Part shown: positions 1 through 36,085 of the stretch, in pieces
Layout: each line of letters begins with the position of its first letter
Position numbering within the stretch: position 1 is the stretch's first letter
Assembly: GCA_005772955.1 (NCBI GenBank)
Contig: SXID01000047.1
Location: forward strand, 1 to 36,085
DNA: 36,085 nt
Source: Planctomycetia bacterium
GTDB taxonomy: Bacteria; Planctomycetota; Planctomycetia; Gemmatales; Gemmataceae
Reading direction: 5' to 3'
Program-made: the position numbers and the translations under genes
The notes under the pieces: generated by a model
Seen by the model: the letters and a program-made list of their open reading frames with translations, nothing else
Databases searched by the model: none
What the model was told of the DNA's origin: nothing

Positions 1-2
1 TG

Positions 3-407
3 AAGTCGCACACCGCGGTGGAGAACTTCAAGTTGTCGCTGAAGGTGAAGCTCTCACCGAACAAGGAGAACAGCGGCGTGCAGTTCCGCAGTGTGCCCTT
101 ACCCGACGGCGAGATGCGCGGCCCGCAAGCGGACATCGGCGCCGGCTGGTGGGGCAAACTGTACGAGGAGAGCGGTCGCGGGATTCTCGCGAAGGAGGGC
201 GGCGAGAAGTTCGTGAAGCCGGACGACTGGAACGACTACGTGGTGGAAGCCGTGGGTGGTCGCGTTCGGATCTGGATCAACGGTAACCTCTGCACCGACT
301 ACGAAGACGACAAACTCGCCAGGAGGGGCGTGATCGGGCTGCAACTGCACAGCGGCGGCCCGCTCGAAGTGCGCTTCAAGGACGTGAAGCTGGAAGTGTT
401 AAAGTAG
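3..407 (+). CDS. 3-keto-disaccharide hydrolase (DUF1080) domain protein, 5' end outside the window
   Basis: The frame is open to the left edge, so only the C-terminal part (about 134 residues) is present; the GTG at 18 is an internal Val. The segment reads as the second half of a DUF1080 beta-jelly-roll: a strand with NSGVQFRSV, then QADIGAGWWGKLYEESGRG, a DDWNDYVVEA strand, RIWINGNLCTDYED and a closing GVIGLQLHSG...VRFKDVKLE. The order and spacing match the second DUF1080 gene at 4764-5402. Family members are usually secreted and act on, or bind, 3-keto-glycosides; planctomycetes carry many copies. Signal peptide and N-terminal fusions cannot be judged. It converges on the caspase-like gene and is followed directly by a strong hairpin. 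Family call is firm, substrate unknown. Confidence 0.85.
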   Translation, partial: KSHTAVENFKLSLKVKLSPNKENSGVQFRSVPLPDGEMRGPQADIGAGWWGKLYEESGRGILAKEGGEKFVKPDDWNDYVVEAVGGRVRIWINGNLCTDYEDDKLARRGVIGLQLHSGGPLEVRFKDVKLEVLK

Positions 408-416
408 TCCGAGGAA

Positions 417-450
417 CCGCGGCGCAGCGGTTGGTCACGCTGCGCCGCGG
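417..450. terminator. Bidirectional hairpin terminator between convergent genes
   Basis: A perfect 13-bp inverted repeat (CCGCGGCGCAGCG and its complement) encloses an 8-nt loop. It lies 9 nt after the DUF1080 stop and 18 nt from the end of the convergent caspase-like gene, so it can serve both transcripts. There is no long T-run on either side. Confidence 0.7.
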
Positions 451-468
451 CGGTTTGCGCTCGGCACG

Positions 469-1524
469 CTACCGGATACGCGACAAGCCGTAGCGCACGC
501 CTTGAATTGCGGCCTGGCGCAGAACCGGGTGGTCGCGCGACATTACCGGCGCGGGGGCCGGACGCCCCGCCGTCGGCCCCGGCGTAGGTGCGCGCGGGTT
601 CGGCTGGGACTGAACCGGCGGGCGCACCGCGACCTCGCTTGGTCCCGGCATCGGGGCCGGTTTCGCAGCCGGTTTCGCGGTCGGCTTCGCAACCGTCGCC
701 AGAACCCAGTCGATCGACGACACCTCCGTGATCACCGGCTTCTGCTCGGCTGCGTACAACTCGGTGCTGCTTGCCGGAACGGTGCGACAGAGGTACGATT
801 TGAGCGCGGCGACCGTCACGCGCCCGTCGGGTGCCGCTTCCGGGTCGTGCAGCGCTTTCAATAACTGGCAGGTGGCGATGCCGTAGGAGGAGTTGGGGCA
901 GTTGTACGCGTACTGGCCTTCGCTTGCGGCCTCGATTAGCACGAACGCGCCCGGTTTCTTGAGGGCCACCGGCCGCGTCACGCTGTCGCCCACTGGCGGC
1001 TCCGACTGGTGGAGCGCGACGCGTGCGTCGATCGGGTTGGCACACGCCTCGATGACGAGCATCTTGCGCCGGCATGGAATCAGCTTCACCCGCTGGACGA
1101 GTTCCGCGATCAGGATCATGCTGTCCGGGTTTTTCAGATCCGCGCCGCTCGGGCAAAACGCCGCGCCGTCGCGCGAGAAAAAGCCCACCCCGCTGAAAAA
1201 GAAAATCGCCTCGTCGTCGGTGCCGATCCGCTCGTCGCGGGCGAAGGCGTCGAGCGCCTTGCGGATCTCGGCCGCGGTTGGCTTCGCGCCCTTCGTCGCG
1301 GCGTCGGTGAGGTGGACATGAACGCCTTTCCACCCGGACGTGCCGAACGCCTCCGGGAACGCGGCCACGTCGCCCTTCGGCACGCGCTGTTTCGCGAACG
1401 GGCCGTTCGCGTACTCGGTCACCTGGGCGGTGAAGAAGTGACGCCGCCCAGATGGCTCGTCGGCGCCCGCGGCGCTCGCAACGCTCGCGACCAGCAGGGC
1501 GGCACAACATGCACTCGCTTTCAT
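469..1524 (-). CDS. Secreted caspase-like (peptidase C14 fold) protein lacking the catalytic His
   Basis: 351 residues. The ATG at 1524 is preferred over the GTG at 1527 because GGAGGAA lies about 6 nt upstream. A signal peptide covers residues 1 to about 21. Residues 68-162 follow the caspase p20 pattern: VHVHLTDAATKGAKPTAAEI, then AIFFFSGVGFF (normally FYFSGHG), then KMLVIEACAN (normally LILDACHSG). The putative nucleophile Cys161 is present, but the catalytic His position is Val113 and the usual Asp before Ala-Cys is Glu159. The C-terminal 80 residues are Pro/Ala-rich and probably disordered. It is the last gene of a three-gene set with 1596-2660 and 2728-3459, all exported or membrane-anchored. 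It is most likely a pseudo-protease with a binding or scaffolding role; activity through another base cannot be excluded. Confidence 0.7.
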   Translation of the reverse strand: MKASACCAALLVASVASAAGADEPSGRRHFFTAQVTEYANGPFAKQRVPKGDVAAFPEAFGTSGWKGVHVHLTDAATKGAKPTAAEIRKALDAFARDERIGTDDEAIFFFSGVGFFSRDGAAFCPSGADLKNPDSMILIAELVQRVKLIPCRRKMLVIEACANPIDARVALHQSEPPVGDSVTRPVALKKPGAFVLIEAASEGQYAYNCPNSSYGIATCQLLKALHDPEAAPDGRVTVAALKSYLCRTVPASSTELYAAEQKPVITEVSSIDWVLATVAKPTAKPAAKPAPMPGPSEVAVRPPVQSQPNPRAPTPGPTAGRPAPAPVMSRDHPVLRQAAIQGVRYGLSRIR

Positions 1525-1595
1525 CACAGATTCCTCCGCGTGTGAAATGAACGAGGGAGTACCGGCGCGGCAGCGTGCCGCGCCGGGGGTGGGTG

Positions 1596-2660
1596 TCAGC
1601 GGCCGTATTTCAGCGAGTGAACCTCTCTAAGCCGACCTATCATCATCTCCACGGCGGTGAAGTCGTCGTCCTGCGGGCGGATGGCGGCCGTGCCGAGCAC
1701 CGACCGGTGGTTTTCCGCGCGCTCCTCGCCCGCCGGCGCGGGCGTGTTTTTCATCCACACCGGGAAGCACTGGGCCGTGATGACCCCGACTTTTGGTTTG
1801 CTCGCAGCCGCGAACGGCGGCAGCGCCACCACGTCGAACGCCAGACTCTTTCCCTTCGCGCCGTCCTTGCCCGCGGACGCGAACCAGCCGCGAACCGTGA
1901 CCGACTGCCCGGCCTTCACCAGGATCATGCGGCCCTTCGGCTCGTCGGCGTCTGGACCTTCGGAGAACTCGTCCCACAACACTCCATCGATTGTCAGAGC
2001 AATTCCGAAGTCCGGGCCGCGCGTGTCGCGGTGGGTCAGCCGCAGGACGTAGGTCTCGAACTCCGCAGTCTCGATCTTGCCATCGACCGGGGTGCGGGCG
2101 TGGAACGTCCCATCGCGCGATTTCACCAACATTTCAAGCTGAATTTGCGGCGGCACCCGATCGCGCGGCGGGGCTGCGGCCGTGGCCGCGATGAACGGTG
2201 TTCGTTCTCGCTCTGGTAGCTTGGCCGGAATTACCAGTTCGCGCGGCGCGAGGAGGCGTGCGATTGCGCTCTCGCCCATGAGGAGCCGCGGGCGGCCGAC
2301 AGCGCGTTCCTGGCCGCCCACCCGCAGTGCGGCCCGCAACTGGCAAGCCGGCTGCCCGGTCGTGCGATCGGTGACGCTCTCGAGTGTGAGGACGAACGTC
2401 GTCGGCGCGCCGGCCTTGACCACGAACCCGTCGGCGGCGAACGCGCCGGCCACCGCCTCGACCATCCCGGCCGCGGTTTCGGCGGCCCGCCCGTCGGCCC
2501 ACGTTGGCGGCGCGATCGCGATCTGGGTGTGCCCGGCCTTGCGCAGGTCCGGCGCGGCGGTCTTAGCTAGCTCGCGGGCCTCGCGCTCGGGCGCGTCGTC
2601 GGCGAACCCCACGCCGGCGCCGACCACTGCGGCAACGAGGGAAAGAAACAGCCTGAGCAT
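1596..2660 (-). CDS. Uncharacterised secreted protein
   Basis: 354 residues; not recognised as a named family. An N-terminal signal peptide (LRLFLSLVAAVVGAGVGFAD) predicts export. Residues about 30-130 alternate helix and strand (EARELAKTAAPDLRKAGHTQIAIAP...), resembling a small alpha/beta domain with a possible C-terminal beta-sandwich (MILVKAGQSVTVRGWFASAG). No catalytic signature or membrane helix beyond the leader is visible. It lies 67 nt below the coiled-coil gene and 71 nt above the caspase-like gene on the same strand, which suggests co-transcription and a shared envelope-related role. The ATG at 2660 has only a weak upstream AGGGAA. Confidence 0.75.
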   Translation of the reverse strand: MLRLFLSLVAAVVGAGVGFADDAPEREARELAKTAAPDLRKAGHTQIAIAPPTWADGRAAETAAGMVEAVAGAFAADGFVVKAGAPTTFVLTLESVTDRTTGQPACQLRAALRVGGQERAVGRPRLLMGESAIARLLAPRELVIPAKLPERERTPFIAATAAAPPRDRVPPQIQLEMLVKSRDGTFHARTPVDGKIETAEFETYVLRLTHRDTRGPDFGIALTIDGVLWDEFSEGPDADEPKGRMILVKAGQSVTVRGWFASAGKDGAKGKSLAFDVVALPPFAAASKPKVGVITAQCFPVWMKNTPAPAGEERAENHRSVLGTAAIRPQDDDFTAVEMMIGRLREVHSLKYGR

Positions 2661-2727
2661 GGAATGTTCCCTGTGAGAGAGGAAAGGAAAAGCAGGACGG
2701 CACGCGCCGCCCCGCAGCGGATTTGAA

Positions 2728-3459
2728 TTACTCGCCGGCCTTCCACGCCTTCAGCGCCTTGTCGTAGTCCTTCGCGGCCGGCTTCGCGGCCGGCTTCGGC
2801 GCGTCCATCACCGCGCGCTCCTGGCGCACCTCCAGGTGACCGCGTATATCCGCGGCGTGCGAGCGGATGGCGGCCCCTTCGCTGTCCCCACCGCGCGACT
2901 GGTTCTGCGCCTCTCTGATGAGCACGGCCCCGTGGAGCGCTTCCAGTTCGGCCACCTCGCGGGCTAGCGCGTCGCGCTCCTTGATCTTCTCCTGGAGCAG
3001 CGCCTCGGCGGCCCGCACGGCCTCTTCCGCGGTCCCGGCCGCCTTCTCCGCGCTCGCCGCACGGGCCTTCGCCTCATCCAGTCGTACGAACTTCGCAGTG
3101 AACTCTTCCTTCAGTTCAGTCGGCTCGCAGCCCGGCTTCGTGATCTGACGGTGCAGCGCGGCCAACTCGAGTTTTAGTTTGTCCACGTCGGTCTCCGCCG
3201 CGGTCTGGTCGGCCTTGGCGCGTTTGAACGTCACGCGGCACCCGGCGACGACGTTCTTCTGTGCGTCGATCTTCCTGTCCACTTTCGCGACGTCGTCCTT
3301 GAGCGCGCCGATCTTGGTCTTTACCCCAACCTGGTCGTCGGCCTTCTTCCTCAACTGCGCAATCTCGTGACGGGCGTACCGGCCGAAGTCGGTGAACGCC
3401 ACGACGGCCACCACTGCCGAGAGCAGCGAGCCGGCGCCAATCTTGAACTTGAGCGTCAT
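2728..3459 (-). CDS. Membrane-anchored coiled-coil protein
   Basis: 243 residues. Residues 7-22 (IGAGSLLSAVVAVVAF) form one hydrophobic N-terminal segment, either a signal anchor or an uncleaved leader. Residues about 30-200 are almost continuously charged with heptad-like spacing (QLRKKADDQVGVKTKIGALKD..., DKLKLELAALHRQI, AKARAASAEKAAGTAEEAVRAAEALL), indicating a long coiled coil. The tail is Lys/Ala-rich. The ATG is preceded by GGAGGGG. It is first in the three-gene set, so its promoter should lie in 3460-3819. The size and architecture suggest a structural or tethering protein, but no specific family is recognised. Confidence 0.75.
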   Translation of the reverse strand: MTLKFKIGAGSLLSAVVAVVAFTDFGRYARHEIAQLRKKADDQVGVKTKIGALKDDVAKVDRKIDAQKNVVAGCRVTFKRAKADQTAAETDVDKLKLELAALHRQITKPGCEPTELKEEFTAKFVRLDEAKARAASAEKAAGTAEEAVRAAEALLQEKIKERDALAREVAELEALHGAVLIREAQNQSRGGDSEGAAIRSHAADIRGHLEVRQERAVMDAPKPAAKPAAKDYDKALKAWKAGE

Positions 3460-3819
3460 TGTCCCCTCCGTTCGTTGTCGAGCCTTGATGAAGCGGGTCG
3501 TCGGGCGGAACGGCCCCCTGCCCGCGAGGGATTATTGGCGCGTCAATGTCACCGTTCGGCCGGTGTTTGGCATTGCGGCAACGTGCGCGGCGCGCCGACA
3601 CCCGGCGGTGCCCGTGCGCCGCGGTGCGCGACAAACCCGCGGCCGGGCCTGTGCCGCGCACCGGCGGCTGCGCCCGGACTGCGCGCGAGTGCGCCCCGGC
3701 GCGTTGTCTTGGCACCCCGCGCGCGGTAGAGTGCGGCGATCCGTCACCGGACGCTGCGCGACCAAGTGTCCAATCATCAAAATCGAGACGTGCCGTCTCA
3801 ACCCGACCAGAGGACCGTC
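3460..3819. other. Divergent intergenic region (360 nt)
   Basis: This very GC-rich stretch separates the minus-strand coiled-coil gene from the plus-strand gene at 3820. It must contain at least one promoter for each direction, but I see no convincing -35/-10 pair, operator palindrome or RNA structure. ORFs crossing it lack protein-like composition. Confidence 0.5.
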
Positions 3820-4752
3820 ATGCCCGACGAGAGCGAAACAGAGGGGTGGTCCAAATCGGAGTTGGCCGGAGTGATCGACGGCTTACTCCGGTTGTGCCGC
3901 TTGACGCTGGACTCGGCGGAGGAGGAAATCCAGACCGGCACGTGGGCGGTTCATCGGAACACCGCGCAGAAGGTGTTCAAGAAGCGCGACAAAATGCCGG
4001 ACAATAAAACGCTGGACAAAGTCGCGGAGTACTTCAACACGAAACTGCCCGGCCTCGGGCTCAAGGGCGAGCACCTGCGCCGCCCGCCAGAGGTACTCCG
4101 CGCGGTCCTCGCGCAACCCACTGCGCCGACGGTCTACGGATCGCAAGAGGAGGCGCTCGATGCGCTCAAGAAGCGCGCCAAGGACGGCCTCGTTCTGAAG
4201 GGCCACACGGTTTACGTCGTTTCCTTCACGCTTCACACGCTGCTTCCGTCCGTCCGGTGGTTCTGCGACCAGGGGGCGGCGAGCGTCCGCTTGTTCGCGG
4301 GCCTCGAAGAGACAGCCCTCCAGCTGAACAGCAGGCGGCAGGCGGGCTTGATGGTCGAGCAACGCAATCACGTCAAACAAGATTTCGCACACGACCCGGT
4401 CGACGAGGTGCGATCCCCGATGCCCCCGACCTTTCAAGGGTACTTCGTCCCTGATGTCGTGGTCTGTGTCAGCCCGTTTGTCTGGTATCCCACCTTCAAC
4501 GCCTGGAAGGGCTCACCCAAACTGGAGGACATGCACACGCAGATGCGCGAGACCGGTGTTACGCCCCCGATGCTGCCGGAAGATGACTACACGCTGAACG
4601 GGTATCAGCAGTGCCACTTCCAGGTGTTCCACGCGTCAGGTGGGGACAACACCCAGTTCGACCGTATGGCGAAGAAATTCAAGCTGTACCTGGACGCACA
4701 CGAACTGCGCCAGCGGCTCGACGCGGACTCGCCCGCCCAACCGCCGGCGTAG
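3820..4752 (+). CDS. Uncharacterised protein with an N-terminal HTH-like segment
   Basis: 310 residues from the ATG at 3820, which has AGAGGA just upstream; an in-frame ATG at 3766 would add 18 low-quality residues. The first 80 residues (SKSELAGVIDGLLRLC..., then TAQKVFKKRDKMPDNKTLDKVAEYFNT) resemble an XRE-type helix-turn-helix in which the last part matches the usual 'leucine-kinase-alpha' helices after the recognition helix. The rest is a mixed alpha/beta domain with HTVYVVSFTLHTLLPSV and GYFVPDVVVCVSPFVWYPTF; no known fold is recognised. No signal peptide or membrane helix, so probably cytoplasmic. It is transcribed away from the exported three-gene set and could regulate it, but that rests on position alone. 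Confidence 0.7.
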   Translation: MPDESETEGWSKSELAGVIDGLLRLCRLTLDSAEEEIQTGTWAVHRNTAQKVFKKRDKMPDNKTLDKVAEYFNTKLPGLGLKGEHLRRPPEVLRAVLAQPTAPTVYGSQEEALDALKKRAKDGLVLKGHTVYVVSFTLHTLLPSVRWFCDQGAASVRLFAGLEETALQLNSRRQAGLMVEQRNHVKQDFAHDPVDEVRSPMPPTFQGYFVPDVVVCVSPFVWYPTFNAWKGSPKLEDMHTQMRETGVTPPMLPEDDYTLNGYQQCHFQVFHASGGDNTQFDRMAKKFKLYLDAHELRQRLDADSPAQPPA

Positions 4753-4763
4753 CCGATTCGCGT

Positions 4764-5402
4764 CTACTTCTTCGCGGGCAGCTCTTCGATCGTGATGTTC
4801 TTGTAGAAGACCTTCGCCTTCGCGCCGCCGTGGATCTGCAACCCGATGATGCCCGAGCGCTCGACTTTGGCGTCTTCTTCGGTGTAGTCCACGGTGAGCG
4901 TGCCGTTGAGCCACAGCTTGATGCGCGGACCCTCGCACCGAATCACGTACTCGTTCCAGTCCTCGTGCTTCACCAGTTTCTCGATCACCTTCGGGTCAGG
5001 CTTCGCGAGCACCTTGTTGCGGCGGCTCTCGTCGTACAGCGCGCCCCAGTAGTCCTGGCCCACGTCGGCCTGATAGCCGCTTACTTCGTGGTGCTTCGGG
5101 ATGCGCTTCGTGCGGAACTGAATCCCCGCGTTGGCCTTCGCCTTATCGCCAGTCAACTTGAACGTGACTTTTAGCTCGAAGTTCTCGTAGGTCTTGGTGG
5201 TGCAGAGGAACTCGTTTCGCGGCACGACCGCGTCGAGCGTGCCCGCGGTGATGGTGCCGTCCTCGACCTTCCACGTCTTCTCGGTGTCGCCTTCCCACCC
5301 CGCGAGCGTCTTCCCATCGAACAGCGAAACCGGTTTCTCCACGGCGCGCGTGGTCGCACAGAACGCGAGTAGGAGTGCGGTGCAATACAGGATACGAGAC
5401 AT
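4764..5402 (-). CDS. 3-keto-disaccharide hydrolase (DUF1080) domain protein
   Basis: 212 residues, beginning at the ATG at 5402 because a typical signal peptide follows (RILYCTALLLAFCATTRAVE). A longer frame to 5693 is only the antisense of the enolase-like gene. After the leader comes the standard DUF1080 opening VSLFDGKTLAGWEGD, then TWKVEDGTITAG, YENFELKVTFKL, NAGIQFRTKRI, YQADVGQDYWGALYDESRR, EDWNEYVIRCEG and a closing SGIIGLQIHGG. Length is normal for a single-domain member. It starts 20 nt after the enolase-like stop and probably shares its transcript. The family acts on 3-keto sugars outside the cytoplasm; linkage to an enolase-superfamily protein suggests sugar-acid or glycoside catabolism, which is inference. 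Confidence 0.9.
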   Translation of the reverse strand: MSRILYCTALLLAFCATTRAVEKPVSLFDGKTLAGWEGDTEKTWKVEDGTITAGTLDAVVPRNEFLCTTKTYENFELKVTFKLTGDKAKANAGIQFRTKRIPKHHEVSGYQADVGQDYWGALYDESRRNKVLAKPDPKVIEKLVKHEDWNEYVIRCEGPRIKLWLNGTLTVDYTEEDAKVERSGIIGLQIHGGAKAKVFYKNITIEELPAKK

Positions 5403-5422
5403 GGTTCGACCCTCAGAAGAGT

Positions 5423-6526
5423 TCAGACAATTCGCCACTTCGCCGCAACACCCTCGTCGATTGATAACCCTAACCCCGGCTCGGCGCTCGGCACCATCTT
5501 CCCACTTTCGATTTTCGCGCCGCCGGTGAACACGTCCTTGAACCACGACACCGAATCGACGTGCGGCACCGACGCCAGCCCGCACGCGAGGTGAACGCCG
5601 ACTTCCGGTAGCCGCACAGGCGACACCGCGACGTGATACGCTTCCGCTACCGCCGCGACCTTCAGTAACGGCGTGATGCCACCGAGCCGGCACACGTCCG
5701 GGCGGATCGTGCGAATGGTGCCGTCGCGGATGACGCGGAAGAAGGCTTCGCGCGAGTCGAGGTTCGCACCGATCGCCAGCGGCACTTCGGCGAGACGCGC
5801 GAGTTTGTCGTAACCGATCGCATCCGCGGCCGGGATTGGGTCTTCAAACACATCGACGCCCACGTCCTCGAAGAAGTGCGTGAGCGCAAGCGCCGTACTC
5901 AGATCGAACCGGCCGTCGGCGGTCACCGCGATCCAACCGTCTTGGCCCAACCCGTCCTGAATCTCGCGCACGCGCTCGGCGTCGGCTTGTACGTCCCCGC
6001 CGGCGCCGATCTCGACGCGAACACCGACCGCGCCTTGCTTCAGGAACGGCTTTGCGGCTTTGAGCGATTCGCTCGCGTCGCGCCCGAGCGTGGCCGCGTC
6101 GGAGACAACGAACGCCGCGCCCGGCTTCGCGCCGCCGAGCAACTTCGCGAGCGGAACACCGGCGGCTTTCGCCTTCACGTCCCAGAGCGCGATGTCGATT
6201 GCGGAGTACGCGCGCGCCGCGAGTCCCGCGAAGCCGACCGTGCGGAACCGCGATTCCCCGCGCGCGAAGAGACGCTCCGTGTCGCGCGCGTCTTCGCCGA
6301 GAATGATCGGCGACAGTTCGGTGACGAGGAGCGAACGCACCGCGTTTCCGCCCGCGCCGAGGACGTAACAGAAGCCGAGACCGGTCACACCCTCGTCCGT
6401 TTCGAGGTGAACGAGGATCAGTTCGACCGCGTCCGGTGCTGCCGGGGTCGGCGCGGTAAGGGAGACCCTCGACGCTTTGGCGAATGGGATGTGCAAACGG
6501 TCGGTGGTGAGGCGTGTGATCTTCAT
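5423..6526 (-). CDS. Enolase-superfamily (mandelate racemase/muconate lactonizing type) protein with altered catalytic residues
   Basis: 367 residues from the ATG at 6526 (MKITRLTTDRL is the usual family opening). The N-terminal capping domain (1-125, with AYSAIDIALWDVKAKAAGVPL) and the barrel (130-360) are complete. Metal ligands Asp204 (TADGRF) and Glu228 (FEDP) and the PDVCRLGGIT strand are present. By motif alignment the KxK motif is R170-V-E172, the third metal ligand in the usual GGES turn is Ala254 (IGANLDS), and the catalytic His after the last strands is Val304 (VSPV instead of VAPH). Family members abstract a proton alpha to a carboxylate; this one probably does different chemistry or is non-catalytic. 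It lies between livF, with a palindromic repeat in the gap, and the DUF1080 gene. Confidence 0.85.
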   Translation of the reverse strand: MKITRLTTDRLHIPFAKASRVSLTAPTPAAPDAVELILVHLETDEGVTGLGFCYVLGAGGNAVRSLLVTELSPIILGEDARDTERLFARGESRFRTVGFAGLAARAYSAIDIALWDVKAKAAGVPLAKLLGGAKPGAAFVVSDAATLGRDASESLKAAKPFLKQGAVGVRVEIGAGGDVQADAERVREIQDGLGQDGWIAVTADGRFDLSTALALTHFFEDVGVDVFEDPIPAADAIGYDKLARLAEVPLAIGANLDSREAFFRVIRDGTIRTIRPDVCRLGGITPLLKVAAVAEAYHVAVSPVRLPEVGVHLACGLASVPHVDSVSWFKDVFTGGAKIESGKMVPSAEPGLGLSIDEGVAAKWRIV

Positions 6527-6549
6527 TTGAGTTCGGCGTTCTCGAGGAG

Positions 6550-6597
6550 CCGGGAGCGTAAGCGACGGCAAACGTCGTCCCTCGCTTACGCTTCCGG
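6550..6597. repeat. Palindromic repeat between livF and the enolase-like gene
   Basis: CCGGGAGCGTAAGCGA is mirrored by TCGCTTACGCTTCCGG, with further pairing inside, giving a long hairpin. It occupies most of the 86-nt gap between two same-strand genes and could attenuate or end the liv transcript. It also looks like a dispersed REP-type sequence. Confidence 0.65.
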
Positions 6598-6612
6598 CGC
6601 CGCGAGAAAGGA

Positions 6613-7335
6613 TTACTCCCCCAGATACGCTTGGCGGATGCGCGGGTCGTGGAGCAGCACGTCGGCCTTGTCGGTGAATGTAATGCGGCCGGTTTCGAGC
6701 ACGTAGCCGCGGTGCGCCACTTTCAGTGCCATTCGCGCGTTCTGTTCCACCAGCAGCACCGACATGCCTTGCTTGTTCAGCTCGCGAATCACGTCGAAGA
6801 TTTGAACCACGATCTGTGGGGCCAACCCCAGGGAAGGCTCGTCGAGGAGGAGCAACTTCGGGCGCGACATTAACGCACGGGCAATGGCGAGCATCTGCTG
6901 TTCGCCGCCGGAGAGCAGTCCACCCGGTTGCGACTGCCGTTTCTCCAGAATCGGGAACATCGTGTACGCCTTCTGGATGTCGGCCCGCATGCCATCGTGG
7001 TCGCGGCGTGTGAACGCGCCCATCTCCAGGTTCTCGCGTACAGTCAACCGCGGGAAGATCTTGCGACCCTCAGGTGACTGCGACAGCCCTAAACGCACAA
7101 CGCTGTGAGCCGGCACGCCGGTGATGCTCTGCCCGTCGAAGGTGATGTTCCCGGCGCGAGTCTTGACCACGCCCGAGATACACATCAGCGTCGTTGTTTT
7201 GCCAGCTCCATTCGCGCCGATGATGGTGACAATCTCGCCCTGATTCACGGTGAGTGAGAGCCTGTGCAGCACGTTGATCTGGCCGTAACCGGCTTCGAGG
7301 TTATCGACAACGAGGAGCGGAGGAGCGGTACTCAC
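6613..7335 (-). CDS. livF: Branched-chain amino acid-type ABC transporter ATPase LivF
   Basis: 240 residues, starting at a GTG that overlaps the livG stop by 4 nt. All ABC motifs are canonical: Walker A GANGAGKTT, Q-loop LSQSPEGRKIFPRLTV, signature LLSGGEQQMLAIARAL, Walker B LLLLDEPSLGLAP and an H-loop replaced by VEQNA as is normal for LivF. Length is typical (about 235). It should pair with LivG under the LivH/LivM pore at the cytoplasmic face and hydrolyse ATP to drive import of an amino acid or related amide. Because LivG lacks its Walker A Lys, LivF may carry most of the ATPase activity. Confidence 0.95.
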   Translation of the reverse strand: MSTAPPLLVVDNLEAGYGQINVLHRLSLTVNQGEIVTIIGANGAGKTTTLMCISGVVKTRAGNITFDGQSITGVPAHSVVRLGLSQSPEGRKIFPRLTVRENLEMGAFTRRDHDGMRADIQKAYTMFPILEKRQSQPGGLLSGGEQQMLAIARALMSRPKLLLLDEPSLGLAPQIVVQIFDVIRELNKQGMSVLLVEQNARMALKVAHRGYVLETGRITFTDKADVLLHDPRIRQAYLGE

Positions 7336-8486
7336 GACACGTCCTCCGATCCAAGATACGCTTCGATTACTTTGGGGTCGCGGCTGATTTCGGCCGGCGT
7401 GCCCTCGGCGATTTTCACCCCGAAGTTCAGCACCAGAATGCGGTCCGAAATTCCCATCACGAGGCTCATGTGGTGCTCGATGAGCAGCACAGTCATGCCG
7501 CGATCGCGAATCTTGCGGATCAACTCCATCAAGTCAACGGTCTCGCTGGGGTTCATGCCTGCGGCCGGTTCGTCGAGCAGGAGGAGTTTGGGGTTGGTGG
7601 CCATCGCGCGTGCGATTTCGAGCCGCCGCTGATCGCCATAAGGGAGGTTCTTGGCGAGTTCGTTGTGTCGCCCCGCGAGACCGACGAACGCGAGCAATTC
7701 GGCCGCGCGCGCCTCGGCTTCGGCTTCCCGACTCCGCGCGCCGATGCCGAGGGCCGCGAGCAGCGGGTGACCGGGGATGGATCGCGTCATGCCGACGAGG
7801 ATGTTCTCCAGTACCGTCATGGACTGAAAGAGGCGGATGTTCTGGAACGTGCGGGCGATGCCGCCTTGCGTGATGACGTCCGGCGCACGGCGCGACCGGC
7901 GCCAGGTCACGAGCGTCCCGGCCGCGCCGATTGCGAACCCCGCGATCAGCCCGCCGATGCCCGACACCGGGCGGCTCGCGAGGTGCGCCGCGGCCCCGCT
8001 CCGGGCCTCCGACCACACGAACGGGTTCGCCGCCCGCGCTGCCAACTTCCGCTGTTCTTCCTTCTTCTCGAACTCCTCGTCCGACAACCTCGCGTCGATC
8101 TCCGCGTCGCGCTGGGTCGCCTCGACGATGTGGTCCACGATCCGCGTCTGGCGCGCCGCTTCGGTGTCGCGGATCGCGCGCTTCCAGAGCGCGTTCACGT
8201 TCACCGCGAACAGCGCGACCAAGACCGCCACGATCAACCCGATACCCGCGGCGCCCGCGACGACCGTCCAGGCGAACGGTCGGACGAGCGGTCGCCCCTG
8301 GAACAGTACCTCGCCCTCGGTCGGCTCGTAAATGCCCGTGACCGCGTTGAACACCGTCGTCGTCCCGGCCCCGTTCGGGCCGATGACGGAGAAGATTTTC
8401 CCGTCTTCCACGGCGAGATCGACGGCGTTGACGGCGGTAATCCCGCCGAACCGCATCGTCAGTTTGTGGATGGTGAGAACGGCCAT
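7332..8486 (-). CDS. livG: LivG-type ABC ATPase with an inserted membrane hairpin and altered Walker A
   Basis: 384 residues against about 255 for ordinary LivG. The start (AVLTIHKLTMRFGGITAVN) and the C-terminal part (GIARTFQNIRLFQSMTVLEN, signature LPYGDQRRLEIARAM, Walker B LLLLDEPAAGMNP, IEHHM) are clearly LivG. Two features are odd. Walker A reads GPNGAGTTT: residue 42, the phosphate-binding Lys, is Thr (ACG). Between FQGRPL (about 66) and the Q-loop (Gln215), where LivG normally has about 12 residues, there are about 137, with hydrophobic segments at 72-96 and 175-195 flanking a charged, partly helical linker of about 75 residues; RRSRR follows the second segment, as expected for a cytoplasmic end. 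The frame is continuous and the GC and codon use match the neighbours. It is downstream of livM by 56 nt and overlaps livF. Confidence 0.9.
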   Translation of the reverse strand: MAVLTIHKLTMRFGGITAVNAVDLAVEDGKIFSVIGPNGAGTTTVFNAVTGIYEPTEGEVLFQGRPLVRPFAWTVVAGAAGIGLIVAVLVALFAVNVNALWKRAIRDTEAARQTRIVDHIVEATQRDAEIDARLSDEEFEKKEEQRKLAARAANPFVWSEARSGAAAHLASRPVSGIGGLIAGFAIGAAGTLVTWRRSRRAPDVITQGGIARTFQNIRLFQSMTVLENILVGMTRSIPGHPLLAALGIGARSREAEAEARAAELLAFVGLAGRHNELAKNLPYGDQRRLEIARAMATNPKLLLLDEPAAGMNPSETVDLMELIRKIRDRGMTVLLIEHHMSLVMGISDRILVLNFGVKIAEGTPAEISRDPKVIEAYLGSEDVS

Positions 8487-8542
8487 AGGGTACGGGAGTC
8501 CGGGTCGGTGGTCGGAGGTCGGCGTCGGTGGTCCTCACCGGT

Positions 8543-9691
8543 TCATTCGTTCTTCTTGCCTCGGTCCACTGGCTTGTCCTTTGCCTCGGCCTCGGCTTTT
8601 GCGGCTCGCTCTCCGGCGGCTTCGTCGCGTTCGGGGTGCAACTCGCGCTTCTGGCGCGCCGCGGGTAGCATCCCCTCCGGGCGGAACCGCATCATCAGAA
8701 TGAGCGCCAGCCCGAAGATGAACAGCCGCCAGCCGCTGACCTTCAGGTACTCCTTCCCTTCGGGGTTCACCTTCTGTTCTTGAAGCCAGTTGTCGAGCAT
8801 CGAGGTGACGATCTGGTCGTAGCCGACGAGCAGGACAACACCGAGCAGCACGCCGGGTCGGTTGCCTAGCCCGCCGAGGATGATGCAGCAGATGACGAGC
8901 ATGGACCGCTCGAAGCCGTAGGCGCGCGGCTCGGTGGTGCCGTCCTGCGAGATCGCGAACAGCGCACCGGCCAGGCCCGCGAGGCCGGCACCCAGCGCGA
9001 TCGCGGACAGCTTCAGTTTGGCCGGATTCAGGCCCATGCACGAGGCCGCGAGTTCGTCCTCGCGCATCGCCACCCACGCCCGGCCGAGGCGACTCCGCTC
9101 CAGGTTCCGCAGGAAGATTACGACCCCTGCGAGCACCGCAAGGCACAGGTAGTACAGGCGCGGGTAGCCGCGCCACGAGTCCTTCCAGCCGGGCCGCGAC
9201 TTCTCGAACACCGGGTCGTCGAACCCCGGGAAGAAGTTCGGCGATACCGGCGTCAGCCCCTTCGTGCCGTCGGTGAGGGCGTCGAGGTTGCGGATCACGG
9301 AGACGGTGATGATGCCGAACCCCATGGTGACGAGCGCGAGGTAGTCCCCTCGCAGGCGCAGTGTGGGCGCGGTGGTGGCGACCCCGACCGCGGCGGCCAC
9401 CAGCATGGCGGCGACCGCGGCCACGAGGAAGCTGGACGCGAACGGGAACCCGCTGGTGGTAAGGATCGCGGTGACGTAGGCGCCGATGCCGAAGAACGCC
9501 GCAATGCCGAGGTGCAGCAGTCCGGTGTACCCGACGACGACGTTCAGCCCGAGCGCCAGGATCGCGAAGCACAGCACCGGGATGAGCTGCGTGCCGTAAG
9601 TGGCGATGTACCGTCCCTGGAGGAACGGGAGCGCGGCCAGGAGCACGAACCCGGCGACCATCCAGTATCCCGCGGCGCCGCGGAGGCTCAT
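8543..9691 (-). CDS. livM: ABC transporter permease LivM
   Basis: 382 residues; the ATG at 9691 overlaps the livH stop (ATGA), which fixes the start better than the upstream ORF extension to 9781. The protein is polytopic with about ten hydrophobic segments and carries LivM signatures: ALGLNVVVGYTGLLHLGIAAFFGIGAYV near the N terminus, LRLRGDYLALVTMGFG, the cytoplasmic EAA-like loop (RNLERSRLGRAWVAMREDELAA) and the closing MRFRPEGMLP. A charged 45-residue tail (KRELHPERDEAAGERAAKAEAEAKD...) follows and is not part of the family core. It forms the inner-membrane channel with LivH. A long segment with GFDDPVFEKSRPGWKDSWRG enlarges a periplasmic loop. Confidence 0.95.
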   Translation of the reverse strand: MSLRGAAGYWMVAGFVLLAALPFLQGRYIATYGTQLIPVLCFAILALGLNVVVGYTGLLHLGIAAFFGIGAYVTAILTTSGFPFASSFLVAAVAAMLVAAAVGVATTAPTLRLRGDYLALVTMGFGIITVSVIRNLDALTDGTKGLTPVSPNFFPGFDDPVFEKSRPGWKDSWRGYPRLYYLCLAVLAGVVIFLRNLERSRLGRAWVAMREDELAASCMGLNPAKLKLSAIALGAGLAGLAGALFAISQDGTTEPRAYGFERSMLVICCIILGGLGNRPGVLLGVVLLVGYDQIVTSMLDNWLQEQKVNPEGKEYLKVSGWRLFIFGLALILMMRFRPEGMLPAARQKRELHPERDEAAGERAAKAEAEAKDKPVDRGKKNE

Positions 9692-10638
9692 ACCTTCTCC
9701 CGTGTGCGCGCGCCGAGGATGCCGTTGGGCCTGAAGATCAGGATCACGATCAGGATGGCGAAGATCAGCGGCTGACGCCACTGGTCCCCGACGTAGCCGG
9801 TACCGAGCTTCTCGATAAGGCCGATAAGGATGCCCCCGAGTACCGCGCCGGGAATGTTGCCGATCCCACCGAGCACGGCCGCGGTGAACGCGAACAGCCC
9901 GGTCTGGAAGCCCATCTGGTAGCCGGCACTGTTGACGTACAACCCGTACACAACGGCCGCGACCCCCGCCAGCGCGCCGCCGATGGCGAACGTCGCGGCG
10001 ATCACGCGGTCCACGTTGATGCCCATGAGTTGCGCCGCGGTCGGGTTCTGCGCGGTGGCCCGCATCGCCTTGCCCAACGCCGTGTACCGCACGAACAGCG
10101 TCAGCGCCACCATCACCGGGAGCGTGACCACGATCACCATGAGGTGCTGGTAGGTAAACTCGACCCGGTAGCCGGGGGTCAGGTTCGTGGGCGGGATGAG
10201 TTCGGGGAAGTTCAGGTCGTAAGTGCCCATCCAGAACACGCCGATGTTCATGAAGATGAAGCTCACACCGATCGCGGAGACGAGCGGCGCCAACTTCGGC
10301 GCGTTCCGCAGCGGCTTGTACACGACGCGGTCCACGGTCACGTTCAGCGCCGCGCAGAACACCGGGGCCGCGACCAGCATGATCGCGACGGCGAGGACCG
10401 CGAACTCGCCGGTGGCCTGACCCTTCGCGCCGGCCGCGCCGACCCAGATCGCCAGTTGGAGCGAGAAGAACGCGCCGAGCATGAACAGGTCGCCGTGCGC
10501 GAAGTTAATCAGTTCGATGATGCCGTACACCATCGTGTAGCCGAGCGCGATGAGCGCGTACAGCAACCCGGTGACCAACCCGGCGAGCAGGTACTGGTAG
10601 ATCTCCGGACCGAGGGCGGCGGCGATAGACTCGAACAT
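9688..10638 (-). CDS. livH: ABC transporter permease LivH
   Basis: 316 residues, ATG at 10638. The hallmark LivH opening is present: YLLAGLVTGLLYALIALGYTMVYGIIELINFAHGDLFMLGAF. Later come the EAA-loop GKAMRATAQNPTAAQLMGINVDRVIAATFAIGGALAGVA and QTGLFAFTAAVLGGIGNIPGAVLGG, ending with FRPNGILG. Eight or so membrane segments fit the family. It pairs with LivM as the import channel. It follows the first binding-protein gene after a 108-nt gap holding an imperfect hairpin, an arrangement that often lowers permease expression relative to the binding protein. Confidence 0.95.
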   Translation of the reverse strand: MFESIAAALGPEIYQYLLAGLVTGLLYALIALGYTMVYGIIELINFAHGDLFMLGAFFSLQLAIWVGAAGAKGQATGEFAVLAVAIMLVAAPVFCAALNVTVDRVVYKPLRNAPKLAPLVSAIGVSFIFMNIGVFWMGTYDLNFPELIPPTNLTPGYRVEFTYQHLMVIVVTLPVMVALTLFVRYTALGKAMRATAQNPTAAQLMGINVDRVIAATFAIGGALAGVAAVVYGLYVNSAGYQMGFQTGLFAFTAAVLGGIGNIPGAVLGGILIGLIEKLGTGYVGDQWRQPLIFAILIVILIFRPNGILGARTREKV

Positions 10639-10667
10639 CGGGCCTCGCGGCGAGCGGGGTCTTCAAA

Positions 10668-10738
10668 GTAGTAGACCCACGCCATGTGCCGTCGCTGCGA
10701 CAGGAGCGACGCAACGGCACACGGCAAGTGCCTACTAC
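10668..10738. repeat. Imperfect inverted repeat between binding-protein and permease genes
   Basis: GTAGTAG and CTACTAC bracket the element, and TGTGCCGT / ACGGCACA pair inside it, with CGCT/AGCG nearest the loop. Within a same-strand operon it may act as a partial terminator or mRNA-stabilising hairpin after the binding-protein gene. It could equally be another dispersed palindromic element. Confidence 0.5.
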
Positions 10739-10746
10739 GTTGGGGG

Positions 10747-12051
10747 CTACTTCGTGATGGTCTTCTTCGGAATGAACTTCCCGCCTTCGACGCGGCTGAC
10801 GGTGACCTGGCGGAGCGTGGTGTCGCCGTTGCGGTCGAAGCTCCACCCCTCCGCGCCGCCCACGGCCCCATCGGTGAAGCTCTTGGTTGCAAGCACCGCC
10901 TTGCGGATCTCCTCGCGGTCCTTCTTGCCGGCCTTGATGATGGCCGCGAGTACCACCTTCGCGCACTCGTACCCGTACAGCGCAAACGCCTCGGGGTCGG
11001 TCTTGAACTTCTCCTTGTACTTCTTGACGAACTCGGCCCCCTTACCGGTCAGTTGCGACGGGTCGAGGCCGACAATGGTGACGTAGGTCCGGTTGTTCAG
11101 GTTGGCCGCGCCGGCGCTGTCGATGAAGGCCTGCTCGTAGCACCCGTCCGGGGCCAGCATCGGGCACATCAGCCCGGACTTCACGAGATCTTTCGCGATC
11201 TGGCCGCCCTTGCTTTGTGTGGTGCCGCCGAAGTACACGAGGTCCGGGTTGGTGCCCTTGATCTTGGTCATCAGCCCGCCGTACTCGACGGCCGCGGTGT
11301 CGATGCCCTCGTCCCCGACGATTTCCATCTTCAACTCTTCGGCCCGCTGGCGAAACAACTTCGCCAGTCCCTCGCCGTACAGTTCCTTGTCGTTGAGGAT
11401 GTACACCTTCTTCACTTTCAACTCTTCGGCGGCGAAGTCCGCGGCGAGCGGCCCCTGCAGGTCGTCGGTGGTGCAGACGCGGCAGAAGTGGACCCGCTTG
11501 GGCTTGAATGGTTGGTACTTCTCCGGCTCGTCCGGCGCGACGCCCTTGATCTTCTTGGTCAGCCCCGGCCACGTCACGGCGGGCGAGACCTGCACCAGCC
11601 CGGCCTCGTTCAGTTCCGGCATCGAGATCTTGGCCGCGTTCGAGTTGTACGGCCCGATGTATGCCATCACGTCCGGATCCGCGACGGCCTTTTGCGCGTT
11701 CGCCTTCTCGGTCGGTCCGTCCCACGAGCCGGACGCGGCGGTTGCGTCGTCCCAGTCCTTGTAGTCGATGACGAACTTGGAGTTCGCGTCGGCCATGTAC
11801 TCTTCGACCGCCATCTGGATGCCGTTGACGATCGTGTTTGTCTGCCCGCGGGCGCTGCCGGTGCGCGGCAGGCTGGAGACGATGCGGATGGTCTCCTTTG
11901 TGCCCGGCGTGGGGTCGCCGGGCTTGGGAGCTTCCTTCTCGGTGGGCTTGGGTGTGCCGCCGCACCCGGAGAGGGCGAGCACGCCCGCCCCGACCGCGGC
12001 CACGCCGCCGGTGGCAAGGAACTTGCGGCGATCGATCTTGCGATTACCCAC
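10747..12051 (-). CDS. Branched-chain amino acid-type ABC substrate-binding lipoprotein
   Basis: 434 residues from a GTG at 12051 with GGAGGG upstream. The N terminus combines a twin-arginine motif (DRRKFLATGG) and a lipobox (ALSGC), so it is predicted to be Tat-exported and lipid-anchored. A linker rich in Pro/Lys/Glu precedes the type I periplasmic-binding fold: IRIVSSLPRTGSARGQ, DDATAASGSWDGPTEKANAQ, IGPYNSNAAKISMPELNEAG, LAADFAAEELKVKKVYILND, PDLVYFGGTTQSKGG and ALYGYECAKVVLAA. It delivers ligand to LivHM. Close similarity along the whole length to the adjacent 12152-13357 product shows a tandem duplication. The ligand (branched-chain amino acid, urea or amide) cannot be told. Confidence 0.9.
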   Translation of the reverse strand: MGNRKIDRRKFLATGGVAAVGAGVLALSGCGGTPKPTEKEAPKPGDPTPGTKETIRIVSSLPRTGSARGQTNTIVNGIQMAVEEYMADANSKFVIDYKDWDDATAASGSWDGPTEKANAQKAVADPDVMAYIGPYNSNAAKISMPELNEAGLVQVSPAVTWPGLTKKIKGVAPDEPEKYQPFKPKRVHFCRVCTTDDLQGPLAADFAAEELKVKKVYILNDKELYGEGLAKLFRQRAEELKMEIVGDEGIDTAAVEYGGLMTKIKGTNPDLVYFGGTTQSKGGQIAKDLVKSGLMCPMLAPDGCYEQAFIDSAGAANLNNRTYVTIVGLDPSQLTGKGAEFVKKYKEKFKTDPEAFALYGYECAKVVLAAIIKAGKKDREEIRKAVLATKSFTDGAVGGAEGWSFDRNGDTTLRQVTVSRVEGGKFIPKKTITK

Positions 12052-12127
12052 GGCGAACCCTCCGGTTGGTGTGTCGGTATCAAGCCAGAATGTAGGCCCG
12101 AACCGCGTACTCGTCTAGTTCCCTTGC

Positions 12128-12145
12128 GAAGCCGCGAGCGGCTTC
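12128..12145. repeat. Short GAAGCCGC palindrome between tandem binding-protein genes
   Basis: GAAGCCGC-GA-GCGGCTTC forms an 8-bp hairpin 6 nt after the upstream stop codon. The same core (CGAAGCCGCGAGCGG) recurs at 16442-16469 and twice in 34262-34411, so it is a dispersed REP-like unit as well as a possible attenuator. Confidence 0.6.
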
Positions 12146-12151
12146 AAAAGC

Positions 12152-13357
12152 TCACTTCGTGCCCATTACCTTCACCGCGCGGAACTTCCCCTTCTCGATC
12201 GTCGCGATGGTGAGCGGTTGCAGCGTGGTGTCCCCGTCGGCGTCGAAGCTCCACTTGCCGAGCAACCCCTTCGCGAAGTCTTTCGTTTCCACAACCGCCT
12301 TGCGGACTGCTTCACGGTCCTTCTTGCCGACCGCGCGGAGCGCCTCCAACACAACGACCGCGGCTTCGTAGCCGTACACCGCGAAGGCTTCTGGGTCGTT
12401 TTTGTACTTTTCCTTGTAGCGTTTCACGAAGTCGGCTCCTGCGCCCTTCAGTCGCGCCGGGTCGATGCCGCCGATGGTGACGAAGCACTTCATCGCGTCG
12501 AGCGTGTCGGCCCCGACGACCTCGATGAACGCCTGCTCGTAGCAGCCGTCGGGCACCATGAACGGGCAGTTCACCTTCTCCGCGTGCAGCGCCTTCGCGA
12601 GCGCCGGGCCGTTGCTTTGGGTCGTGCCACCGAAGTACACAAGATCGGGCCCCGCGTCCTTGATCTTCATCATCAGCGCTTTGAAGTCGCGCTGGATGGC
12701 GGTGATGCTCTCGTGTGCCAGCACCTTGATCTTCAGCTCCTCGCACCGCTTCTTGAAGAGCGTGGCGACGCCGAGGCCGTACAGCTCCTTGTCGTCGATC
12801 ACGAAGACCGTCTTGATCTTTAGCTCTTCCGCTGCGAAGTCAGCGGACAGCGGACCCTGACTGCCGTCGTGCGGGCAGACGCGGCAGAACGTGATCTTCT
12901 TCCCAGGGCGGTACTTCTCCGGTTCGTCCGGGTCCGCGCTGGGCGTTTTCTTGGTCAGACCGGGCATGCTCGCGGACGGCGTGACTTGCACCAACCCGGC
13001 TCGGTTTAGAATCGGTGACGAGACGCGCGCCGCGCCGGAGTTGTACGGGCCGATGAGCGCCATCACATCCTTGTCCGCGACCGCTTCTTGCGCGATCTCT
13101 TTTTCCGTGTCGGGATCCCACGCGCCGCTGGCAGCGGTCGCGTCGTCGCGGTCCAGGTACGCTACCTCGAACGGCAGCACCTTCTCGAAGTCTGCGATCG
13201 CCATCTTGATCGCGTTCGCGATACCGTCGGTCGATCTCTTCGCAGTGCCGGTTCGCGGGAGGCAGGAGACGATCTTCACCCTCTCCTTCGGGTCGGCCCC
13301 GAGCACGAACGAACCACCGGCGGCAGCGGCAGCGGCGAGGAAGGTGCGGCGGTCCAT
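12152..13357 (-). CDS. Branched-chain amino acid-type ABC substrate-binding protein, soluble paralogue
   Basis: 401 residues, ATG at 13357 with GGAGAC upstream. The leader DRRTFLAAAAAAGGSFVLGAD has the twin-arginine pattern but no lipobox Cys, so the mature protein is probably soluble in the periplasm. The binding fold matches its neighbour block by block (VKIVSCLPRTGTAKRSTDG, RDDATAASGAWDPDTEKE, LIGPYNSGAARVSS, PDLVYFGGTTQSNG, VYGYEAAVVVLEAL). Sequence differences are spread through the ligand-facing segments, so the two may have different ligands or affinities for one permease. It starts 13 nt after the dtd stop, suggesting that transcription of the whole block begins at or above dtd. Confidence 0.9.
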   Translation of the reverse strand: MDRRTFLAAAAAAGGSFVLGADPKERVKIVSCLPRTGTAKRSTDGIANAIKMAIADFEKVLPFEVAYLDRDDATAASGAWDPDTEKEIAQEAVADKDVMALIGPYNSGAARVSSPILNRAGLVQVTPSASMPGLTKKTPSADPDEPEKYRPGKKITFCRVCPHDGSQGPLSADFAAEELKIKTVFVIDDKELYGLGVATLFKKRCEELKIKVLAHESITAIQRDFKALMMKIKDAGPDLVYFGGTTQSNGPALAKALHAEKVNCPFMVPDGCYEQAFIEVVGADTLDAMKCFVTIGGIDPARLKGAGADFVKRYKEKYKNDPEAFAVYGYEAAVVVLEALRAVGKKDREAVRKAVVETKDFAKGLLGKWSFDADGDTTLQPLTIATIEKGKFRAVKVMGTK

Positions 13358-13370
13358 CGGGAAGTCTCCG

Positions 13371-13814
13371 TTACGCGGGTGAATCGAGCACGAACGTGAC
13401 CGGTCCGTCGTTGACCAACGCGACCTGCATGTCGGCCGCGAACCGGCCGGTGGCGACCGGTACGCCGAGCATCTTCAGCGCGGTGACGAACGCCTCGTAC
13501 AGTGGTTCCGCGATGGCCGGTTGTGCGGCTCCTATGAAGCTCGGACGCCGCCCCTTTGAGCAATCCCCGTACAGCGTGAACTGGCTCACGACGAGTATGC
13601 TGCCGCTCACGTCCTGAACGGACAGGTTCATCTTGCCGTCGGTGTCGTCGAACGCGCGGAGGTTCGCGACCTTCTCCGCGAGCCAGTCCACCGACTTCCG
13701 CGTGTCGGTCGGACCGACGCCGAGTAGCACAAGCCAGCCGTGCGCGATCTCGCCCGTGACCTCCGCGGCAACGGTTACTTTGGCTTGGCGGACTCGTTGA
13801 AGGACTGCACGCAT
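13371..13814 (-). CDS. dtd: D-aminoacyl-tRNA deacylase
   Basis: 147 residues, the normal length for bacterial Dtd. It begins [15 protein letters not shown] and carries both family signatures: [14 protein letters not shown], holding the catalytic-pocket SQFTL motif, and the C-terminal [12 protein letters not shown], the cross-subunit motif containing the Gly-cisPro equivalent GP. The enzyme hydrolyses D-aminoacyl-tRNAs (and glycyl-tRNA-Ala), recycling tRNA in the cytoplasm. Here it heads an amino-acid transporter block with only 13 nt to the next gene. A link between D-amino-acid exposure and uptake is attractive but unproven; simple operon assembly is equally possible. Confidence 0.95.
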
Positions 13815-13991
13815 CGCGAGTGGCGAAGAGGAGGATGAGGAGAATGTGATGAGCGTATCCGCCCGCGTGCGCCGACACCAGCGCCTGCGGGTAGATTTAA
13901 AGCCGCGCCCGGACGGTCAAGTTGGCCGGGCGTCGGAACGCAGGCGGAGGTGTGTCAAACCAATCGCCGGATCCAGACAACAATTCGCGAG

Positions 13992-14144
13992 TTAGGGCAT
14001 CACGCCGCCCTTTACCTTGGTCTTCACTATATCCTTCTCGCCGGGCTGCGAAACAGGCTCTGGGTTGGTCGCTGGGGTCCCGCTACAGCCGACGTTTGCG
14101 AGACCGGCAGACAGGAAGAGCAGGTAAGACAAGAATCGGCGCAT
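13992..14144 (-). CDS. Small lipoprotein (50 residues)
   Basis: An ATG at 14144 is preceded by AAGGAG at an 8-9 nt spacing, one of the clearest ribosome-binding sites in the window. The translation is a lipoprotein: MRRFLSYLLFLSAGLANVGC, with Cys20 after the lipobox, followed by SGTPATNPEPVSQPGEKDIV and a short Lys-rich end, TAA at 13992. It is transcribed in the same direction as, and 136 nt below, the DUF1559 prepilin-like gene, with a perfect hairpin in between. Small lipoproteins next to DUF1559 genes are a pattern I recall from planctomycetes; the role is unknown. It is predicted to be anchored to a membrane outside the cytoplasm. Confidence 0.75.
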   Translation of the reverse strand: MRRFLSYLLFLSAGLANVGCSGTPATNPEPVSQPGEKDIVKTKVKGGVMP

Positions 14145-14160
14145 CGGGTTAATCTCCTTG

Positions 14161-14190
14161 TCGGATCAGGGTTGCGTGGCCCTGATCCGA
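14161..14190. terminator. Perfect hairpin between the DUF1559 gene and the small lipoprotein gene
   Basis: TCGGATCAGGG and CCCTGATCCGA form an 11-bp stem with an 8-nt loop. On the minus strand it ends only a few bases before the lipoprotein ribosome-binding site, so it may separate expression of the two genes, either by partial termination or by protecting the downstream message. No U-run follows. Confidence 0.55.
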
Positions 14191-14280
14191 AATGGGCGTT
14201 GGGGCTCAAGAGTGAAACGCGGATACACGGGATGGAAACGGGGAGTCAACCAACTCCCACGTCCCTCCTCGCCGGAGCGA

Positions 14281-15264
14281 CTACCAATTTCCGGGGAGCG
14301 TTTCACCGCCCTGTGGCGTGCAGAGCGCCAGCCAAGTTGTGAGGTCCATACTCCTGTTGAACGTTCGCACACTGCCATCGCCGATGCAGACATTGATCCC
14401 TTCTGAGTGCGGCGAGTTGAGGAGTGTGTAGTCGCAATTCCCTTGTGTGGGGTTGATCTGAAAGAGTCCAGTCGCCCAGTAATTGCTGAAGAACGGATAC
14501 TGGGCATTCCCGGACTGCCCGACTGGCTGACTCCAATCCCAGAACGTGCCTCGTTTCGCTCCGCCGTTAGGGGCCGGGAGATTGGTCCCATCACAGAGTT
14601 GATAGCGTTCGCCGAAGATGACCGTACTCGACGTGCCATCGGTGATTGAAGTTATGGTCAGAGCGTTGTAGGTCGCGGTGAATGTAAAGGGCAAACCAAA
14701 CACCTGGGCGTTGCACGCGTAGTTGGTTCCGGCAAAGAAGACGTTTGCGTTGCTCGGGTTAAGAAGTGGATCGACAGGATTGAGAAAGGCTCCGCCCGAC
14801 GGGTTCGTGTTGTCAGAAGGACAGAAGTACGACGGGACCTTATTCGCTCCCACGAAAGTCGGCGTGCCCATCCTTGCCTCGCCGCTGTAGTAGGGGCCGC
14901 CCGGGTTCTCGCCGTTAAGGTTAGCGAAGTTTGGGCCGGTCAACAGCGAACTATCGTAGAGGCTCTTTTGCTCGACGTAGGGGAGCGTATGGAACAGTAT
15001 CGTTCCATACCCCGAACCCTGGGTGGGACCGGAGGGTGAGACCCAACCCTGGCAAGGCGGGAACCGACCGTGGATCCCATGTACGTTGTGGCAGCCCAGC
15101 CCGATCTGCTTCATGTTGTTCTGGCAGCTCATCCTCGCCGCCGCCGAACGGACCTTCTGGACCGCCGGAAGCAGCAACCCGATGAGAATCGCGATAATCG
15201 CAATGACCACCAACAGCTCGATGAGCGTAAAAGCGCGTCGCGGACGGAACACAGAGCGAGGCAT
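14281..15264 (-). CDS. DUF1559 (SBP_bac_10) prepilin-type N-cleavage/methylation protein
   Basis: 327 residues, ATG at 15264 with GGAGA upstream. The N terminus is a type IV pilin-like signal: [20 protein letters not shown], with Glu at the +5 position; the residue before the cleavage site is Ala instead of the usual Gly. The next helix [22 protein letters not shown] is the DUF1559 signature, and the C terminus has the family's [21 protein letters not shown]. It is probably processed by a prepilin peptidase and placed at the cytoplasmic membrane or cell surface. Planctomycetes hold dozens of such proteins, whose individual functions are unknown. Low GC-bias codons here differ mildly from neighbours. 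Confidence 0.92.
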
Positions 15265-15499
15265 GATAATTCTCCGGGATGGAAAAACCGGACAGTTACC
15301 GGGGTAGGGAGCCTGGTGAAGGAGAGATGAGAAATACCTGATTAGAGTAATCCGGGTCGTCCCAGCGCGTCAAGCGCCGAATCTGACCGGCGAGTCGCGA
15401 ATCGCGCAACGGGATACCGAATCTAACTTCGCGAGTGCGAACCGGCACACGCTACAATGTCCCCATACGTTCCTCACGCCTCACGGCTCCGACACGACC

Positions 15500-16426
15500 A
15501 TGCCCCGCGACCCTTACGAAGTACTTGGCCTGACCAAATCCGCGACCGCGGAGGAGATCAACAAGGCGTACCGGAAGTTGTCGAAGAAGTACCACTCGGA
15601 CCGCAACCCCGGCGACAAGCAGGCCGACGCACACTACAAGGAAGTTCAGGCCGCGAACGAAATTCTCAGCGACCCCGCGAAGAAGGCGCAGTTTGACCGG
15701 TTCGGATTCGTGGGTCCGCAGACCGGGTTTCCCGGTGGCGGCTTTGCGGGCGGCGGGTTCCCCGGCGCGGGCGGCGCGCAGTTTGACCCGGAGGCGGCGC
15801 AGCAACTCTTCGACCTGTTCGGCGGCGGAATGGGCGGCGCTCCCGGCGGCCCGGACCTGAGCGACGTGTTCGGCGGCGGGCGGCGCAAGACCCGGACGCG
15901 GTCGCGCCCGCGTTCGGAGCCGATCGAATCCGAAGTGACGATTCCGTTCGACGTGGCCGCGAACGGCGGGAGCGTCGCGCTGGAGATTGGCGGACGGCGC
16001 ATCGACGTGAAGGTGCCCGCGGGCATCGAGGAAGGGAAGAAACTTCGCGTCTCGCCTGACGCGACCGGCGGCACAGAAGTGCTGCTCAAGGTGAAGATCG
16101 CTCCGCACCCGTTCTTCCGACGCGAGGGCAACGACCTCTACCTCGATGTGCCGCTCACACTCGCGGAAGCGGTCCTCGGCGCGAAGGTGGATGTACCCAC
16201 GCTCGACGGAGCCAAACTCGCGCTGCTGACCGTAACCGTGCCAGCGGGAACGTCGACCGGCAAGAAACTCCGGCTCCGCAGCAAGGGCGTCGCGGGCGGC
16301 GATCAGTACCTGGTATTCAAGGTGGAAGTGCCCGTGGGGAAGGTCGATGACAGGAGCCGCGAACTGATCGAGGAGTTCGCGAAACTGAACCCACAGACCC
16401 CGCGAGCGAACGCCCCGTGGGTGTGA
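15500..16426 (+). CDS. DnaJ/CbpA-type J-domain protein with HSD in place of HPD
   Basis: 308 residues, ATG at 15500. The J-domain occupies residues 4-70 (DPYEVLGLTKSATAEEINKAYRKLSKKY...NEILSDPAKKAQFDRFG). The loop that contacts Hsp70 reads H32-S33-D34; the Pro of the otherwise near-invariant HPD motif is Ser (TCG for CCG). A Gly/Phe-rich linker (about 72-115) and two beta domains follow, including VTIPFDVAANGGSVALEIGGR and HPFFRREGNDLYLDVPLTLAEAVLGAKVDVPTLDG. There is no Cys-rich zinc domain, so the layout is CbpA-like. It would normally deliver clients to DnaK and stimulate its ATPase. rnpA lies 67 nt downstream, after a palindromic repeat. Confidence 0.9.
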   Translation: MPRDPYEVLGLTKSATAEEINKAYRKLSKKYHSDRNPGDKQADAHYKEVQAANEILSDPAKKAQFDRFGFVGPQTGFPGGGFAGGGFPGAGGAQFDPEAAQQLFDLFGGGMGGAPGGPDLSDVFGGGRRKTRTRSRPRSEPIESEVTIPFDVAANGGSVALEIGGRRIDVKVPAGIEEGKKLRVSPDATGGTEVLLKVKIAPHPFFRREGNDLYLDVPLTLAEAVLGAKVDVPTLDGAKLALLTVTVPAGTSTGKKLRLRSKGVAGGDQYLVFKVEVPVGKVDDRSRELIEEFAKLNPQTPRANAPWV

Positions 16427-16441
16427 TGTGTCTGAAGGCTC

Positions 16442-16469
16442 GAGCCGCTTGCGGCTTCGCGAGCGGCTC
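16442..16469. repeat. CGAAGCCGC-family palindrome upstream of rnpA
   Basis: GAGCCGCT and AGCGGCTC flank a 12-nt loop that itself holds GCGGCTTCGC. The core TTGCGGCTTCGCGAGCG is shared with 34262-34411 and, inverted, with 12128-12145. It fills most of the gap between the J-domain gene and rnpA. Confidence 0.65.
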
Positions 16470-16493
16470 GACCAACGAATGAGAAGCAGGCCC

Positions 16494-16982
16494 ATGACCG
16501 CGCCTTTGACGTACCCGCAGACGCACCACATGAAGACTCCGGCGGAGTTCGAGCGGTGCTACGCGCGCAAGCGGTCGGCGTCCGACGGGCTGCTGATCGT
16601 GTACGCGTGCGAGAACGAACTCGCCCAGCCGCGGCTGGGCTGCTCGGTGTCGAAGAAGGTTGGTAATGCAGTGGTGCGCAATCGCTACAAGCGGCTGTTC
16701 CGCGAAGCGTTCCGGCTGTCGCAACACGACCTGCCGCCGGGCGTGGACCTGATCCTGATCCCGCGACCGGGGCCGTACCCGGCGCTCGACGCGCTGAAGG
16801 CGTCGCTGGTGAAACTGGCGAAGCAAGCGTCGCGGAAGTTGGGTGAGGGGAAACCTCTCCCCCAAACCCCCTCCCCTAATAAGGGAGGGGGAGCAAAACC
16901 AACACCAAAAGACACAGCAATCGCGCCGTCTTCGGATCGAAGCCCCTCTCCCCTTGGGGGAGGGGTTGGGGAGGGGTCTTGA
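16494..16982 (+). CDS. rnpA: Ribonuclease P protein component with a repeat-encoded C-terminal tail
   Basis: 162 residues from the ATG at 16494; residues 13-118 are a normal RnpA: MKTPAEFERCYARKRSASDG, PRLGCSVSKKVGNAVVRNRYKRLFREAFR (the RNR motif at 62-64) and LPPGVDLILIPRPG. It binds RNase P RNA and helps process tRNA 5' ends. Family length is about 110-130 residues. The last 43 residues (KPLPQTPSPNKGGGAKPTPKD...SPLGGGVGEGS) are encoded by a G/C-rich palindromic element (16852-16978) and are not RnpA-like. The reading frame stays open to a TGA that overlaps the yidD ATG. The tail is probably disordered. rnpA next to yidD is a common bacterial arrangement. Confidence 0.93.
   Translation: MTAPLTYPQTHHMKTPAEFERCYARKRSASDGLLIVYACENELAQPRLGCSVSKKVGNAVVRNRYKRLFREAFRLSQHDLPPGVDLILIPRPGPYPALDALKASLVKLAKQASRKLGEGKPLPQTPSPNKGGGAKPTPKDTAIAPSSDRSPSPLGGGVGEGS
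16852..16978. repeat. G/C-rich palindromic element inside the 3' end of rnpA
   Basis: Two palindromes bracket a unique centre: CCCCCTCCC-ctaataa-GGGAGGGGG at 16867-16891 and CCCCTCTCCCC...GGGGAGGGG at 16943-16976. The style matches the elements at 25780-25842 and 34262-34411. It is translated as the RnpA tail and ends 3 nt before the yidD start. Confidence 0.75.
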
Positions 16983-17230
16983 TGCGGCACCTCCGCTGGC
17001 TGTGGCGTGGTCCGACGCTCGCGTGCGGCGCGGTGCTGATCGTGTGCGTTCGCGGCTACCAGAAGTGCATCCGCCCGGTGTTGCCGCCGATGTGCAGGTT
17101 CCAGCCGGGGTGCAGCGAGTACTTCATCCTGTCCGTGAAGAAGCACGGCCCGATCTTCGGCTGCGCGAAAGGCGCCTGGCGCATTTGTAGATGCAACCCG
17201 TGGAACCGCGGCGGCTACGATCCGCCGTAG
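16982..17230 (+). CDS. yidD: Membrane protein insertion efficiency factor YidD
   Basis: 82 residues; the ATG at 16982 shares its A with the rnpA stop (TGATG), and a TTG at 16979 is the only alternative. An N-terminal hydrophobic stretch (GPTLACGAVLIVCVRGYQKCI) is followed by the family core: RPVLPPMCRFQPGCSEYFILSVKKHG, containing CxFxPxCSxY, and GAWRICRCNPWNRGGYDP. YidD is a small peripheral inner-membrane protein that aids insertion by YidC. The stop lies only 4 nt from the stop of the convergent LRR gene, leaving no room for a conventional terminator. Confidence 0.95.
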   Translation: MRHLRWLWRGPTLACGAVLIVCVRGYQKCIRPVLPPMCRFQPGCSEYFILSVKKHGPIFGCAKGAWRICRCNPWNRGGYDPP

Positions 17231-17234
17231 CACG

Positions 17235-18590
17235 TTAGTGGACGTTCATCTTCCTCAGCTTCTTCCGAAGCCCCGCGATTCCGGTCTTCGTCACCCGCGT
17301 TCGCATGAGGTAAACCGTGTTCAGGTTCTTCAGCCGTTCGAGGTGAACGAGGCTCTTGTTGTCCGCCGCGGTGTCGAACGCCCAGACGTCTTCCAGCCAC
17401 CGCAGCCCAGGAAGGTGGGCGAGTGTCGCACCGGTGATGCGAGTCTCGCCGAGGTTGAGGTGCCGCAGTCGGGTCAACGCGGCGAGATTCGCCAGCCCCG
17501 CGTCGCTGGCCCGCGTCGATCCCAAGTTCAGGTGCGTGAGTAGCGGGAAGTTCTCGATCCCGCGACCGGTGATCTTCGTGCCGCGCAGGTCCAGCTTCCG
17601 GATTCTCGTCAAGGCGCTCAGGTGCTGGATGGCTGTGTTGTCGGCTTTCTTCAGTGCAAGCACCTCCAGCATCGAGAGCTTCGCGAGCGATTGGTAGCCC
17701 GCAGCGGTCAAGTGGCGGGAGCCGAGTTGCAGTTCGCGCAGTTCGGTGAACTTCGCCAGCCCGGTCGCGCCGGTGTCCGTGATGGTCGCCTCGGTGGCGA
17801 TCAGCGTGCGAAGTCGCTTGAGCGGCGCGAGCGATTTCACACCATCGTCGTCCAACGGCGTGCCACCGAGGTCGAGGTGTTCGAGGTGCGTGAGTTTGCC
17901 GATTCGCGGCAACAAATCCGGTGCGGGTTCTGCGTCTCCGAAGGAGAACCCGCGAAGATTGGGGATCTTTGCGACTCGATTAATGATCCTCGGTGTGACG
18001 ACGACTCCCCACGGGAAGCCGATCCCGATCGGAGTCGGCGACCCGGCCCAGGGTGCCCGCTCGAACGGCTCGAAGGAGACATCGACAATGGCTTTCGCGC
18101 GATCCGCGGCGCTAAAATCCAGATCGGATTCGCTCGCGAGTGGGTCTTCGACGAGCACCCACGTCATCCCCGACCAACCGGTTGTGATGACCACAGGTAG
18201 CGGGTAGCCGCCCGCGGTTGTCTGGCCTTGGAGCGTGCTCGTGTGGAGCCAGTCGTCTTCGCCGCCGTGGTAGCCGATGACGGGCAACCCGCGGTCGTGC
18301 GGACCGCGGTCCCACATCACGTCACCAACTTCCTTCTTCCACAGCCCCCCGTACTTCTTCCACCACTTCTGATGCCGGTCGAAGAGGACATCGTACTCCG
18401 GGGCACCGGCTGGCAGCGCGGCGATCTGACTCTGGAGGCGCATCACCTCGCCGCGGGGGTCGTCGTGTTCCTGTAGCCAGTCGGCCAGCACAAGCCGTGC
18501 GGTGTCGTCGTCCGGGTCCGCGTGGCAACTCGCGAGCAGCGCCCGCAGGTCGGGACCGTGTGTCGGGAACCGACCGTGCACGCGTGCCAT
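17235..18590 (-). CDS. TIGR02996 domain protein with leucine-rich repeats
   Basis: 451 residues. Residues about 14-60 (DLRALLASCHADPDDDTARLVLADWLQEHDDPRGEVMRLQ) match the planctomycete TIGR02996 'repeat-companion' domain. Residues about 60-205 are a linker with many Trp and Gly residues. From about 215 there are roughly ten leucine-rich repeats with an LxxLxxLxLxxTxI/LxDxG pattern (LEHLDLGGTPLDDDGV, LRTLIATEATITDTGA, LTHLNLGSTRASDAGL, LRHLNLGETRITGATL). No signal peptide is visible. TIGR02996 proteins are numerous in Gemmata, function unknown; the LRR part suggests protein binding. The ATG shares a base with the ThuA stop (TAATG), implying translational coupling. Confidence 0.88.
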   Translation of the reverse strand: MARVHGRFPTHGPDLRALLASCHADPDDDTARLVLADWLQEHDDPRGEVMRLQSQIAALPAGAPEYDVLFDRHQKWWKKYGGLWKKEVGDVMWDRGPHDRGLPVIGYHGGEDDWLHTSTLQGQTTAGGYPLPVVITTGWSGMTWVLVEDPLASESDLDFSAADRAKAIVDVSFEPFERAPWAGSPTPIGIGFPWGVVVTPRIINRVAKIPNLRGFSFGDAEPAPDLLPRIGKLTHLEHLDLGGTPLDDDGVKSLAPLKRLRTLIATEATITDTGATGLAKFTELRELQLGSRHLTAAGYQSLAKLSMLEVLALKKADNTAIQHLSALTRIRKLDLRGTKITGRGIENFPLLTHLNLGSTRASDAGLANLAALTRLRHLNLGETRITGATLAHLPGLRWLEDVWAFDTAADNKSLVHLERLKNLNTVYLMRTRVTKTGIAGLRKKLRKMNVH

Positions 18591-19486
18591 TACTTCTTCT
18601 TCCCCTTTGGGTCCAGGTTGGCGCTGATGTCCTCTTCCGTTACCGTGGACGCGACGCCGTCTTTAGGCACGTCGAGTTTGCACAGCCACACGAGCGCGTT
18701 CAGCACCACCTTGCGGAAGTTGTCGTCCTTCCAGTTGCGGTGATGGTGACCGCCGGTGAAGCCGCACCCGCGCCCGCCGTCCGTGCGCTCCGTCGCCCAC
18801 ATCATCGCTTCCGAACGGCCCTTCGCTTCTTGGATGTGCTTGTACGGCCCCTTGGGGGACACATACGGGCCGTCTCGCACCGCGTCCGGCGGGATTGCGC
18901 TCAGGATCGGCGTGACCGATTTCATGTCGTCGCGGAACCGCATGTTGAAGTACCACTCGTCCTTCACGCTGAACGGCTTCACGCCGTTGCAGATCGCGTG
19001 TTTCCGGAACTCCTTGAACTCGGGCGACCACATCGGGTTGCACGAGTAGTTCGTTTCGTAGTAGCCGCCGATCCACTCCTTGAACTCCGGCCCGCCCAGG
19101 TCTTTCGGCACCTCAACGCCGTAGTGCGCGCACATCAGGCCGACGCCCTTCGCCATCAGTTTGCCGATGCGCTCCAGACGCTTTTCGCGAATTAGCGGGT
19201 GGTTGCCCCCACCGTCCGCGAAGCAGAGGATCGCGTCGGCGGTGTCGAGCGCGGAATCGTCCTTTGGGTAGCCGCTGAGGAACACCATCGTTTCGAGTCC
19301 CTCGTACCCCTTGAGGCACTTTTCGAGCAACCGCACGCCCGCATTGAACTCGTGATCGCCGGGACCGTGGCTCGGCGTCCCCGCGATCATCACCAGTTTC
19401 TTCTTCTTGTCCGCGCCGTGGGCGAATGACGAACTGAGTGTGGCCGCGGCGCTCGCGGCGAGGAAGTCGCGTCGGGAGAGAGACAT
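18590..19486 (-). CDS. Tat-exported ThuA-domain protein
   Basis: 298 residues from the ATG at 19486, with GGAG at an 8-nt spacing; an ATG 6 nt upstream is closer to GGAG than usual, and the longer frame to 19612 is inside a repeat. A twin-arginine leader (SLSRRDFLAASAAATLSSSFAHGAD) predicts export. The body is the ThuA-like class I glutamine-amidotransferase fold: KLVMIAGTPSHGPGDHEFNAGVRLLEKCL, ADAILCFADGGGNHPL, GVGLMCAHYGVEVPKD and GCGFTGGHHHRNW near the end. ThuA proteins are linked to sugar (trehalose/keto-sugar) metabolism; the His-rich GGHHHRNW suggests metal binding. It is coupled to the TIGR02996/LRR gene. Confidence 0.88.
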   Translation of the reverse strand: MSLSRRDFLAASAAATLSSSFAHGADKKKKLVMIAGTPSHGPGDHEFNAGVRLLEKCLKGYEGLETMVFLSGYPKDDSALDTADAILCFADGGGNHPLIREKRLERIGKLMAKGVGLMCAHYGVEVPKDLGGPEFKEWIGGYYETNYSCNPMWSPEFKEFRKHAICNGVKPFSVKDEWYFNMRFRDDMKSVTPILSAIPPDAVRDGPYVSPKGPYKHIQEAKGRSEAMMWATERTDGGRGCGFTGGHHHRNWKDDNFRKVVLNALVWLCKLDVPKDGVASTVTEEDISANLDPKGKKK

Positions 19487-19543
19487 CGGCATTGCTCCGT
19501 GAGTGGGTGACGGTGTGATTGTGTTGCGCCGATGGTCACGAAA

Positions 19544-19666
19544 CCAGGGGTTGAAACCTCTGGCTATTACCTGTGACCCCGTTGGGGTCAAAAGGAAACT
19601 GAAGGGGCGCATTGTCTTCGGACCCCGAAGGGGTCACTGGTAATAGCCAGGGGTTTCAACCCCTGG
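19544..19666. repeat. Inverted pair of 46-bp double-hairpin elements
   Basis: Copy 1 (19544-19589) and copy 2 (19621-19666, reverse orientation) are nearly identical. Each contains CCAGGGGTTGAAACCCCTGG (copy 1 has one change, TCT for CCC) and GACCCC-GTTG/TTCG-GGGTC separated by CTATTACC. They lie 31 nt apart in the divergent region of the ThuA and kinase genes. They could fold into one long hairpin and resemble BIME-type mobile palindromes. Confidence 0.85.
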
Positions 19667-19719
19667 TACGATTGCACCACGTGCCCGCGCAAGCCGGCGG
19701 TACCGGTGTGTTTCATAAT

Positions 19720-21936
19720 ATGGGAGCCTTAACCGCCGTGAGCGACCCCGGACTTACTCCCGTGATGAGACCCGTCGACCTCGACGCGGCACGCGCGCTC
19801 AGCCTACGCGGGGCCCATCCGCCGGTGAAGGTGCCCGGGTACGAGCAGGAACAGTTCGTTGGGCACGGCGCCTACGGCGAGGTGTGGGCCGCCGTCAACC
19901 GCAACAGCGGGCGAAGGGTCGCGATCAAGTTCTTCACGCGCCGCGGTGGTCTCGATTGGTCTGCGCTCGCGCGCGAAGTGGAGAAACTTCGCTACCTGTT
20001 CTCCGACCGCTACGTCGTGCAACTCTTCGAGGTCGGCTGGGAGTCGGACCCGCCGTATTACGTGATGGAGTACATGGAGAACGGGTCGCTCGAAGACACG
20101 CTCCGCACTCACCGACCACCCGTTCACGAAGCGGTCACGGTGTTCCGCGAAGTCGCCACCGCGCTCGTCCACGCTCACGACAAGGGTATTCTTCACTGCG
20201 ACCTGAAGCCCGCGAACATCCTTCTTGACAACGAGAAGAAACCGCGGCTCGCGGACTTCGGGCAGTCGCGCCTCACGAACGAGATCTCGCCGGCACTCGG
20301 CACGTTGTTCTACATGGCACCCGAACAGGCCGACCTCACCGCGGTGCCAGACGCACGCTGGGACGTGTATGCGCTCGGCGCGGTGATGTACCGGATGCTG
20401 GTGGGCGAACCGCCGCACCGCAACGAACCTGGCGCGACGAGCATCACCACGGGCACGCTCGACGCGCAACTCGCGGCGTATCGCAAACTCATCTTCACCG
20501 CACCGAAGCCGAACGCGCACCGCGCGGTGCCGGGCGTCGATTCGGGGCTGGCCGCGATCATCGACAAGTGCCTTGAGGCTGGTCCGAGCAAACGGTTCGC
20601 GAACCCGCAAGAGGTTCTCGCGGCGCTCGACACCCGGAACCTTCAGCGCGTGCGTCGGCCGTTGTTGTGGGTCACCGGGTTCACGTTCGCGCTGCTGTTC
20701 GTCCTTATGGCGCTCGTCGGGCAGTACCTGTTCCGCACAACGGTGAACACGGCCGAACACGGCGTTGAGAGCCGCGCGCTCGATGCGAACCGGTTCGCGG
20801 CGCAGAGCGAGGCGAAGCAGTTCGCGGCGCATATCCAGTTGCGGTGGGTACAACTCGAAGCGATGTCGCGCAACACGCAACTCCGCGAGATGCTTCAATC
20901 GGGCGACCGGCTGAAAGACAATCCCGCCGCCGGGCCGCAACTCGACCTGTTGCTCGCGGAGCGGAAGGAGCGAGGCGACAAACAGTTCCCCGTGTCGGAC
21001 AGGTCGTCGCTGTGGTTCGCGACCGACGCGGGTGGGTACCAGCGCGGCACCGCCCCGAAGGTCGCGTCGGGCCGGCACTTGTACCGCGGGTTCCGCGACT
21101 ACTTCCACGGAAAGGGCGAGTACCCGGAAACAACGAAGCCGCCACCGGGCATTATTCAGAAGCCCCATCGCTCGGTCGCGTACCGCCGTGAGCGGCCGAC
21201 GGGCGAGCGGCACTGGTCGGTCGCGTTCACGGTGCCAGTGATGAACGACGACAAACCGCCGAAGCCGGTCGGCATCGTGGGTATGACTATCGACCTTGCG
21301 GACGCGCCGACGGACCGGTCCAACCACATCGCGGTACTGATCGACACTCGCCCGGACGCAAAAACGGGCCGACGCGGCTTGATCCTCCGGCACCCGTACT
21401 GGTCGGGGATGAAGAACGAGGCCGAACCGCCTCTGTACTACGCCGACGAGGTCGTGAAGTGGGCCGACGCGACGACCGGCGACGACCTCGCGCCCTTCGA
21501 GGGCGGGGCCGAGTACATCGACCCGGTTTCGGTTGCGATCGGTGGCGTGCCGGGGCAGGAGGGCTACGAGGGGAAGTGGCTCGCCTCGGTTCACCGCGTT
21601 CGCGTCGGACCGGACAAAGTCGATACCGGTTGGGTGGTGCTGGTGCAGGAACGCCGCGACGAGGCGCTTCAACCGGTGCGCGATCTGCAATGGCGCCTCG
21701 GTTACGTCGCGCTCGCGGCGAGCGCGGTCATCCTGGTGCTGGTCGTGCTGATGTGGGCGGGGATGGTGTTGGTGTTGGACACGTCGTCGCGTTCGCCGGT
21801 GATGCGACTGCTGCGCCGCTGGGCTGGTCTTCCGACCAGTAGCCCGAGCGGAATCGTGAGCACGGCTGGTGGGAGTTCGCTACCGGGCGCGGGAACCGCC
21901 CGCGGCAGCGCGACCACGACACCGGGGAACCCCTAG
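19720..21936 (+). CDS. Transmembrane Ser/Thr protein kinase with an extracytoplasmic Cache-like sensor
   Basis: 738 residues from the ATG at 19720; a GTG at 19738 has a better-placed GGAG, and the open frame upstream is repeat sequence. The kinase domain (about 40-305) has the Gly loop GHGAYGEV, Lys70 (VAIK), HCDLKPAN at 159-166 (Cys in place of the Arg of HRD), DFG 179-181, and APE 200-202. A membrane helix follows at 313-337. The external region contains a Cache-like pattern (SSLWFATDAGGYQRG, HLYRGFRDYFHGKGEYPE, VGIVGMTIDLADAP), and a second helix (LGYVALAASAVILVLVVLMW) precedes a Gly/Ser/Thr-rich cytoplasmic tail. It probably phosphorylates proteins in response to an external small molecule. 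It is apparently monocistronic. Confidence 0.92.
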   Translation: MGALTAVSDPGLTPVMRPVDLDAARALSLRGAHPPVKVPGYEQEQFVGHGAYGEVWAAVNRNSGRRVAIKFFTRRGGLDWSALAREVEKLRYLFSDRYVVQLFEVGWESDPPYYVMEYMENGSLEDTLRTHRPPVHEAVTVFREVATALVHAHDKGILHCDLKPANILLDNEKKPRLADFGQSRLTNEISPALGTLFYMAPEQADLTAVPDARWDVYALGAVMYRMLVGEPPHRNEPGATSITTGTLDAQLAAYRKLIFTAPKPNAHRAVPGVDSGLAAIIDKCLEAGPSKRFANPQEVLAALDTRNLQRVRRPLLWVTGFTFALLFVLMALVGQYLFRTTVNTAEHGVESRALDANRFAAQSEAKQFAAHIQLRWVQLEAMSRNTQLREMLQSGDRLKDNPAAGPQLDLLLAERKERGDKQFPVSDRSSLWFATDAGGYQRGTAPKVASGRHLYRGFRDYFHGKGEYPETTKPPPGIIQKPHRSVAYRRERPTGERHWSVAFTVPVMNDDKPPKPVGIVGMTIDLADAPTDRSNHIAVLIDTRPDAKTGRRGLILRHPYWSGMKNEAEPPLYYADEVVKWADATTGDDLAPFEGGAEYIDPVSVAIGGVPGQEGYEGKWLASVHRVRVGPDKVDTGWVVLVQERRDEALQPVRDLQWRLGYVALAASAVILVLVVLMWAGMVLVLDTSSRSPVMRLLRRWAGLPTSSPSGIVSTAGGSSLPGAGTARGSATTTPGNP

Positions 21937-22016
21937 TAGGGCTTCAAGGCTTTGCGCAGGCCCGCCATGCCTTTGGTGGCGCTGGTGAAGCTGCGCAAAG
22001 CCTTGACCCACCCTAC
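21936..22016. terminator. Long inverted repeat between convergent genes
   Basis: TCAAGGCTTTGCGCAG (21944-21959) and its exact complement (21991-22006) are separated by 31 nt, with outer arms GTAGGG and CCCTAC. It sits between the kinase stop and the stop of the thioredoxin-like gene and can act in both directions. The sequence also looks like a dispersed repeat. Confidence 0.7.
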
Positions 22017-22026
22017 AAGACCGGCA

Positions 22027-23646
22027 TCACTTCGCGTCCAGATCAACCTGCACCGCGTGCAGAATCTCCTTCGTCGTGTCGTTCTGCACGAGCGCGACGA
22101 GCTTCAGGTTCTTCAGCGCCAGCGGTCGGTCGGTACGCGGGAACGGCTCCTCCGTCTTCACGAAGTCGTCCAGATACTTCGTCAGGGAAGTCTTGATCGC
22201 CTCCGGGTCGATGGTCACCGTTTGCTCGTGCGTCTTCTTGGCGAGCGCGAACCCTTTCGCCCCGCCCGGCATGGAGCGCACCACCATGTGGTGATACCGC
22301 AAGCCGTTGCCGCCGGTATAGCGGATGCGTTCTTCCGCGAGCACGAACCGCAGCATCACCTTGTCGCCGGGCATCTCCAAATCCGCGACGCTCGCCTTCG
22401 CGCTGAAGCCGCCTTTCTCGCCCTTCGTCACCGCGAGCGACAGTTTCACACCCGCGGGCTTCTCAAGCAACTCATCGAGCGTGGTGCGGAACTGCTTGTA
22501 GAACTTTTCCGAGTCGGCCGCGGCGCCACCGGACCCGGTGCCGAGTTTGCCGCTGATGAACAACGTGGGTGCGCCGCGGATCTTGTCCGCGTAGTATTCG
22601 ACACGGTCCATGCCGTCGGGGTTGGTGAGCGGGTCCGGTCGCGGCACGTGGAAGTGGTACTGCAACAGGATCACGTCCGCGGGCTTGTAGGTCTTCAGCA
22701 AGCCGTCGAACGCGAGATCGACGCCAACGCACGGCGGGCACTCGGCGCCCGTGAACACTTCGACGACCGCGGCCTTGTCGGTCTTCGCCTTGCGGCCCGC
22801 GAACGCCTCCGCTTTGAATGGCGGGTTGGTCTTCGCGTACTCCGCGAAGTCACGCAGTTCGAGCTTCGCGAGTTGGGCCTGGTACGTCTTCGCGTCGTCC
22901 GCTTTGCCGGCTTTCAACAGCGTGCGGACCAGCGATTCCAGCACCATCATTCGCGTTGCGGTGGTGTCGTCGTCGGTGAGCAGGCGTTCGGCGCGTTTGG
23001 CTTGCGCAACGGCGAGGTCCGCCAGGCCCGCTTGCGAGGCGAGCAGTTCCACGGTGCGCAGGGTTGCGTCGCGTTCCCAGCGTGGACCGAAGGTGCTGGC
23101 GGTCTTGTTCAGCCGCTCTACGATTCCGCGAACCTCGTCCGCGGGCATTTTCTTCTCTCCGGCTTGCGCGAGCACGGCGAACGCCGCGCCGAACAACTCG
23201 GGGCCATCCTCGACTTGCCCGAGCGCCTCGCGTGCGACCGCGAACGCGTCGTCGAGTTTCGCGAGTTTGGTCCGGTACATTGTGGTGAGTTGGAGCCGGC
23301 CACCGACCACAGAGAGCGAGCCGTTGAGTTTCTTCCTGTCCTTGGTCAGTGTGCCGTCGAAGGAGATGAGTTCGCGGCCCATGAAGCCGAGGATGAACGT
23401 CACCGTGTCGCCGTTCACCGCGACCGCGGTGACGGTCGGCTTGACTTTGAGCTCGTCAGACGCACCGAGGTACTCGGCGGTCCACTTGCCGTCCTTCTCG
23501 GTGAACCCGATCAGCATGACGGTCTCTTCACCGCGGTCAATGGGTACGGTGAGTTTCCAGTTGCCCGCTGGTGGCGTCGGGTCGGCGGCGCGGCCGAGGC
23601 TCGCGGCGGCGACGACGAGTGCGAGTGCGCAAACGGTGCGAAGCAT
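22027..23646 (-). CDS. Exported thioredoxin-like protein with a CPPC motif
   Basis: 539 residues with a signal peptide (MLRTVCALALVVAAASLGRA). Residues 25-130 form a beta-rich domain, 130-270 is helical (KLAKLDDAFAVAREALG..., TATRMMVLESLVRTLLKAGKADDA), and 290-420 is a thioredoxin-like domain: KAAVVEVFTGAECPPCVGVDLAFDGL with Cys303-Pro-Pro-Cys306 after a beta strand, then VILLQYHFHVPRPDPL and GAPTLFISGK, which supplies the cis-Pro (APT). The layout around CPPC resembles DUF1223-type proteins. A C-terminal beta domain follows. It probably acts as a periplasmic thiol-disulfide protein; partner and substrate are unknown. Its start is 22 nt from the aminotransferase stop on the same strand, so they may be co-transcribed. 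Confidence 0.8.
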   Translation of the reverse strand: MLRTVCALALVVAAASLGRAADPTPPAGNWKLTVPIDRGEETVMLIGFTEKDGKWTAEYLGASDELKVKPTVTAVAVNGDTVTFILGFMGRELISFDGTLTKDRKKLNGSLSVVGGRLQLTTMYRTKLAKLDDAFAVAREALGQVEDGPELFGAAFAVLAQAGEKKMPADEVRGIVERLNKTASTFGPRWERDATLRTVELLASQAGLADLAVAQAKRAERLLTDDDTTATRMMVLESLVRTLLKAGKADDAKTYQAQLAKLELRDFAEYAKTNPPFKAEAFAGRKAKTDKAAVVEVFTGAECPPCVGVDLAFDGLLKTYKPADVILLQYHFHVPRPDPLTNPDGMDRVEYYADKIRGAPTLFISGKLGTGSGGAAADSEKFYKQFRTTLDELLEKPAGVKLSLAVTKGEKGGFSAKASVADLEMPGDKVMLRFVLAEERIRYTGGNGLRYHHMVVRSMPGGAKGFALAKKTHEQTVTIDPEAIKTSLTKYLDDFVKTEEPFPRTDRPLALKNLKLVALVQNDTTKEILHAVQVDLDAK

Positions 23647-23670
23647 GAGGTGATTCCGGGGGTCGGAGGT

Positions 23671-24954
23671 TCAGGCGGGGAGTCCCAATTCGTTCCGATA
23701 ACGATACACCTTCGCGATCGCGTCCGCCACCTGCTGAATGTCGGCTTGTGACCCAGACAGCACGGGGTGGTGGAGCATTACGCATCGCTCATGTGCTTCG
23801 GTCGCGTGTGTGAGTTCGCGGGCGGCGCGGAAACGCGACGGCGACCGTCCGACGTGGAGCGCCTTGAAGCCGGCGTCGAACGCGATCCCTTCGGCTCGCA
23901 GCGCTTTCACGAACAGCTCGCGAGAGAGGCCGAAGGCGATGGGGTCGTACTGGAAGCCGAGTTTGTAGTACGCGGGGGAAGAGTCTGGGGAGTGATTGGT
24001 GAAGGGGCCAAAGGCATACCCCCCAACCGCCTCCGACGAAGCGTCAGAGGCGACCTCCCCCTCAAGGGGGGAGGTCGAAGCGCGGTCTTGACCTCCCCCC
24101 TTGAGGGGGAGGTCGCCGGAACCGTCTTCGGTTCCGGCGGGTTGGGGGTGGCGTCGCAGGAGCGCGAGTAATTCCCCAACCCTCTCGGCTCGCCACGCTG
24201 TCGCCTCGTGCAACTTCCGCAACTGCGGGCGCAGCACGGCCGATTGCAGTTCGCTGAGCGGTGCCCACTGCTGAAGCCCGCGGTGCAGGTACGTCTTCGC
24301 TCGCTGGTAGCTGAGCGCGTCGTGGAACAGCAGCGCGCCACCGCGCCCGGCGGAAAGCAGCTTCGAGCCGCCGAAACTCAGCGTGCCCACATCGCCCCAC
24401 GTGCCGGTCGGCTTGCCATCAACCGTTGCGCCGGGAGCTTGCGCCGCGTCTTCGACCACGATGACGTCGTGCTTGCGGGCAATCTCCATCACCGCGCGCA
24501 TGTGAACGAGTCCGCCGTGCAGGTGCGAGCAGATGACCGCCTTCGTGAATGGTGTGAACGCAGATTCCAGTTTGGTTTCGTCGAGTTGCCAGTTGTGCCG
24601 GTGAACGTCGATCAGCACCGGCTTCGCGCCAAGCGCGTGCAGCGTGAGGAAAGTTGATTCGTAGTCGTACGCGGCCATCACTACTTCGTCGCCGGGGCCG
24701 ATACGCAGCGCCCGCAACGCGACTTCCACGGCGAGCGTGCCGCTGGCGCAGGTAATCGCGTACGGCACTTTGTGGAACGCGGCCAGTTCCGTTTCGAGCG
24801 AGCGGACGTGTTCGCCGTGGTACTGCCCCCACGCACCGGAAGCCATTGCCGCTGTGACTGCGGCTTGCACGTCGGCATCGAGAAGCGGCCACACGGGCGG
24901 CCCTTCGGGTCGTGTGGGTGAGCCGCCGAGCAGCGAGGGGAGTTCAGATCGCAT
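23671..24954 (-). CDS. DegT/DnrJ/EryC1/StrS-family PLP aminotransferase with a repeat-encoded insertion
   Basis: 427 residues from the ATG at 24954. Fold type I motifs are clear: GAWGQYHGEHVRSLETELAAFHKVPYAITCASGTLAVEVALRALRIGPGDEVVM, VIVVEDAAQAPGATVDG with the PLP-binding Asp, and LSFGGSKLLSAGRGGALLF with the Schiff-base Lys. The family transaminates keto-sugars or related ketones, often for surface glycans. Near residues 278-324 a stretch containing AGTEDGSGDLPLKGGG and STSPLEGEVASDASSEAVGG interrupts the small domain; it is translated from a palindromic element at 24019-24149. The flanking sequence resumes normally (AYYKLGFQYDPIAFGLSRE), so the insertion kept the frame. No clear ribosome-binding site is seen. 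Confidence 0.88.
   Translation of the reverse strand: MRSELPSLLGGSPTRPEGPPVWPLLDADVQAAVTAAMASGAWGQYHGEHVRSLETELAAFHKVPYAITCASGTLAVEVALRALRIGPGDEVVMAAYDYESTFLTLHALGAKPVLIDVHRHNWQLDETKLESAFTPFTKAVICSHLHGGLVHMRAVMEIARKHDVIVVEDAAQAPGATVDGKPTGTWGDVGTLSFGGSKLLSAGRGGALLFHDALSYQRAKTYLHRGLQQWAPLSELQSAVLRPQLRKLHEATAWRAERVGELLALLRRHPQPAGTEDGSGDLPLKGGGQDRASTSPLEGEVASDASSEAVGGYAFGPFTNHSPDSSPAYYKLGFQYDPIAFGLSRELFVKALRAEGIAFDAGFKALHVGRSPSRFRAARELTHATEAHERCVMLHHPVLSGSQADIQQVADAIAKVYRYRNELGLPA
24019..24149. repeat. Palindromic (BIME-like) element inside the aminotransferase gene
   Basis: CGACCTCCCCCTCAAGGGGG plus GAGGTC is followed, after 13 nt, by its exact 26-bp reverse complement; each arm is itself a palindrome. 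Outer arms CCCCCCAACCGCC / GGCGGGTTGGGGG pair imperfectly, and GGAACCGTCTTCGGTTCC forms another hairpin. The whole element is translated without stop codons. Confidence 0.85.
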
Positions 24955-25000
24955 GTTTTCAGGTATACTGGAACACGCACTGCGAACGGAAGGCACGCCC

Positions 25001-25764
25001 GTGGCTGGTCCGACTCAACCACACTCCGAATGGCTCGCGGCAGTCAACCCGAACGTGCTGCTGAACATCGTCAACCCCCAGGTACAACGGCCCGGACAAC
25101 CCGAGCCACCCCCACCACAAACGGCCCGACGGCCCCAGTTGTTCGGAGTTGCCTGCGCCCGAATGGTGTGGGAACTTCTCTCCGCCTACGCTCGGAACGA
25201 AGTGCTGATTCGCGAGCGGTTCGCTGAAGAACGCGCGACCGAAGCGGATTTGCGGGTGTCAGCGCTGGGGTGGTTTTGGGCCTCGCGTGTGACCAATACG
25301 GCGTTCCAGCACGCGACGCGCTGCGCGTGTTATGCCGTCGGTTACATCGAGTGGGAACCAGGAATAGTCGTTTGAAACGCACAAGGCGCGGCTCGCCGCG
25401 CGGCTGCGTCGTTAGCTTGTCGCGCCGCCGGTCCCGCACCACCGGGCGGGCCACGGCAGCAAGAGTGGCACGCAATCTGGATCCCCAGGTTCGCCGAATC
25501 GCGGGCGCATCAAGCGGAACTGTTCCACGACATCTTCCCGCCGCCGGGGTATGTGCAGGTCCGACCCCGACTGGCGCACGGCTACTGTCGTAGCGCTTGC
25601 GCCAGATGGACAGCAGCGGCGACTTCTCCGCGGTGCCGATCCTCGCGGACGCGCGCCAGGACGCCGGGTGCGACGACACCACGATGCTCGACCGGTGTCG
25701 CGCGAAACCGCAGGTGCATTGTCGCGGGAACTGGGTGGTGGATTTGGTACTCGGTTGCGAGTAA
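25001..25764 (+). pseudogene. Decayed paralogue of the 25873-26985 gene
   Basis: GTG at 25001 with GGAAGG upstream opens a 124-residue frame (VAGPTQPHSEWLAAVNPNVL..., RRPQLFGVACARMVWELLS, RERFAEERATEADLRVSALG) that stops at 25375. The pattern is the start of the planctomycete family whose members begin 'EAEWLACTDP...LRLFACACCRRVWHLL'. Beyond the stop, family-like C-terminal pieces appear in other frames: AELFHDIFPPPGY, DPDWRTATVVALA, and, after a frame change near 25590, SAVPILADARQDAGCDD...CRGNWVVDLVLGCE ending in TAA at 25762-25764. These match REIVGNAFKPP, EPAWRTNTVVALA, VLLADAILDADCDEE and FRGCWVIELILGR in the next gene. At least one stop or frameshift plus another frameshift make a full product impossible. 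Confidence 0.7.
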
Positions 25765-25779
25765 GTTACAAAGACAAGA

Positions 25780-25842
25780 CCCCTCCCCTAAGAAGCGAGG
25801 GACTCCGGCTCTGGCTCCCCCTCCCTTCGTTAGGGGAGGGGG
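25780..25842. repeat. G/C-rich palindromic element between pseudogene and intact copy
   Basis: CCCCTCCCCTAAGAAGCGAGGG is mirrored imperfectly by CCCTCCCTTCGTTAGGGGAGGGG. It has the same style as the elements in rnpA and upstream of guaB, and lies 30 nt before the intact paralogue. Confidence 0.7.
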
Positions 25843-25872
25843 CTGGGGGAGAGGTGATCCCGAGCGAACCCG

Positions 25873-26985
25873 ATGAACGAAACCAGTTGGCAAACCGGCG
25901 CCGACGGCGATGAGATGCTGGAGTTCGTCGCCGACCGGCTCTCGCCGCGCCAGTGGCTGCTGGCGTCGGCTGCGTACGCGCGCCGACTCTGGGACGTACT
26001 CCCGGACGGCACACTCAGGCAGGCCATCGACTTCGCCGAGCGTGCGCTCGAACCGATCCCCGCAACCGAGCGCGCGGCGTGGCTCAAGAAGATCGACGCG
26101 GCCGTGCTCGACGCAGTAAGTACCGCCCAGCAAACGCAGCACGCGATCGTGAAGTCGGCCGACCCAGACGCGGCCACCGTCGCGGATCCCGTTCTCGCAC
26201 GCCCGAATCAGATCGCGCCTTCGTTCCCTCTGTTCCAGGCCGCGAGCCGGCACGCGGCCAATGCCATCGAGTGGATTGGTGAGACCGTGAACGAGGCCGC
26301 GTCCGCGGTCCGGGTGCTGTTCAACGAACCGGACGCCCAGATGCTCGACGAAATCCGCCCGTTGGTCGAACAGACCGTGGGGAGTCGCACACGCGCGAAC
26401 ACGGCCGCCAACAACGCGCTGCGTCTCAAGCACGAGGGCGATGAACACGCGGACCGCTCCGCCGGTGTCAAGAACAAGCGACTCGCGGAGTCGGAGGCGC
26501 TGGAGATCGTTCGCAAGATCGAAGAGGGGAAATCGCGGAGCCAGGACGACGCGTTCGAGGCCGAGATGAAGCGCGATCGCGCCGCGGCCAAGACGCTGGC
26601 GCGTGTTTTGCGCGAGATCGTTGGGAACGCATTCAAACCACCGCGCATTGAGCCCGCCTGGCGCACGAACACCGTCGTCGCGCTTGCAAAGGGCATTCAC
26701 GAGGATCGCGCGTTCGATCGCATGGTGCTCCTCGCCGACGCGATTCTCGACGCTGATTGCGACGAAGAGGCCATCTTGCGGCACTGTCGCGGAACCGAGA
26801 TTGGCGTGAAGGAACCACCGCAGCACTTCCGCGGTTGTTGGGTGATCGAACTGATCCTCGGGCGATACGTTCCGCTACCGGCCCCAACGCCTAACAAGAA
26901 GCCCAAGCCGAAACCTGACCCACTCGACGACGTGTTCGACCTCGGCCCGCTGCGCGGCAAAGACGACGACACGCGGCTCGCGTGA
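25873..26985 (+). CDS. Uncharacterised Gemmata-type repeat-family protein (intact copy)
   Basis: 370 residues. The start MNETSWQTGADGDEMLEFVADRLSPRQWLLASAAYARRLWDVLPDG follows the same layout as the family in which a 'W...ML' box is followed by a helical 'FACACCRRVWHLL' segment. The middle is helical and highly charged (AESEALEIVRKIEEGKSRSQDDAFEAEMKRDRAA). The C-terminal signature is strong: LREIVGNAFKPPRIEPAWRTNTVVALAKGIHEDRAFDRMVLLADAILDADCDEEAILRHCRG...FRGCWVIELILGR. A Pro/Lys linker and acidic tail end the protein. No signal peptide, so cytoplasmic. The function of the family is unknown; I recall it as highly amplified in Gemmata. A broken copy lies directly upstream, so the pair arose by duplication. 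The ribosome-binding site is weak. Confidence 0.8.
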   Translation: MNETSWQTGADGDEMLEFVADRLSPRQWLLASAAYARRLWDVLPDGTLRQAIDFAERALEPIPATERAAWLKKIDAAVLDAVSTAQQTQHAIVKSADPDAATVADPVLARPNQIAPSFPLFQAASRHAANAIEWIGETVNEAASAVRVLFNEPDAQMLDEIRPLVEQTVGSRTRANTAANNALRLKHEGDEHADRSAGVKNKRLAESEALEIVRKIEEGKSRSQDDAFEAEMKRDRAAAKTLARVLREIVGNAFKPPRIEPAWRTNTVVALAKGIHEDRAFDRMVLLADAILDADCDEEAILRHCRGTEIGVKEPPQHFRGCWVIELILGRYVPLPAPTPNKKPKPKPDPLDDVFDLGPLRGKDDDTRLA

Positions 26986-27000
26986 CTTTCTTCTTGCGGC

Positions 27001-27057
27001 ACAGACATTCCTGTCTGTGCGCCGGTTAGCTCAAGGGACACAGACAGGAATGTCTGT
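27001..27057. repeat. Inverted pair of ACAGACATTCCTGTCTGT palindromes
   Basis: Two 18-bp copies (27001-27018 and 27040-27057) are exact reverse complements, and each is also a near-perfect palindrome (ACAGACA-TTCC-TGTCTGT). The unit looks like a dispersed planctomycete repeat. It follows the 25873-26985 gene by 15 nt and could act as its terminator. Confidence 0.8.
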
Positions 27058-27087
27058 ACCACAAGATAAAGGCATTGGCCGCGACTG

Positions 27088-27190
27088 GGTGTTGTGGCGT
27101 AACGGTGAACGCGGGGCGAACAGCCCTGGGTCGGCACCCGCGACGCGGCAAGTGAACTGACCCGTGCCGGTTCAACTCCGGTCGACGCCC
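27088..27190 (+). ncRNA. tRNA-like element with a non-standard anticodon region
   Basis: The ends fold like a tRNA: acceptor GGTGTTG (27088-27094) pairs with CGACGCC (27183-27189) with two G-U pairs; T8 and G9; D-stem GCGT/ACGC (27097-27100, 27109-27112) with an 8-nt loop AACGGTGA that has A14, GG and A21; T-stem GCCGG/CCGGT with the canonical loop TTCAACT (27171-27177). N73 is C and no CCA follows. Between the D and T arms lie 53 nt in place of the usual 22 or so: GGGG-CGAACAG-CCCT can form an anticodon-like arm but lacks U33, and GGGTC...GACCC can form a further arm. CGGCAC (27132) and GTGCCG (27164) offer an alternative pairing that would break the T-stem. It ends 33 nt before the aldo/keto reductase start. 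It may be a degenerate tRNA, a long-variable-arm tRNA or a leader RNA. Confidence 0.4.
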
Positions 27191-27223
27191 CTGACAGCAG
27201 ATCGCACCAAGAAGGAGCTTCCC

Positions 27224-28141
27224 ATGTCTCTTCCCACACGACCGCTTGGCAAGACCGAGGCGAAAGTCTCCATCCTCTGCCTTGGCGGGTGGCACATCGG
27301 CCAGCCGGCCATCGGCGATGCCGAAGCCGAACGCATCATGCACGCGGCCATCGACGAAGGCATCACGTTCTTCGACAACGCGTGGGACTACCACGACGGG
27401 CGTAGTGAAGAGATCATGGGGAAAGCCCTCGCGACCCGCGGTCGGCGCCAGAAAGTGTTCCTCATGACCAAGAACTGCGGGCGCGACGCGGAACACTCCC
27501 GACAGCACCTCGAAGACAGCCTGCGCCGCCTCCAGACCGACGTGATCGACCTGTGGCAGTTCCACGAGATTAACTACGACAACGACCCCGAGTGGATCGT
27601 GGAGCGAGGCGCTCTCGCGGTCGCCCTCGAAGCACAAAAAGCCGGCAAGGTGCGGTTCCTCGGCTTCACCGGGCACAAGGCGCCGCACATCTTGCTCAAG
27701 ATGCTCGCGACGCACAACAACTACGACACATGTCAACTCCCGGTGAACATCTGTGACTACTTCTACCGGAGCAGCATTCATGAGGTGATCCCGGAACTCA
27801 AGAAGAAGAACGTCGCCGCGATCGGCATGAAGTCGCTCGGCGGCGGGAACATGGACAGCGGCGGAAAGATCGTCGTGGATGGCGCCGCCACGGTCGATGA
27901 GTGCATCCGATTCGCGCTGTCGCAGGACATCGCGTCGCTGGTGGTGGGTGTCGATTCGATGAAGGTGCTGCTGCAAGACGTGAAGATCGCGCGTGATTTC
28001 CGTCCGATGCCGAAGGACGAGACCGACGCGTTGCTCGCACGCATGAGAACGATCGCGGGCGACGGCCGCCTGGAGCCGTCGAAGTCCACGCAACTCTACG
28101 ACGGTCCGTACCACCGCCGCCAGCACGGCTTCGCGGAGTAA
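27224..28141 (+). CDS. Aldo/keto reductase
   Basis: 305 residues; the ATG at 27224 has AAGGAG at 7 nt, so the upstream in-frame extension is rejected. The family pattern is complete: SLPTRPLGKTEAKVSILCLGGW, the Asp and Tyr of the catalytic tetrad in FFDNAWDYHDGRSEE, Lys in FLMTKNCG, and His in DLWQFHEI. The NADPH-pocket region near the C terminus (LSQDIASLVVGVDSMKVL) is also recognisable. Such enzymes reduce aldehydes or ketones with NAD(P)H in the cytoplasm; the substrate is not evident. The GNAT gene follows after 5 nt, so the two are co-transcribed. A tRNA-like sequence lies in the leader. Confidence 0.93.
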   Translation: MSLPTRPLGKTEAKVSILCLGGWHIGQPAIGDAEAERIMHAAIDEGITFFDNAWDYHDGRSEEIMGKALATRGRRQKVFLMTKNCGRDAEHSRQHLEDSLRRLQTDVIDLWQFHEINYDNDPEWIVERGALAVALEAQKAGKVRFLGFTGHKAPHILLKMLATHNNYDTCQLPVNICDYFYRSSIHEVIPELKKKNVAAIGMKSLGGGNMDSGGKIVVDGAATVDECIRFALSQDIASLVVGVDSMKVLLQDVKIARDFRPMPKDETDALLARMRTIAGDGRLEPSKSTQLYDGPYHRRQHGFAE

Positions 28142-28146
28142 CGCTG

Positions 28147-28644
28147 ATGAGTACTTTCACGATCCGGCTTGCGACCACGAACGACGCGGAATCGATCCGC
28201 GCCATTTACAACCACTACGTGACGCACTCCACCTGCACGTACCAGATCGAACTCGAAACTGCCGAGGAACGCGTCGCGTGGTTCGGCGAGCGCTCCGAAC
28301 GGTACCCAGCCACGGTCGCGGAGACCGACGGCCAGGTGATCGGTTGGGCCGCACTGTCGCCGTGGAAGTCGCGTTGCGGATACGCGTGGGCCGCGGAAGC
28401 ATCGGTCTACATTCATCACGAACACCACCGCCGCGGGCTTGGTAAGGCGCTCTTGCTCGACCTCATCGAACGCGCGAAGGCAGCGGGCCTTCACACCATC
28501 ATCGGCGGGGCGAGTAGCGACCAGACCGCGAGTCTCGCGCTTCAGTACGCGGTCGGGTTCAAACTGATGGGCACGTTCCGCGAAGTGGGCCGCAAGTTCG
28601 ACCGCTGGCTCGACGTGACGCACACACAGATGGTGTTGCAGTGA
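28147..28644 (+). CDS. GNAT-family N-acetyltransferase, phosphinothricin acetyltransferase-like
   Basis: 165 residues, the usual length for the Pat/YncA group. It opens with FTIRLATTNDAESIRAIYNHYV; the acetyl-CoA binding motif is VYIHHEHHRRGLGKALLLDLIERAKAAG, and the middle has TDGQVIGWAALSPWKSR. The closing GFKLMGTFREVGRKFDRWLDV matches the 'VGR K.g.w.D' ending of the phosphinothricin/methionine-sulfone acetyltransferases. It would transfer an acetyl group to an amine of a small molecule or amino-acid analogue in the cytoplasm. It sits 5 nt after the aldo/keto reductase stop and converges with the HEAT-repeat gene, with a terminator hairpin between. Confidence 0.92.
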   Translation: MSTFTIRLATTNDAESIRAIYNHYVTHSTCTYQIELETAEERVAWFGERSERYPATVAETDGQVIGWAALSPWKSRCGYAWAAEASVYIHHEHHRRGLGKALLLDLIERAKAAGLHTIIGGASSDQTASLALQYAVGFKLMGTFREVGRKFDRWLDVTHTQMVLQ

Positions 28645-28677
28645 TTGGTTTTCAACCCTCTCCGAGGGCGAAAAGGC

Positions 28678-28711
28678 AGGAGACCAGAACTCACATGGGT
28701 TCCGGTCTCCT
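28678..28711. terminator. Hairpin between convergent genes
   Basis: AGGAGACC and GGTCTCCT form an 8-bp stem extended by GAAC/GTTC after one A/C mismatch, with an 8-nt loop. It lies in the 87-nt gap between the acetyltransferase and HEAT-repeat gene ends. A short T-rich stretch is present on the plus side (TTGGTT). Confidence 0.65.
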
Positions 28712-28731
28712 TGGTTCCCTCAACGCTCCCA

Positions 28732-30168
28732 CTACTTCCGGATCATCTTCGCGCACGCGGCTTTCGCGGCGGTTCGCACCAGCGGGTCGGGGTCGTCGCA
28801 CGCGGTCTGGATGTGACCCAGAAAGTGCGGGCTGAAGTAGCCGAGATCGCACAGGTACGTCACGCACGCGGCACGTACCTCACCGCATGGATCCAACTGT
28901 GCCGCTTGGAACAGCACGCCCTTCACACCCTCGGTCGAGCGGTGCCGGCCTTCCGCTAAACCCTTCGCGGCGGTCAACCGCGAGGACGGCGCGTTCATCG
29001 TCTGGAGTGCGACCACGTACGGCTCGATGTCGCGATCGAACGCGATCCCCGCCGGCACGTACCCTACCGGCACCACCACCTGAATTGGCTTGCCTGACGA
29101 TGTGCCGCCCGGCGGGACCGGGATCGGTAGCAGGCCGCCCCCGACCGGCGGCGGGACCGGCAACGGCACCGGCAACGCTGGCGTGGGTGCTGGTGTCGGC
29201 ACCGGCAACGCTGGCGTGGGGGCTGGTGTCGGCAGCGGTGCCGGCAGCGGAATCGGAATCGGTGTCGGCAACGGCGCTGGCGTGGGTGCTGGTGCTGGTG
29301 CTGGTGCTGGTGTGGGCAGCGGCGCCGGTGTGGGTGCTGGTGTTGGCAGCGGCGCCGGTGTTGGTGCTGGTGTCGGCAGCGGCGCCGGTGTCGGTGTCGG
29401 TGTCGGTGTCGGGAACGTGGGAATCGGGGTTGGCGTTGGCGGAGTGATCGGCACCGACTTCGGCGGCATCACAAGCGGCGGTTCGACCGTAACGCCGGGG
29501 CGTGGCGGTGTGGAACCGCCGGTCAACCCGCCGGGCGGGGTCGGCAGCACCGCGGGCGGCGCAAACGGCGTTTTCGCAACCGGGCTGACCGTGACTGCGG
29601 GCATGCTCGGGCCAGCCGGCTTCTTCGGCCCGAACACGCGAGAGAACACTCCCTGTTTCTTCCCGGAGTCGGTCGGCATCTCGGCCTTCGGCGTCGAGTT
29701 GGCGACGGTGTTCAGGGCAGTCGGCGGTGTCTTGTCCTTATCCTTGTCACCGAAGACGCGGCCCAGGATCGGCCGTTTCTCTTTCTCCTTGTCCTTGCCC
29801 AGGTCGTTGGGCAGCGCGGCCGTGAGCGGCGGTAGCAGCGGGTCGTTCGTCCGCGGCTTGGCCTTCGGCGGCGGGGGCGGCATGTTCTTCGGCGGTTCCG
29901 CGCCTTTCAGCCCCGCGCCGCCGGACTTATCGACGAGCGTGATGGTCTCGCCACTCTTGGCATCCTTGAGTTCCGACAGGTAGGTCCCATCGGACTGTTT
30001 CTCGCACTTGAGTACCTTGAACTGGCGCTCGCCCTTGCCGTCGATGTTGAGCGAGATGGTGGCACCGACCTTCTGGGGCGGATCGCCACGACCGGTGGCG
30101 AACCCGACGGTCACGGTGGCCCCGACAACAGCCGCCCACGCCCACCGCTTGTTGAACCACCATGCCAT
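28732..30168 (-). CDS. Secreted or membrane-anchored Pro/Thr-rich protein with a C-terminal HEAT-like domain
   Basis: 478 residues; the ATG at 30168 has GGAGGT 8 nt upstream. The N-terminal hydrophobic segment (WAWAAVVGATVTVGFATG) predicts export or anchoring. Residues 30-75 contain a small beta domain (VGATISLNIDGKGERQFKVLKCEKQSDGTYLSELKDAKSGE), followed by Lys-rich linkers. About residues 225-370 are almost entirely Pro/Thr/Ala/Leu, with a PAPLPTPAPT-type ten-residue repeat. The last 90 residues are helical with HEAT-like signatures (MNAPSSRLTAAKGLAEG, PCGEVRAACVTYLCDLG, DPDPLVRTAAKAACAKMI). The Pro region would act as an extended spacer holding the HEAT domain away from the membrane. Role unknown. 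It lies 195 nt below hemW. Confidence 0.78.
   Translation of the reverse strand: MAWWFNKRWAWAAVVGATVTVGFATGRGDPPQKVGATISLNIDGKGERQFKVLKCEKQSDGTYLSELKDAKSGETITLVDKSGGAGLKGAEPPKNMPPPPPKAKPRTNDPLLPPLTAALPNDLGKDKEKEKRPILGRVFGDKDKDKTPPTALNTVANSTPKAEMPTDSGKKQGVFSRVFGPKKPAGPSMPAVTVSPVAKTPFAPPAVLPTPPGGLTGGSTPPRPGVTVEPPLVMPPKSVPITPPTPTPIPTFPTPTPTPTPAPLPTPAPTPAPLPTPAPTPAPLPTPAPAPAPAPTPAPLPTPIPIPLPAPLPTPAPTPALPVPTPAPTPALPVPLPVPPPVGGGLLPIPVPPGGTSSGKPIQVVVPVGYVPAGIAFDRDIEPYVVALQTMNAPSSRLTAAKGLAEGRHRSTEGVKGVLFQAAQLDPCGEVRAACVTYLCDLGYFSPHFLGHIQTACDDPDPLVRTAAKAACAKMIRK
29145..29440. repeat. Tandem repeat coding for a Pro/Thr-rich spacer
   Basis: A degenerate array of GGTG-rich units, including a ten-codon (30-bp) unit with the core GGCAGCGGCGCCGGTGT in at least three neighbouring copies (about 29310-29400) and shorter GGTGTC/GGTGCT hexamers. 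It encodes the PTPAPLPTPA spacer on the minus strand and is likely to vary in length between strains. Confidence 0.75.
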
Positions 30169-30213
30169 GACTTCGACCTCCGTGCCCGTGCCCGTGTCGC
30201 CATCCGTGGCGTG

Positions 30214-30262
30214 CCGGTGCATCCGTGCGTGATCAAGGAATCGGCTCGCACGGATGTGCCGG
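30214..30262. terminator. Inverted repeat below hemW
   Basis: ATCCGTGCG and CGCACGGAT pair perfectly, extended by CCGG/CCGG with a 3-nt mismatch between. It lies in the 195-nt space between hemW and the HEAT-repeat gene and may end the hemW transcript. Confidence 0.5.
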
Positions 30263-30363
30263 TTAACCGACAAGCGCAGGTAAGTGGGGAAGTAGGGCGG
30301 AAGATGGGCAAGCTGTTCCCGAAGCAGGGGTGAGTTGGACAAGCAGAGGCCGAGCAATCGCGT

Positions 30364-31530
30364 TCATGACTCCTTCAGCAACTCCGCGACTGCCGCATCC
30401 GCTACGCACTTCCCACGTCGCGTTAGCCGCACTGACCGCCCGGTATCACTCACGATCGCGTTGTCGCGTAGCAGCGCCAGCGCCGCGGGCGAGAGTTCGT
30501 CTAGCTCAAAGCCGGTCTGAAGGTGGAAACGCTCTCGGTCGATCCCATCGCTCCGGCGAAGTTGCGTCGCCATAGTCTCGAACGCGCGCGGGCGTGGCAA
30601 CAACTCTTCTCGCTGGAACGTGACTGGTTCGCCGCCAATCGCCTTGCGGATGTAGAGTTTCGTGTCCCGTACGTTCAGCTCTCTCTCGCCGTTCACGTAG
30701 CGCGCGGCGCCCACACCGAAGCCGTAGTACGCCTCGTTCGCCCAGTATCGTTCGTTGTGTCGGCAGCGGAAGCCGGGTTGCGCGAAGTTCGATATTTCGT
30801 AGTGTTCGAAGCCAGCAAGCGCGAGCCGGTCCATCGCGTGTTCGTACATCGCGAGTTCGTCGTCCTCACGGAGTGGCACGATCGCGCCGCGAGTTTGTCG
30901 CTTCCACAGTGGCGTGCCCTTCTCGTAGGTCAGGCCGTAAGTGGAAATGTGCTGCGGTGCGAACGCGATCGCCGCGTCGAGGTCCGCGACCCAACCCGCG
31001 AGCGTCGAACCCGGCGCGCCGAATATCAGGTCAAACGAAATGGTAGGAATGTGCTTCCGCACTGCTTCGACGGCTCGTGGGATGTGGTCGGGCGCGTGGC
31101 GTCGGTCGAGTACCGCGAGAGAATCGGGCTGGAACGACTGCACCCCGACGCTGACGCGATTCACACCGAACGCGGCCAGCACCGCGGTCTTCTCTTCGGT
31201 GAGCGAATCGGGGTTTGCCTCAATGGAGAACTCGTGTTTGGTGTTTGGTGTTTGGTGTTTGGTGTTTTCGAGCGGCAGCCACCGCGTGATCGCTCCCAGC
31301 AAGCGTTCCAAGTGGTTCGCGGAGAGGTGTGTGGGTGTGCCGCCGCCGATGAACAGGCTTTCGACCGGGCGCGGCGTGCCGAGCGTCGCGAGTTCGGCAG
31401 TGAGTGCCTCAACGTAAAGTTCGATGAGGTGGTCTTGTCCCGCGGTTACGGCGAAGTCGCAGTACCCGCAGTGGTGCGCGCAGAACGGGACGTGAACGTA
31501 AGCCGTGCGCGGTTCGAGCCAGGGGGACAT
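30364..31530 (-). CDS. hemW: HemW-like radical SAM protein (coproporphyrinogen III oxidase-like)
   Basis: 388 residues from the ATG at 31530, just before the typical opening TAYVHVPFCAHHCGYCDF. The CxxxCxxC cluster motif binds a 4Fe-4S cluster used with SAM. GGGTPTHLS, FSIEANPDSLTEEK, VNRVSVGVQSFQPDSL and ISFDLIFGAPGST follow the family order, and the C-terminal HemN_C-like part (EDDELAMYEHAMDRLALAGFEHYEISNFAQPGF...) is complete. HemW is a cytoplasmic haem chaperone rather than a true oxidase. Between WLPLE and FSIEANP lies NTKHQTPNTKHE, encoded by a heptanucleotide repeat, an insertion not expected in the family. The upstream ORF extension (WNVEIWNLELR) is also repeat-like and excluded. Confidence 0.9.
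   Translation of the reverse strand: MSPWLEPRTAYVHVPFCAHHCGYCDFAVTAGQDHLIELYVEALTAELATLGTPRPVESLFIGGGTPTHLSANHLERLLGAITRWLPLENTKHQTPNTKHEFSIEANPDSLTEEKTAVLAAFGVNRVSVGVQSFQPDSLAVLDRRHAPDHIPRAVEAVRKHIPTISFDLIFGAPGSTLAGWVADLDAAIAFAPQHISTYGLTYEKGTPLWKRQTRGAIVPLREDDELAMYEHAMDRLALAGFEHYEISNFAQPGFRCRHNERYWANEAYYGFGVGAARYVNGERELNVRDTKLYIRKAIGGEPVTFQREELLPRPRAFETMATQLRRSDGIDRERFHLQTGFELDELSPAALALLRDNAIVSDTGRSVRLTRRGKCVADAAVAELLKES
31235..31262. repeat. Four tandem copies of heptanucleotide TGTTTGG within hemW
   Basis: TGTTTGG is repeated four times without interruption, with a partial fifth copy (TGTTTT). A 7-nt unit gives a 7-codon protein period, here NTKHQTP on the minus strand. The base composition is much lower in GC than the neighbouring coding sequence. 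Confidence 0.9.
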
Positions 31531-31580
31531 GCGGAGTTCCAAATTCCAGATTTCCACATTCCAAGTTAACAGAAATGACG

Positions 31581-31611
31581 GAACCCGGCTGAGGAATGTC
31601 TCGCCGGGTTC
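31581..31611. terminator. Hairpin after the guaB-linked gene
   Basis: GAACCCGGC and GCCGGGTTC form a perfect 9-bp stem with a 13-nt loop, 35 nt below the stop of the 31646-32737 gene; on the minus strand it is followed by CGTCATTTCTGTT. Likely terminator of the guaB transcript. Confidence 0.65.
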
Positions 31612-31645
31612 GTGTCGTCCACTTGGAGCTTGGAACCCCACATTC

Positions 31646-32737
31646 CTATGGGAACAGGATCGCGGCGCCGGTGAGGACTGCGCCCTCGGCGGCGGTGCCG
31701 GTGAGGGTCAAGCCGGGAGGGTACAGGTAGTACGCGCTGGGGCTACCCGGCGCGCACTTACCGGCGCTGGTACTCCAGAACCCGGACACACAACCGGACG
31801 CGAGGCTCTGCGGCCACACCAGTACGTCGCGGTAGAAGTGCCCCGCGCCCGCGAGCGTCGAGAGCGGACCCAGATCCCACCCCGCGCGCTCGGCGTTGCG
31901 CTCCTCGAAGTGCAGCCGGCGGTGAACCACGTATCCCGGTTCCGTGTACAGCGTCCGTGGCGAGTATGTCGCTGTCTTTGGCTGATACGTCAGACCCAGC
32001 GGGCTGATCACCGGCAGCGACGGGAACACGTAACCGGCTCGCCCAGGATCCTTGATTGCCTTGAGTTCAGCGACGTTTTTCTCTTCGTTTGTGGTGTCTT
32101 CTTTTCTCTCGGTCCTCTCCTTGATTTGTTTCTCCAACTGGATGATGCGGGAGCGGATGACGGTGCGCATGATCTCCCGCTCCAGTTCCGAGTCGTTGTA
32201 GACGATCCCGAAGATTTTCTCGCGCGCCGGCAACTGGATTTCTGTTGGGTCGATGGGCGGCGGCTTGAATTCCTGCTGCTTCTTGTTGGCCGTTGACGTT
32301 GTGTCACCGGGCTGCGGTGCTGGTTGCCCTGTGTATTCGGTCGGAACCGCAGGCGGCTGAAAGTACGGTTGCGGCGGGGCGGGTAGCACCGGAACGATCG
32401 GCACGTTGGGGGTGGGGAACGGGGTCATCGCGGGCGGCGTGTTCAACTGCGCCACGCCGGCAGCGGGAAGCCCGCCGCCGGTCGCGGTGAGCGCGTCGGC
32501 CGGTTTCTGGAAGTACACCACCGTACCCGCGGCGCCCGGCATCGCGCCGGTCGCGGGGCGCACGGGTTGCGCTGGATGCGTTTGCGGGGGTGGAGTTCGC
32601 GGGAGGGCCAGCCCGTTTGGCTGTGCGAGTGCGGGCGCCGCGAACAGCGCCAGCAGCAGCGCGGCCTTAGCCGCCGCTGTCCCCGGCGTAATCGACCGAA
32701 CTGTAGTTCGGTGCTTCCTGCGTGATAGCAATGTCAT
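31646..32737 (-). CDS. Uncharacterised exported Pro-rich protein overlapping guaB
   Basis: 363 residues from the ATG at 32737, which has AGGAGAG about 9 nt upstream but lies inside guaB, overlapping its end by 71 nt in another frame. The N terminus has a long basic region and then a signal core ([19 protein letters not shown]). Residues 40-170 are Pro-rich and probably extended. A helical segment follows ([43 protein letters not shown]) with heptad spacing. The C-terminal 130 residues are rich in aromatic residues and Gly ([34 protein letters not shown]..., [15 protein letters not shown]) and include two Cys. No family is recognised; an envelope protein is likely. Probable co-transcription with guaB. 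Confidence 0.75.
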
Positions 32738-34163
32738 GCGGGTGGCTCTCCTGCACACTCGCCGCGGTCACTTGAATGAACCGGGCCTTGGTCCGCAACT
32801 CGTCCAGCGTCTTGCAGCCGCAATACCCCATTCCGGCCCGCACGCCGCCGACCAACTGGTACACGTAGGGCGAGAGATGTCCCTTGAACGGAACCCGTCC
32901 TTCGACCCCTTCGGGCACCAACTTCCCGTTCGCCGGCTGAGCCGGTCCGCCGCTGGCGCTACCCTGCTGGTAGCGGTCGGCACTCCCGGCCATCATCGCG
33001 CCGAGCGAACCCATTCCACGATACTGCTTGAACGACCGCCCGCGGTACAGGATCAACTGACCGGGACTTTCCGCGAGTCCCGCGAACAGCCCGCCGATCA
33101 TGCACGAGAACGCGCCCGCCGCGAGCGCCTTCGTAATGTCACCGCTGTACCGAATCCCGCCGTCCGCAATGACCGGGATGCCTGTTCCAGCGAGTCCCTT
33201 CACCACGTTCGCGATCGCCGACATCTGCGGCACGCCCACGCCCGACACGATCCGCGTCGTACAAATTGATCCGGGACCAATGCCACACTTCACGCCATCG
33301 GCGCCGGCTTCGGCCAGTGCTCGTGCGCCCTCGATCGTTGCCACGTTGCCCGCGATCACGTCGATGCTGTGTCGCTTCTTCAGTTCGCGCACCGTTTCGA
33401 TCACGTTGCGGCTGTGGCCGTGGGCCGAATCCACCACCAGTACATCGACACCGGCCTCGATCAGCGAGGCGGCCCGCTCGAAGTCCCGAACTCCGATCGC
33501 GGCCCCGACCTTCAGACGGCCCCGCGCGTCTTTAGCCGCGTTCGGGAATTTCTGCGTTTTGTCGATGTCCTTGATCGTGATCAATCCCTTCAGTCTGAAT
33601 TGATCGTCCACCAGGAGTAATTTCTCCACCTTATTTTTCGTGAGCAGCTTTTCGGCCGCGTCGAGCGTGGTGTTCTCCGGGGCGGTCACAAGGTTCTTCT
33701 TCGTCATTACCTCGTCGAGTTTCTGCTCGTTGTCGTCGAGGAACTTGAGGTCGCGGCGTGTGAGAATGCCCTTGAGGATGCCATTCACGGTGATCGGCAC
33801 GCCGCTGATGTGGTGATCCTCCATGATCTTGCGAGCGTGCCCAACCGTGTCGTCTGGCGGCAGCGTGATCGGGTCGGTGATGATCCCGTTCTCGCTTCGC
33901 TTCACCTTGTCCACCTCGCGCGTCTGGAACGCGATCGTCAAGTTCTTGTGAATGATCCCGATCCCGCCCTCCTGCGCGAGCGCGATCGCGAGTTCGCTCT
34001 CGGTTACGGTGTCCATCGGGCTGGAGATGATCGGGATGTTAAGCCGCACGTTCCGGGTAAGTTGGGTGCGCACGTCCGTGTCTTTCGGGACGACGTCGCT
34101 GTACCCCGGTTCCAACAACACGTCATCGAAGGTAATCCCCTGATACGCGATGCGGTCCTGCAT
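32667..34163 (-). CDS. guaB: Inosine-5'-monophosphate dehydrogenase
   Basis: 498 residues, normal for bacterial IMPDH. It converts IMP to XMP with NAD+, the committed step to GMP. The N-terminal barrel opening ([19 protein letters not shown]), a pair of CBS domains at about 93-205 ([24 protein letters not shown]...[12 protein letters not shown]), and the catalytic loop [20 protein letters not shown] with Cys301 are intact. The flap region reads MAGSADRYQ, then a short Gly/Ala insertion, then [14 protein letters not shown] with the Arg that activates water. The C terminus [16 protein letters not shown] is typical. The gene for an exported protein begins within its 3' end. A large palindromic element lies upstream. 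Confidence 0.97.
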
Positions 34164-34261
34164 TAGCGGCTCCGGTCGGGAGAAGGCGCGAGATAAGGTG
34201 GTTTGGGATTATAGGGAGCGGAGGTGAACCGCGTCGATGGGAAGTGTGCGGCGCGAAGAGA

Positions 34262-34411
34262 CCTACCCCCAACTCCCTCCCTGAAGGGAAGGGGAGTAAG
34301 TGGCGCTTGCGGCTTCGCGAGCGTTCTGGCGCCGCGACTCGCGAAGCCGCGAGCGGCACAGACAAACAAGGTCTTTCTCCCCTTCCCTTCAGGGAGGGGG
34401 TGGGGGGTAGG
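34262..34411. repeat. Nested inverted-repeat (MITE-like) element, about 150 bp
   Basis: Outer arms CCTACCCCCAACTCCCTCCC... and ...GGGAGGGGGTGGGGGGTAGG pair over about 35 nt, including CTGAAGGGAAGGGGAG and its complement. The inside holds a second pair: GCTTGCGGCTTCGCGAGCG and ctCGCGAAGCCGCGAGC. It occupies most of the guaB-anti-sigma gap and contains both repeat cores found elsewhere in the window. No ORF or transposase is inside. Confidence 0.85.
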
Positions 34412-34419
34412 TTTCTCGT

Positions 34420-35142
34420 TCACCCCTGCTTCGGGGTCAGCACCAACTCGTGTTTCGGTTGTTTGCTGACGACCACGCCACCCGCGACTTCCTTCGTGAT
34501 CGCGAACGCCTTGGCATCCTTCACCTGAATGGGGTTCCGCACGCGGACGAGGGCGGTGCCGTCGGGTCGCACGTCGAACACGCCGCCGTCCACCGGTTCC
34601 TTATGGGCCGGGTCCACGATCCAGAGTTGGTACTGCTCCTTCGTCGGGTCCAGTGCGGGCATACCGCGAACTTCGAGATAGCCTTCCTGCTTCGCGGTGT
34701 TCCACACCACCTCACCGGTTGCACCGCCCTTGTCGCTGCCGACGAACACCGCGGCATCTTTCTCCAGCAGCTTCTTCCGTGCGGCGACCGTTGGCTCTTT
34801 CTTCGGCCAGTTGGTGAACACGAGAGCGCCGGCCAGACACGCGGCCACCATCCAGCCCGCCCACGCGTTGGAGGCGGGGCGGGCGCGTTTCGGTGTCGTG
34901 GGTCGCGTCGATGGTGTGAACCCGGTCGCCGCGAGTTTGAGCTTCTCCGCGAGCCGCGCGGGAAGCGGTTCGGGAGGCGGACTCAGTGCCAAGTGGATCG
35001 CAGACGCGGCACGCTCGAAGCCGTCCGGGTCTTCGTTCGGAAAATCCACGAGCAGCGAGTCCAATTCGTTGGCCTCAGCGGGTGTCAGCCCCTGCGTCGC
35101 TTCGCGGGCGAGGAGTTCGTCGAGCCGGTGGTCGGTATTCAC
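34420..35142 (-). CDS. Anti-sigma factor, RskA-like
   Basis: 240 residues from a GTG overlapping the sigma-factor stop (GTGA). Residues 1-60 (HRLDELLAREATQGLTPAEANELDSLLVDF) match the N-terminal cytoplasmic anti-sigma region that binds the sigma factor. Near 95-112 is one membrane helix (WAGWMVAACLAGALVFTNW). The external part is the RskA domain: AAVFVGSDKGGATGEVVWNTAKQEGYLEVRGMPALDPTKEQYQLWIVDPAHKEPVDGGVFDV, then LVRVRNPIQVKDAKAFAITKEVAGG. It holds its partner inactive at the membrane until the external domain senses stress, often through proteolysis. The signal is unknown. Overlap with the sigma gene gives coupled translation. Confidence 0.92.
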   Translation of the reverse strand: MNTDHRLDELLAREATQGLTPAEANELDSLLVDFPNEDPDGFERAASAIHLALSPPPEPLPARLAEKLKLAATGFTPSTRPTTPKRARPASNAWAGWMVAACLAGALVFTNWPKKEPTVAARKKLLEKDAAVFVGSDKGGATGEVVWNTAKQEGYLEVRGMPALDPTKEQYQLWIVDPAHKEPVDGGVFDVRPDGTALVRVRNPIQVKDAKAFAITKEVAGGVVVSKQPKHELVLTPKQG

Positions 35143-35675
35143 GACTTGCCTCCCCCGGCGGCCAGCCGTTCGCGGACGCGGATCAACCCGCGACGAATGT
35201 GTGTCTTCACCGTGCCGACCGGGAGGTTGGTCGCGGCGGCGATCTCCTCGTGCGTTAGCCCCTGATAAACAGCCATCTTGATCACCCGGCGCTCGTCCTC
35301 GCGCAACTCGGCGAGAACAGCCGCGGCCTTCGCCGCCTCGTCCTCGATGTCGATCCGGGCGGTCACGCCCGGACCCACTGGGTCGTCGGTGAGCGATTGC
35401 GAGGGCGGCACACGGCCCGCGCGTCGCTTCCGATCGATCAGTCGGCGACGTGCGATCATGGTGATGTACGTGGACTCGGACGAACGTGTCGCGTCATACC
35501 GGGCTGCGTTCTTCCACAACTCGATGAACACGTCTTGCACGGCGTCTTCCGCGTCAGTCGGGTTGCCCAGGAAACGAAGTGCCAGGGACCACACCAGCCC
35601 GCCGTAGCGGGCGATGCAGTTCGCCACGGCAGTCGGGTCGCCAGCCGCGATTCGCGGGAGCACGCAGTCCGTCAC
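35139..35675 (-). CDS. ECF-type RNA polymerase sigma factor
   Basis: 178 residues from a GTG at 35675 with AGGGCGG upstream. Region 2 is clear: GGLVWSLALRFLGNPTDAEDAVQDVFIELWKNAARYD, ending with TYITMIARRRLIDRKRRAGR, which melts and reads the -10 element. Region 4 is RRVIKMAVYQGLTHEEIAAATNLPVGTVKTHIRRGLIRVRERL, an HTH that reads the -35. The linked RskA-type anti-sigma suggests a SigK/ECF19-like pair, probably autoregulated. The target promoters are unknown; the Gly-rich repeat protein gene is upstream on the same strand but separated by a strong hairpin. Confidence 0.95.
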   Translation of the reverse strand: MTDCVLPRIAAGDPTAVANCIARYGGLVWSLALRFLGNPTDAEDAVQDVFIELWKNAARYDATRSSESTYITMIARRRLIDRKRRAGRVPPSQSLTDDPVGPGVTARIDIEDEAAKAAAVLAELREDERRVIKMAVYQGLTHEEIAAATNLPVGTVKTHIRRGLIRVRERLAAGGGKS

Positions 35676-35751
35676 CAGTTCCGCCCTCTCGCCCGCGACG
35701 TGCCATACGCGACAACAATTCGTCGCACGCCCGCCGGCGGATGCACGAAAT

Positions 35752-35785
35752 GACGCGGCCCGTGACTGGAGCCACGGGCCGCGTC
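35752..35785. terminator. Strong hairpin upstream of the sigma-factor gene
   Basis: GACGCGGCCCGTG and CACGGGCCGCGTC form a perfect 13-bp stem with an 8-nt loop, 29 nt after the stop of the Gly/Phe/Gln repeat gene on the minus strand. It should end that transcript and insulate the sigma gene. Confidence 0.75.
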
Positions 35786-35814
35786 TTGGAACTTGTTATA
35801 GGCATCTGCCACGG

Positions 35815-36085
35815 TTAGTAGCCCGTTCCGCCATTGAAGCCAAACTGCTTCCCGCCCTGGAATCCACCGCCACCGAATCCGCCCTGGAATCCACCGCCAC
35901 CGAATCCGCCCTGGAATCCACCGCCACCTTGGAATCCGCCCTGGAATCCACCGCCACCGAATCCGCCCTGGAATCCACCGCCACCTTGGAATCCACCGCC
36001 ACCGAATCCGCCCTGGAATCCACCGCCACCTTGGAATCCACCGCCACCGAATCCGCCCTGGAATCCACCGCCACCTTGGAATCCA
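35815..36085 (-). CDS. Gly/Phe/Gln-rich repeat protein, C-terminal part (5' end outside the window)
   Basis: On the minus strand one frame is open from the right edge to TAA at 35815, about 90 residues, with no start codon in the window. It encodes repeats of GGGGFQGG and GGFGGGGFQGG, ending GGKQFGFNGGTGY. The composition is almost only Gly, Phe and Gln, typical of low-complexity or prion-like tails. The ORF with VDSRADS repeats in the same DNA is an out-of-phase reading. The frame choice rests on the aromatic/Gly pattern, the natural ending and the terminator just below. The function is unknown: it could be the tail of an RNA-binding, surface or structural protein. Confidence 0.7.
   Translation of the reverse strand, partial: GFQGGGGFQGGFGGGGFQGGGGFQGGFGGGGFQGGGGFQGGFGGGGFQGGFQGGGGFQGGFGGGGFQGGFGGGGFQGGKQFGFNGGTGY
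35857..36085. repeat. Tandem 27-bp and 18-bp repeats coding for GGFQGGFGG units
   Basis: Alternating units TGGAATCCACCGCCACC + GAATCCGCCC (27 bp) and TGGAATCCACCGCCACCT (18 bp) run to the right edge with almost no substitutions. Both are multiples of three, so copy changes keep the frame. The high identity suggests recent expansion or ongoing slippage. Confidence 0.9.

What the first reader, a model, noticed from the sequence alone, without database searches (positions are those of the whole stretch)
27088..27190. tRNA-like RNA with good D and T arms but an abnormal anticodon region, upstream of an aldo/keto reductase gene
Acceptor, D and T arms obey tRNA rules including T8, A14, GG, A21 and TTCAACT, but 53 nt separate the D and T arms, the best anticodon-like loop lacks U33, and no CCA is encoded. 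A CGGCAC/GTGCCG pairing competes with the T-stem, so two mutually exclusive folds exist just before a ribosome-binding site. Possibilities are a decayed tRNA, a tRNA carrying an insertion, or a tRNA-mimicking leader.
Basis: seen in the sequence. Interest (0 to 1): 0.6.

Follow-up and report, generated by a model that had tools for sequence, protein, structure and literature searches.

The report
Conserved tRNA-like RNA that cannot decode
A few Gemmata-group bacteria carry an extra gene for a tRNA-shaped RNA whose decoding arm is too small to read codons but whose end looks like that of histidine tRNA, so it probably does a job outside ordinary protein synthesis.

Summary
RNAfold gives a complete cloverleaf at 27087-27190 and Rfam's tRNA model scores it 32.0 bits (cut-off 29); ARAGORN calls nothing. 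Two other genomes of the genus carry full-length homologues, 3 of 95 in the family; there it follows pheS. 15 of 15 other reductase orthologues read lack it upstream. So it is a free-standing RNA gene, not the reductase's leader. Substitutions keep the cloverleaf better than random placement (3 versus 7.9 broken pairs, P=0.001). Its D-arm is closest to tRNA-Leu. Its G-1:C73 pair occurs in 2 of 74 other tRNAs of the genome, both tRNA-His. The anticodon arm has a 5-nt loop without U33; a 36-nt variable arm follows. My reading: a non-decoding, tRNA-Leu-derived RNA, matured like a tRNA, possibly charged by HisRS. Against: three sequences only; carriers are not a clade; two copies have non-cloverleaf minimum-energy folds; expression and charging are untested.

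The parts
27087..27094 (+). acceptor stem 5' strand, 8 bp; G27087 is a G-1-like base opposite C27190
   Evidence: fold; invariant in 3 of 3 sequences
27095..27112 (+). T8, G9 and the D-arm (stem 27097-27100 with 27109-27112; the fourth pair forms only in the window copy)
   Evidence: D-region 16 of 18 identical to own tRNA-Leu(CAA) for the G004 copy, 13 of 18 for the window copy
27113..27127 (+). collapsed anticodon-like arm: 5 bp and a 5-nt loop GAACA, no U33
   Evidence: loop-closing pair C-G here, U-A in both relatives
27128..27163 (+). 36-nt variable arm: 7-bp stem, 3-bp stem, 4-bp apical hairpin
   Evidence: one compensatory pair (U-A here, C-G in relatives), one pair broken in G013
27164..27165 (+). 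linker; U27165 = U48, possible A15-U48 pair as in tRNA-Leu
   Evidence: sequence; U in 3 of 3
27166..27182 (+). T-arm, 5 bp, loop TTCAACT
27183..27190 (+). acceptor stem 3' strand ending in C27190 (position 73)
27191..27193 (+). 3' trailer CTG; a trailer starting CT is typical of this genome's tRNA genes
   Evidence: 61 of 73 other tRNAs with a full trailer start with CT; also CT in both relatives
27224..28141 (+). neighbouring aldo/keto reductase gene; probably a chance neighbour
   Evidence: PF00248; element absent upstream of 15 of 15 other orthologues read

Best explanation
A free-standing accessory RNA gene: a tRNA-Leu-derived, class II tRNA-like RNA that no longer decodes. Shown in sequence: a conserved cloverleaf in three genomes at two kinds of genomic place, collapsed anticodon arm, long variable arm, G-1:C73 end pair, tRNA-type 3' trailer. 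Inferred: it is transcribed within a neighbouring gene's transcript (it begins 6 nt behind the pheS stop codon in G013), cut by RNase P to an 8-bp acceptor stem, trimmed and given CCA like the other CCA-less tRNA genes. Inferred more weakly: HisRS charges it through G-1:C73, since C73 should block LeuRS; the stable, ribosome-incompetent (His-)RNA then acts outside decoding, as an amino-acid donor or as a decoy or regulator of a tRNA-binding enzyme. My weights: functional non-decoding tRNA-like RNA about 0.75; histidylation about 0.3.
For: RF00005 is the best Rfam match of all three copies: 32.0, 26.6 and 27.9 bits. Two homologues at 86% and 83% identity over the whole element, flanks not conserved. 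97.2% of 107 pair cells form in 3 sequences against 31-44% when partners are slid. 10,000 random placements of the same substitutions break 7.9 +- 1.5 pairs, observed 3 (P=0.001). The pheS-element linkage is kept in G004 and G013 although no other ORF of 90 aa or more in the 19.9-kb regions compared matches between them. G-1 with C73 occurs in 2 of 74 other tRNAs, both called tRNA-His. Own tRNA-Leu, -His and -Sec genes exist besides it. Published data, read as passages of PMC9976931: E. coli tRNA-Leu variants without anticodon and variable arms are still charged, C73 abolishes this, and HisRS charges minihelices with G-1:C73.
Against: Three sequences only, two of them close (8 differences); the covariation score is reached in 56 of 500 shuffles. 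Three of 108 pair cells are broken: the fourth D-stem pair in both relatives and a variable-arm pair in G013. In G004 and G013 the minimum-energy fold is not the cloverleaf (-49.1 and -48.5, against -46.9 and -45.0 for the cloverleaf). The relatives fall below the RF00005 cut-off. No sigma-70-type site upstream (other promoter types not covered). No transcript data. One hisS match in each of the three carriers, as in most non-carriers, so no dedicated partner is seen. Bacterial HisRS identity also includes the GUG anticodon (PMC9976931), absent here; a third tRNA-His call of the genome, in an array, has A73. Patchy distribution also fits a dispensable or decaying gene.
Confidence: 0.55

Rival explanations
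1. A decaying tRNA-Leu paralogue or mobile tRNA remnant with a chance insertion; the three copies look alike through recent transfer or slow decay.
For: Patchy presence, carriers not a clade, different locus in G000; the strongest non-member matches are tRNA-Leu(UAA); three broken pair cells and an indel.
Against: Fewer broken pairs than random placement (3 versus 7.9), two compensatory pairs, the same odd anticodon arm and invariant ends in 3 of 3.
Confidence: 0.2
2. A cis-acting tRNA-like element of an mRNA: a processing or 3'-end stability signal behind pheS, or a leader before the reductase.
For: 6 and 31 nt behind the pheS stop codon in G013 and G004; 33 nt before the reductase start codon here.
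Against: The host gene differs between loci and the element sits at opposite ends of it; 14 of 14 further pheS downstream regions read and 15 of 15 other reductase upstream regions read lack it.
Confidence: 0.15
3. An unusual decoding tRNA: GAG (Leu) in a shifted loop in G004 and G013, GAA in the window copy.
For: tRNA-Leu-like D-arm; UGAG in the loop of both relatives.
Against: Needs a 3-bp stem and an 8-nt loop; the would-be anticodon and position 33 differ between copies; C73 instead of Leu A73; a tRNA-Leu(GAG) gene exists in the genome.
Confidence: 0.05
4. A bistable RNA switch between the cloverleaf and a fold in which the variable arm pairs with the D/anticodon and T strands.
For: Alternative helices of 9 and 8 bp, 95.9% of 74 cells paired (acceptor helix included); the minimum-energy fold of two of three copies is of this type.
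Against: No covariation; each of the three letter-variable pairs of the two alternative helices is broken in the copy that differs; -24.6 versus -44.9 kcal/mol in the window copy.
Confidence: 0.05

Closest known systems
Bacterial tRNA-Leu (class II)
   Same: D-arm, A15 and U48, G18G19, long variable arm, T-arm; the strongest non-member model hits are tRNA-Leu(UAA)
   Different: C73 with G-1 instead of A73, collapsed anticodon arm, 36-nt variable arm
tRNA-Sec and tRNA-Sec-like allo-tRNAs / selC-like tRNAs
   Same: lengthened acceptor branch (8+5 here) and long variable arm; irregular allo-tRNA-like sequences with G-1 are described (PMC7609411 section 7)
   Different: D-stem 3-4 bp, no usable anticodon, C73, 5-nt loop; the genus has its own tRNA-Sec
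tRNA-His (bacterial)
   Same: G-1:C73 end pair
   Different: body, variable arm and anticodon
tmRNA tRNA-like domain
   Same: tRNA-like ends without a decoding arm
   Different: D-stem kept, no G3:U70 pair, no tmRNA called by ARAGORN; tag frame and pseudoknots were not examined separately

Membership tests
tRNA (Rfam RF00005) | covariance score over gathering threshold 29 | tested here: inconclusive
   32.0 bits in the window; 26.6 and 27.9 in the relatives
tRNA (decoding) | 7-nt anticodon loop with U33 on a 4-5 bp stem | tested here: not met
   5-nt loop GAACA/GAGCA/GAGTA; a 7-nt reading has G at 33 in 3 of 3
tRNA-Leu | discriminator A73 | tested here: not met
   C73 in 3 of 3
tRNA-Leu | A15-U48 and G18G19 | tested here: met
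   letters present in 3 of 3; features as listed in PMC9976931 (passages); the tertiary pair itself is not shown
tRNA-His | G-1 with C73 | tested here: met
   3 of 3; elsewhere in the genome 2 of 74 tRNAs, both His
tRNA-His | GUG anticodon | tested here: not met
   no GTG in the loop
tRNA-Sec | 8-bp acceptor and 5-bp T-stem with long variable arm | tested here: met
tRNA-Sec | UCA anticodon, G73, 6-bp D-stem (D-stem length recalled) | tested here: not met
   RF01852 18 bits, cut-off 47; own tRNA-Sec is in L199
aminoacyl-accepting RNA | maturation, CCA addition and charging | not testable with these tools
   needs RNA and enzyme assays

The most novel reading that the evidence does not exclude
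A histidylated, non-decoding tRNA: a tRNA-Leu body re-addressed to HisRS by gaining G-1:C73 while its anticodon arm collapsed and its variable arm grew, supplying His-RNA for, or controlling, a process outside ribosomal decoding.
Probability: 0.22. Interest if true: 0.85.

Novelty: new variant of a known kind. Interest (0 to 1): 0.58.

Why it matters
A standard gene finder skips it (ARAGORN), so tRNA-like RNAs that dropped decoding may be overlooked in bacteria. If charged, it would be a natural test of how far acceptor-end identity alone can re-address a tRNA, and would point to an unknown use of aminoacyl-RNA in planctomycetes.

Tried and rejected
Leader of the reductase: rejected by the other loci. 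tRNA-Sec: rejected; 17 of 19 genomes of the genus have a separate 94-nt hit at 67.6-79.6 bits; five of these and the own copy were put to ARAGORN and called tRNA-SeC. Phage or plasmid origin: 8 phage and 13 plasmid records matched short stretches only, none covering 80%; no viral contig has either of two exact patterns. Extra HisRS in carriers: none seen. Intron: no arrangement restoring a 7-nt loop with U33 was found by eye. microRNA matches lie on an inverted repeat and are below their cut-offs.

Weak model hits: of 27 loci tested, 16 were tRNA-Leu(UAA), 6 tRNA-Cys, 2 tRNA-His, 1 unassigned (G047), 2 without a call (L107, L115, not tRNA-like by eye); of 20, 7 were tRNA-Leu(UAA) and 13 tRNA-Cys. 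Seven further weak hits (one of them G047 again) were fetched: one is tRNA-Sec, G047 is an odd class II tRNA, five got no call. Of these five, G009 (L193) and G113 (L194) do have a tRNA-like T-arm with a different middle; I judged them unrelated by eye, not by a test. Weaker rows were not all examined.

Literature: no description of this RNA in the listings of six searches. Read: passages of PMC7609411, PMC13092985 and PMC9976931 and section 7 of PMC7609411; of the other papers only listings.

Not looked at: pheS downstream in G005 and G014 and reductase upstream in G014; G018 has no pheS match and G001 no reductase match at the thresholds used. The listing was cut, so it does not show how the G004 and G013 copies rank in whole-genome tRNA searches. 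Model R1 rests on three sequences, so its E-values are rough. RNAalifold counted three both-side changes because it paired the D-arm differently; I use the two.

Full report
What is there. The segment 27087-27190 (+) folds as a full cloverleaf at -50.2 kcal/mol (for a slightly longer segment). Rfam's tRNA model aligns to exactly 27088-27190 with 32.0 bits, over its gathering score of 29; in the whole genome this is the 69th of 78 rows. ARAGORN calls nothing in the window. The acceptor stem has 8 bp if G27087 is counted, the T-stem 5. The D-arm is ordinary. The anticodon position holds a 5-bp hairpin with a 5-nt loop, directly abutting the D-stem. A 36-nt variable arm with an apical hairpin follows.

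It is conserved and free-standing. A DNA search of 99 genomes (own included) gave two full-length homologues, in G004 (86%) and G013 (83%) of the same genus; other matches covered short stretches of the query. A covariance model of the three finds the element in 3 of 95 genomes of the family at 118.7-126.5 bits; the next hits, 53.0 bits and below, are mostly tRNA-Leu(UAA) and tRNA-Cys where tested. No further member appeared at the thresholds used among 397 genomes drawn from the class or 392 from the phylum. An exact 30-base pattern over the GTDB contigs hit two records, a lake MAG (JAIOPV010000087.1) and the Gemmataceae isolate CJuql4 (LR594584.1); their contig lengths equal those of the G004 and G013 contigs, from which I take the family to be Gemmataceae. 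In G013 the element starts 6 nt, in G004 31 nt, behind the pheS stop codon, and pheS is the only matching ORF place in the 19.9-kb regions compared. 14 of 14 further pheS downstream regions read, the window genome's own (C40) among them, lack it. 15 of 15 other reductase orthologues whose 170 upstream bases were read lack it. So the reductase is probably a chance neighbour. In a PheS plus reductase tree of 15 genomes the carriers are not a clade (p-AU 4e-10; 2 changes forced by starred branches, 3 on the best tree), which means transfer, relocation or repeated loss. Only two genes were used, and the nearest relative of the window's genome differs between them (G015 by PheS, G010 by reductase).

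Which fold. In three sequences 97.2% of 107 pair cells of the cloverleaf form, against 31-44% when partners are slid. Two pairs change on both sides and stay paired: the loop-closing pair of the anticodon-like arm (C-G here, U-A in relatives) and a variable-arm pair (U-A here, C-G in relatives). Re-dealing 3' letters reaches the covariation score in 56 of 500 shuffles, so covariation alone is weak. The three broken cells are the fourth D-stem pair in both relatives and one variable-arm pair in G013. Placing the same substitutions at random 10,000 times breaks 7.9 +- 1.5 pairs; observed 3, P=0.001. Against this, the minimum-energy folds of the G004 and G013 copies are not the cloverleaf (-49.1 and -48.5): the 5' strand of the anticodon arm can pair with the variable arm, and the variable arm with the T-arm. 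With only the named helices scored, the cloverleaf is better (-46.9 versus -40.0 and -45.0 versus -38.5; window copy -44.9 versus -24.6). The alternative shows no compensation, and its letter-variable pairs are broken in the copy that differs.

What it is made of. I compared it with 74 distinct tRNA calls of this genome, array tRNAs included, with end positions counted from the T-loop by script. The D-region is closest to tRNA-Leu(CAA): 16 of 18 for the G004 copy, 13 of 18 for the window copy. A15 and U48 fit tRNA-Leu as well. The end is different: C73 opposite G-1. C73 occurs in 2 of the 74, both called tRNA-His and both with G-1; a third tRNA-His call, in an array, has A73. None of the 74 shows CCA, so its absence here says nothing; 61 of 73 with a full trailer start it with CT, as the element does. 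Passages of PMC9976931 say that in E. coli A73 and the D/T-loop core, not anticodon or variable arm, carry leucine identity, that tRNA-Leu lacking those arms is still charged but not with C73, and that HisRS charges minihelices with G-1:C73, though the GUG anticodon also belongs to bacterial histidine identity. Put together, the element looks like a leucine tRNA body re-addressed away from LeuRS and perhaps to HisRS. That last step is inference.

What it is not. tRNA-Sec: the own genome has one with TCA anticodon (L199). tmRNA: none found by ARAGORN. Phage or plasmid gene: no match covering 80% and no exact pattern in viral contigs. Allo-tRNAs and irregular tRNAs with G-1 described from soil metatranscriptomes (PMC7609411, section 7) are the nearest published relatives in kind that I saw, but the features given there (8/4 or 9/3 branches, anticodons) are not these.

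Verdict. It is most likely a functional, non-decoding tRNA-like RNA gene of patchy distribution; whether it is charged, and its use, are open. The weakest points are the number of sequences (three) and the absence of any RNA evidence.

Noticed in passing
L068 (G000:C5:22300-24800), L069 (C110:30900-32000), L070, L071, L072: Dense arrays of divergent tRNA genes (16 in 2.5 kb and 11 in 1.1 kb by ARAGORN) besides many dispersed tRNA genes; clustered tRNA hits also appear in G004 (C171, C36) and G013 (C3, C2).
   Followed up: partly
26995-27064: Two inverted copies of ACAGACAGGAATGTCTGT just upstream (27001-27018 and 27040-27057; none in 100 shuffles); they account for sub-threshold microRNA matches in Rfam.
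   Followed up: no
L086 (G000:C31:2656-2733): Fragment whose 3' half matches own tRNA-Arg(TCT) (by eye), possibly an attachment-site remnant of an integrated element.
   Followed up: no
L193 (G009:C13:165133-165245) and L194 (G113:C254:21445-21547): Sequences with a tRNA-like T-arm but an aberrant middle or 5' half and no ARAGORN call; perhaps tRNA remnants, perhaps other aberrant tRNA-like RNAs.
   Followed up: partly
L197 (G047:C581): Class II tRNA with an 8-nt anticodon loop that ARAGORN cannot assign (anticodon 'agtt').
   Followed up: no
L010 508-1290 (+): ORF whose C-terminal part resembles a PIN-domain (VapC-like) protein, convergent with the element in G013; the resemblance is recalled, not tested.
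   Followed up: no
D/anticodon strand and variable arm of the element: GACGCGG occurs in both places in the G004 copy, and the variable arm is complementary to parts of the D/anticodon and T arms; it may have grown by partial duplication. Not tested statistically.
   Followed up: no
G003, G005: No hisS match in two fairly complete genomes (92 and 94%) of the genus.
   Followed up: no
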